Shown here piece by piece: positions 1 through 41,167 of a stretch of 41,167 nt of DNA. The translations under genes and the position numbers were made by a program. The DNA is from Thermoleophilaceae bacterium (lineage in GTDB: Bacteria; Actinomycetota; Thermoleophilia; Solirubrobacterales; Thermoleophilaceae). The stretch is taken from assembly GCA_016929195.1 (NCBI GenBank), contig JAFGJG010000162.1:1-41167 (forward strand), given 5' to 3'. The notes under the pieces are model-generated. The model saw only the letters and a list, made by a program, of their open reading frames with translations, was not told where the DNA came from and searched no databases. Each line of letters begins with the position of its first letter. Positions within the stretch are counted from its first letter, which is position 1.

Positions 1-90
1 ATCGGCCGGCCAGGCGGCGCGGGGGTCCGGGGGCGCGAGCCCGGCATCGGCCGGCCAGGCGGCGCGGGGGTCCGGGGGCGCGAGCCCCCG
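1..90. repeat. 45-bp tandem direct repeat, two copies
   Basis: Positions 1-42 recur at 46-87 without a mismatch, giving a period of 45 bp. The copies diverge only in their last few bases (cccggc against cccccgg). The array lies directly behind the 3' end of the penicillin-binding protein gene. Each copy contains a potential stem, perfect in the right-hand copy. The left edge of the window cuts the region, so more copies may lie outside. Confidence 0.85.
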
Positions 91-92
91 GA
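71..92 (-). terminator. Stem-loop after the PBP gene, candidate terminator
   Basis: TCCGGGGGC (71-79) pairs perfectly with GCCCCCGGA (84-92) around the tetraloop GCGA on the plus strand. The stem begins 5 nt beyond the stop of the minus-strand PBP gene. There is no U-tract, so it would be an atypical intrinsic terminator or an mRNA 3'-end stabiliser. The left repeat copy holds an imperfect version. Confidence 0.5.
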
Positions 93-96
93 TGTC

Positions 97-2247
97 TCAC
101 TGGCCGCCGAGCTCCTCCGCGCCCGGGTCGGGCGCCGGCGCGACATCCGGCGCCCCCTGCGGCGGGGTCTCGTAGAGACGCGGGTCGTAGCCGCGGTAGT
201 CCTCGCCGCCGGCCGAGTTGTCGCCGGTCCCGGGGTCGTCGCCCGTCCCGTCCTCCTCCGTCGTGCCGGTCTCGTCGTCGCCGTAGTAGGAGCCCGTGCC
301 GGACCGGCCGGTGGTCGCGTACTTGCCGAAGAACGGCGTGAACGTGGCCGGCTCCGACGGGGGCGGGAAGTCGCTGCAGTCGTCGCCGTGGGCGACGATC
401 ATGTAGTCGTGCCAGATCGCCGCCGGGAAGGTGCCCCCGGCGACGCTGATGCCGTGCACGCTGCGCATCTCGACGAGCGCGTTCGGATAGCCGACCCAGA
501 CCGAGCTGGCCAGCTTCGGCGTGTAGCCCACGAACCAGGCATCGTTGAAGTTGTCGGTCGTGCCGGTCTTGCCGGCCGCAGGACAGCCGATCTGCGCGGC
601 GACCCCGGTCCCGCCGGTCACGTTCTGCTCGAGGATCTCGGTCACCTCGCTGGCCACGCCGTCCGAGAAGGCGCGCTCGCGCTCGGGCTCGCCGAGGTCG
701 TCCGACTTCCCGTCAGGGAACACAACCTTCGTGATCGCCTTGGGCTTGTTGCGCATCCCGCCGGAGGCGAGCGTGGCGTAGGCGTTCGCCATCTCGAGCG
801 GTGAGACGCCGCGGCGCAGTCCGCCGAGCCCCTCCGCCGGGTAGGCGTCGAGCTTCGTGGTGATCCCCATGAGCTCCGCGGTCTCGCGGACGGCCTTAGC
901 GCCGAGGTCGAGGATCAGCTGGGCGTAGACCGTGTTGTCGGAGGCCAGCGTGGCGCTCCGGATGGACATCGTCCCGCGATAGCTGTTGTCGTAGGTCTTC
1001 ACCTCCCACGGCGGCGAGCCGTCGCCGAGGTCCAGCTGCAGGGGCTTCGAGACATACGTGGTGCGGTCCGGGTCCACGCCCTTGCGGATCGCGGTGGTGA
1101 GGACCATGGTCTTGAACGCGGAGCCGGGCTGGCGGTGGCCCTGCGCCGCCAGGTTGAACGTGCGGTCCTTGTAGGTGCCGCTTGAGGCCATCGCGCGGAT
1201 GTAGCCGTTCGACGGGTCGATCGAGACGACGGCCGACGAGGGGTCGTCCGGGTACGGCAGCTGGCCGGTGATCGCCTGGCGGGCCGCGTCCTGGAGCTTG
1301 GGGTAGATCGTCGTGTGGACCTTCAGGCCGCCGCGCCGGAAGACGCCCACGCCGTACTTCTCGATCAGCTGGTCCTGGACGAAGTCGAAGAAGTAGGGCT
1401 CGCGCCGGCGCGTGTAGCGGGTGCCGTGCTTCACGCCGAGCGGGGCCTGGGCCGCGGCGTCGGCCTCACCGCGCGAGATGTAGCCGTTCTCGGCCATCCG
1501 GTCGAGAACCTCGTTGCGGCGCTCGAGCGCGGCCGTGGGGTTGCGGAACGGGTTGTACTGCGAGGGCGCCTGCGGGAGCCCGGCGAGCGTGGCCGCCTCG
1601 GGGAGCGTCAGCTCGTTCGCGTGCTTCGAGAAGAAGACCACGGCCGCCGCCTCGGCGCCGATCGCGGTGCGGCCCCCGACCGTCCCGTACGGGATGTCGT
1701 TCAGGTAGTTGTGGAGGATCCAGGTCTTCGAGTGCTCCTCCTCGAGCTCCGAGGCGAGCTTGGCCTCGCGGATCTTCCGGTTGAGGTTGCGCTGGGGGTC
1801 CTTTATGTAGAGCGCGCGCACGAGCTGCTGGGTGATCGTCGAGCCGCCCTGCAGGTTCTCGCCGGACTCGAGGTTGCGCACCCCGGCGCGGATGATCGCG
1901 TTGTAGTCCACGCCCTTGTGCTTGTAGAAGCGCTCGTCCTCGATCGCCACGGTCGCGCGGCGCAGGACGGTCGGGATCCGCGTCCAGGGGATCACGGTGC
2001 GGACCACGTCCGACTGGACGTAGCCGAGGCGCGAGCCGTCGGCCGCGAAGATCACCGAGCTCTGGCCCTTGTCGCTCGGCTTGAGCTCGTCGAGGTCGGG
2101 CGCGGTCGCGGCGATCGCGAGCACGTACCCGGCGAGCGAGAGGACGGCGATCGCGCACGTGATCCCGAGGATGCCGAGGGCGAGCAGGATCCTGTTCCGC
2201 CCGCCGCCGCGCCTGCGTCTCCTGTGCTGTCGCTGGCGGTGACTCAT
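97..2247 (-). CDS. Class A penicillin-binding protein (bifunctional transglycosylase/transpeptidase)
   Basis: 716-residue peptidoglycan synthase. Residues 1-18 are Arg-rich and cytoplasmic, followed by one membrane segment (about 19-46). The GT51 glycosyltransferase domain shows EDERFYKH (103-110, catalytic Glu103) and GGSTITQQ (134-141). The transpeptidase domain shows SAFK (Ser376, Lys379), SDN (436-438) and KTGT (560-563), so both active sites look intact. The last 75 residues or so are a Gly/Asp/Glu/Pro-rich acidic tail without recognisable fold. It polymerises lipid II and crosslinks stem peptides at the outer face of the membrane. The ATG start lies 25 nt after the mscS-like stop, so the two may be co-transcribed. 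The family (PBP1A/PonA type) is certain; the exact orthologue is not. Confidence 0.95.
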   Translation of the reverse strand: MSHRQRQHRRRRRGGGRNRILLALGILGITCAIAVLSLAGYVLAIAATAPDLDELKPSDKGQSSVIFAADGSRLGYVQSDVVRTVIPWTRIPTVLRRATVAIEDERFYKHKGVDYNAIIRAGVRNLESGENLQGGSTITQQLVRALYIKDPQRNLNRKIREAKLASELEEEHSKTWILHNYLNDIPYGTVGGRTAIGAEAAAVVFFSKHANELTLPEAATLAGLPQAPSQYNPFRNPTAALERRNEVLDRMAENGYISRGEADAAAQAPLGVKHGTRYTRRREPYFFDFVQDQLIEKYGVGVFRRGGLKVHTTIYPKLQDAARQAITGQLPYPDDPSSAVVSIDPSNGYIRAMASSGTYKDRTFNLAAQGHRQPGSAFKTMVLTTAIRKGVDPDRTTYVSKPLQLDLGDGSPPWEVKTYDNSYRGTMSIRSATLASDNTVYAQLILDLGAKAVRETAELMGITTKLDAYPAEGLGGLRRGVSPLEMANAYATLASGGMRNKPKAITKVVFPDGKSDDLGEPERERAFSDGVASEVTEILEQNVTGGTGVAAQIGCPAAGKTGTTDNFNDAWFVGYTPKLASSVWVGYPNALVEMRSVHGISVAGGTFPAAIWHDYMIVAHGDDCSDFPPPSEPATFTPFFGKYATTGRSGTGSYYGDDETGTTEEDGTGDDPGTGDNSAGGEDYRGYDPRLYETPPQGAPDVAPAPDPGAEELGGQ

Positions 2248-2272
2248 GGGTGCCGGGCGCCCGAAAACGCCT

Positions 2273-3079
2273 TCAGGAGGCCCCGGCTGAGGATAGACCC
2301 TGCTCGCGGAGCCGCCGCAGCCAGCGCCTGCGCAGCTCGGCGGCCACCCGGCCGCGCTCGCGCGGGCCGTCGGCCCAGGTCGTTGCGCTGAGCCGCACGC
2401 CGTCGCGCTCGACCTCGGCGACGGTGGCGCTCACGCCGTCGTCCTCGGACGCGATCGCCTCGATCGCCCGCTCCGCGTCGGCGCCCGGCGGGATCCAGAC
2501 GGACACCTCCACCTGCACCCGCGGGTCGACCACCGTGTGGTTCTCGACCGAGCTCTGGGCCAGGCGCTCGTTCGGGACGACCAGGCGGCTGCCGTCGTCG
2601 AGGAGCACGTACGTGTAGGACAGGTTCACGTCCTCGACCTCGCCGGTCTGCTCCTCGACGGTCACGAGGTCGCCGATGCGGATCGGCTGGGTGATCGCGA
2701 GCATGACCCCGGCGATCGCGTTCGCCAGCGTGGCGCGCGCCGCGAAGCCGACCACGAGGCCGAGCACGGCGGAGGAGGCGAGGATCCCGGTGGCGAGCCG
2801 CCGCGCGGCCTCGAACTGCGCGAGCGCGAGCGCCAGCCCGATGACGATGATCCCCGCGTAGATCAGGCGCCGCACGAGCCTGAGGCGCGTCGTCGCCACG
2901 GCCGAGAGCTCGCCGCCCGCCACGCGCGCGCTCAGCCGCTCGGCGCGCCGCGACAGCGCGCGGTCCACGATCTGGGCGGCGGCGAACGCGAGCACCACCG
3001 TCACGAGGGCGTAGACCTGCTCGCGGTGGTCCTCCAGGAAGGTGGCCGCGTAGGGGACGTAGAAACCGGTGATCTGCAT
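2273..3079 (-). CDS. Small-conductance mechanosensitive channel (MscS family)
   Basis: 268 residues from ATG 3079. Two N-terminal hydrophobic segments are followed by the pore helix and beta-domain signature of MscS: a Gly/Ala-rich stretch LGLVVGFAARATLANAIAG, then QPIRIGDLVTV, and later VVPNERL. A longer reading frame runs further upstream, but its extra 62 residues are polar, low-complexity and antisense to the neighbouring gene, so I place the start at ATG 3079, just ahead of the first hydrophobic segment. It would release osmolytes on hypo-osmotic shock. Its ATG overlaps the ATG of the divergent mannosyltransferase gene in a single CATG. Confidence 0.9.
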   Translation of the reverse strand: MQITGFYVPYAATFLEDHREQVYALVTVVLAFAAAQIVDRALSRRAERLSARVAGGELSAVATTRLRLVRRLIYAGIIVIGLALALAQFEAARRLATGILASSAVLGLVVGFAARATLANAIAGVMLAITQPIRIGDLVTVEEQTGEVEDVNLSYTYVLLDDGSRLVVPNERLAQSSVENHTVVDPRVQVEVSVWIPPGADAERAIEAIASEDDGVSATVAEVERDGVRLSATTWADGPRERGRVAAELRRRWLRRLREQGLSSAGAS

Positions 3080-3080
3080 G
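3077..3080. promoter_or_regulatory. Shared CATG: two overlapping divergent start codons
   Basis: The palindrome CATG supplies ATG 3079-3077 for the MscS gene and ATG 3078-3080 for the mannosyltransferase. No intergenic DNA remains, so each promoter must lie inside the opposite gene. An upstream GTG at 3069 is an alternative start for the plus gene and would make the overlap longer. Confidence 0.6.
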
Positions 3081-4304
3081 TCTTCGGGGGACGGCAGCCT
3101 GCGCACGGCGCTGCGCGTGTTCGTCGCGACGCGGCTCGCAGTCCTCCTGATTGCCGTATTCGCCGCACTCTCCTTCGGCCCTGTCACGGGTGGGGACGCC
3201 GAGCTGAACGCGGGGAGGTTCGACGAGACGTCGCTCACGCACCCGCTGGGCGGCTTCGGGGACACGCTGCTCGCGCCGCTCGCGCGCTGGGACGCGGTCT
3301 GGTTCCTCCGGATCGCCGCCGACGGCTACGGCGACAGCGAGCCGCGCGCGGCGTTCTTCCCGCTCTACCCCGGCCTGATCCGGGCGCTCGGCGGCCTCGG
3401 AGGCGGATCGGACGGTGCGCGCCTCATCGCCGGCCTCGTCGTCTCGCTGGCGGCGTACCTCGGCGCGCTGGTTCTGCTCTACCGGCTGGCCGCGCTCGAG
3501 CTGGGCGAGCGCCGCGCGCCGCTCACGCTGCTCCTGCTCTCGGTCTTCCCGGGTGCCGTGTTCTTCGGCGCCGTCTACTCGGAGAGCCTCTTCCTGCTCG
3601 TATCCGTCGGCGCGTTCTACGCCGCGCGCACGGAGCGCTGGGCGTGGGCGGGCGCCGCCGCGGCCGCGGCAGCGGCCACGCGCAGCGCCGGGATCGTGCT
3701 GCTGCTGCCGCTGGCCCTGTTCTGGTGGCAGACGCGGCCGCGGCGGCTCCAGGACGGCGCCTGGCTCCTGCTGGCGCCCGTCGGCCTGCTCGCCTACGTC
3801 GCCTTCCTGGGCCTGTCGGAGGGCGACGGCCTGCGCTTCCTCGGAGTGCAGGACGCGTGGTCGCGCGAGTTCGCGGGGCCGTTCCTCGGAGCATGGGACG
3901 GGCTCGTGGCGGCTTTCGACGGGCTGCGGCAGCTCCTCTCCGGGTCGCGCACGCCCGTCTACTTCGAGGAGGCCGGGGGCGACCCATGGCGCGTGGCCGC
4001 CATGAACCTGATGCTGTTCGGCTTCCTCGCCTTCGCGGTGGCGGCGGTCACGGGCGCCTGGCGGCGCCTTCCGCGACCCTACGCCGTCTACATGGCCGCC
4101 GCGCTCGCGCTCCCGCTCACGTTCCCGGTCGGGCCCCAGCCGCTCATGTCGCTGCCGCGCTTCCTCGCGGTCCTGTTCCCGGTCTTCATGTGGCTCGCCC
4201 TCTGGTGCGAGGAGCGCCGCAACGCGGAGTACGTGATCGCGCTGTTCGCCATGGGGCTGGGGCTGTTCACAGCGCAGTTCGCGAGCTGGCACTTCATCGC
4301 ATGA
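3078..4304 (+). CDS. PIG-V-like integral membrane mannosyltransferase
   Basis: About 408 residues with roughly ten hydrophobic segments. The first loop carries the WDAVWFLRIAADGY and FFPLYPGLIR signatures seen in the PIG-V/Gpi18 mannosyltransferases, where acidic/aromatic residues of the first extracytoplasmic loop bind a polyprenyl-phosphate sugar donor. It probably transfers mannose from polyprenyl-phosphomannose to an envelope acceptor; the acceptor cannot be read from sequence. ATG 3078 is chosen over GTG 3069; both give the same membrane topology. Its stop overlaps the next start (ATGA, 4301-4304), so it is coupled to the HAD gene. Confidence 0.8.
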   Translation: MSSGDGSLRTALRVFVATRLAVLLIAVFAALSFGPVTGGDAELNAGRFDETSLTHPLGGFGDTLLAPLARWDAVWFLRIAADGYGDSEPRAAFFPLYPGLIRALGGLGGGSDGARLIAGLVVSLAAYLGALVLLYRLAALELGERRAPLTLLLLSVFPGAVFFGAVYSESLFLLVSVGAFYAARTERWAWAGAAAAAAAATRSAGIVLLLPLALFWWQTRPRRLQDGAWLLLAPVGLLAYVAFLGLSEGDGLRFLGVQDAWSREFAGPFLGAWDGLVAAFDGLRQLLSGSRTPVYFEEAGGDPWRVAAMNLMLFGFLAFAVAAVTGAWRRLPRPYAVYMAAALALPLTFPVGPQPLMSLPRFLAVLFPVFMWLALWCEERRNAEYVIALFAMGLGLFTAQFASWHFIA

Positions 4305-4969
4305 GCCGGCGCGCGGTGCTCCTCGACGCGCTCGGGACGCTCGTGGAGCTCCAGCCCCCCGCGCCGCGGCTCAGGCGCCTCCTGGCGGAGGCCGGGCACG
4401 AGGTGGACGAGAGCCGGGCCGCGGCGGGCTTCGGCGCGGAGATCGGCTACTACCTGGCTCATCACCTCGAGGGCTCGGACCCGGAGGCGCTCGACGATCT
4501 CCGCGACCGCTGCGCCGAGGCCCTGCGCGCCGCGCTGGCGCTGCCGGGCCTCGACCACCCGACCGCGCGGCGCGTGATGCTCGAGGCGCTCGAGTTCAGC
4601 CCGTTCCAGGACGCCGTGCCGGCGCTCCGCGAGCTCCGCGCAGCCGGGCACGCGCTCGTCGTCGTGAGCAACTGGGACTGCTCGCTGCCGGACTGGCTGG
4701 GCCCGCCGGGCCTCCTCGAGCTGGTGGACGGGGTCGTCTCCTCGGCGGAGGTCGGCGCCGCCAAGCCGGACCCGGCGCCGTTCCTCCGCGGGCTCGAGCT
4801 GGCCGGCGTGGCTCCGGAGGACGCGCTGCACGTGGGCGACTCGCCGGAGAACGACCTCGAGGGCGCCCGGGCGGCCGGGGTGCGCGGCGTGCTGATCGAC
4901 CGCCCCGGGTCCGCGCCGCCCGGCGTCCCGTCCGTGCGCTCGCTCGCCGAGGTCTCCCCCCTAGTCTGA
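4301..4969 (+). CDS. HAD-superfamily hydrolase
   Basis: 222 residues, HAD subfamily IA architecture. Motif I is LLDALGTLV with nucleophile Asp9; the usual second Asp (D+2) is Leu11, a variant also known from haloacid-dehalogenase-like members that lack a general acid there. Motif II is VVSNWD, motif III the Lys of AAKPDP, and motif IV GDSPENDLEG. It is likely a phosphatase or dehalogenase-type hydrolase of unknown substrate. Translation is coupled to the upstream membrane gene by an ATGA overlap. The final TGA overlaps the -10 box of the next gene. Confidence 0.85.
   Translation: MSRRAVLLDALGTLVELQPPAPRLRRLLAEAGHEVDESRAAAGFGAEIGYYLAHHLEGSDPEALDDLRDRCAEALRAALALPGLDHPTARRVMLEALEFSPFQDAVPALRELRAAGHALVVVSNWDCSLPDWLGPPGLLELVDGVVSSAEVGAAKPDPAPFLRGLELAGVAPEDALHVGDSPENDLEGARAAGVRGVLIDRPGSAPPGVPSVRSLAEVSPLV
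4962..4967 (+). promoter_or_regulatory. -10 box TAGTCT for a leaderless CPBP mRNA
   Basis: TAGTCT fits the actinobacterial -10 consensus TANNNT and ends 7 nt before GTG 4975. Transcription would begin at or next to the start codon. Its last T is the first base of the upstream HAD stop codon. No -35 motif is evident. Confidence 0.55.
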
Positions 4970-4974
4970 GGCCG

Positions 4975-5814
4975 GTGGACGCCGCGCTCCAACAGGCCCC
5001 GCCGCACCCGCCCGAGCTGCCGGAGGGGGCCGCCCCGCGCTGGCCGGCGTGGTACGCGGGGGTCGGCTTCCTCGTCGCGATCAGCGCCACGCTGGTGATC
5101 GTCGGCGTCGTCTCCGTGTTCACGACCGGCCTCGAGGACAGCGAGAACGACGCGACGTTCACGGTCGTCGCCACGCTGATCCAGAGCATGGTGTTCATCG
5201 GCACCGCGGTCGCGTTCGCCTCCTTCACCCGCAGGCCGCGGCCCTGGCACTTCGGGCTCCGCCGGACGCGGCTGTGGCCGGCGATCGGCTGGGCCGCGCT
5301 CGGGATGGTCACCTTCTACGTGCTGGCGGCCGTCTACTCGGTCGCGGTCCAGCCCGACGTCGAGCAGACGGTGGCCGAGGACCTCGGCAGCGAGGAGGGC
5401 ACGTTCGGCCTGATCGCGGCCGGGTTCATGATCGTGTGCGTCGCGCCGGTGGCCGAGGAGTTCTTCTTCCGCGGGTTCTTCTACCGCGCGCTGCGCTCGC
5501 GCTGGGCGCCGCTCGGCGCCGCCACGATCGACGGCCTCGTGTTCGGCGTCATCCACTACGACTTCTCGGGCGCGGACGCGCTCCTGATCCTCCCGCCGCT
5601 GGCGCTGCTCGGCTTCATCTTCTGCGTCGTCTACGAGCGGACCGGGTCGCTCTACCCGGTGATCGCGATGCACTCGATCAACAACTCGATCGCCTACGGG
5701 GCTCAGGCCAACGGCTGGGAGGTGTCGCTGGTGCTCGGCCCGCTCATGCTGATCGCCTGCATGCTCGTGCCGAGGATCACCGACTCGACCCCCGCGCCTC
5801 GACCGGCCGGATAG
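4975..5814 (+). CDS. CPBP-family intramembrane glutamic endopeptidase
   Basis: 279 residues, polytopic. The catalytic signature EEFFFRGF (Glu161-Glu162, Arg166) lies in one helix; FGVIHYDF (His194) and AMHSINNS (His233, Asn237) supply the other conserved polar residues of the CAAX-protease/bacteriocin-processing (CPBP, Abi) family. The N-terminal 25 residues are Pro-rich and cytoplasmic. Family members cleave membrane substrates or act in bacteriocin self-immunity; no substrate is suggested by the neighbours. The GTG start is supported by the -10 box 7 nt upstream. Confidence 0.9.
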   Translation: MDAALQQAPPHPPELPEGAAPRWPAWYAGVGFLVAISATLVIVGVVSVFTTGLEDSENDATFTVVATLIQSMVFIGTAVAFASFTRRPRPWHFGLRRTRLWPAIGWAALGMVTFYVLAAVYSVAVQPDVEQTVAEDLGSEEGTFGLIAAGFMIVCVAPVAEEFFFRGFFYRALRSRWAPLGAATIDGLVFGVIHYDFSGADALLILPPLALLGFIFCVVYERTGSLYPVIAMHSINNSIAYGAQANGWEVSLVLGPLMLIACMLVPRITDSTPAPRPAG

Positions 5815-5829
5815 CGGCCGCTCCTGCCA

Positions 5830-5835
5830 TAGTTT
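5830..5835 (+). promoter_or_regulatory. -10 box TAGTTT upstream of the L,D-transpeptidase gene
   Basis: TAGTTT ends 8 nt before ATG 5844 in a 29-nt gap. No Shine-Dalgarno sequence is present between it and the ATG, which fits a leaderless transcript. Confidence 0.45.
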
Positions 5836-5843
5836 CCCGGCGA

Positions 5844-6836
5844 ATGACCGCACGTCTGGCCCTCACGCTCGGCGCGGCAGCGCTGCTCTCCGCCGCGCCG
5901 GCCGCAGCCCAGACCCCGCCCGCGCCGACCGTGCCTCCGCCCGCGCCGCTCCCGGCTCCCGCGGCCGGCAAGGCGAAGTTCGCGGTCCACGGCGGGCTCA
6001 GCACGAGGAAGGCGCGCTACTACGCGCCCGGCCAGGTCGTCATCGCCCGCGGCCGCGTGCAGCCATACGTCGCCGGCCAGGTCGTGACGCTCCAGGTCGT
6101 CCGCAGGAACAAGGTGAGCATGCGCATCCGCCGCGCCGTTCGTGCCGGCGGCAGGTTCAGGTTCCGCTTCCAGGTCGGCCGGCCCGGCCGGCTCCGGCTG
6201 GTCGTGAGGCATGCCGCCACCGCCCAGCAGGTCGCCTTCCGCGCCCGCGACCGCCGCATCGACGTCGTCTCCTGGTCGGCCGGCGAGGGCTCGCGCGGCG
6301 CCCATGTGCTGCTGCTCCAGCGCGCGCTCGCCAAGCTCCACTTCGCCGTGCCGGTCACGGGCTACTACGACTCCGGCACCACGCGGGCCGTGATCGCGTT
6401 CCGGAAGACGAACGGGATGGGCACCTCGGGCGTGGCCGACGGCGCGGTCTATCACAAGCTCTTCCGCGGCCACGGCGCCTACAAGCTCCGCTACCCGAAG
6501 GCCGGCAAGAACGGCAAGCACGTCGAGTTCGACTGGTCGCGCCAGGTGCTCGTCCTCGCCCAGAAGGGACGGCCGTACCGGATCTACCACTCCTCCTCGG
6601 GAGCCCCGGCCACGCCGACGGTGTTCGGGAAGTTCCACTTCTACCTCCAGACCCCGGGCACGAACGCCAAGGGCATGGTGGACTCGAACTACTTCATCGG
6701 CGGGTACGCGATCCACGGCTACGCGTCGGTGCCGACGTACCCCGCGAGCCACGGCTGCCTCCGGGTACCGGTCCCGAACGCGCGCCAAATCTTCGATTGG
6801 GTCGACATCGGCGACCCGATCTACGTGTACGTCTAG
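5844..6836 (+). CDS. Secreted L,D-transpeptidase with peptidoglycan-binding domain
   Basis: 330 residues. A signal peptide (1-22, ending APAAAQ) is followed by a Pro/Ala-rich linker. Residues about 45-140 form a basic beta-rich segment. Residues about 148-207 match a PG_binding_1 repeat (GAHVLLLQRAL, then AVIAFRKTNG). The C-terminal YkuD domain has HG (291-292) and SHGCLR (302-307) with catalytic Cys305. It forms 3-3 crosslinks or anchors proteins to peptidoglycan outside the membrane and complements the PBP encoded at the left end. Convergent with the small membrane gene at 6844; no terminator is visible in the 7-nt gap. Confidence 0.92.
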   Translation: MTARLALTLGAAALLSAAPAAAQTPPAPTVPPPAPLPAPAAGKAKFAVHGGLSTRKARYYAPGQVVIARGRVQPYVAGQVVTLQVVRRNKVSMRIRRAVRAGGRFRFRFQVGRPGRLRLVVRHAATAQQVAFRARDRRIDVVSWSAGEGSRGAHVLLLQRALAKLHFAVPVTGYYDSGTTRAVIAFRKTNGMGTSGVADGAVYHKLFRGHGAYKLRYPKAGKNGKHVEFDWSRQVLVLAQKGRPYRIYHSSSGAPATPTVFGKFHFYLQTPGTNAKGMVDSNYFIGGYAIHGYASVPTYPASHGCLRVPVPNARQIFDWVDIGDPIYVYV

Positions 6837-6843
6837 GGCTCGG

Positions 6844-7257
6844 CTACGACGAGGCGGTGCGCCAGTCGCCGCCGTGGGCGCGGCCCTTCGGCAGCATGTT
6901 CGCCAGCGTGCCGAGCCCGAGGCCGTAGACCAGGAGCGCCAGCAGGGACGGAACGCCGTGGTTGACCCAGGCGTTGTCCGAGTCGACGAGCCCGGCGAAG
7001 GGTGCCAGCAGCACGTCGTTGGCGTCGTCGATGGCCTCGCGCACCGGCCCGTGGGCCTTCTCGCGTGCCTTCTCCTCCGCCGGCGTGGGGCTCGGGTTGG
7101 CGATCGAGGCCTTCGGCTCGAGATCGCTCAGCCCGCGGGCGAGCGCGTCCTGCTGCTGCTTCGAGCCGCGGTCGATCTCGTCGACCGCGAACGCGAGGAA
7201 GCCGAGCGCCACGATCACCGACGTGAGGATGGCTGTCCAGCGGATGAGAGAGCCCAT
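6844..7257 (-). CDS. Small two-TM membrane protein, function unknown
   Basis: 137 residues from ATG 7257; an earlier in-frame ATG at 7269 adds four residues. There is one hydrophobic segment at the N-terminus (about 4-26), a charged middle with coiled-coil-like EEKAREKA, and a second hydrophobic segment near the C-terminus (PSLLALLVYGLGLGTLANML). I do not recognise a family. It lies between an L,D-transpeptidase and pyrE, divergent from pyrE with a 60-nt gap. Confidence 0.7.
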   Translation of the reverse strand: MGSLIRWTAILTSVIVALGFLAFAVDEIDRGSKQQQDALARGLSDLEPKASIANPSPTPAEEKAREKAHGPVREAIDDANDVLLAPFAGLVDSDNAWVNHGVPSLLALLVYGLGLGTLANMLPKGRAHGGDWRTASS

Positions 7258-7317
7258 CGCGGTTACCATCGGCAGCCGCCGTGCGGAACCTGACCCCTGC
7301 GACCCTCATCTGCACGG

Positions 7318-7872
7318 ATGCCTGATCCGCGAGAGCGGCTCGTGGCGGCGCTGCGCGAGCACGCGCTGGTGATCGGCGAGGTCACGCTCACCAGCGGGCG
7401 CACGGCGCAGTACTACGTGGACGCCAAGCGGGCGATCCTCCTGCCGCAGGGATTCGCGGCGCTGGGGGAGCTCGTGCGCGGCGCCGCCGAGGACGCCGGT
7501 GCCGGCGCGGTCGGCGGCCTCACGATGGGCGCCGACCCGGTCGCCTGCTCGGCGCTCGCGGCCGGAGCCGACGTGAAGGCCTTCTTCGTGCGCAAGGACC
7601 GCAAGCAGCACGGCCTCCAGAGGTGGATCGAGGGGCCCGAGCTCGACCCCGGCGAGCGCTGCCTGATCGTGGAGGACGTCGTCACGACCGGGGGATCGAC
7701 CGTCCAGGCGATCGAGCGCGTGCGCGAGGAGGGCTTCGAGGTCGCGGCCGTGGTCAGCGTGCTCGACCGCCTGGCCGGCGGCGGCGAGGCGATCGAGGCC
7801 GCGGCCGGCGGCGCCCCGTACACGCCGCTCACGACGATCGACGACGTCTATCCGGACCGCCCGGACCGCTGA
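7318..7872 (+). CDS. pyrE: Orotate phosphoribosyltransferase
   Basis: 184 residues, type I PRTase fold. The PRPP-binding motif is CLIVEDVVTTGGST (about 115-128). The flexible-loop sequence VRKDRKQHG (about 91-99) carries the conserved lysines of OPRTase, and the N-terminal LTSGRTAQYYVDAK is the orotate-side signature. It converts orotate and PRPP to OMP in pyrimidine synthesis. It stands alone here, without other pyr genes beside it. Confidence 0.95.
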   Translation: MPDPRERLVAALREHALVIGEVTLTSGRTAQYYVDAKRAILLPQGFAALGELVRGAAEDAGAGAVGGLTMGADPVACSALAAGADVKAFFVRKDRKQHGLQRWIEGPELDPGERCLIVEDVVTTGGSTVQAIERVREEGFEVAAVVSVLDRLAGGGEAIEAAAGGAPYTPLTTIDDVYPDRPDR

Positions 7873-7935
7873 CCGGGCTTGCATGATCCCGTGCGGCGCT
7901 GAAAGCCGTGCGGAGGGGTGTCCGATGGCGAATGC

Positions 7936-8490
7936 ATGCGACGCCCCCGCACGCAGCTCCCACTTGCCCTGACCTTCGCCATCGCCGCCATCGCCGTCTC
8001 AGCCGCCCCGGCTCTCGCGAGCTCCTGCGACTACGGCTACGAGCGAGCGAGCCAGACCACCGGGAAGAAGCTCCGTCTCGCGACGCTCTGCCTGCTCAAC
8101 CGCGAGCGCACCCGCCACGGCCTGCCCAGGCTCACCGTGGACGCGCACCTGCGCAAGGCGGCCCGCTGGCACGCGGCCGACATGGTCAGCCGCCGCTACT
8201 TCGCCCACATCTCGCTGGCCGGCAGCAAGCCGTCGGACCGGATCCGCGCGGCCGGCTACATGAACGGAGTCCGCCGCTGGTTCGTGGGCGAGAACCTCGT
8301 CTGGGGCGCCGGCCCGTTCTCGCGTCCCGTCGACCGCGTGCGCGCGCTGATGCACAGCCCGCCGCACCGGCGCAACATGCTCAGCTCGGGCTTCCGCGAG
8401 GTCGGCATCTGGGTCTCGCGCCAGGCACCGGTTCACTCCGCGTATCCGTCGGGCGCGACCTATGTCCTCAACTTCGGGGTGGCCAACTAG
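7936..8490 (+). CDS. Secreted CAP-domain (SCP/PR-1-like) protein
   Basis: About 184 residues from ATG 7936: an Arg-rich n-region, hydrophobic core and ALASS cleavage region give a signal peptide of about 30 residues. The CAP domain follows: LLNRERTRHGLPRL, HAADMVSRRYFAHIS, GENLVWG and HSPPHRRNMLSSGFREVGIWV are the family signatures, with His residues that bind metal in other members. Role unknown; bacterial CAP proteins are extracytoplasmic. A GTG at 7918 would add six polar residues and is less likely. Confidence 0.88.
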   Translation: MRRPRTQLPLALTFAIAAIAVSAAPALASSCDYGYERASQTTGKKLRLATLCLLNRERTRHGLPRLTVDAHLRKAARWHAADMVSRRYFAHISLAGSKPSDRIRAAGYMNGVRRWFVGENLVWGAGPFSRPVDRVRALMHSPPHRRNMLSSGFREVGIWVSRQAPVHSAYPSGATYVLNFGVAN

Positions 8491-8512
8491 CGGGCCCGGC
8501 GCGGCGACTGTG

Positions 8513-8518
8513 TAGTCT
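8513..8518 (+). promoter_or_regulatory. -10 box TAGTCT upstream of the DUF3089 gene
   Basis: TAGTCT ends 9 nt before GTG 8528 in the short gap after the CAP gene. The hexamer is identical to the one before the CPBP gene. No Shine-Dalgarno is seen. Confidence 0.4.
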
Positions 8519-8527
8519 GCCGCGCCG

Positions 8528-9646
8528 GTGAGCCGCTCCTCCCGCCTCCTGCTGGTCGTTCTCGCCGGGCTGGTGGCGGCGGTCCTCGCCGCGCCCGGCG
8601 GCGCCACCGCGAAGGTCGTCTGGCTCTGCAAGCCGGGCCTGAAGAGCAATCCCTGCGACCCGGGCCTCGGCACCACGTACTTCTCGCCGACCTCCAAGAG
8701 GCTGCGCGTCGGAAAGCCGAGGGCGGACAGGCCGCCGAAGGTCGATTGCTTCTACGTCTACCCGACGGTCAGCGATCAGAAGACGACGCTCGCGAACAAG
8801 CGCATCGACCCCGAGCTGCGCTCGATCGCGCTCTACCAGACGGCGCGCTACTCCCAGCACTGCCGCGTCTTCGCGCCGGTGTACCGGCAGGTGACGCTCG
8901 CCGGGCTGCTGGGCGGCGCGGAGGGCGGCGGCGAGCTCGACAGGAACGTCCCGTACAACGACGTGCGCGAGGCCTGGCGCACCTACCTGCGCAAGTACAA
9001 CAAGGGCCGCGGGGTCGTGCTCGTGAGCCACTTGCAGGGGACCTTCGTGCTGCGCCGGCTCGTGGCCGAGGAGATCGACAGGAAGCCGAAGGCCCGGCGC
9101 AGGCTGGTCTCGGCGATCCTGCTCGGCGGCAACGTCACCGTGAAGAAGGGCAGGGACCGCGGCGGGGACTTCAAGAAGGTGCGCGCCTGCCGCGCGAAGC
9201 GCCAGACCGGCTGCGTGATCGCCTTCTCGACCTTCAACGCCACGCCTCCGGAGGACGCGGTGTTCGGGCGCACCGGCGAGAAGGGGCTAGAGGTGCTCTG
9301 CACGAACCCGGCCGCGCTCGGCGGCGGCTCGGCGCCGATCACCCCGATCAGTCCGAGCGCCCCCTTCGCCCCCGGCACGACGATCGCGGCCGCGATCGGC
9401 ATCAGCGGTGTGGAGCTGCCGACCGCGAAGACGCCGTGGGTCGAGATCCCGAACGCCTACACGGCGCGCTGCTCGCCCGCCGGCGGCGCCGACGTGCTCC
9501 ACATCGCCGCGCGCAGGGGCGCGCCGGTGTACAGGCCGTCGCCGGACCCCACATGGGGCCTCCATCTGGTGGACGCCAACATCGCGCTCGGCAATCTGGT
9601 CTCGCTCGTCAAGACGCAGATCGCCGCGTACGAGTCGCGCCGCTAG
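8528..9646 (+). CDS. Secreted DUF3089-family alpha/beta-hydrolase-like protein, nucleophile Ser missing
   Basis: 372 residues with an N-terminal signal peptide (about 1-29). VDCFYVYPTVS near residue 75, YRQVTL and the NVPYNDVREAWRTYL helix are characteristic of DUF3089. The nucleophile elbow, normally GHSQG, reads SHLQG: residue 169 is Leu encoded by TTG (9032-9034), one base from TCG (Ser), and the preceding Gly is Ser. TTG is a rare Leu codon here. The reading frame is otherwise intact, including DVLHIA and WGLHLVDANIALG near the C-terminus. Either a catalytically dead paralogue or a point change. Its stop shares CTAG with the convergent padR stop. Confidence 0.85.
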   Translation: MSRSSRLLLVVLAGLVAAVLAAPGGATAKVVWLCKPGLKSNPCDPGLGTTYFSPTSKRLRVGKPRADRPPKVDCFYVYPTVSDQKTTLANKRIDPELRSIALYQTARYSQHCRVFAPVYRQVTLAGLLGGAEGGGELDRNVPYNDVREAWRTYLRKYNKGRGVVLVSHLQGTFVLRRLVAEEIDRKPKARRRLVSAILLGGNVTVKKGRDRGGDFKKVRACRAKRQTGCVIAFSTFNATPPEDAVFGRTGEKGLEVLCTNPAALGGGSAPITPISPSAPFAPGTTIAAAIGISGVELPTAKTPWVEIPNAYTARCSPAGGADVLHIAARRGAPVYRPSPDPTWGLHLVDANIALGNLVSLVKTQIAAYESRR

Positions 9647-10263
9647 TAGCCGCGAAGGCGGCCGCGGATGCGCGCGAGGGCTCGCCGCTCCTTGGCCGCG
9701 GACGGTGAGGTGTCGTCCCAGCGCTCCACCTCGGCGAGCGCGCCGTCGGCCCAGGCCCGCGTGAACAGCGCCCACCCGTAGAGGTAGTCGAACGTGAGCG
9801 CGCGCAGGTGCACCTCCTCCTGCTCTGGGTGGCGCCGCTCGAGGTACTCGTGGCCCAGCGGCGTGCCGACCGCGAGCATCGAGTCGGCCTGCTCGCGGGC
9901 CGCGGTGATCGCCCGCCTCAGCTCCGCGGGCGAGCCCTCGCGGCCGAGGAACACGCGCAGCAGCGGGCCGTGCTCGAGGGAGACGGGCTCGGCGGGCGTG
10001 CCGAGCCACCCGCGCAGCTCGCGCCTGCCCGCGGCGGTGATCGAATAGACCGTGCGCGGCCTGCGGCCGGTCCGTCCGCGCGTGGCCCGCGCGAGGCCCG
10101 CGTCCGCGAGCCGCTTGGCCTCGCTGTAAATGCGCGCCTCGGCCCGCGGCCAGAAGAAGCGCAGGTTGCGGCGCATGGCCTTGGTCAGCTCGTAGGTGGA
10201 GGCGTCGCCCCAGGCGAGCTGGCCGAGGATCGCATAGGAGGTGGTGGTGAGCTTATACTCCAA
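9643..10263 (-). CDS. PadR-family transcriptional regulator
   Basis: 206 residues. The N-terminal winged helix shows SYAILGQLAWGDASTYEL, FWPRAEARIYSEAKRLADAGL and RTVYSITAAGRREL, the standard PadR signature; the C-terminal half is the Vir_act_alpha_C-type dimerisation helix bundle. The start is TTG 10263, which places the first helix at the usual distance. The TTG lies inside a palindrome shared with the divergent SnoaL-like gene, which suggests autoregulation and control of that gene. PadR repressors typically respond to small aromatic or drug-like ligands; the ligand here is unknown. Confidence 0.9.
   Translation of the reverse strand: MEYKLTTTSYAILGQLAWGDASTYELTKAMRRNLRFFWPRAEARIYSEAKRLADAGLARATRGRTGRRPRTVYSITAAGRRELRGWLGTPAEPVSLEHGPLLRVFLGREGSPAELRRAITAAREQADSMLAVGTPLGHEYLERRHPEQEEVHLRALTFDYLYGWALFTRAWADGALAEVERWDDTSPSAAKERRALARIRGRLRGY
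10254..10259 (+). promoter_or_regulatory. -10 box TATACT for the SnoaL-like gene
   Basis: TATACT is close to the sigma-70 consensus and lies in the left arm of the palindrome. A transcript starting about 7 nt downstream would carry a leader of about 27 nt with the Shine-Dalgarno GGAGGGG before ATG 10294. On the opposite strand the mirror-image AATACT (10274-10269) ends 5 nt before the padR TTG. Confidence 0.55.
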
Positions 10264-10273
10264 ACGAGAGTAT
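10255..10273. promoter_or_regulatory. Palindromic operator candidate for PadR
   Basis: ATACTC (10255-10260), 7-nt spacer, GAGTAT (10268-10273): a perfect 6-bp inverted repeat. It covers the padR start codon and overlaps the -10 box of the divergent SnoaL gene. The size and position fit a dimeric winged-helix repressor; direct binding is inferred. Confidence 0.6.
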
Positions 10274-10293
10274 TCATCCTACCTGGAGGGGAG

Positions 10294-10707
10294 ATGGAGA
10301 ACGCGAACGCCACGCGCCTGGCCCAGGCGATCGAGGACTGGAACCGCGGCGACCTCGCCGCCTACCTCACGCTCTACGACGACGACGTGCGGCTGCACGG
10401 CTACTCGCCGGAGCCGATGGACAAGACGGCGGTCACCGGGTTCTACGAGCAGCACTTCCGGGCGTTCCCGGAGGGGAGGATCGAGCTGCTCCACACGTTC
10501 TGCGACGGGGACGACCTCGTCGCCCGCTTCGTGATGCGCGGCCGCCACGAGGGCGAGTTCCTGGGCGTGCCCGCCACCGGCCGCGACATCGCCCTCGACG
10601 GCATCACGATCATGCGCTTCCGCGACGGCCGCGTGGTGGAGCGCTGGTCGCAGGCGGACATGCTTGGCCTGCTCGTCCAGTTCGGGGCGGTGCCGGCACC
10701 GGCCTGA
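10294..10707 (+). CDS. SnoaL-like (NTF2-fold) polyketide-cyclase/ester-cyclase family protein
   Basis: 137 residues. AQAIEDWNRGDLAAYLTLYDDDVRLHGY, the helix VTGFYEQHFRAFPEGRIELLHTFCDGDDLVARFVMRG and GRVVERWSQADMLGLLVQFG are typical of the SnoaL-like branch of the NTF2 fold. A strong Shine-Dalgarno (GGAGGGG) precedes ATG 10294. It is divergent from padR and shares its operator, so it is the probable target of that repressor. The fold binds small hydrophobic molecules; the substrate is unknown. Confidence 0.88.
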   Translation: MENANATRLAQAIEDWNRGDLAAYLTLYDDDVRLHGYSPEPMDKTAVTGFYEQHFRAFPEGRIELLHTFCDGDDLVARFVMRGRHEGEFLGVPATGRDIALDGITIMRFRDGRVVERWSQADMLGLLVQFGAVPAPA

Positions 10708-10758
10708 CCGTTTCGTTGCACAGGCGTGGACGCGGTCCGCCCCGGGTACAACCAGGCT

Positions 10759-10793
10759 GCCGCCGGCGGTTCCGCCCCCACGACGCCGGCGGC
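10759..10793 (+). terminator. Bidirectional terminator between convergent genes
   Basis: GCCGCCGGCG (10759-10768) pairs perfectly with CGCCGGCGGC (10784-10793) around a 15-nt loop. On the plus strand it is followed by the pyrimidine-rich CTTCTTCGTTCT. It lies between the SnoaL gene (ends 10707) and the ATP-grasp gene (ends 10805, minus strand). Confidence 0.65.
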
Positions 10794-10804
10794 CTTCTTC
10801 GTTC

Positions 10805-12001
10805 TCAGTCGTGCAGCGCGGCCAGCGCGGCCGACTGATCGGCGGTCATGCCCTCGATCGGCTCACCGTCCCAGGAGACGTCCTCGTACATAGCCACCTG
10901 GAGCTTCTGGTGCTCGCGCAGGCTCAGGCGCTCGTGGTGGCAGAACGCGAGGAACGAGTAGAGGCTCGGCAGCTCGTCGTGCCAGCCGCGGTCCGCCCCG
11001 GGGATGTGGAGCAGGTCGTGGATCGTGCCGGGCACCTCGCGCAGGCCGTCCGAGAACATCGTCCCGATCACGGCCAGGTCGAGCTGGGTGATCCGGCCCG
11101 GCGGGACCATGAGGAGCTCCCGGTCCGGATCGAGCAGCGCGCCGGCCAGCTCGTCGGCCTCCATCAGCAGGACGCCGTCGGTGGTGCGCGGGTTGCACTC
11201 GATGATCACGAGGCCGTCCCCCGAGTCGACGAAGTCGAGCGACATCTGGCCCGTGTAGCCGAGCGCCTCACCCAGCCGCGTCACGACCGCGAGCGACTCG
11301 TCGCCGGCGATCGACTCGAACTGCACGGCGGTGCTGTGGTGGTACTGGCGCGGCCCCCGGTAGGTGCAGTGTCCCGTGACGCGGCCGCCGTGGAGGGTGC
11401 TGTAGGTGCAGACCATCGGCCCGTCCACGAACTCCTGTACGAGCCAGGGCGCGTCGGGGGTGGGGTGCACGTCCGCCGGGCTGACGGCGCCGGCGAGCGG
11501 CCCGGTGTTCGTGAGCAGCGTGACGCCGCCGCGCGAGAACACGCCGCGGCCGAAGTAGCGCGGCCAGCGCGCCAGCGCTTCGCTCATCTCGTCGTCGCTG
11601 CGGACGGTCACGCCCTCGGGGGCGCGGATCCCGAGGTCCTCGACGAGGCGCTCGAAGGAGTGCTTGTCGTGCACGCGGGCGAGCGTTCCGAAGGGCGGCG
11701 TGTAGAGGCGCGCGACCTGCTCGAGCTGCTCGCGGTGGGTGGAGAGGTAGAACGCCTCCTCCCAGGTCGGGACGATCACGTCGACGTCGTGCTCGTCGCA
11801 GAACGCGGCGACCTGATCCACGAACCGCCCGGTCTCGGCCCGCGGCGAGGCGGTGACGACATGGGCGCTTACGTAGCGGGAGTGATTCCCGGGCGCCGCG
11901 GCGTAGGTGTCCGAGGAGAACACCTCGTGGCCCGCCTCGCGGAGCCGCCGCATGACGGCGAGGGCGAACGGCATGCGGGCGCTCGTGACCAGGACCCTCA
12001 C
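10805..12001 (-). CDS. ATP-grasp enzyme (carbamoyl-phosphate-synthase-like ligase)
   Basis: 398 residues from GTG 12001. The N-terminal RVLVTSARMPFALAVMRRL with an HEVFSSDTYAAAPG loop is a pre-ATP-grasp Rossmann-like domain. VIVPTWEEAFYLS, DKHSFERLVEDLGI and the C-terminal FVDSGDGLVIIECNPRTTDG (metal-binding Glu/Asn) mark the ATP-grasp core. It should ligate a carboxylate to an amine or thiol via an acyl-phosphate; the substrate is not identifiable. The gene lies 17 nt behind a phosphodiester-glycosidase-family gene, so the two are probably functionally linked. A TACGTT box 6 nt before the GTG supports this start. Confidence 0.85.
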   Translation of the reverse strand: MRVLVTSARMPFALAVMRRLREAGHEVFSSDTYAAAPGNHSRYVSAHVVTASPRAETGRFVDQVAAFCDEHDVDVIVPTWEEAFYLSTHREQLEQVARLYTPPFGTLARVHDKHSFERLVEDLGIRAPEGVTVRSDDEMSEALARWPRYFGRGVFSRGGVTLLTNTGPLAGAVSPADVHPTPDAPWLVQEFVDGPMVCTYSTLHGGRVTGHCTYRGPRQYHHSTAVQFESIAGDESLAVVTRLGEALGYTGQMSLDFVDSGDGLVIIECNPRTTDGVLLMEADELAGALLDPDRELLMVPPGRITQLDLAVIGTMFSDGLREVPGTIHDLLHIPGADRGWHDELPSLYSFLAFCHHERLSLREHQKLQVAMYEDVSWDGEPIEGMTADQSAALAALHD

Positions 12002-12007
12002 GGGCGG

Positions 12008-12013
12008 AACGTA
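12008..12013 (-). promoter_or_regulatory. -10 box TACGTT upstream of the ATP-grasp gene
   Basis: On the minus strand TACGTT ends 6 nt before GTG 12001, inside the 17-nt gap after the preceding gene. It fits a leaderless internal promoter. Confidence 0.4.
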
Positions 12014-12018
12014 TCGCG

Positions 12019-12756
12019 TCAGGCCGGCTCGAACAGGAGCGCGGTCACCACGGGGCGCGACTCCGGCGCCGGCTGGTCGACGCTCGAGTAGGGGCGGTTC
12101 AGCAGGTGGCCGTGATGAACGAGCGTTGCGGAGCCGCCGCCGTCGAGGTTGATGGCCTCGCCGGCGCCGAAGGTGATCAGGAGCCGCGCGAGCTCGGCCA
12201 GGTCGAGGCCGGCGTCCACGCCGGTCCGGCGGCCGTCGCAGCAGACCGCGAGGATCTCGGTCTCGCTGAGGCCGAGCGCGCAGCGCGGGTGGCGCTCGGC
12301 GGTGATGTCGGAGTCGAACTGGGCGGCGCCGGCGGAGAAGCCCTCCCGGTCCTCGCCGTCGGCGACGGACCTGCCGCCGCTCACGAGCATCGGCCCGGCC
12401 GTGACGAGATCGCCGCGCGGGGCGTCGGACAGCTCGCCGCGCCGCGCCAGCCGCACGTCGCCGTCCACGTGGATCGCGGAGCGCAGCGGAGCCCACCGCG
12501 ATTCGACCGGCTCGGACGCGACGGGCTCGCCGCCGACCCAGACATCGCCGAGCGGGCGGTACGGGTCGCGCACGAAGAAGCCGGCCACGAGCGCCTCGGG
12601 ATGGCCGTGCTCGGCGCACCACACGTCGAGCCGCTGCGGCTCCGGAAAGGAGACGACGCGGACCCGCGTCGCCGCGCGCGGATGCCGGACTAGATAGACG
12701 GTGGTCTCCAGCCCATCCCGCAGCCGAGCGCGGGTGAGTTCGTATTCACCGGCCAG
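12019..12756 (-). CDS. Phosphodiester glycosidase (NAGPA-domain) protein; start codon non-canonical
   Basis: The frame shows FSAGAAQFDSDI, AVCCDGRRTG and the diagnostic INLDGGGSATLV of the phosphodiester glycosidase (NAGPA/COG4632) family. The first ATG/GTG/TTG in frame is GTG 12624, which would give 201 residues but cut away a credible N-terminal strand region: reading on upstream gives EYELTRARLRDGLETTVYL and then TRVRVVSFPEPQRLDVWC, without a stop. I therefore set the start tentatively at CTG 12756 (245 residues), three bases after the discriminator base of the adjoining tRNA gene. Enzymes of the family remove sugar-phosphate caps; the substrate here is unknown. Probably paired with the downstream ATP-grasp gene. 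Confidence 0.75.
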   Translation of the reverse strand: MAGEYELTRARLRDGLETTVYLVRHPRAATRVRVVSFPEPQRLDVWCAEHGHPEALVAGFFVRDPYRPLGDVWVGGEPVASEPVESRWAPLRSAIHVDGDVRLARRGELSDAPRGDLVTAGPMLVSGGRSVADGEDREGFSAGAAQFDSDITAERHPRCALGLSETEILAVCCDGRRTGVDAGLDLAELARLLITFGAGEAINLDGGGSATLVHHGHLLNRPYSSVDQPAPESRPVVTALLFEPA

Positions 12757-12758
12757 AG

Positions 12759-12832
<74 letters not shown>

Positions 12833-12842
12833 AGCGCCGGGG

Positions 12843-12848
12843 ACGATA
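12843..12848 (-). promoter_or_regulatory. -10 box TATCGT for the tRNA-Arg gene
   Basis: On the minus strand TATCGT ends 10 nt before the first base of the tRNA, in the 30-nt gap after the lipoprotein gene. Position and consensus fit a tRNA promoter. No clear -35. Confidence 0.4.
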
Positions 12849-12862
12849 GACGCGTCCTGCGA

Positions 12863-13423
12863 TCAGCGCACGGGCTTGCCCGACGGCTTGACGACCAGCC
12901 AGAGCCCGCCGAACTCGTCGACGTTCTGGCAGAGGATGGTCCCGGGCGAGTCCTGGACGTAGTAGTAGAGGGGGTGCCCCGCGTAGGTGACCTGACGCGC
13001 TCCGTTGCGGCGCCTCGTCGTGCCGAGCTTCGATCGGGTCACGCCGCGCCCGGCGCGCGGCCGGTCCTTCGTCAGCACCGGCGGCCAGGCTTCGGCGCAA
13101 GCGCCGTAGCACTCGCTCATGCCGCGCCGCTCCTTGTCGAAGAGGTAGAACGCCTCGCCCTTGGCGTCGGCCAGGACGCGGCCGAACTGCGAGTCGACGA
13201 CCTTGACCAGGCGCCCGGTGCGCTTCTTGGCGGCGGCGGGGGCCGCGGGCGTCGTCGTTGCCGCCTCTGCCATGTCCGGCGGCGCATCGGAGGACGAGTC
13301 GTCGCTCGATCCGCACCCGGCGGCGAGGGCCACGGCGGCTCCCGCCACCGCCCACACGGCGCGCATCAGCGGTGCTCTGGGTTGGGGAAGTCCAACGGCC
13401 TGCTTCTGGATCAGTTCCGTCAC
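12863..13423 (-). CDS. Secreted-repeat lipoprotein (COG4315 / Lipoprotein_15 type)
   Basis: 186 residues from GTG 13423, which has a Shine-Dalgarno (AAAGGGAG) just upstream; ATG 13366 is an alternative directly before the hydrophobic core. The lipobox LAAGC is followed by a Ser/Asp/Pro-rich tether. Two copies of the secreted repeat follow: one with GRVLADAKGEAFYLFDKERRG and CYGACAEAWPP, the second with TYAGHPLYYYVQD and WLVV. Known members are surface lipoproteins of unknown function. Anchored outside the membrane. Confidence 0.88.
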   Translation of the reverse strand: MTELIQKQAVGLPQPRAPLMRAVWAVAGAAVALAAGCGSSDDSSSDAPPDMAEAATTTPAAPAAAKKRTGRLVKVVDSQFGRVLADAKGEAFYLFDKERRGMSECYGACAEAWPPVLTKDRPRAGRGVTRSKLGTTRRRNGARQVTYAGHPLYYYVQDSPGTILCQNVDEFGGLWLVVKPSGKPVR

Positions 13424-13524
13424 GGGCTCCCTTTCGTTCAGACGAGGGTCAGTGCCTCGGGGGCGGGATTCGTTACACGAGCTCGAGCGTACGAGGGAGC
13501 GATCCCGCCTGCCGGGCGCTTCGC

Positions 13525-13728
13525 TCAGCGCGAGCGAGCCCAGCGGCGCGCGAGCAGGACCGCGATAACGACCAGCAGGGCCACCGGGAGCAGCGCCGCC
13601 ACCCAGCCGCTCACCGTCTGCCCGGTGTCGCAATGCGGGTAGCAGTCGAAGCCCGCGCTGTCGATCCAGTGCTTCGCGGCCACGACCTCGATCGCCACCG
13701 CAACCGCCACGAGCCCCAGGACCTTCAT
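13525..13728 (-). CDS. Small membrane protein with two hydrophobic segments
   Basis: 67 residues. One hydrophobic segment at 3-18, then a short loop with two cysteines (FDCYPHCDTG) that could form a disulfide outside the membrane, then a second hydrophobic segment (about 42-60) and a basic RRWARSR tail. No family recognised. GGAG lies just before the ATG. It sits between an SGNH hydrolase and the lipoprotein gene on the same strand. Confidence 0.65.
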   Translation of the reverse strand: MKVLGLVAVAVAIEVVAAKHWIDSAGFDCYPHCDTGQTVSGWVAALLPVALLVVIAVLLARRWARSR

Positions 13729-13764
13729 CTACTCCGACTACCCCGACCGGTCGCCGGGGTTGCG

Positions 13765-14652
13765 CTAGCGCCGGCGGGGCAGCTCGCCGGCGACCAGCCG
13801 CGCGATCAGCGCGTAGCCGTCCGTGCGGGCGTGGATGTCCTGCAACGCGCAGAAGTAGCTGAGCTCGCACACGCGGGCCACGGCGACGGGCACGGTCCCG
13901 TACGGCATGAGCGTCGTCGTCTGCTCCAGGGGCGTGTACGCGCCCGACGCCGCGGTCACGTCCACGAAGCGGCCGCGTGCGGTCGAGTACGCCGACTTGA
14001 GGGCCGGGTTGATGAGCGACCTGAACGCGACCACCGACAGGGACGCGAGGTTGCGGGAGCTGGCGTCGCCCTTGACCCAGAGCCCGAGGATCACGTCGGG
14101 ATACGTCGTGCCGACGATCGTGACGCGCCGGCCCGCCGCGCGCCGCAGCCGCTTGGCGATCAGCGTGACGTTCTTCTTGACGGTCCTCACCGCCGTGGCG
14201 ACGCAGGCCACGGGGTCCGGGGTGCTCACGCACCGCGTCACGTCGTTGCCCCCGATCGACACCGTTACGAGCGCCGTCCGGCCGCGGTTGGCGCGGAGGA
14301 AGCGCGTGGCGGCCGCCAGCTGGGTGTGCCCCGGGTAGTCCCTGCCGTCCGGGCCGAGCGCCTCCGGCCGGCAGCCCTTCGTGGAGATGAGCGAGGTCGT
14401 CGTCGCGCCGCCGCAGCCGAAGTTCACGAGCCGGAGCCGGTGCCCGCGGCGTGCCGCGTAGCGCGGCACCTGGTACGCGAAGCCGTTGCGCGTGTTGCCG
14501 CTCTCGCTCGGGACGACGCCGGGCTGGTAGCCAGAGGCATAGGAGTCGCCGAGGGAGACGTACAGCTTCGCCGGTGCGGCCGCCGCCCCGCCCGGCGCGA
14601 GGCAGAGCACGGCGACGGAGACGACGAGGCCGATGATTGCTCGTGCACTCAT
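13765..14652 (-). CDS. Secreted SGNH/GDSL hydrolase (lipase/esterase)
   Basis: 295 residues from ATG 14652. Signal peptide about 1-24. Block I YVSLGDSYASG holds the catalytic Ser, block II NFGCGGATT the oxyanion Gly, block III SIGGND the oxyanion Asn, and block V DIHARTDG the Asp/His pair. Cysteine spacing resembles the disulfide-rich Streptomyces GDSL lipases. It should hydrolyse lipid or ester substrates outside the cell. The ATG is supported by a TATAGT box 7 nt upstream that overlaps the stop codon of the preceding gene. Confidence 0.92.
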   Translation of the reverse strand: MSARAIIGLVVSVAVLCLAPGGAAAAPAKLYVSLGDSYASGYQPGVVPSESGNTRNGFAYQVPRYAARRGHRLRLVNFGCGGATTTSLISTKGCRPEALGPDGRDYPGHTQLAAATRFLRANRGRTALVTVSIGGNDVTRCVSTPDPVACVATAVRTVKKNVTLIAKRLRRAAGRRVTIVGTTYPDVILGLWVKGDASSRNLASLSVVAFRSLINPALKSAYSTARGRFVDVTAASGAYTPLEQTTTLMPYGTVPVAVARVCELSYFCALQDIHARTDGYALIARLVAGELPRRR

Positions 14653-14659
14653 CGAGCGG

Positions 14660-14665
14660 ACTATA
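14660..14665 (-). promoter_or_regulatory. -10 box TATAGT for the SGNH hydrolase, containing a stop codon
   Basis: On the minus strand TATAGT ends 7 nt before ATG 14652. Its internal TAG is the stop of the upstream SnoaL-like frame. No Shine-Dalgarno lies in the gap, so a leaderless mRNA is likely. Confidence 0.6.
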
Positions 14666-15044
14666 GGCCCGCGGCCCTGAGCGCCTCGTCCAGCTCCTGG
14701 TAGAGCACGATCCGCTCGACGGCGCCGTCGCGGAACTCCCACAGGTTCGTCGTCTGCGCCTTCACCTCGATCCCGTCGCGGCCGCGGAATCGGATCGTCA
14801 TGGGCATGACCACGCGGTCGCCCGCGTCGACGAATTCGCGCGGCTCGAACCGGACCGACTCGAAGGTGGAGTTCAGCTCCTCGAGGAAGCCGCGGACCTG
14901 CTCCCGCGGGTAGACGCCCCGGTAGGGGCCGAGGGCGCGGGAGAAGTCCAGCTCGAGGGTGCCGGTCCCGAGCCGCAGCGCCGCGTCGAAGTCCTCGCGG
15001 TTGTAGGCATCGACGAAGGCGCGGGCGGTGGCGACGTTGTCTAG
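14661..15044 (-). CDS. SnoaL-like (NTF2-fold) protein without a canonical start codon
   Basis: An open frame of about 127 codons translates to DNVATARAFVDAYNREDFDAAL and so on, ending with TTNLWEFRDGAVERIVLY and a short tail, typical of the SnoaL-like NTF2 fold. No in-frame ATG, GTG or TTG lies upstream of this N-terminus; the expected start position is CTA (15044-15042), preceded at 6 nt by a perfect Shine-Dalgarno GGAGGA. A CTG at 15062 is the only near-cognate codon close by. The frame overlaps the VOC stop codon, so a -1 slip at the end of the VOC gene would also fuse the two proteins. Could be a gene that has lost its start codon. Confidence 0.65.
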   Translation of the reverse strand, partial: LDNVATARAFVDAYNREDFDAALRLGTGTLELDFSRALGPYRGVYPREQVRGFLEELNSTFESVRFEPREFVDAGDRVVMPMTIRFRGRDGIEVKAQTTNLWEFRDGAVERIVLYQELDEALRAAGL

Positions 15045-15454
15045 GCGGGATCCTCCGGCCAGTGGAACACCTCGATGCGGAACCCGTCGGGGTCGAAGAA
15101 GAACAGCGCCCAGTAGCCGGGCTCGTCGCTGTCCTCCTCGGGCGGGAAGTGGACCTGCACGCCGAGCTCCCTGCAGCGCTCGTACGTCTCGTCGACCTCG
15201 GCGCGGCTGTCCACCGACAACGCCAGGTGCTCGAGGCCCACGTCGTAGTAGCGGTGCTCGCCGCCGTCGGCCCGCCGCAGGCCCAGCGCCGCGCTTCCCA
15301 CGGTCAGGTAGACGACCTCCTCGGTCTTGCGGTAGGTCGGGTAGCGCCGGAACTCGGCGGCGCCGAGCGGCCCCAGCACGCTCAGGTAGAAAGCGCGCGA
15401 CCGCTCGACGTCGGCCACCGCCAGGTCCACGTGGTGGATCCGGTCGATCGGCAC
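15041..15454 (-). CDS. VOC-superfamily (glyoxalase-like) protein
   Basis: 137 residues from GTG 15454. It has the beta-alpha-beta-beta-beta motif of the vicinal oxygen chelate fold: IHHVDLAVADVERSRAFYLSVLGPLG, GLEHLALSVDSRAEVDETYERC, and ALFFFDPDGFRIEVFHWP. Candidate metal ligands are His8, the His of LEHLAL and the Glu of RIEVFH. It lies 4 nt behind a SnoaL-like gene and overlaps a second one, a three-gene group of small ligand-binding folds. Substrate unknown. Confidence 0.88.
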   Translation of the reverse strand: MPIDRIHHVDLAVADVERSRAFYLSVLGPLGAAEFRRYPTYRKTEEVVYLTVGSAALGLRRADGGEHRYYDVGLEHLALSVDSRAEVDETYERCRELGVQVHFPPEEDSDEPGYWALFFFDPDGFRIEVFHWPEDPA

Positions 15455-15458
15455 TGCG

Positions 15459-15884
15459 CTACGAGGCGGCCGCCTCCTGCGGGATAGCGCCGATCTGCTG
15501 CATCAGGCTCAGGTTGTCCGTCGTGCCCCAGTGCTCGGCCACGCGGCCGTCCTGGACCCGCACGATGTCGATCATCTCGAGCTCGACGCGGTTGCCGCTC
15601 GCCGGGACGCCCATCAGGTCGCCGGTCTGCGTGCCATGCATCGTCGCGCGCACGACGACGCGGTCGCCGCTCTCGATCACGTCGTCCATCGAGACCTGCA
15701 GGTCGGGGAACGCCTCGCGGAACGTCGTCACGAAGAAGCGGACGCCCTCGATTCCGTCCGGCGTGCCCGGCGGGCCCTCCTCGTGGTCCACGAAGTCGGC
15801 CGTGAGGATCTCGTCGAGCGCGCCGAGATCGCCACCGACCATCACGTCCTCGTAGAAGCGGCGGGCCAGATCCGCGTGGGACAT
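15459..15884 (-). CDS. SnoaL-like ester-cyclase-family protein
   Basis: 141 residues. ARRFYEDVMVGGDLGALDEILTADFVDHEE and TTFREAFPDLQVSMDDVIESGDRVVVRATMHGTQTGDLMGVPASG are classic SnoaL-like/ester cyclase signatures, with DGRVAEHWGTTDN at the end. ATG 15884 has a perfect Shine-Dalgarno (AGGAGGA). First gene of the SnoaL-VOC-SnoaL cluster. Proteins of this group often act on or bind polyketide-like or hydrophobic ligands; the function here is unknown. Confidence 0.9.
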   Translation of the reverse strand: MSHADLARRFYEDVMVGGDLGALDEILTADFVDHEEGPPGTPDGIEGVRFFVTTFREAFPDLQVSMDDVIESGDRVVVRATMHGTQTGDLMGVPASGNRVELEMIDIVRVQDGRVAEHWGTTDNLSLMQQIGAIPQEAAAS

Positions 15885-15911
15885 CTCGTCCTCCTGTGAT
15901 CGCTTGGGGCG

Positions 15912-15917
15912 ACCCTA
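15912..15917 (-). promoter_or_regulatory. -10 box TAGGGT for the SnoaL-VOC-SnoaL cluster
   Basis: On the minus strand TAGGGT lies 27 nt before ATG 15884, leaving a leader of about 20 nt that carries AGGAGGA. One of the few leadered promoters visible in the window. Confidence 0.4.
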
Positions 15918-15934
15918 CGCCTCCGCCGGAGGCG
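15918..15934 (-). terminator. Stem-loop after the hypothetical gene
   Basis: CGCCTCC and GGAGGCG form a 7-bp stem around GCC, 14 nt beyond the stop of the minus-strand 195-aa gene and next to the following promoter. No U-tract. Confidence 0.35.
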
Positions 15935-15947
15935 GGGCAAGCGGCGC

Positions 15948-16535
15948 TCAATCGCCGTCTTCGTACAGCGACTCGCGCGTCAGCTCGGTGCCGTCGGCGC
16001 CGTAGACGCGGACCTCGACGTAGTCGCCGGTGTACGCGTCCAGCGACACGAGCGTGAAGCGCTGCTCCACGAGCTCGCACTGATCCGTCGTGGTCGGTCC
16101 GAGCTCGGCGGTGGCCACGACCCCGTTGGCCACGAGCGAGACGCCCCAGACGAGCGTGATCACGCCGCGGCGGCCCTCGGGTCCGCGCCAGTTGCCGATC
16201 TCCTGGTCGGAGAGGTCGAGCGTCCAGTCGGGGTTGTCGTCCGCGGTCTCGTCCGTGTAGTCGGCGACCGCCGCGAAGTCGGTGGCCTGCGCGCCCTCGT
16301 GCTCGCGCGTGTACGACACGTAGCCGAACACCTCGCCCTCGCCGGCCGGCGCGGTCGCCGGGACGTAGGTGCGCCCGCCGTGGCTGCGCTCGGGGTACCA
16401 CTGCACGGCGCCGATCTCCGTCTCCGCGGCGCGCTCGAAGTGCTCCACGAGCGCCTCGGCCCAGCGCCCGTAGGGCAGCGGCTCCTGCGGAGGCTCGGCG
16501 GCGTAACTGGGAATCGGGCGCTCGCTGGGCGGCAC
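15948..16535 (-). CDS. Hypothetical protein downstream of galT-like gene
   Basis: 195 residues from GTG 16535. Acidic soluble protein: Pro-rich start, a helix WAEALVEHFERAAETEIGAVQWYPERS, then a beta-rich C-terminal two thirds ending RVYGADGTELTRESLYEDGD. No signal peptide, membrane segment or catalytic motif recognised. The GTG is chosen because a TAGGTT box made from the galT stop codon ends 8 nt upstream, and because the frame before it contains that stop region. Confidence 0.7.
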   Translation of the reverse strand: MPPSERPIPSYAAEPPQEPLPYGRWAEALVEHFERAAETEIGAVQWYPERSHGGRTYVPATAPAGEGEVFGYVSYTREHEGAQATDFAAVADYTDETADDNPDWTLDLSDQEIGNWRGPEGRRGVITLVWGVSLVANGVVATAELGPTTTDQCELVEQRFTLVSLDAYTGDYVEVRVYGADGTELTRESLYEDGD

Positions 16536-16543
16536 GGCGGCGG

Positions 16544-16549
16544 AACCTA
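16544..16549 (-). promoter_or_regulatory. -10 box TAGGTT built on the galT stop codon
   Basis: On the minus strand TAGGTT begins with the TAG stop of the galT-like gene (16549-16547) and ends 8 nt before GTG 16535. It fits a leaderless internal promoter for the hypothetical gene. Confidence 0.45.
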
Positions 16550-17551
16550 CACGCTGGCGCCCGCGAGCCGCTCGGCAGCGTCCTCCGGCGTGAGCACGTT
16601 CAGGTGCACGCCCGCCCCGAGCTCGAGGCCCGCGAGCTGGGCCAGCCGCGGCATCACGTCGATCCGCCAGCAGAAGCGCTCGGCGCCGCTCGGCGCGGTG
16701 CGGACCCACATGTTGAGCGGCGGGAGCGCGCCGAGGACGTCCCGTAGCGCGTTCAGCGCCCGGTGGAGCGCCGCGGCGCCGAGCGGCCCCGCGTCCTCGA
16801 AGCGCGCCACCGGCCGGCGCGGGATCACCTGGAGGTGGAAGGGCACGCGCGACGCGAAGGGGCAGAGGACGACGGCCTCGGAGTCCACGACCGCGATCCG
16901 GAGGTTTTGCTTGACCTCCTCCTGGAGGAGGTCGGCGAGCAGGTTGCGCCCCTGGGTGTGCTCCCAGTACGCGGTGAAGCGCTCGCGCTCGCGCGCGACC
17001 TGGGCCGGCACGAACGGCAGCGCGTAGAGCTGCGCGTGGGTGTGCGGGAGCGAGGAGCCGGCCTCGCGCCCTTCGTTCACGATCAGGTGCACGTAGGCCG
17101 CCGCGTCCGCGTGGGTCCGCATCCGCTCGCGCCAGGCTTCCATCGCGGTCCCGACGTCGTCGGGCTCGAGGTCGGCCAGCGACCAGACCGGCTTCGGCGA
17201 GTTGACGATCAGCTCGTGCGCGCCCTGCGCCGGCCTCGACACGAACAGGTCCGGCTCCCCGCGCCGGGCGCCGAGCGGATCGGCGACCGGGTCCGGCTCG
17301 CCCGGGATTAGGGCGGGGTAGAGGTTCGGCACCACCCGCACGCGCCAGCCGGGCGAGTCGGGCGCCCCGCCGTCCCTCAGCGCGTAGACCTCGGGCGGCG
17401 TCTGATCCTCGTTTCCCTCCGCGAAAGGGTCGGTCGCGGGGTCGATCTCGGGCCGCTCCGGTATGTCGAGCCACGCGCCCGGCCGCACGCCGCGCTCCCC
17501 GGCGACGATCACGCGCAGGCCCGTGATCGGGTCGAGCCGCAGCTCAGGCAA
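16547..17551 (-). CDS. galT: Galactose-1-phosphate uridylyltransferase-like protein (HIT fold)
   Basis: 334 residues from TTG 17551. Matches GalT over its whole length: RLDPITGLRVIVAGERG, GWRVRVVPNLYPAL, the active-site region EAGSSLPHTHAQLYALPFVP and HLQVIPRRPVARFED. Two family features differ. The zinc CxxC before GNEDRTPPE in classical GalT reads DPFA here, so this metal site is lost, and the catalytic HPH is HTH. The HxH nucleophile His is kept. It may transfer UMP to galactose-1-phosphate or act on another nucleotide sugar. It overlaps the upstream GNAT gene by 8 nt (TTGCCTGA), implying coupled translation. Confidence 0.82.
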   Translation of the reverse strand: MPELRLDPITGLRVIVAGERGVRPGAWLDIPERPEIDPATDPFAEGNEDQTPPEVYALRDGGAPDSPGWRVRVVPNLYPALIPGEPDPVADPLGARRGEPDLFVSRPAQGAHELIVNSPKPVWSLADLEPDDVGTAMEAWRERMRTHADAAAYVHLIVNEGREAGSSLPHTHAQLYALPFVPAQVARERERFTAYWEHTQGRNLLADLLQEEVKQNLRIAVVDSEAVVLCPFASRVPFHLQVIPRRPVARFEDAGPLGAAALHRALNALRDVLGALPPLNMWVRTAPSGAERFCWRIDVMPRLAQLAGLELGAGVHLNVLTPEDAAERLAGASV

Positions 17552-17969
17552 GGCGCTTCTCCATCGCCACGTGCTCGATGCCCTCCTCCTCGAAGGGCTC
17601 GCCCGCCAGCTCGTATCCGTCGCGGACGTAGAGGTCCTGCGCGTAGGTCTGGGCGTGCAGGGAGATCCGCTCGGCGCGGGCCGCCCGCGCCACCCGCGTG
17701 GCCTCGCCCAGGATGGCGCCGGCCACGCCCCTGCCGCGGGCGTCCGGCTCGACGGCCAGCCGCCCGAGCCGCGCGGTCGGCCCGCGGAAGAGCAGCCGGC
17801 AGGTCCCCAGCACTCGCCCGTGCTCGAGGGCGACGATGTGAGTCGCCTCCGGGTCGCGCCCGTCGCGGTCCGCCGCGGGCGACACGCCCTGCTCGCCGCA
17901 GAAGACGCGCTCGCGCAGGTCGAGCGCCGCCGTCAGCTCCTGCTCGCTGCGTGCGATCCGGACGTCCAG
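17544..17969 (-). CDS. GNAT-family N-acetyltransferase
   Basis: 141 residues if read from CTG 17969. ARSEQELTAALDLRERVFCGEQGVS, RLAVEPDARGRGVAGAILGEA (acetyl-CoA loop RGRGVA) and LHAQTYAQDLYVRDGYELAGEPFEEEGIEHVAMEK are the signature of the ElaA/YjcF-like GNAT group. The only canonical start is ATG 18029, which adds 20 Ser/Arg-rich residues antithetic to the family and overlaps the TlpA-like gene by 56 nt. The family N-terminus M-D-V-R begins exactly at CTG 17969, so a CTG start is proposed but not proven. Substrate unknown. Confidence 0.82.
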   Translation of the reverse strand: MDVRIARSEQELTAALDLRERVFCGEQGVSPAADRDGRDPEATHIVALEHGRVLGTCRLLFRGPTARLGRLAVEPDARGRGVAGAILGEATRVARAARAERISLHAQTYAQDLYVRDGYELAGEPFEEEGIEHVAMEKRLA

Positions 17970-17973
17970 AAGG

Positions 17974-18519
17974 TCAGCGAGCGTACCGCTCGATGTCCTC
18001 CGCGAGCTTCTGCTCGCTCGCGTACCCACCCTGGTGGAGATAGGCCAGCTCGCCCTTCCTGTCGTAATAGGCGGTCGCCGGAAGCCCCACGATGCGCAGG
18101 TCGCGGGCCACCTCGCCGCTGCCGTCCTCGTAGCTCGGGAACGGCAGCGGATACTCGTCGAGGAAGTCCTCGGCGTCGCCCCTGTTGTCCTGCGAGTTCA
18201 CGCCGAGGAACGCGACCTCCCTGCCGCGCTTGACGGCCTGCTTCTGGAAGAACGGGAACTCGAAGCGGCAGGGCCCGCACCACGAGGCCCAGGCGTTCAC
18301 GACCACGGGATGGCCGCGCAGCTCCTCGATGCGCTGCTCGTATGCGCTCTTGCCGCCGTCGAGGATGGCGCTCGGCTGGCGATAGAGGCCGCCCAGCGAG
18401 GCGGGCGCTCCCTTCAGCTTCGCGAAGTCCGTCGTGGAGGCCGACTCCTCGGGGCCGTCCGAGCTGCAACCCGCCGCGAGGGCCGCGGCCAGGCCCAGGA
18501 TCGCGGCGAGGCGGCGCAT
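17974..18519 (-). CDS. TlpA/ResA-like thioredoxin-fold lipoprotein
   Basis: 181 residues from ATG 18519. Signal peptide with lipobox LAAGC, so it is membrane-anchored and extracytoplasmic. The thioredoxin fold shows VVVNAWASWCGPCRFEFPFF (redox pair WCGPC), VAFLGVNSQDN and the cis-Pro region IVGLPATAYYD. Members of this family (ResA, CcmG, TlpA) reduce apocytochrome c or other exported disulfides. It lies 2.7 kb from the birA end of the ccm/heme operon, so a role in cytochrome c maturation is plausible but inferred. Confidence 0.9.
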   Translation of the reverse strand: MRRLAAILGLAAALAAGCSSDGPEESASTTDFAKLKGAPASLGGLYRQPSAILDGGKSAYEQRIEELRGHPVVVNAWASWCGPCRFEFPFFQKQAVKRGREVAFLGVNSQDNRGDAEDFLDEYPLPFPSYEDGSGEVARDLRIVGLPATAYYDRKGELAYLHQGGYASEQKLAEDIERYAR

Positions 18520-18718
18520 TGCACGAAGGGTGGCAGAAGGCCCTGGGTGTGCCACAATATGGCCACGCCGACCGTTCTGGATGGACTCGGCACGCTCGCC
18601 GCTCAGCAAGCAACGGAGCGGTGAATAGTAGGGCGGACCCTGCTGTGAAGCGGCGGGACCGATCCCGCCGCGGCACCTGCCCGGCCCGTCCGTTTCCCTG
18701 ACGAAGAAGCGCCCAAAC
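18520..18718 (+). promoter_or_regulatory. Divergent intergenic region, TlpA-like / helicase
   Basis: 199 nt, one of the longest non-coding stretches here. It must hold the promoters of both divergent genes. A TATTGT box on the minus strand near 18557 could serve the TlpA-like gene. The plus-strand half contains a strong stem-loop (18650-18671) ahead of the helicase GTG. No convincing -10 close to GTG 18719 is seen, unlike most genes here. Confidence 0.45.
18650..18671 (+). other. Stem-loop in the helicase 5' leader
   Basis: GCGGCGGGA (18650-18658), loop CCGA, TCCCGCCGC (18663-18671): a perfect 9-bp GC stem 47 nt before GTG 18719. There is no U-tract. It could control helicase expression, possibly by autoregulation; this is inference. 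Confidence 0.5.
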
Positions 18719-21199
18719 GTGGCTGACAGACGCTCTGTGGTCAAGACCGCGCCGGTTTCCGGCGACGATCTCCGCCGCGCCGAGGAGTTCGCCCGCGAGC
18801 CGATCGTGCTCGAGGGCGAGGATGCCTCCACGGCGCTCGCGGAGGGCACCGTGCGACGCGCGGCGCTCGACGCCGCCCTGAAGGAGCTGGACGCCGGCCG
18901 GACCGAGCCGTCCGTCGAGTGGCGGCGCGACTTCTCGCTCACGCTGGGGCTCGAGCGGCTGCTCTCCGAGGAGGAGCCGCAGCTCGTGGACGGCACGACG
19001 CTGTCGGCGCACCAGGTCGACGCGCTGTCGGGCACGCTCGTCGCGCTCACCTCCGAGCTGCTCGTCCCGAAGAGCGGCAACACCAACGGGAGCGGCAACG
19101 GTCAGGTCGCCACCGAGGAGCTGCCCACCGGTGAGCTCGAGCTCGAGGGCGACGAGCTGCCGGACGAGGAGCCGCTCGACTGGGACCCGGTCGAGGAGGC
19201 CGAGGAGGAGCAGGCCTCCGAAGCGGTGCTCGAGGACCCCGGCGCCTCCCGGCGCTTCTGGTTCGAGCACGCCACCGGCGCCGGCAAGACCGTGGCCGCG
19301 GTCGGCTTCGCCGAGGCGTCCCGCACCGGCGGCGTCCTGATCCTCACCCACCGCCGCAACCTCGTAGACCAGTTCCTCGGCGAGCTGCGCGACCGCGGCT
19401 ATCGCGACCGCATCTCGGCACCGCTGCTCCGCAAGAACGGCGACGAGCCGCCGGCGGGCGGCCCCGTGACCGTCGAGACCTACCAGTGGTTCGTGCGCAA
19501 CGCCGGCAAGATCTCGGACGCCTACACGATCGTCATCTGCGACGAGGCGCACACCGCGCTCGGCGAGAAGACGAGCGGTGCCATCCGCCAGTGGATCGGA
19601 CCGGTCTTCATCGGCATGACCGCCACCGGCGCGCTGATCGCGCGCCACGTGACGGACCTGTTCCCGACGCAGACATCGCGCTTCGACCTGGCGCAGGCGG
19701 CGCGCCGCGGCGTGATCGCGCCGCTGCGCTGCGTGCGCATCCCGCCGGGCGTGGGCGTCCGCTCGATCGCGAAGGTGCCGCTGCGGCGCGGCGAGGTGGA
19801 CCAGGACTTCGACCAGGAAGAGCTGGCCGCGCTGCTCGACCAGACGCCGTTCAACCTCGCGGTGGCCGACCTCTACAAGACGCGCTTCAAGGACCTTCCC
19901 GGCGTCGTCTACTCGGCCGGCGTGCAGCACGCGCACAACGTCGCCAAGGCGTTCCAGGACGCGGGCATCCGCGCCAAGGCCGTGTCGGGCGAGACGCCCA
20001 AGCGCGAGCTCACGCGCATCCTCGCGAGCTACGAGCGCGGCGACGTGGACGTGCTCGTGAACGCACAGCTGCTCGCCGAGGGCTGGAACTCGCCGCGGGC
20101 CACCGTCTGCATGCACCTGGCGCCGACCGCCTCGCGCCGCATCTACCAGCAGCGTGTGGGCCGCGTGACCCGCCGCACGCCGGGCAAGGAGGCGGGCATC
20201 ATCGTGGACTTCGTCCACCCGGCGACGCCGAACGACGATCCCGTCATCACGCTTCACTCGCTGCTGGACCGCGACGTGTACCGCGGCGGCGCGATCGTCG
20301 TCGGCCCCGTCCGCCGCGGCCGCGGCCGCAGGCTGCGCGTCGAGCGTCGTGTGGTGCCGGTGACCGCCGACGAGGACCGGCGCGCGCAGGTCTTCGAGCG
20401 CGAGCTGTGGCGGATGGCCGTGGAGCACCTGAACTGGGGCCAGCAGCAGGCCTGGGCCATGCTGGCCGGCGCGCGCGTCGCGTCGAACAACTGGCGCCGG
20501 GCCAAGGCGATGCTGCACTTCGACAACACCGGCGAGCTGCGCCGCCTGTTCCTGCTCACCTGCCTGCGGCGCAACCGCAACTCGCAGCTGCGCGTGCGCG
20601 CGCTCACCGAGGTCGGCGCCATGCGCGACCCGGAGGCGTTCGACGACGCTGTCGAGATCGTCGGCGGCTGGTCGCGCGACGAGCGCCGCGAGGGCGTCAA
20701 GGTGCTGCTCCAGGCGCTGGCCGAGCGGCAGATCGGCCGTCGCGACCAGGCGGCGCGCTGGCTCTGGCACCTCGCCGAGTACAGCCGTGAGGTGCACGAG
20801 GAGTACGCCGTCCAGCGCTGGCCGGAGACGAAGCGGCTGCTCGGCCTGCTCGTGAACTCGGCAGGTGCGGCCCACGCGCGCAACGCGCGCCGGCTCGTCC
20901 AGGCCGCCCGCAAGCAGGACCGCCGACTGTCGGCCGCGCTGCTCGCGGCCGCGCTCGCGCACACGCCCGAGGCGCAGCAGGTGCTCGACGGCGCTCGCAT
21001 GCGCATGGCCCGCAAGCCGTCCGCGCTGGCTCGCGAGCTGCTGAGGAACTTCCCGAAGGGCAAGCGCCGCCGCGGCGGCCGGCGCCGGCGCAAGAAGGGC
21101 GGCGGGGACTCCAGCGCGCCCGAGGTGGACGGCGCCGAGTCGGTGGACGCGCAGGCGCCGGAGGAACAGGACGACGAGGAAGAGCGCGACGCGGCCTAG
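18719..21199 (+). CDS. Superfamily 2 DEAH-type helicase with long accessory regions
   Basis: 826 residues from GTG 18719. Residues 1-100 form a helical domain I cannot assign; 130-175 is strongly acidic. The helicase core has Walker A HATGAGKT (184-191), DEAH (275-278), TAT (301-303), the second RecA domain with AEGWNSPRATVCMHLAP and motif VI QQRVGRVTRR (about 477-486). This is COG1061/SSL2-like. Residues about 505-800 are helical, with HEAT-like repeat periodicity. The end is bipartite: a Lys/Arg/Gly tract (about 780-797, RNA-binding-like) then an acidic tail. It could remodel RNA or DNA; the substrate is unknown. It interrupts a run of minus-strand genes. Its stop shares CTAG with birA. Confidence 0.88.
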   Translation: MADRRSVVKTAPVSGDDLRRAEEFAREPIVLEGEDASTALAEGTVRRAALDAALKELDAGRTEPSVEWRRDFSLTLGLERLLSEEEPQLVDGTTLSAHQVDALSGTLVALTSELLVPKSGNTNGSGNGQVATEELPTGELELEGDELPDEEPLDWDPVEEAEEEQASEAVLEDPGASRRFWFEHATGAGKTVAAVGFAEASRTGGVLILTHRRNLVDQFLGELRDRGYRDRISAPLLRKNGDEPPAGGPVTVETYQWFVRNAGKISDAYTIVICDEAHTALGEKTSGAIRQWIGPVFIGMTATGALIARHVTDLFPTQTSRFDLAQAARRGVIAPLRCVRIPPGVGVRSIAKVPLRRGEVDQDFDQEELAALLDQTPFNLAVADLYKTRFKDLPGVVYSAGVQHAHNVAKAFQDAGIRAKAVSGETPKRELTRILASYERGDVDVLVNAQLLAEGWNSPRATVCMHLAPTASRRIYQQRVGRVTRRTPGKEAGIIVDFVHPATPNDDPVITLHSLLDRDVYRGGAIVVGPVRRGRGRRLRVERRVVPVTADEDRRAQVFERELWRMAVEHLNWGQQQAWAMLAGARVASNNWRRAKAMLHFDNTGELRRLFLLTCLRRNRNSQLRVRALTEVGAMRDPEAFDDAVEIVGGWSRDERREGVKVLLQALAERQIGRRDQAARWLWHLAEYSREVHEEYAVQRWPETKRLLGLLVNSAGAAHARNARRLVQAARKQDRRLSAALLAAALAHTPEAQQVLDGARMRMARKPSALARELLRNFPKGKRRRGGRRRRKKGGGDSSAPEVDGAESVDAQAPEEQDDEEERDAA

Positions 21200-21852
21200 C
21201 CGCGGCTGAGGTGCACCTCGCCGGCGACGAGCGCCACCTGGCCCTCGCCGGTCTCGACGAGCAGCGAGCCGTCCGCGTCGATCCCGGCGGCCACGCCGGA
21301 GCCGCCGTCCCAGCGGATCTCCCGCCCGAGCAGCGCGTCGCGGCGCCGCCACTCGTCCAGCACCTCGGGGAGCGGCGACGAGAGCCGGGCGTCCAGCCGC
21401 TCCAGCAGTGCAGAGAGCACCTCCTCGCGCCCGCCGCTCCCGAGCGCGGTCGCGATGTCGCTGACCTCAGCCGGGATGCCGCTCACGTTGAGGCCGATGC
21501 CGAGCACGACCCAGCCCTCCTGAGGCCGGCCCTCCACGAGGATCCCGGCCAGCTTGCGGCCGTCCACGAGCACGTCGTTCGGCCACTTGATCGCGGTTTC
21601 GACCGGCACCGCCTCGGCCACCGCGACGGCGGCGGCCAGCGGCAGCGCCTCGGGCGGCGGCCGGAGCACCACGGACATGAGAACCGCCGCGCCCGCCTCG
21701 GCCAGCCAGCTGCGGCCCTGGCGGCCGCGGCCGGCCGTCTGCTCGTCCGCGGTGACCAGCGTGCCGTGCGGCGCGCCCGCGGCGGCCAGCGCCTTGGCGC
21801 GCTCGTTCGTCGAGTCCGCGACGCGGTGATGGACGTGCGGCGTGCCGATCAT
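21196..21852 (-). CDS. birA: Biotin--[acetyl-CoA-carboxylase] ligase
   Basis: 218 residues, the short class I form without an N-terminal DNA-binding domain, so it should not act as a repressor. Biotinyl-AMP loop GRGRQGRSW (41-49), catalytic KWPNDVLVDGRKLAGIL (from Lys89), GIGLNVSG. It attaches biotin to carboxylase carrier proteins. The ATG overlaps the SAM hydroxide adenosyltransferase stop by 4 nt, making it the last gene of the cofactor operon. Convergent with the helicase, sharing CTAG at the stops. Confidence 0.95.
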   Translation of the reverse strand: MIGTPHVHHRVADSTNERAKALAAAGAPHGTLVTADEQTAGRGRQGRSWLAEAGAAVLMSVVLRPPPEALPLAAAVAVAEAVPVETAIKWPNDVLVDGRKLAGILVEGRPQEGWVVLGIGLNVSGIPAEVSDIATALGSGGREEVLSALLERLDARLSSPLPEVLDEWRRRDALLGREIRWDGGSGVAAGIDADGSLLVETGEGQVALVAGEVHLSRG

Positions 21853-22649
21853 CCGGGTCGCAGCCGCACCTCGGCGTCGGGCCGGACGCCCAGCATGTCC
21901 GCGGCGTCGCCGCGGTTCACCGCGAGCGCGAGCGTGCGGTAGGCGTCCTCGTAGACGAGCAGCTCGCCGGGCTCGACGTCGGCGAAGGTGTGCGCGTAGG
22001 TGGCCATTCGCATGCGGTCGCCCACCTCGACCTCCACGGCCTCGCCGAGCCGCAGGCCGCTTCCCTGGACCCGCTCGTGGTCGACGCCGAGCGCGACGTT
22101 GCCGAAGCGGTCGCAGACCAGCGCGTGGGCGACCAGCGTGTCGCCCTCCTGGCGCGGCTCGGGGAGCTCGAGCGTCTCGAGCTCGTCCGGCTGAAGCGGG
22201 TCGCCCGCGTCCGCCAGCTCGGCGCCCGCGGCGAGGTGCGCGGCCACCGGGGCGAACACGTCCCGGCCGTGGAAGGTGGCCGAGACGGGCTCGAGCCGGT
22301 GCGGGGAGCGGGTCACGTCGACGGCCAGCGTCACGCCGCCGGCGCGCTCCCAGGCGAGGCTCAGCAGCCCGTTGTCGGGGCCGACGAGGATGCGGCCGTC
22401 GCCGGTCTCGAGCGCCACGGCACGGCGCTCGGTCCCGACCTGCGGGTCGACCACCGCCACGTGCACGCCCGCGGGCAGGTAGGGCAGCGTGTTGCGCAGG
22501 ACGAGCGCGCCGTGGCGCACGTCGTAGCGGCCGATGCCGTGCATCACGTCGAGCACGCGCAGCGACGGGTCGATCGAGGCGATCACCCCGTGGCAGACCC
22601 CCACGAACTCGTCGTCGTGGCCGTAGTCGGTGAGCAGCGTGACGATCAC
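21849..22649 (-). CDS. SAM hydroxide adenosyltransferase (DUF62 / duf-62 family)
   Basis: 266 residues from GTG 22649. VTLLTDYGHDDEFVGVCHGVI, VAVVDPQVGTERRAV, GRILVGPDNGLLS and FHGRDVFAPVAAHLAAG are hallmark motifs of the family, which hydrolyses S-adenosylmethionine to adenosine and methionine and is related to the fluorinase/chlorinase. Its start overlaps the cobA-hemD stop (GTGA) and its stop overlaps the birA start. The SAM-consuming cobA neighbour makes a role in SAM balance conceivable; the physiological function of the family is poorly known. Confidence 0.92.
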   Translation of the reverse strand: MIVTLLTDYGHDDEFVGVCHGVIASIDPSLRVLDVMHGIGRYDVRHGALVLRNTLPYLPAGVHVAVVDPQVGTERRAVALETGDGRILVGPDNGLLSLAWERAGGVTLAVDVTRSPHRLEPVSATFHGRDVFAPVAAHLAAGAELADAGDPLQPDELETLELPEPRQEGDTLVAHALVCDRFGNVALGVDHERVQGSGLRLGEAVEVEVGDRMRMATYAHTFADVEPGELLVYEDAYRTLALAVNRGDAADMLGVRPDAEVRLRPG

Positions 22650-24148
22650 CCGCGCGCCTCCGCGTTCGCCGCCAGCGCGTCCACGAGCCCGTCGATGTCG
22701 TGCCGCTCGGCCTCCACGTCCACCCGCAGCCCGAGCTCGCGCGCGGTCGCGCTGGTCACCGGGCCGATCGAGACCACGCGGGCCCCGTCGGGTACGCGAC
22801 CGCCGGACTCGGTGAAGAAGCGCACGGTGGAGCTGGAGGTGAAGGTCACGTACGTGGCGCGCTCGAGCGCAGCGCGCACGTGGTCCGAGAGAGGCTCGGC
22901 GACGGTTTCGTAGAGCGCCACGTCGCTCACGCGCGCACCGCGCTCGCGCAGCGCGTCGGGGAGCACGTCGCGCGCCTCGGCGGCGCGCGCCACGAGCACC
23001 GCCCGACCCTCCACGGGAACCTCCTCCAGCGCCTCGGCGAGCGCCTCCGCGATCGAGCGCGTCGGCACGACGTCGGCGACGATCCCCGCGCTGCGCAGCT
23101 CGGCGGCGGTGCCCGGGCCGATGGCGGCCACCGTCGCGCCCGCGAGCGCCCGGGCGTCGCGCCCGGCGGTGGCGAGCGCCTCGAACAGGAGCCGCACGCC
23201 GTTCGGGCTCGTGAAGCAGACGAGCGCGTAGTCGCGGATGCGCGCGACCGCCTCGGTCACGTCCGCGTCCGCGAGCCGCGGCTCGATGCGGATCGCCGGC
23301 GCCTCGACCACCTCGGCGCCCAGGCCGGCGAGGCGGCGTGCCAGGCCGCTCGCCTGTGCGCGGGCGCGCGTCACCGCGACGACCTGGCCGTGGAGCGGGC
23401 GGCTCTCCAGCCACGCGAGTCGGTCGTGCATCGCCGCAGCCCGGCCCACCAGGGTCACGGCGGGGGGGCGCACCCCGGCGGCGGCCGCGCGCCCAGCGAT
23501 CTCGCCGAGTGTGCCCGTCACGGTGCGCTGGCCCGGCAGCGTGCCGCGCTCCACGACGGCGGCGGGCTCTGCCGCGTCGCGGCCGGCCGCCACGAGGCGC
23601 TCCGCCACGTCGCCCAGCCGCTTCACGCCCATGTAGAAGACGAGCGTCCCCGGGAAGCGGGCGAGCGCGTCCCAGTCGAGCGCGGACTCTGGCTTGTCCG
23701 GGTCCTCGTGAGCCGTGACGAAGGCGACGGCCGAGGACAGGTCACGGTGGGTCACGGGGATGCCCGCGTATGCGGGCGCCGCCACCCCGGCGGTCACCCC
23801 GGGGACGATCTCGAAGCGCACGCCGGCCGCCGCCAGTGCCTCGGCCTCCTCGCCGCCGCGCCCGAACACGAACGGGTCGCCGCCCTTGAGCCGGACCACG
23901 AGCTTTCCCTCGCCGCCCAGGCGCACCAGCTGCTCGTTGATCTGCTCCTGCGGCATCGCCGGGTCGCCCGGCCGCTTGCCCACGTAGCGCAGGTCCGCGT
24001 CGGGACGGGCACCGTCCAGCGCCCCCGCCGGGATCAGCCGGTCGTAGAGGATCGCGTCCGCGCGCTCGATCAGGTCGAGCGCGCGACGGGTGAGCAGCCC
24101 CGGGTCGCCGGACCCCGCGCCGACCAGGTACACCGTGCCGTCGGCCAC
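22646..24148 (-). CDS. Fused uroporphyrinogen-III methyltransferase / uroporphyrinogen-III synthase
   Basis: 500 residues. Domain 1 (about 1-245) is a SUMT (CobA) with VYLVGAGSGDPGLLT, YVGKRPGD, VRLKGGDPFVFGRGGEE and the GVTAGVAAPAYAGIPVTHRD stretch. Domain 2 (about 256-500) is HemD, seen in VVAVTRARAQASGLARRLAGLGAEVVEAPAI and YVTFTSSSTVRFF. HemD closes hydroxymethylbilane to uroporphyrinogen III; CobA methylates it twice to precorrin-2 for siroheme and cobalamin. The fusion puts the branch point of tetrapyrrole synthesis in one polypeptide. It lies 10 nt behind hemC. Confidence 0.95.
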   Translation of the reverse strand: MADGTVYLVGAGSGDPGLLTRRALDLIERADAILYDRLIPAGALDGARPDADLRYVGKRPGDPAMPQEQINEQLVRLGGEGKLVVRLKGGDPFVFGRGGEEAEALAAAGVRFEIVPGVTAGVAAPAYAGIPVTHRDLSSAVAFVTAHEDPDKPESALDWDALARFPGTLVFYMGVKRLGDVAERLVAAGRDAAEPAAVVERGTLPGQRTVTGTLGEIAGRAAAAGVRPPAVTLVGRAAAMHDRLAWLESRPLHGQVVAVTRARAQASGLARRLAGLGAEVVEAPAIRIEPRLADADVTEAVARIRDYALVCFTSPNGVRLLFEALATAGRDARALAGATVAAIGPGTAAELRSAGIVADVVPTRSIAEALAEALEEVPVEGRAVLVARAAEARDVLPDALRERGARVSDVALYETVAEPLSDHVRAALERATYVTFTSSSTVRFFTESGGRVPDGARVVSIGPVTSATARELGLRVDVEAERHDIDGLVDALAANAEARG

Positions 24149-24158
24149 GCCCGAAACG

Positions 24159-25022
24159 CTATTCCCCGAGCAGCTCTTCCGCGCCCGCGGCCAGCAGCCG
24201 GTCCGCCACCGCCCGCCCGAGGGCGGCCGGCTCCGACGCGTCGCCGGCGAGCGCGTCGCGGATCCACTGCGAGCCGTCGGGCATGCCCACGAAGGCGGCC
24301 AGCTCGAGCCCCTCGGCGGTGAGGCTCGCGAGCGCGCCCACCGGCGTGTGGCAGGTGGCGCCGAGCGTGGCCACGAGCGCGCGCTCCGCCAGCAGCGCGG
24401 CGAGCGCGTCGCGGTCGGTGAGCGCGGCGGCCCGCTCGGTGGTCGCCGCGTCGTTGGCGCGCGCCTCGAGTGCGAGGCAGCCCTGCCCCGCGGCGGGCAG
24501 CAGCAGCTCCGTCCCGACGGGCGCCCCCTCGTCCCCGCGGCCGAGGCGGTCGAGCCCCGCGCGGGCCAGCACGATCGCGTCGAGGCCCTCCTCGCCCAGC
24601 TTGCGCAGGCGCGTGTCCACGTTCCCCCGCAGCTCCCGCACCTCGAGGTCCGGCCGCGCCGCGAGCAGCTGGGAGCGGCGGCGCAGGCTGCTCGTCCCGA
24701 CGGAGGCGCCCTCGCGGAGCCCGTCGAGCGAGCCGGCGCCGCAGACGGCGTCGCGCGGGTCCGCGCGCTCCGGCACGCCGACGATGGCGAGGCCGTCGGG
24801 CAGGTCCGCGGGCACGTCCTTGGCCGAGTGCACCGCGAGGTCCACGTCCCCGGCGAGCAGCGCCTCCTCGATCTCCTTCACGAAGCGCGACTTGTCGCCG
24901 TTCGCCCGCCGGTCGCCGCTCGTGGTGATCGGGACCAGCTCCACGTCCCCGCCCAGCCGGCCGGCGACCAGCCGTGCCTGAGCGAGCGCGAGCGCGCTGC
25001 CGCGCGTGCCGAGCCGGATCAC
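24159..25022 (-). CDS. hemC: Porphobilinogen deaminase (hydroxymethylbilane synthase)
   Basis: 287 residues from GTG 25022. N-terminal IRLGTRGSALALAQA, HSAKDVP (65-71, catalytic Asp69 equivalent region), GTSSLRRRSQLL, LRGNVDTRLRKL, and Cys224 in GATCHTPVGA, which carries the dipyrromethane cofactor. It polymerises four porphobilinogens to hydroxymethylbilane. Starts inside the hemA stop (GTGA), so translation is coupled. Confidence 0.96.
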   Translation of the reverse strand: MIRLGTRGSALALAQARLVAGRLGGDVELVPITTSGDRRANGDKSRFVKEIEEALLAGDVDLAVHSAKDVPADLPDGLAIVGVPERADPRDAVCGAGSLDGLREGASVGTSSLRRRSQLLAARPDLEVRELRGNVDTRLRKLGEEGLDAIVLARAGLDRLGRGDEGAPVGTELLLPAAGQGCLALEARANDAATTERAAALTDRDALAALLAERALVATLGATCHTPVGALASLTAEGLELAAFVGMPDGSQWIRDALAGDASEPAALGRAVADRLLAAGAEELLGE

Positions 25023-26365
25023 CCGGAGCGCTTGCGGCGGCGCGGCGCGAGCTCGGTGACCTCGGCGCCCTGAGACTCGTCGCCCGGCTCCGGAGCGAGG
25101 TCGAGCGCGAACAGGTCGCGCAGCGCGTGCACGTACCTGTACGAGTCGTGCTCGCCGGCGCTGTCCTTCAGGCGCAGGGTGGGGTCGTGGAGTATGCGGC
25201 TGACGACCGCGCGCGCCATCGCCTCGAGCCGCTCGCGGTCGGCGGGCGAGACGCTCTCCCAGCGCGAGCTGTTCTCGCGCAGGACCTGGTCGACGATCTC
25301 CTCGCCGCGCTGCCGCAGCGCCGAGATGGTCGGGAGCACGTCGAGCGAGGTCAGCCAGCGCTCGAAGCGCTCGACCTCCTGGCGGACGAGCACGCGCGCC
25401 TCGGCGGCCTCGGCCTCGCGGGCGCCCATGTTGCGCATGACCTCCTGCTGAAGGTCGTCCATGTCGTAGAGGGCGATGCCCGGGCAGTCGCGCGCCTCCG
25501 GGTCGATGTCGCGCGGCACGGCGAGGTCGAGCAGCACGAGCGGGCGGTTCACACGCCTGCTCGCGACGAGCGCGAGCTCCTCGAGCCCGACGATCTGGTG
25601 AGGCGCGCCGGTCGAGCTGACGACGATGTCGGCCTCCTCGAGCTCCGCGGGAAGGTCGTCGAAGCTCACGGCCTGGCCGCCGTAGCGCTGCGCCAGGCCC
25701 AGCGCGCGGTCGTAGCGGCGGTTGGCCACGAACACGGTGCGCACGCCGCGGTCGCGCAGCGCGCGCGCCGTGAGCTCGGCGTTCTCGCCGGCCCCGATCA
25801 CGAGCACGCGCCGGTTCTCGAGGTCGCCGAGGAAGCCCGCTGCGAGCGACACGGCCACGGAGGACACCGACACGTTCGCGCGCGCCACGGAGGTCTCGCT
25901 GCGGGCGCGCTTGCCGGCGGCCAGCGCGTCGCGGAACAGCCGGTTCGACACGGGGCCGGTCGCGCCCTCCACGAGCGCCAGCTCGTAGGCGCGCTTCACC
26001 TGGCCCTGGATCTCGGCCTCGCCGACGATCATCGAGTCGAGGCCCGCCGCCACCGAGAACAGGTGCTCCACGACGGCGCGCCCGCGGAGCGAGTAGATCG
26101 CGCCCATCAGCTCGGTCGGGCGGATGCCCGCCTGGCGGGCGAGCACGCCGAGGGCGGCGCTCTCGGCCTCGACCGGATCCGCTGCCACCAGGTAGAGCTC
26201 CGTGCGGTTGCACGTGGACACCGCCACGGCCTCGTGCACGGCCGGCTCGTCGGTGAGCTCGGCGAGCACGCGCGTGGACCGGCCCTCCGGTAGCGCCAGC
26301 CGCTCGCGGAGCGCGAGCGGGGCCGTCTTGTGCGAGACGCCGAGCGCGAGCAGCTCGCCCGTCAC
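25019..26365 (-). CDS. hemA: Glutamyl-tRNA reductase
   Basis: 448 residues from GTG 26365. N-terminal LALGVSHKTAPLALRERLALP and STCNRTELYLV with catalytic Cys52, NADPH-binding VLVIGAGENAELTARAL, and the C-terminal dimerisation helices. It makes glutamate-1-semialdehyde, the first committed step of C5-pathway heme synthesis. The GTG overlaps the ccmD stop. The C-terminal 30 residues are charged and variable. hemL and hemB are not in this window. Confidence 0.96.
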   Translation of the reverse strand: MTGELLALGVSHKTAPLALRERLALPEGRSTRVLAELTDEPAVHEAVAVSTCNRTELYLVAADPVEAESAALGVLARQAGIRPTELMGAIYSLRGRAVVEHLFSVAAGLDSMIVGEAEIQGQVKRAYELALVEGATGPVSNRLFRDALAAGKRARSETSVARANVSVSSVAVSLAAGFLGDLENRRVLVIGAGENAELTARALRDRGVRTVFVANRRYDRALGLAQRYGGQAVSFDDLPAELEEADIVVSSTGAPHQIVGLEELALVASRRVNRPLVLLDLAVPRDIDPEARDCPGIALYDMDDLQQEVMRNMGAREAEAAEARVLVRQEVERFERWLTSLDVLPTISALRQRGEEIVDQVLRENSSRWESVSPADRERLEAMARAVVSRILHDPTLRLKDSAGEHDSYRYVHALRDLFALDLAPEPGDESQGAEVTELAPRRRKRSG

Positions 26366-26523
26366 TCTTCGTTCTCCAAGAACTCGTTCAGCTCGGTCAC
26401 CTGCCGGTCGATGCGCGCGATCTTCGCCGCGATGATCGCGACGTAGATCACCAGCAGCGCCACGAACACCACGTAGGCGCCCGCCACGTACTTACCGGCC
26501 TCGTCGAGCGGGAGGGCGGGCAT
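26362..26523 (-). CDS. ccmD: CcmD-like small membrane protein
   Basis: 53 residues: a short polar N-terminus (PALPLDEAGKY), one membrane segment (about 13-35) and a charged C-terminal helix (RIDRQVTELNEFLENEE). Size, single helix and position directly after ccmC match CcmD, which helps release holo-CcmE from the CcmABC complex. Sequence conservation in this family is low, so the call rests on context. Start overlaps the ccmC stop (TGATG) and its stop overlaps the hemA start. Confidence 0.8.
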   Translation of the reverse strand: MPALPLDEAGKYVAGAYVVFVALLVIYVAIIAAKIARIDRQVTELNEFLENEE

Positions 26524-27224
26524 CAGGCCACCGCCGCGGGTTGGCGTTCCGCCAGCCGGCGGCGGAGGCGCTTGAGCTCGGCGGACGCGTGCTTGGCGGT
26601 CAGCTCGAGCTTCCAGAGGGTCACGAACAGGCAGGCCATCGCGGCCAGGGAGACGAGGAAGGTGAGGCGCATCTCGCCGGGCAGCGAGCCGCCGGTCTGC
26701 GACAGCACGCGCGGGTGCGTGTAGGCCTCGGCCAGGCGCACGGCCACGAAGTTGAGCGGCACGAACGCGCCCGCGGTGATCGCGAAGACGGACGAGTAGC
26801 GCGCCTGGCGCTCGGGGTCGTCGATCGAGAAGCGCAGCGGGTAGTAGACGCAGTAGAGGAGGAACACGACGAGGAACGAGACCAGCACGGGCTCGTCCCA
26901 GACCCACCAGTGGCCCCACGACGCGCGCGCCCAGATGGCGCCGGTGATCAACACTCCGAGCCCGAGGATGATCGACATGTGGATCGCCACGTAGGAGCGC
27001 ATGTCCCACGCGGGGTCCCCGGAGCGCAGGTGGCGGATGGCCATGATCCCGCCCGCGACGAACCCGCAGAGCGCGACGATCGCCATCGGCACGTGCACGT
27101 AGAAGATCTTCTGGACGAAGCCCTGGTCGGCGTCGTTCGGCGCATAGAAGAACACCAGCGCGAACGCGGTCACGAGCAGCACTGCGCTGGCCGCTGCGAG
27201 CGGCTTCAAGCCCTTCGAGTACAT
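26523..27224 (-). CDS. ccmC: Heme-handling cytochrome c maturation protein CcmC
   Basis: 233 residues, six membrane segments. The tryptophan-rich heme-binding motif WGHWWVWDEP (103-112) and flanking histidines (FYVHVP, His44; AYTHPR) are the family signature. It presents heme to the chaperone CcmE. A C-terminal basic helical tail (LKRLRRRLAERQ) reaches the cytoplasm. Start overlaps the ccmB stop (TGATG). Confidence 0.95.
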   Translation of the reverse strand: MYSKGLKPLAAASAVLLVTAFALVFFYAPNDADQGFVQKIFYVHVPMAIVALCGFVAGGIMAIRHLRSGDPAWDMRSYVAIHMSIILGLGVLITGAIWARASWGHWWVWDEPVLVSFLVVFLLYCVYYPLRFSIDDPERQARYSSVFAITAGAFVPLNFVAVRLAEAYTHPRVLSQTGGSLPGEMRLTFLVSLAAMACLFVTLWKLELTAKHASAELKRLRRRLAERQPAAVA

Positions 27225-27898
27225 CAGTCCTCGAGCAGGTAGTCGAAGACGGCTACGGAGAGAAGCACGAAGACCACATCGTAAAGCGTGAGCAGCCCCA
27301 GCCAGCGCCCCAGGTCCTCCGGGCCCTGCTCCTGGCGGAAGAGCGGCTCGGTCGCCTGGGCGCAGGAGATGAGGAGCGGCACCAGCAGCGGGAGCAGCAG
27401 GAGCGGCGCCGTCAGCTCGCGTGCGCGGCTCTCCGCGGCCAGCGCGCCCACGAGCGCGCCCACCGCCGCCACCCCCAGGTTCCCCAGCATCAGGATCGCG
27501 AGCAGCTCCGGCAGAGCCCCGCCCAGACCGGGCCCGAGCAGCAGGATCGCGAACGCCGGCACCGCCACGATCTCCACCGCCACCAGGAAGAGCAGCAGGC
27601 CGGCGGCCTTGGCGAGGAACAGCGCGGTGCGGTCCACCGGGGCGAGCAGCAGCGCGTCCACGCCGCCCTGCTCGCGCTCGGCCGCGTACAGGCGCGACAC
27701 CCCGATCACCGACGCGAGCAGCAGCGTCACCCAGAGGACGCCGGACGCGAGATCCCCGTCGAGCGAGTCGCGGTCTAGCCCGAAGTGGAACAGCACGTAG
27801 ACGGTCAGCGTGAACAGGGTCATCGCCGGCACGGACTCCTTCGTGCGGAGCTCGAGCCGCAGGTCCTTGCGCAGGATGGTCCCGGCCGTGCGGATCAC
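27224..27898 (-). CDS. ccmB: Heme exporter/cytochrome c maturation protein CcmB
   Basis: 224 residues, six hydrophobic segments. ILRKDLRLELRTKESVPAMTLF at the N-terminus and RLYAAEREQGGVDALLLAPVDR in the first loop are characteristic of CcmB, the permease partner of the CcmA ATPase. Overlaps ccmA by 4 nt. Together they drive release of holo-CcmE. ccmE, ccmF and ccmH are not in the window. Confidence 0.95.
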   Translation of the reverse strand: MIRTAGTILRKDLRLELRTKESVPAMTLFTLTVYVLFHFGLDRDSLDGDLASGVLWVTLLLASVIGVSRLYAAEREQGGVDALLLAPVDRTALFLAKAAGLLLFLVAVEIVAVPAFAILLLGPGLGGALPELLAILMLGNLGVAAVGALVGALAAESRARELTAPLLLLPLLVPLLISCAQATEPLFRQEQGPEDLGRWLGLLTLYDVVFVLLSVAVFDYLLED

Positions 27899-28563
27899 GA
27901 GTAGAGCGCCCGCGCCTCGGCCGCCTGCACCGAGCCGGCCAGCACCTGGCGCCCGTCCTTCAGCCCCACGGCCAGGTCCGAGTCGGCCAGCCCGCCCTCG
28001 ATGTCGTGCGTGACCAGGACGCGGGTGCGCCCGGAGCCGCGCCCCACGAGCGGCTCGAGCAGCTCGGTCGCCGCCGGGTCGAGGCCCGCGCGCGGCTCGT
28101 CGAGCAGGACGAGCGCCGGGTCGTGCAGGACCGCGCGGGCGGTGGCGAGCCGCTGCACCATGCCGCGCGACAGCTCGGCGATCGGCTCGTCCGCGCGCCG
28201 CTCCATGCCGACGGCCTCCAGCAGCTCGGTCACCCGCTCGTCGCCGACTCCGTGCAGCCGCGCGTGGTAGCGGAGGTTCTCGCGGCCGGTCAGGTCGCGG
28301 TAGAGGAGCGGGTCGTGCCCGAGGTAGCCGACCAGCCTGGGAAGGCGCCAGCGCTCGCCGGGCAGCTCGGCGCCAAGCACGCGCACCGTGCCGGCGTGCG
28401 GTCGCAGCAGGCCGGAGAGGACGCGCAGGAGCGTGGTCTTGCCGGCGCCGTTCGCGCCGAGCACGACGAGCGTCTGGCCCGCCTCGACGGTCACGCTCAC
28501 GCCGGCGAGCGCGGCGCGCTCGCCATAGCGCCGCTCCAGCCCGTCGAGCTCGATCGCCGGCAT
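27895..28563 (-). CDS. ccmA: ABC-type ATPase of cytochrome c maturation CcmA
   Basis: 222 residues from ATG 28563. Walker A GANGAGKT (36-43), Q-loop region YLGHDPLLYRDLTGRENL, signature LSRGM, Walker B LVLLDEP, D-loop and H-switch TH. First gene of the cofactor operon. A longer upstream frame exists but is antisense to the divergent VOC remnant. A TAGCCT box inside a 12-bp palindrome lies 10 nt before the ATG. Confidence 0.95.
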   Translation of the reverse strand: MPAIELDGLERRYGERAALAGVSVTVEAGQTLVVLGANGAGKTTLLRVLSGLLRPHAGTVRVLGAELPGERWRLPRLVGYLGHDPLLYRDLTGRENLRYHARLHGVGDERVTELLEAVGMERRADEPIAELSRGMVQRLATARAVLHDPALVLLDEPRAGLDPAATELLEPLVGRGSGRTRVLVTHDIEGGLADSDLAVGLKDGRQVLAGSVQAAEARALYS

Positions 28564-28572
28564 TGCCGGCGG

Positions 28573-28584
28573 GAGGCTAGCCTC
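28573..28584. promoter_or_regulatory. 12-bp palindrome with two overlapping -10 boxes
   Basis: GAGGCTAGCCTC is a perfect palindrome in the 27-nt gap between ccmA (-) and the VOC remnant (+). It contains TAGCCT on both strands: 28578-28583 (+), 7 nt before GTG 28591, and 28579-28574 (-), 10 nt before ATG 28563. Both fit TANNNT -10 boxes. The two promoters would be mutually exclusive. Confidence 0.55.
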
Positions 28585-28590
28585 AGCACC

Positions 28591-28761
28591 GTGAGCGGGC
28601 TCGTGGGGATCAACCACGTGGCGCTGGAGGTGGGCGATCTCGACGAGGCGCTCGGCCTGGACTTCCGGGACCCGTGGGGCAACCACGTGCAGCTCGTCGA
28701 GTACGCGTGGATCCAGCTCACGAAGACGCCCGCCGGGCGCAGGAAGGGCCTCGGTGGCTGA
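28591..28761 (+). pseudogene. Internally deleted VOC/glyoxalase-family gene
   Basis: 56 codons. The first 22 (LVGINHVALEVGDLDEAL) are the beginning of a VOC domain; these run straight into LDFRDPWGNHVQLVEYAWIQLTK, the last strand of the same fold. The middle 60-70 residues expected of a VOC domain are missing without a frameshift. The product cannot form the complete metal-binding barrel. It has a leaderless promoter and overlaps the next gene by 8 nt, so it may persist as a translated leader for it. Confidence 0.75.
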
Positions 28762-29155
28762 GGACGCCGTCGCGGCGATCCGCCGCGTCTACGACGAGTG
28801 GGGGCGAGGCAACTGGCGCCCCCGATGGGAGATCTACGCGGACGACATGGAGTGGGGCTGGTCCGACGAGTTCCCCGGGCTGGCGGGCGTCTACCACGAT
28901 CCCGCCGAGCGCAACGAGCGCCTCCGCGAGTGGTTGAGCCCGTGGGAGCACTGGCGCTGCGAGGCGGAGGACTTCGTGGTGAAGGGCGAGTACGTGGTCG
29001 CGCTCTGCCGCTACCGCGGCACGGGCAAGGGCAGCGGCGCCGTCGTGGACGAGGAGGGCGCCCACCTCTGGCAGCTGCGCGGCGGGAAGGTCATTCGCCT
29101 GGTCGTCTACGCCGACCGGGCGAAAGCCCTGGCCGAGGCCGGCGTGGCGGTCTAG
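28754..29155 (+). CDS. SnoaL-like (NTF2-fold) protein
   Basis: 133 residues from GTG 28754. AAIRRVYDEWGRGNWRPRWEIYADDMEWGWSDE, then ERLREWLSPWEHWRCEAEDFVVKGEYVVALCRYRGTGKGSG and LWQLRGGKVIRLVVYADRAKALAEAG match the NTF2/SnoaL-like fold, Trp-rich in its pocket. Coupled to the VOC remnant by an 8-nt overlap. Ligand and role unknown. Confidence 0.85.
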   Translation: MAEDAVAAIRRVYDEWGRGNWRPRWEIYADDMEWGWSDEFPGLAGVYHDPAERNERLREWLSPWEHWRCEAEDFVVKGEYVVALCRYRGTGKGSGAVVDEEGAHLWQLRGGKVIRLVVYADRAKALAEAGVAV

Positions 29156-29309
29156 CCGCGGAAGTGTCCTGCCCTGTGGTTGCTCTGCAACCGGAAGTCA
29201 GGACACTTCCTCCCCGCGGCGCACAGGAGGCGCGAACTGCGGCAGCGAGGGGGTGCCGGGTCGACCGTCCCGCGGCACCTCTCAGTGCGTCGTTCTCGCT
29301 TGGCCCGGG
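29156..29309. terminator. Convergent intergenic region with two hairpins
   Basis: 154 nt between the SnoaL-like gene (+) and mog (-). It holds the nested palindrome at 29160-29210 and a second inverted repeat, GGTGCCG (29252-29258) with CGGCACC (29273-29279), 30 nt beyond the mog stop. The latter is a reasonable Rho-independent-like terminator for the moco operon, without a strong U-tract. Confidence 0.45.
29160..29210. repeat. Nested 51-nt palindromic element
   Basis: Outer arms GGAAGTGTCCTG (29160-29171) and CAGGACACTTCC (29199-29210) are perfectly complementary. Inside them GGTTGC (29178-29183) and GCAACC (29187-29192) form a second stem with a 3-nt loop. The right outer arm can alternatively pair with GGAAGT (29193-29198). 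It resembles a REP-like or miniature mobile palindrome; one copy is seen here. Confidence 0.6.
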
Positions 29310-29768
29310 CTAGCGCTCGAGAGTGGCCGCCGCGTGCTGGATCGTCGGCTCGACGACCGGCCACGACTGCCCGATCGCCTTCGGGTTCCCGGGGAAGTTC
29401 ACGACCAGCGTCCGGCCGCGGATCCCGGAGATCCCGCGCGTGAGGATCCCCAGCGGGGTGTGTCCGCGCGAGTCGGCGCGGATGGCCTCGGCGTACCCCG
29501 GCGCCTCGCGGTCGATCACGTCGAGCGTCGCCTCGGGCGTCACGTCGTCGGGCGTGAGCCCGGTGCCGCCGGTCGTGAAGACGAAGCGGGCGCCGCCGTC
29601 GGCGAGCCTGGCGATCGCCTCCCCGATCGCCGCGCGATCGTCGGACACGGTCTCGTGCACGGCCTCGAGGCCCGCCGACTCGCAGAGCTCCAAGAGCGCC
29701 GGTCCCGAGCGATCCTCGCCCTCGCCGCGAGCGAGCGAGGTGGACACGGTCAGCACCGCGGCCCTCAC
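29310..29768 (-). CDS. Molybdopterin adenylyltransferase family (MoaB/Mog)
   Basis: 152 residues from GTG 29768. [40 protein letters not shown] and [16 protein letters not shown] are the MoCF-domain signatures. It adenylates molybdopterin before metal insertion. Overlaps moaC by 4 nt. Whether it is MoaB- or Mog-type cannot be decided from sequence alone. Last gene of the siroheme/moco cluster. Confidence 0.92.
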
Positions 29769-30238
29769 CCGGGGCGCCGCCAGTCGCTCTTCCCGCCGGT
29801 CTTCTCGACCAGCCCGAGGCCGGTGATCTCCACGCCGCGCTCCAGGCCCTTGACCATGTCGTAGATCGTGAGGGCGGCGACCGACGCGGCCGTCATCGCC
29901 TCCATCTCGACCCCGGTCGGCCCGGTGGTGCGCGCCTCGGCGCTGATGTCCACGCGCCCGTCCGCGACCTCGATGCGCACGTCGACGAACGACAGCGCGA
30001 GCGGGTGGCAGAGGGGGATCAGCTCGGCGGTGCGCTTGGCCGCCTGGATCCCGGCGATCCGGGCGGTGCCGAGCACCTCGCCCTTCGGGCCGTCCCCGCG
30101 GGCCACCGCGGCGGCAGTCTCGGGCGCCATCAGCACGGCCGCCCGGGCCACGGCCCGGCGCTCGGTCGCCTCCTTGCCCCCCACGTCGACCATCCGGGCG
30201 CGCCCGGCTTCGTCGAGATGTGTGAGCTCGTCAGGCAG
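29765..30238 (-). CDS. moaC: Cyclic pyranopterin monophosphate synthase; probable CTG start
   Basis: MoaC motifs are clear: [24 protein letters not shown] and [31 protein letters not shown]. It converts the MoaA product to cPMP. The first canonical start, ATG 30193, is the internal Met of MVDV and would delete the conserved segment [11 protein letters not shown], which is encoded in frame just upstream and matches the start of known MoaC proteins (LTH...MVDV). No ATG, GTG or TTG precedes it before the frame closes. CTG 30238 gives 157 residues, the normal family length, and overlaps the upstream stop in CTGCCTGA. I place the start there. Confidence 0.88.
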
Positions 30239-30968
30239 GCTGGTGCGTCTGCTGCGCCGCTGCGATCAGGTCGCGGACGGCCGCCTCGTCGCCGCCGCGG
30301 AGCAGCTCGATCGGGTCGGGCTCGCCGTTCACAATCGACTCGAAGAAGACCTTGCGGTCCTGGTAGGTGGGGAGGACGCCCTTCGCCCATCCGCGCACCT
30401 CGTTCAGCAGGATCGCCAGCCGCGCGTAGGGCTCGCCGTACTCGTCGGCGATCTCGTCGCGGATGCGCTTGGCCAGAGCCGGGCTGGCGCCTGCCGTTGA
30501 GATGGCGATCGCGAGCGGGCCGGAGCGGATGATCGCCGGGAGGATGAAGTTGCAGAGCGGCGGTACGTCCACGACGTTGACCAGCATCGCCCGGCGCTCG
30601 GCGTCCTCGAACACCCTGATGTTCACGTCGGTGTCGCCCGTCGCGGCGATCACGATGAAGGTGCCCTCGAGGTCCTCGGGCCGGTACTCGCGCCGGTCCC
30701 AGCCGATCGAGCCCTCGGCCGCCAGCTCCTCGAGCTCCGGGACGGCCTCGGGGGAGACGAGCGTCACGTCGCCGTCGCAGGCGAGCAGGCCCTCCACCTT
30801 CTCGAGGCCCACGTCGCCGCCGCCGACCACGAGGCAGCGCCGGCCTGTGAGCCTGAGGCAGGCGATGTAGAAGGGGGTGTCGAGCATCCCCTGCACGCAG
30901 CTCTGGTCGCACATCCCCTTGCGGAGCTGGCACACGCATTCCTTGCCGGCGTAGGCCTGGGCGGGCAT
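30231..30968 (-). CDS. Precorrin-2 dehydrogenase / siroheme synthase with Cys-rich N-terminus
   Basis: 245 residues. From residue 28 the protein is a typical CysG N-terminal domain: [16 protein letters not shown]-binding [50 protein letters not shown], and [18 protein letters not shown]. It oxidises precorrin-2 and probably inserts iron to make siroheme. Unusual is the 27-residue extension with Cys11, Cys13, Cys20 and Cys24 (CxC-x6-C-x3-C), a possible metal or Fe-S site. ATG 30968 is supported by TAGACT 7 nt upstream, so the extension should be translated. It precedes moaC. Confidence 0.92.
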
Positions 30969-30975
30969 GCGCTTC

Positions 30976-30981
30976 AGTCTA
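30976..30981 (-). promoter_or_regulatory. -10 box TAGACT for the siroheme/moco operon
   Basis: On the minus strand TAGACT ends 7 nt before ATG 30968, within the 21-nt gap behind the aldehyde dehydrogenase gene. No Shine-Dalgarno, consistent with leaderless initiation. It fixes the start of the Cys-rich protein. Confidence 0.55.
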
Positions 30982-30989
30982 GAACCCGG

Positions 30990-32597
30990 CTAGCGCCGGA
31001 ACGCACCGCGCAGCGACTTGCGCGCCAGCCGCAGCAGCGGGCCGGCCCCGCGGCGCAGAGCGGCGGGCTTGTCGGAGTCGCGCCCGTACAGCAGCTGGGC
31101 GGAGGAATGCAGCGCGCGCCCGAGCGACTCGTCGTAGGGGTGCCACCAGAAGTTGCGCGTGCGCGAGGGCTCCCAGCTCATGAGCTTCACGTTGGTGCCC
31201 TCGAGGAGCCCGAACTTCGCGTGTGAGCGCCCCAGCCCAGAGTCCTTGACCCCGCCCCATGCGCATGAGACGGCACCGTGCGAGTACATGTGGTCGTTGG
31301 CCCAGACCATGCCCGCGTCGAGCCGCCGCGCCAGGCGCTCGCTCTTCGCGCGGTTGGTGGTCCACACCGAGGCGCCGAGCCCGAACTCCGAGTCGTTCGC
31401 CAGCTCCACGGCCTCGCCGAGCGAGTCCACGACCGTGATCGGCACCACCGGGCCGAAGATCTCCTCCCGCATGATGCGCATCTCGGGCGTGACGCCGGTC
31501 AGCACGGCCGGGGCGTAGGCGCCCACGCCCGGCAGGCCGGGCAGGTCGCGCTGGCCCCCGCAGCGGAGCGTCGCGCCGGCGGCCACCGCGTCGTCCACGA
31601 GGCTGCGCACGATCTCGAGCTGCTCGGTCGAGACCATCGGCCCGACCTCCGTGTCCCAGTCCCTCGGGTCGCCCACGCGCAGGGCCTTGGCGCCCGCAAC
31701 CACGCCCTCCACGAAGCGGTCGGCGACCTCGCGCTCGACGTAGACGCGCTCGATGCCGGCACACGTCTGCCCGGCGTTGGCGAAGCCGCCCCAGAGGCAG
31801 CCGGAGATCGCGTTGGGCAGGTTCGCGTCCGCGCAGACGATCATCGCGTCCTTGCCGCCGAGCTCGAGGACGGAGCCCTTCATCCGGCTGGCACACGCCA
31901 TGCCGACCCGCTTGCCCACCTCGACCGAGCCCGTGAAGAAGATCTTCTCCACGCTCGACTCCACGAGCGCCTGGCCGACCGCCCCGTCCCCGTGCACGGT
32001 CCGCACGAGGCCCTCGGGCAGCCCCGCACGCTCGAAGGTGTCCTGGATCCGCTGCCCGATGAGGGGGGTGAGCTCCGACGGCTTGAGCACCACGCCGTTG
32101 CCCGCCATCAGCGCGAACGCCACCTCGCCGAACGGGATCGACCAGGGGTAGTTCCAGGGCGCGATCACCCCTACGACCCCGAGCGGCTCGAGGGTGTGGC
32201 GCGAGCGCTTCTGCTTCATGAACACCGGCATCGCGACGCGCTCGTCCGAGAGGATCCCGGGCCCCGCCTCGGCGAGCCAGCGCAGCGCGTCGATCGTGGG
32301 CACCAGCTCCATCGAGTACGACTCGTTCCGCGGCTTGCCCTGCTCGCGGGTCAGGAGCGTGGCGAGGTCGTCGAGCTGGTCGATGATCGCCTGGCCCGCG
32401 CGCCGCATGTAGCGCGCGCGGTCGGCGAGCGGCAGCTGCGCCCAGAACGGCTGCACCTCGGCCACGTCGTCGACGGCCGACTGCACCTCGGCGGGGTCGG
32501 CCGCCTGCACCGACCCGAGCCGCGCGCCGTCGATCGGGCTGAACGACTCGAGCTCGGCGGGCGCGTCCGACGTGACCGGCTTGACGGCGGCTTCCAT
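30990..32597 (-). CDS. Aldehyde dehydrogenase (NAD(P)-dependent, succinate-semialdehyde type)
   Basis: 535 residues. Asn149 in APWNYPW, Glu245 in LELGGKD and catalytic Cys279 in NAGQTCAG are present; EEIFGPV and the FGLGASVWT stretch complete the family pattern. About 50 extra basic residues at the C-terminus (after SWEPSRTRNFWWHPY) exceed the usual length and include YGRDSDKPAALRRG. It oxidises an aldehyde to the acid; the substrate is unknown. CAGAAT, 7 nt before ATG 32597, resembles a -10 box. Confidence 0.93.
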   Translation of the reverse strand: MEAAVKPVTSDAPAELESFSPIDGARLGSVQAADPAEVQSAVDDVAEVQPFWAQLPLADRARYMRRAGQAIIDQLDDLATLLTREQGKPRNESYSMELVPTIDALRWLAEAGPGILSDERVAMPVFMKQKRSRHTLEPLGVVGVIAPWNYPWSIPFGEVAFALMAGNGVVLKPSELTPLIGQRIQDTFERAGLPEGLVRTVHGDGAVGQALVESSVEKIFFTGSVEVGKRVGMACASRMKGSVLELGGKDAMIVCADANLPNAISGCLWGGFANAGQTCAGIERVYVEREVADRFVEGVVAGAKALRVGDPRDWDTEVGPMVSTEQLEIVRSLVDDAVAAGATLRCGGQRDLPGLPGVGAYAPAVLTGVTPEMRIMREEIFGPVVPITVVDSLGEAVELANDSEFGLGASVWTTNRAKSERLARRLDAGMVWANDHMYSHGAVSCAWGGVKDSGLGRSHAKFGLLEGTNVKLMSWEPSRTRNFWWHPYDESLGRALHSSAQLLYGRDSDKPAALRRGAGPLLRLARKSLRGAFRR

Positions 32598-32616
32598 CGC
32601 GCTGATTCTGACCGAT

Positions 32617-33999
32617 TCAGTCCCGGCCGCGGGCGGAGCGGATGCGCAGGAGTCGCTTGCGCAGCTCGCGCTCCTCGCCGTGCTCGCTCAGCTCCAGGAA
32701 GCGCTCGCCGGCCGCGTCGTCGGGCATGAGCTCCTGCTCCGAGACGCCCTCCGGGCGGTCATGCGGGTAGTCGTAGCCCTGGCCGCGGCCGAGCTTCTTG
32801 GCGCCCGGGTAGGCGGCGCTCCGGAGATGGCCGGGCGGATGCGGCGTGCCGTGCTCGCGCACCCATTCGCGCGCGCGGCCGAGCGCCTTGTACGACGCGT
32901 TCGACTTCGGCGCCAGGGCGAGGTAGACCGCGGCCTGCGCGAGGTTGAGCGCGGCCTCGGGCATGCCCACGTGCTCGACCGCCGCGGCGGTGGCCACGGC
33001 CACCTCGAGCGCGCGTGGGTCCGCGTTGCCGATGTCCTCGCTCGCCAGCACGATCATGCGGCGGGCGACGTAGCGCGGGTCCTCGCCGCCCTCGAGCATC
33101 CCGGCCAGGTAGAGCAGCGAGGCATCGGGGTCCGACCCGCGCGTGGCCTTGATCCATGCCGAGATCAGGTCGTAGTGGCGGTCGCCCTCCTTGTCGTAGA
33201 GGATCGCGCTCCGCTGGAGCGAGTCCTCCGCCACGCGCAGGGTGACCGCGCCGTCGGGGCCGACCGTCTCGGCGGCCAGCTCGAGCGCGGACAGCGCCGT
33301 TCGGGCGTCGCCGCCCGATCGGGTCGCGAGGAAGTCGAGCGCGGCGTCGTCCACCCGCGGCGCCGAGGGGATGCCGCGCTCGTCGCCGAGCGCCCGGCGC
33401 AGCAGCGCGAGCACGTGTTCCGTGTCGAGCGCGTGCAGCTCGTACACGCGGCAGCGCGAGAGGAGCGCCGAGTTGACCTCGAAGTAGGGGTTCTCGGTCG
33501 TGGCCCCCACGAGCAGCACGAGCCCCTCCTCGACGGCCGGCAGCAGCGTGTCCTGCTGCGCCTTGTTGAAGCGGTGGATCTCGTCGAGGAAGAAGATCGT
33601 CCGCTCCCCGCTCGTCGAGCGCCGGTGCTGCGCGCGCTCCAGCACCTCGCGCACCTCGGCGCGACCCGCGTTGACGGCGGACGCCTCCTCGAAGGCGGCG
33701 CGGGCGTTGACCGCGAGCAGGCGGGCGAGCGTCGTCTTCCCGGCGCCCGGCGGTCCGTACAGGATCATCGAGTGGGCTCGGCCCTCCTCGATCGCGGTGC
33801 GCAGCGAGCCGCCGCGGCCGAGCAGGTGCTCCTGGCCGACGAACTCGCCGAGCGACGCGGGGCGCATGCGCGCGGCCAGCGGCAGGTCGGGCGCCGGCAC
33901 GCCGGTCTGCCCGCGGGGCGCGTCATCCAGGTCGAAGAGCCGCTCGATGGAGCGATTCTGGCAGCCATATACTCGGAATCGGTGCCCGATCGCGCGCAA
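32617..33999 (-). CDS. rarA: Replication-associated recombination protein A (RarA/MgsA AAA+ ATPase)
   Basis: About 443-460 residues. PLAARMRPASLGEFVGQEHLL, Walker A YGPPGAGKT, Walker B FFLDEIHRFNKAQQD, sensor TTENP and the C-terminal KEGDRHYDLISAWIKATRGSDPDASLLYLAGMLEGGEDP mark RarA, which acts at stalled replication forks. The start is uncertain. TTG 33999 is the nearest canonical codon and overlaps the divergent M20 gene; the family-like N-terminus ERLFDLDD begins after an ATC (33948), which lacks an in-frame ATG/GTG. The 3' end is 19 nt from the aldehyde dehydrogenase start. Confidence 0.9.
   Translation of the reverse strand: MRAIGHRFRVYGCQNRSIERLFDLDDAPRGQTGVPAPDLPLAARMRPASLGEFVGQEHLLGRGGSLRTAIEEGRAHSMILYGPPGAGKTTLARLLAVNARAAFEEASAVNAGRAEVREVLERAQHRRSTSGERTIFFLDEIHRFNKAQQDTLLPAVEEGLVLLVGATTENPYFEVNSALLSRCRVYELHALDTEHVLALLRRALGDERGIPSAPRVDDAALDFLATRSGGDARTALSALELAAETVGPDGAVTLRVAEDSLQRSAILYDKEGDRHYDLISAWIKATRGSDPDASLLYLAGMLEGGEDPRYVARRMIVLASEDIGNADPRALEVAVATAAAVEHVGMPEAALNLAQAAVYLALAPKSNASYKALGRAREWVREHGTPHPPGHLRSAAYPGAKKLGRGQGYDYPHDRPEGVSEQELMPDDAAGERFLELSEHGEERELRKRLLRIRSARGRD
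33968..33973 (+). promoter_or_regulatory. -10 box TATACT for the M20 peptidase gene
   Basis: TATACT, the best consensus -10 in the window, ends 8 nt before GTG 33982. It lies within the divergent rarA 5' region. No Shine-Dalgarno precedes the GTG; leaderless initiation is likely. Confidence 0.6.
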
Positions 34000-35289
34000 C
34001 TCGAAGGCCGCACGACCGAGTTGCTCCAAAGGCTGATCCGGTTCAACACCGTGAATCCGCCCGGCAACGAGCAGGCCGCGCAGGAGTTCCTGAAGGGCCT
34101 CCTCGAGGAGGCCGGCTTCGAATGCGAGCTGCTGTCCGACGTCGAGGGCCGCCCGAACCTGGTCGCGCGGATGCGCGCGCAGTCGGACGGCCCGCGGCTG
34201 TGTCTGCTCGGCCACGTGGACACCGTGCTCGCGAACCCGGAGGAGTGGACGGTCGACCCCTGGTCCGGGGAGCTGCGGGACGGCTGCGTCTGGGGCCGCG
34301 GCGCGCTCGACATGAAGAGCCAGGTGGCCGCCGAGGCCGCCGCCGCGGTCGAGCTGGCGGCGGAGGGCTGGCGCCCGGAGGCCGGCGAGCTGCTGCTCGT
34401 CTTCACCGCGGACGAGGAGACCGGCGCGGCTCACGGCGCGCGCTGGCTCTGCGAGCAGCACCCGGACAGGGTCGCCTGCGACATGGTGGTGAACGAGGGA
34501 GCGGGCGAGGCGTTCGAGTTCGAGGGCCGGCGCCACTACGGCGTCTGCGCCGGCGAGAAGGGCGTGTTCCGCTTCACGCTCACGACCTCGGGCCGGGCCG
34601 GGCACGCCTCGATCCCGCGCATCGGCGACAACGCGCTCGTCAAGCTCGCGCCGGTGCTGGAGGCGCTCAGCGACGGGCGGCCCGTCTACGAGCTGTCGCC
34701 CGAGCCGGAAGCGTTCATGGAGGCGCTCGGCCTCGACACCGGCGACCTCGAGGCGTCCGTGCGATCGCTCGAGGAGCGCGACCCGCGCATCGCGGTCCTG
34801 CTGGAGCCGATGCTGGGCGTGACGCTCACGCCGACGATGGTCTCGGCCTCGGAGAAGATCAATGTGATCCCCTCGCGCGCGCGCCTGGAGGTCGACTGCC
34901 GCGTGCCGCCGGAGCTCGGCGAGGAGCACGCGCTGCGGCGCGTCCACGACACGCTCGGCGGAGACGGGTTCGACGTCGAGTTCCACGACACCGTGGTCGG
35001 AAACCGCTCGCCCATCGACACGCCGCTGATGGACCACATCCGCGCGTTCGTGGAGCGCGAGGACCCCGGCGCGAGCGCGGTGCCGGTGGTGCTCCCCGGC
35101 TTCTCGGACTCGCGCTGGTTCCGCGCGGCCTTCCCGGACTGCGTGGCCTACGGCTTCTTCCCCCAGCGCACCATGGACCTGTTCGAGGCCGCGCCCCTCG
35201 TGCACGGCGCCGACGAGCGCGTGCCCGTCGAGGACCTGGGCCTCGCGGCGGCGTTCTACGCCGGGCTGGCGGAGGACGTGCTCCGGTGA
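33982..35289 (+). CDS. M20-family metallopeptidase (ArgE/DapE-like)
   Basis: 435 residues from GTG 33982. Metal ligands fit the family: His78 and Asp80 in LLGHVDTV, Asp110 in GRGALDMK, Glu145-Glu146 in TADEETG, and a C-terminal His in PLVHGADERVP. The dimerisation domain begins at TTSGRAGHASIPRIGDNAL. It probably deacylates an N-acyl amino acid or cleaves a small peptide. Its stop overlaps the DUF1385 start (GTGA). Confidence 0.92.
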   Translation: MPDRAQLEGRTTELLQRLIRFNTVNPPGNEQAAQEFLKGLLEEAGFECELLSDVEGRPNLVARMRAQSDGPRLCLLGHVDTVLANPEEWTVDPWSGELRDGCVWGRGALDMKSQVAAEAAAAVELAAEGWRPEAGELLLVFTADEETGAAHGARWLCEQHPDRVACDMVVNEGAGEAFEFEGRRHYGVCAGEKGVFRFTLTTSGRAGHASIPRIGDNALVKLAPVLEALSDGRPVYELSPEPEAFMEALGLDTGDLEASVRSLEERDPRIAVLLEPMLGVTLTPTMVSASEKINVIPSRARLEVDCRVPPELGEEHALRRVHDTLGGDGFDVEFHDTVVGNRSPIDTPLMDHIRAFVEREDPGASAVPVVLPGFSDSRWFRAAFPDCVAYGFFPQRTMDLFEAAPLVHGADERVPVEDLGLAAAFYAGLAEDVLR

Positions 35290-36080
35290 CGCGCCCGGTG
35301 CCGGACGACAAGCTGAGGCTCGGCGGCATGGCGCTGCGCAACGGGCTGCTCGTGCACGGGCCGACCCACTGGGCGGCGGCGGTCCGCGACGAGGCGGGCG
35401 AGATCCAGGTGGCCTCCGGCCGCAAGCCGCAGCTGAGCGGCGGCGCAGCGGGGATCCCCGGGGTCCGCGGCGTGCTGAAGCTCGCTGAGGCCATGGCGGT
35501 GATCCCGCTGGTCAAGCGCACTCTGCCCGCGGCGAAGCTGCCCATGCAGGACGCCCGCACGCTCGGCGCCATGGGCGCGGCTGCGCTGGGCGGCTCGGCG
35601 ATCCGCTCCGCCGGAGCGCGCACCGTCGGTCGCGAGGCGGCCGTGGCGCTCGTGAGCCTGATGCCCGCCGTGATGGCGCTCCGGGGCGGCGACCTGGCCG
35701 CCTACCACGGGGTCGAGCACAAGGCGATCGCCGGCTACGAGGAGGGCGCGGACGCCGCCGAGCAGGACAAGGAGCACGACCGCTGCGGCTCGCACCTCGT
35801 GACGCCGATGCTCGCGGCGGCCGCGGTCGGGAACGTGGCCGCTCGCCGGGCCGGGCTGCGCGGCGCCGCGGCGGAGGCCGCGGTGGGCCTCGGCAGCGCC
35901 GCCGTGGCTGTCGAGGTGTTCGCCTGGTCCGAGCGCCACACGAACAGCGTGGCCGCGCGCCTGCTGCGCAAGCCGGGGTACGAGATCCAGCGACTGATCG
36001 GTACTCGGGAGCCAACCCCCGAGCAGCTCGAGGTCGGCGAGGCGGCGCTCGCGGAGATCCTCCGCGCCGAGTCCGCCTGA
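35286..36080 (+). CDS. DUF1385 (YqhQ-like) membrane protein
   Basis: 264 residues from GTG 35286. LRLGGMALRNGLLVHGPTHWAAAVR at the start, AAYHGVEHKAIAGYE in the middle and DKEHDRCGSHLVTP are DUF1385 hallmarks (His/Glu-rich). Two or three weakly hydrophobic Ala-rich segments flank them. Function unknown; the conserved His, Glu and Cys suggest metal binding. Coupled to the M20 gene upstream and pncB downstream (3-nt gap). Confidence 0.88.
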   Translation: MTRPVPDDKLRLGGMALRNGLLVHGPTHWAAAVRDEAGEIQVASGRKPQLSGGAAGIPGVRGVLKLAEAMAVIPLVKRTLPAAKLPMQDARTLGAMGAAALGGSAIRSAGARTVGREAAVALVSLMPAVMALRGGDLAAYHGVEHKAIAGYEEGADAAEQDKEHDRCGSHLVTPMLAAAAVGNVAARRAGLRGAAAEAAVGLGSAAVAVEVFAWSERHTNSVAARLLRKPGYEIQRLIGTREPTPEQLEVGEAALAEILRAESA

Positions 36081-36083
36081 GCC

Positions 36084-37160
36084 ATGGGACGGCTCGAACC
36101 GGAGGTCTTCCGGCTCCCGGTGGAGCGCATCCGCGCCGGCTACTACTCCGACGCCTACTTCAACCTCACGAAGGAGCTGCTCGAGGCCGAGGGCCGCCGC
36201 CCGCGCGTGACCCTCCAGGCGTTCCAGAAGGAGAACTCCGTGCTGGGCGGCATCGACGAGGCCGTGGCCATCCTCAAGGAGTGCTCGGGCCGCGCCGAGC
36301 GAGGCGACTGGCTGAGCGGCTGGGACGAGCTCGAGGTCCGCGCCCTCCACGAGGGCGACGAGATCTCGCCCCACGAGCCCGTGCTCGAGGTCGAGGGCGA
36401 CTACTCGCTGTTCGCACACCTCGAGACCGTCTACCTCGGCTGCATGGCGAGGCGCACGCTCGTGATGCGGAACGTGCGCGAGGTCGTGGAGGCCGCCCGC
36501 GGCAAGCCGATCCTCTTCTTCCCCGCGCGCCACGACCACTGGCTCGTCCAGACCGGGGACGGCTGGTCGGCGCACGTGGCGGGCGCGATCGGGGTCTCCA
36601 CGGACGCCCAGGCCTCCTGGTGGGGCGGCCGCGGCGTGGGCACCGTCCCGCACGGTCTGATCGCGGCGTTCGGCGGCGACACCGTGGCCGCGGCCCGCGC
36701 GTTCGCCGGCCGCTACTCGGGGCAGATGAACGTGACGGTGCTCGTGGACTTCGAGAACGACTCCGTGCGCACCTCGCTCGAGGTCGCGGACGCCCTCGGC
36801 GACGCGCTCTGGGGCGTGCGGCTCGACACCTCGGAGTCCATGGTGGACAGGGCGCTCTGGATGGACATGGGAGCGTCCAAGCCCACCGGGGTCACCCCGG
36901 AGCTCGTGACGCGCGTGCGCGAGGCGCTCGACGCGGCGGGGCACGAGCGCGTGCGGATCGTGGCCTCGGGCGGGTTCGACGCCGCCAAGATCAGGGCCTT
37001 CGAGGCCCTCGAGTCGCCGGTGGACTCGTACGGGGTCGGATCGTCGCTTCTGCGCGGTCAGAACGACTTCACGGCCGACGTCGTGCGCGTGGACGGGCGC
37101 GATTGCGCCAAGACGGGACGGGGCTACCGGGCGAATCCGAGGCTGGAAGCGGTCCTCTGA
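36084..37160 (+). CDS. pncB: Nicotinate phosphoribosyltransferase
   Basis: 358 residues. YYSDAYFNLTKELLEAEG, TLQAFQKENSVLGGIDEAVAILKECSG, RNVREVVEAARGKPILFFPARHD and the barrel segment RIVASGGFDAAKIRAFE are typical of the short nicotinate/quinolinate PRTase-like family. It salvages nicotinate to NaMN for NAD. Stop 37158-37160 is followed by a short hairpin before ftsH. Confidence 0.9.
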   Translation: MGRLEPEVFRLPVERIRAGYYSDAYFNLTKELLEAEGRRPRVTLQAFQKENSVLGGIDEAVAILKECSGRAERGDWLSGWDELEVRALHEGDEISPHEPVLEVEGDYSLFAHLETVYLGCMARRTLVMRNVREVVEAARGKPILFFPARHDHWLVQTGDGWSAHVAGAIGVSTDAQASWWGGRGVGTVPHGLIAAFGGDTVAAARAFAGRYSGQMNVTVLVDFENDSVRTSLEVADALGDALWGVRLDTSESMVDRALWMDMGASKPTGVTPELVTRVREALDAAGHERVRIVASGGFDAAKIRAFEALESPVDSYGVGSSLLRGQNDFTADVVRVDGRDCAKTGRGYRANPRLEAVL

Positions 37161-37170
37161 CCCTCATGTA

Positions 37171-37186
37171 GGCCGCGGAAGCGGCC
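37171..37186 (+). other. Stem-loop with GGAA tetraloop between pncB and ftsH
   Basis: GGCCGC-GGAA-GCGGCC, perfect 6-bp stem closed by a GNRA tetraloop, in the 40-nt gap 14 nt before ftsH. May terminate pncB or structure the ftsH leader. Confidence 0.45.
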
Positions 37187-37200
37187 GATCAGAGACGTAG

Positions 37201-39093
<1,893 letters not shown>

Positions 39094-39104
39094 ACTCACC
39101 GCGC

Positions 39105-39515
39105 GTGTTCACGCGCATCGACCACATCGGCGTCGCCGTTGCCGATCTCGACGACGCGATCGCGCTCTACCGGGACAGGCTGGGGATGCCGCTACAGCAC
39201 CGCGAGACGGTCGAGCAGTTCGGCGTCGAGGCGGCCCTGCTGGGGATCGGCGAGTCGCACGTGGAGCTGCTCAGCCCCACGGGCCCCGAGAGCGGCGTCG
39301 CACGCTTCCTGGAGCGCTCCGGGCCGGGCCTCCATCACGTGGCCTACCAGACCGGCGACATCGCCGTCGCCCTCGAGCGGGCCCGCTCGGCGGGCTTCCG
39401 GCTGATCGACGAGGAGCCGCGCGTGGGCATCCGGAACAGCCGGGTCGCGTTCGTACACCCCAAGTCGACCGGCGGCGTGCTCACCGAGCTCGTCCAGCCG
39501 GCGGAGGAGCACTGA
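39105..39515 (+). CDS. mce: Methylmalonyl-CoA epimerase
   Basis: 136 residues, two VOC modules. IDHIGVAVADLDDAIALYRDRLGM, VELLSPTGPESGVARFLERSGPGLHHVAYQTGDI and VAFVHPKSTGGVLTELVQP match the epimerase, with metal ligands His (IDHIG), His (LHHVAY) and Glu (LTELVQ). It interconverts (R)- and (S)-methylmalonyl-CoA in propionate/odd-chain metabolism. The mutase genes are not in the window. Confidence 0.93.
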   Translation: MFTRIDHIGVAVADLDDAIALYRDRLGMPLQHRETVEQFGVEAALLGIGESHVELLSPTGPESGVARFLERSGPGLHHVAYQTGDIAVALERARSAGFRLIDEEPRVGIRNSRVAFVHPKSTGGVLTELVQPAEEH

Positions 39516-39518
39516 GAG

Positions 39519-39740
39519 ATGGCAGCTGAGGTCACACGCGTCGACATCGGATTCGACGGCGGCCAGGTGCTGTCCGTGCGCGTCGCGACGCCGGATTACC
39601 AGGCCCTCCGCAAGGCGCTCGGCAACGAGAAGGCCGGCCGCTGGCACGAGCTGCGCACGCAGGACTCGGAGGTGGCCATGGACCTCTCGCGGGTCGTGTA
39701 CCTGCGCCTCGACACCGACGCCCACCGGGTCGGCTTCTAG
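39519..39740 (+). CDS. Small hypothetical protein after mce
   Basis: 73 residues, no membrane segment. Predicted beta-alpha: TRVDIGFDGGQVLSVRV, a helix LRKALGNEKAG, then VVYLRLDTDAHRVGF. It reads like a small beta-barrel or sandwich domain; I do not recognise a family. ATG 39519 lies 3 nt after the epimerase stop, so it is co-transcribed. Its TAG stop forms part of the next promoter. Confidence 0.8.
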   Translation: MAAEVTRVDIGFDGGQVLSVRVATPDYQALRKALGNEKAGRWHELRTQDSEVAMDLSRVVYLRLDTDAHRVGF

Positions 39741-39743
39741 CCT
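39738..39743 (+). promoter_or_regulatory. -10 box TAGCCT built on a stop codon, before the PAP2 gene
   Basis: TAG stop of the 73-aa gene begins TAGCCT, ending 6 nt before GTG 39750. Same hexamer as in the ccmA/VOC palindrome. Confidence 0.5.
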
Positions 39744-39749
39744 GCGCGC

Positions 39750-40244
39750 GTGCTGCGCGCGCTCGACGTGGGACTGCTGCGCCTGCTGCGCACACGCGGC
39801 CACTCGCCGCGGGCCGAGACGGCCCTGCGCGCGCTCGCGCGCGCCGGCGAGCACGGGATCGCGTGGCACCTGGTGGCGGGGGCCGGCCTGCTGGCCGACG
39901 GGGGGCGAGCGCCCGTGTACAGGCGGGCGATGGCGGCCGTTCTGGCGGCGATGGGGGTCAACACGCTCGTGAAGTACCTGGTGGGGCGCGCGCGGCCGCA
40001 GCTCGAGGGGCTTCCCCCGCTCACCTCCACGTTGTCCAGCCGCTCCTACCCCTCGGCCCACGCCACCACGTCGTTCGCCGGCGCACGCGTGCTGTCGGCG
40101 GCGCTGCCCGCCGCGCCGCTCTACGCGCTCGCCTCGGCCATGGCGCTCTCGCGCCCGTACCTCGGTGTGCACTACCCCTCGGACGTGGCGGCAGGGGCCC
40201 TTCTCGGCGACGCCCTCGGGCGGCTGGCCGCCCCGGCGCCGTGA
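39750..40244 (+). CDS. PAP2-family membrane phosphatase
   Basis: 164 residues from GTG 39750. Phosphatase motifs in order: KYLVGRARP (C1), SYPSAH (C2) and SRPYLGVHYPSDV (C3) with catalytic His. Four to five hydrophobic segments. It dephosphorylates a lipid phosphate such as undecaprenyl pyrophosphate or phosphatidate at the outer membrane leaflet. Stop overlaps the ychF start (GTGA). Confidence 0.9.
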   Translation: MLRALDVGLLRLLRTRGHSPRAETALRALARAGEHGIAWHLVAGAGLLADGGRAPVYRRAMAAVLAAMGVNTLVKYLVGRARPQLEGLPPLTSTLSSRSYPSAHATTSFAGARVLSAALPAAPLYALASAMALSRPYLGVHYPSDVAAGALLGDALGRLAAPAP

Positions 40245-41167
40245 AGGTCGGCATCGTGGGGCTGCCGAACGCCGGCAAGTCCTCGCTCTTCAACGCGCTC
40301 ACGCGCGCCGGCGCCCAGGCCGCGAACTACCCGTTCACCACGGTCGAGCCGAACGTGGCCGTCGTGCCCGTGCCGGACGAGCGTCTCGACCGGGTGGCCG
40401 CGACCGTGGGCGCCACACCGGTCGTGCACGAGTCGATCCAGTTCCATGACATCGCGGGGCTCGTGCGCGGCGCCCATCGCGGCGAGGGGCTCGGCAACCA
40501 GTTCCTCGGGAACATCCGCGAGACCGACGCGATCGTCCACGTGGTGCGCGCCCATGACGACGCGCAGGTGGTGCACCCGGAGGGCCGGGTGGACCCCCTC
40601 TCGGACGTGGACGCCGTGGACACGGAGCTGCTGTTCGCGGACCTGGAGCAGGCCGAGCGCCGGCTCGAGCGGGTGGCGAAGCAGGCGAAGTCGCTGGACA
40701 AGGTGGCCGTGGCGGAGGAGCGCTGGCTCCAGCAGGTGGTGGCCGCGCTGCGCGAGGGCCAGGCGGTGCGCACCGTGCCGCCGCCGAGCGACGCGCCGGG
40801 CGCCGACGTGCGGCTCCAGGCGCTCACGTCGAAGCCTGTGCTCTACGTCGCGAACGTGGCGGAGGGCGACCCGCTCGAGCCGCCCGCGGCGCTGGCCGAT
40901 TACGCCTCCGGGCGCGGCGCGCGCGCGACCGCGGTCAGCGCCCGGCTGGACTCCGAGCTGTCCGAGCTCGAGGACGAGGAGGCCGAGGCGATGCGCGGCG
41001 AGCTGGGCGTCGCCGAGTCGGGCCTGACCACCGTGATCCGCGAGGCCTTCGCGCTCCTCGACCTGATCTCGTTCTTCACGGCGGGCGAGGGCAAGGAGGC
41101 GCGCGCCCATGCGATCCCGCGCGGCACGCCGGCGCGGCGGGCGGCGGGCTCCGTCCACTCGGACATC
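40241..41167 (+). CDS. ychF: YchF/OLA1-type ribosome-binding ATPase, 3' end outside the window
   Basis: At least 309 residues, open at the right edge. P-loop VGLPNAGKSSLFNALT, G2/G3 region NYPFTTVEPN and HDIAGLVRGAHRGEGLGNQFL, the degenerate specificity motif YVANVAEGD that gives ATP rather than GTP preference, and the start of the TGS domain (LISFFTAGEGKEARAHAIPRG). It binds ribosomes and takes part in stress control. GTG 40241 overlaps the PAP2 stop. Confidence 0.95.
   Translation, partial: MKVGIVGLPNAGKSSLFNALTRAGAQAANYPFTTVEPNVAVVPVPDERLDRVAATVGATPVVHESIQFHDIAGLVRGAHRGEGLGNQFLGNIRETDAIVHVVRAHDDAQVVHPEGRVDPLSDVDAVDTELLFADLEQAERRLERVAKQAKSLDKVAVAEERWLQQVVAALREGQAVRTVPPPSDAPGADVRLQALTSKPVLYVANVAEGDPLEPPAALADYASGRGARATAVSARLDSELSELEDEEAEAMRGELGVAESGLTTVIREAFALLDLISFFTAGEGKEARAHAIPRGTPARRAAGSVHSDI

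Follow-up and report, generated by a model that had tools for sequence, protein, structure and literature searches.

The window (the whole 41,167-nt stretch of DNA analysed here) contains a perfect 19-bp palindrome at positions 10255-10273, which is predicted, from its sequence and from boxes of the same kind upstream of related padR genes, to be the operator of the PadR-family repressor encoded next to it. We propose, with a probability of roughly 0.8, that each ATACTC half-site would receive one of the two winged-helix domains of a PadR dimer, which would thereby cover both the padR start and the region holding the promoter of the divergent gene, SnoaL-like here, repressing both genes until a small molecule, presumably, frees it from the operator. 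The padR clade would keep this operator, while the divergent gene varies by organism and is SnoaL-like here. In this mechanism, binding, repression of both genes and release by a ligand are steps that we infer.

The palindrome has no strand of its own and consists of ATACTC (10255-10260), a CAAACGA spacer (10261-10267) and GAGTAT (10268-10273). The first-pass annotation had described it as perfectly symmetric with the padR TTG start codon between its arms, and both points hold, the codon occupying positions 10263-10261 of the reverse strand within the spacer. With spacers of 5-9 nt allowed, the pattern matches once in the 41-kb window and never in 100 dinucleotide-preserving shuffles, and the exact palindrome has one copy in the whole 3.46-Mb genome. 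At two or fewer mismatches there are 6 places in this genome versus 5 for a reversed control pattern, so that no further genomic site stands out; a two-mismatch relative of the window site in the same genome, AAAATCTAAGCGAGAGTAT at G000:C170:21750-21768, is at the level of the control count. A sample of 396 genomes from the phylum has the exact pattern at 16 sites (reversed control, 10), four of which lie beside such a padR, the window's own included, and 12 elsewhere. The short pattern therefore proves little by itself, and on these counts the exact palindrome was rejected as a genome-wide marker.

The padR gene (9643-10263, reverse strand) encodes 206 aa, and was called from PF03551, a start offset shared with relatives, the predicted model and fold matches. 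Its start codon (TTG, 10261-10263) is placed by the sequence and by alignment: it yields M-E-Y-K-LTTTSY, at an offset that matches ATG-starting relatives (e.g., L131 and L133). A winged-helix domain is recognised by PF03551 (E 2.4e-9; 37.5 bits, curated cut-off 27), and PF10400 falls under its cut-off (20.6 versus 22.4 bits). The model, which was predicted without DNA, has a mean pLDDT of 89.5 and contains a multi-helix C-terminal domain (helices 99-105, 112-141, 148-179 and 189-205); its closest whole-chain structural match is M. tuberculosis Rv1176c (8ioi, TM 0.70). Across 17 aligned PadR sequences, the signature tyrosine Y24 is invariant and Y46 nearly so. An inverted repeat is present at the gene's own promoter, as judged on sequence only. 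Its half-site is ATACT and not ATGT/ACAT, which we do not take as defining PadR proteins because cdPadR1 uses TACT/AGTA according to the accessible text of PMC5050560. By sequence and model, the window protein classes as a PadR-family repressor of the larger subfamily (about 180-200 aa).

Relatives of this padR clade were gathered by protein alone, never by DNA. A single-protein scan of genome contigs with the window PadR gave no relative; a class-level genome search found relatives in 4 of 399 genomes (E <= 1e-22), and a phylum-level search in 20 of 396, the phylum-wide relatives being 34-43% identical and mostly near full length. Among 121 genomes, including its own, the top-scoring PadR other than the window's (G109) has 42% identity, and scores are lower for the PadR proteins of the genus's two other genomes. 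Aligned with eight phylum relatives and used as a query, the window PadR gave 51 loci. After removal of the window, six duplicates and one locus whose match stops short of the padR start (L139), the clade set holds 65 non-redundant loci, with padR starts extrapolated from the alignment; clade loci include Actinomycetota, Chloroflexota (Dehalococcoidia), Mesorhizobium and Aquibium.

Between -110 and +20 of padR, TACTC-N7-GAGTA is found in 26 of the 65 loci with no mismatch, in 43 with at most one and in 59 with at most two. For either of two control stretches (-450 to -320 and +300 to +430), the corresponding numbers are 0, 0 and 1 of 65, and simple shuffles average 0.02, 0.22 and 2.22. Two or more boxes are present in 29 relatives (at most one mismatch) and one in the window; six relatives have no box even at two mismatches. 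In one case (L135) the box, ATACTCGCGTTTGGAGTAT, differs from that of the window, ATACTCTCGTTTGGAGTAT, at a single base among 19 bp, and the two PadR proteins are 42% identical. The window box spans padR -10 to +9, overlapping the start codon, whereas the nearest box is entirely upstream of the extrapolated start in the 59 clade loci. A chance palindrome in promoter DNA without a regulator, which could draw on the shortness of the six-base arms and on the 12 exact sites away from such a padR, is the least credible reading that we considered, since 43 of 65 loci carry the box versus 0 of 65 in either control stretch. The comparison shows instead that the predicted operator goes with the padR clade and not with SnoaL. 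The first-pass annotation had staked its proposal on conservation of the palindrome at orthologous padR/SnoaL pairs; the box is indeed kept with the padR clade, but tblastn found no such pair elsewhere, so that this condition does not apply in the form given.

Divergent ORFs were assigned mechanically as the longest ORF starting within 300 nt, a rule that can be expected to give some wrong frames and gives no ORF for L172. For the 65 ORFs considered (window included), matches at E <= 1e-5 among the best 25 of 53 families comprise 18 to methyltransferase families, 8 to Pyr_redox_3 (flavin monooxygenase-like), 5 to MDMPI_N, 3 to FAD_binding_4, 2 to alpha/beta hydrolase and 2 to glyoxalase; many ORFs have no match among the families listed. 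Sulfatase, nitronate monooxygenase, acyl-CoA dehydrogenase, esterase and SnoaL are each represented once at E <= 1e-14, a threshold at which all matches are listed, and the one SnoaL in 65 is the window's own. Searched by tblastn against 34 padR loci, the window SnoaL protein has, besides itself, one weak divergent relative (L027; 31%, E 5.6e-5), and none was found in 80 further order-level padR loci (E 0.01) or in the clade padR loci (E 0.01; also E 0.001). L027 (G026:C53) encodes a PadR of another class, and an imperfect ACATATC-N5-GATATAT lies between its padR and the weakly SnoaL-like gene; this is perhaps the window's layout assembled a second time. The divergent-gene theme of small-molecule enzymes fits PadR control of detoxifying enzymes or efflux pumps, which PadR proteins are said to upregulate in the accessible text of PMC6457526. 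The ligand induction and possible toxic small molecule of the first-pass annotation would likewise fit the statements on PadR proteins made there.

The clade also suggests how the operator may act on the divergent gene. Among 59 box-bearing relatives, 22 have the box within the 16-18 nt spacer of a TTGACA-like/TAnnnT pair facing that gene (TTGACA matched at 5 of 6 positions or better; shuffles without the box demand averaged 0.7), and a dimer bound between -35 and -10 in this manner should exclude RNA polymerase. The window reads AGCTTA where the relatives have TTGACA, and when 9550-10850 was scanned for sigma-70-type promoters, neither strand gave a promoter-like site. Two -10 boxes had been proposed in the first-pass annotation, TATACT for the SnoaL-like gene (10254-10259, forward strand) and AATACT for padR (10274-10269, reverse strand). 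Both exist as sequence matches and overlap the arms, but they have no -35 support, and because the window has neither the TTGACA promoter nor the frequent second box, they are unproven as promoter elements. The associated idea that one dimer blocks both promoters survives in part. An auto-operator between divergent genes is strongly supported by the clade counts (43/65 relatives versus 0/65 controls), and one PadR operator in this position means that one bound dimer could repress both genes; the placement over two -10 boxes is not supported, the relatives suggesting a box between -35 and -10.

PadR might alternatively bind the palindrome and control its own gene only, the SnoaL-like gene having arrived opposite it by rearrangement with an unregulated promoter of its own. 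The overlap of the box with the padR start codon would suit such an arrangement, as would the absence from the window of the promoter-like pair that brackets the box in relatives, and no second pairing of this padR clade with SnoaL was found. We nevertheless consider it unlikely: the start codons are 30 bp apart, which leaves the SnoaL promoter no place except across the box or inside padR, and the recognisable divergent ORFs of the relatives are mostly enzymes, which suggests functional pairing. Under the preferred reading of dual control, autoregulation would be the firmer claim, and repression of the SnoaL-like gene is less certain because of the single box, its overlap with the start codon and the lack of TTGACA in the window.

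The SnoaL-like gene (10294-10707, forward strand) encodes 137 aa, with a GGAGG-type ribosome-binding site seen by eye upstream of its ATG. Its product matches PF07366 far above the curated cut-off (E 2e-28; 99.2 versus 28.4 bits), and from this family it would have an NTF2-type fold; solved relatives include 8ysb and 2gey. NCBIfam models for ketosteroid isomerase-related and SnoaL/DnrD cyclase proteins score under their cut-offs. Relatives of the protein at E <= 1e-5 are present in 85 of 121 genomes (own included); among the matches listed, the longer ones reach 42% identity, and two short ones have 49 and 54%. The window contains a second SnoaL-like gene (15474-15833, reverse strand), 36% identical to the first and adjoining a stretch that by eye resembles the end of a glyoxalase/VOC gene. 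Downstream of the first SnoaL-like gene, on the opposite strand, is a 415-aa ORF (10805-12052, reverse strand) whose sole match is a sub-threshold PylC-like N-terminal one.

The 19-bp length of the box is shared with other PadR classes. ATATATC-N5-GATATAT has 16 occurrences in 121 genomes (reversed control, 0), all 16 of which are beside a padR match by coordinates. In several loci of this class (L007, L012, L031 and L059), the palindrome extends into the padR start codon, and start-overlapping operators are thus not unique to the window. More distant PadR classes of the same order have different palindromes of the same length. An AT-rich perfect 19-bp repeat is found near the padR start in 21 of 110 order-level loci (window included) and in none of either of two control stretches; when the demand for AT is removed, perfect 19-bp repeats are near the start in 23 of 110, versus 11 and 1 in the control stretches. 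In a pooled set, boxes were called by a rule blind to the protein; L003 (window) was dropped from the order-level set, and two rows from the pool, L005 as a repeat of the window and L006 as a member of the clade set. Such boxes were obtained in 92 of 174 PadR loci (window included) versus 1 of 173 in a control stretch, and four other control stretches gave 0, 1, 2 and 0.

Differences between the half-sites follow differences between the proteins. When 90 protein columns were scanned over 59 clade box loci (window included), residue 43 ranked top for arm base 6 (z 32.8, next 4.7) and residue 44 top for base 8 (z 10.8, next 6.9), although all z-scores in these scans are inflated by relatedness. 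Six of six R43 proteins have G6, and 53 of 53 others have C6. The idea concerning residue 43 had been formed by eye before the scan. In the 92 pooled boxes, S43 goes with C6 in 44 cases and with T6 in one (L026), A43 with C6 (2), G43 with T6 (31), T43 with T6 (5) or A6 (3), R43 with G6 (5) and I43 with T6 (1). Base 8 is C in 21 of 22 K44 proteins and G in 7 of 7 with V44 and 5 of 5 with T44, and is mixed for Q44, R44 and A44. Residue 42 is associated with bases 4 and 5: Y42 has T4 (28/29) and A5 (29/29), E42 has C4 and T5 (21/21), and H42 has G4 and T5 (9/9). Base 7 is C in 86 of the 92 boxes; TA at bases 2-3 is not counted as a finding because it is partly built into the box rule. Six box-calling thresholds all leave the residue-43 pattern in place with few exceptions; the loosest makes 6 calls in 173 control stretches. 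In the pooled scan for base 6, column 43 is first by excess mutual information and second by z, after column 26.

Residues 42-44 directly precede helix 45-54, the recognition helix in the model predicted without DNA, and are near the second signature tyrosine, Y46, with residue 43 three positions before it. In the window, the codons for residues 43-46 (A43, R44, I45 and Y46), at the N-terminal edge of this helix, are at 10126-10137 of the reverse strand, counted from the TTG start. A tree built without columns 36-50 has 9 changes at residue 43 and 7 at base 6. The R43/G6 combination gives two independent pairs on well-supported branches (2/2 concordant) and three on all branches. The other pair tests, on well-supported branches, are concordant in 3 of 4 for S/A43 with C6 (one without difference), and on average in 0.7 of 3 for G/T43 with T6 (the rest without difference), 1.7 of 2 for K44/C8, 1.4 of 2 for V/T/S/M44 with G8, 0.5 of 1 for Y42/A5 and 0.9 of 1 for H42/G4. 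On average none ran in the opposite direction, apart from a few random pairings for residue 42, but the independent switches are too few for significance and no pair test can reach 0.05. As an independent test set, a second phylum search gave 20 places, all of them already known, and there were none in plasmids (E <= 1e-15) or in viral contigs. We regard the tracking of arm base 6 by residue 43, and in part of base 8 by residue 44, as a candidate recognition code. To its full form we give even odds: on a shared 19-bp frame with C7, residue 43 would set base 6 (S or A giving C, G giving T, R giving G, and T giving T or A), residue 44, where it is K or V/T, would set base 8 (C or G, respectively), and bases 4-5 would go with residue 42 (TA for Y, CT for E, GT for H). 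Clades would retain the frame and have their half-sites reprogrammed, and the divergent gene would be exchanged independently of this.

This dependence on residues near the recognition helix is not what would be predicted if the palindrome worked as a small RNA hairpin, either within the SnoaL leader or covering the start of padR, and neither is the occurrence in relatives of one or more boxes at varied distances upstream of padR. The palindrome would be in the leader if the SnoaL transcript begins upstream of it, and the padR start codon would be in the loop; we judge a hairpin very improbable. As the PadR operator that we prefer, the site itself would be an ordinary one, unusual in overlapping a start codon. 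Its wider use lies in an operator that is constant with a repressor clade across phyla as the adjacent gene changes, and in a testable code for a large repressor family. Such a code, if true, would predict the operators of uncharacterised PadR proteins and permit them to be swapped, which would aid the assignment of targets and the building of small-molecule sensors. A search of the open-licence literature returned no PadR-wide recognition analysis and no PadR/SnoaL study, which does not establish their absence from print; likewise, neither the code nor an operator kept clade-wide beside changing partners was met in that literature, though both may still have been published.

Among known systems, B. 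subtilis PadR targets a phenolic acid decarboxylase gene. Its structure with operator DNA (5x11) is related to the window PadR by sequence (E 4.3e-10) and by Foldseek (E 5.5e-7), and whole-chain superposition is poor (TM 0.41, rmsd 18.9). Its signature tyrosines, Y20 and Y42 in the accessible text of PMC6457526, align with Y24 and Y46 of the window protein, and its operator, given as CATGTAAATAGTTACATG in the available part of PMC10443031, differs from the window site. The canonical PadR/LmrR operators, ATGT-N8/10-ACAT as excerpted from PMC3506622 and PMC5428041, are also inverted repeats bound by PadR-type repressors, but differ from the window site in half-site (ATGT versus ATACT) and in spacing. 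Snowprint predicts operators by the same logic, from an inverted repeat conserved in the DNA that separates a regulator from a divergent gene; it is a general tool, and in the accessible text of PMC10858194 PadR is found only inside the "Other" group of its benchmark. The closest known operator to the window's TACT-N9-AGTA, as far as the accessible sources extend, is that of C. difficile cdPadR1, which EMSA shows to bind TACT(N11-12)AGTA in the promoter of its own gene (PMC5050560). According to the available portion of that paper, cdPadR1 is likewise a PadR-family protein with TACT/AGTA inverted repeats in its own promoter, two sets of them, in a placement consistent with autoregulation. The same text has cdPadR1 requiring an AT-rich spacer, assigns it to the small PadR-s2 subfamily, in contrast to the window protein with its larger C-terminal domain, and describes no divergent gene, where the window padR has a SnoaL-like one; the spacing between TACT and AGTA is N11-12 in cdPadR1 and N9 in the window.
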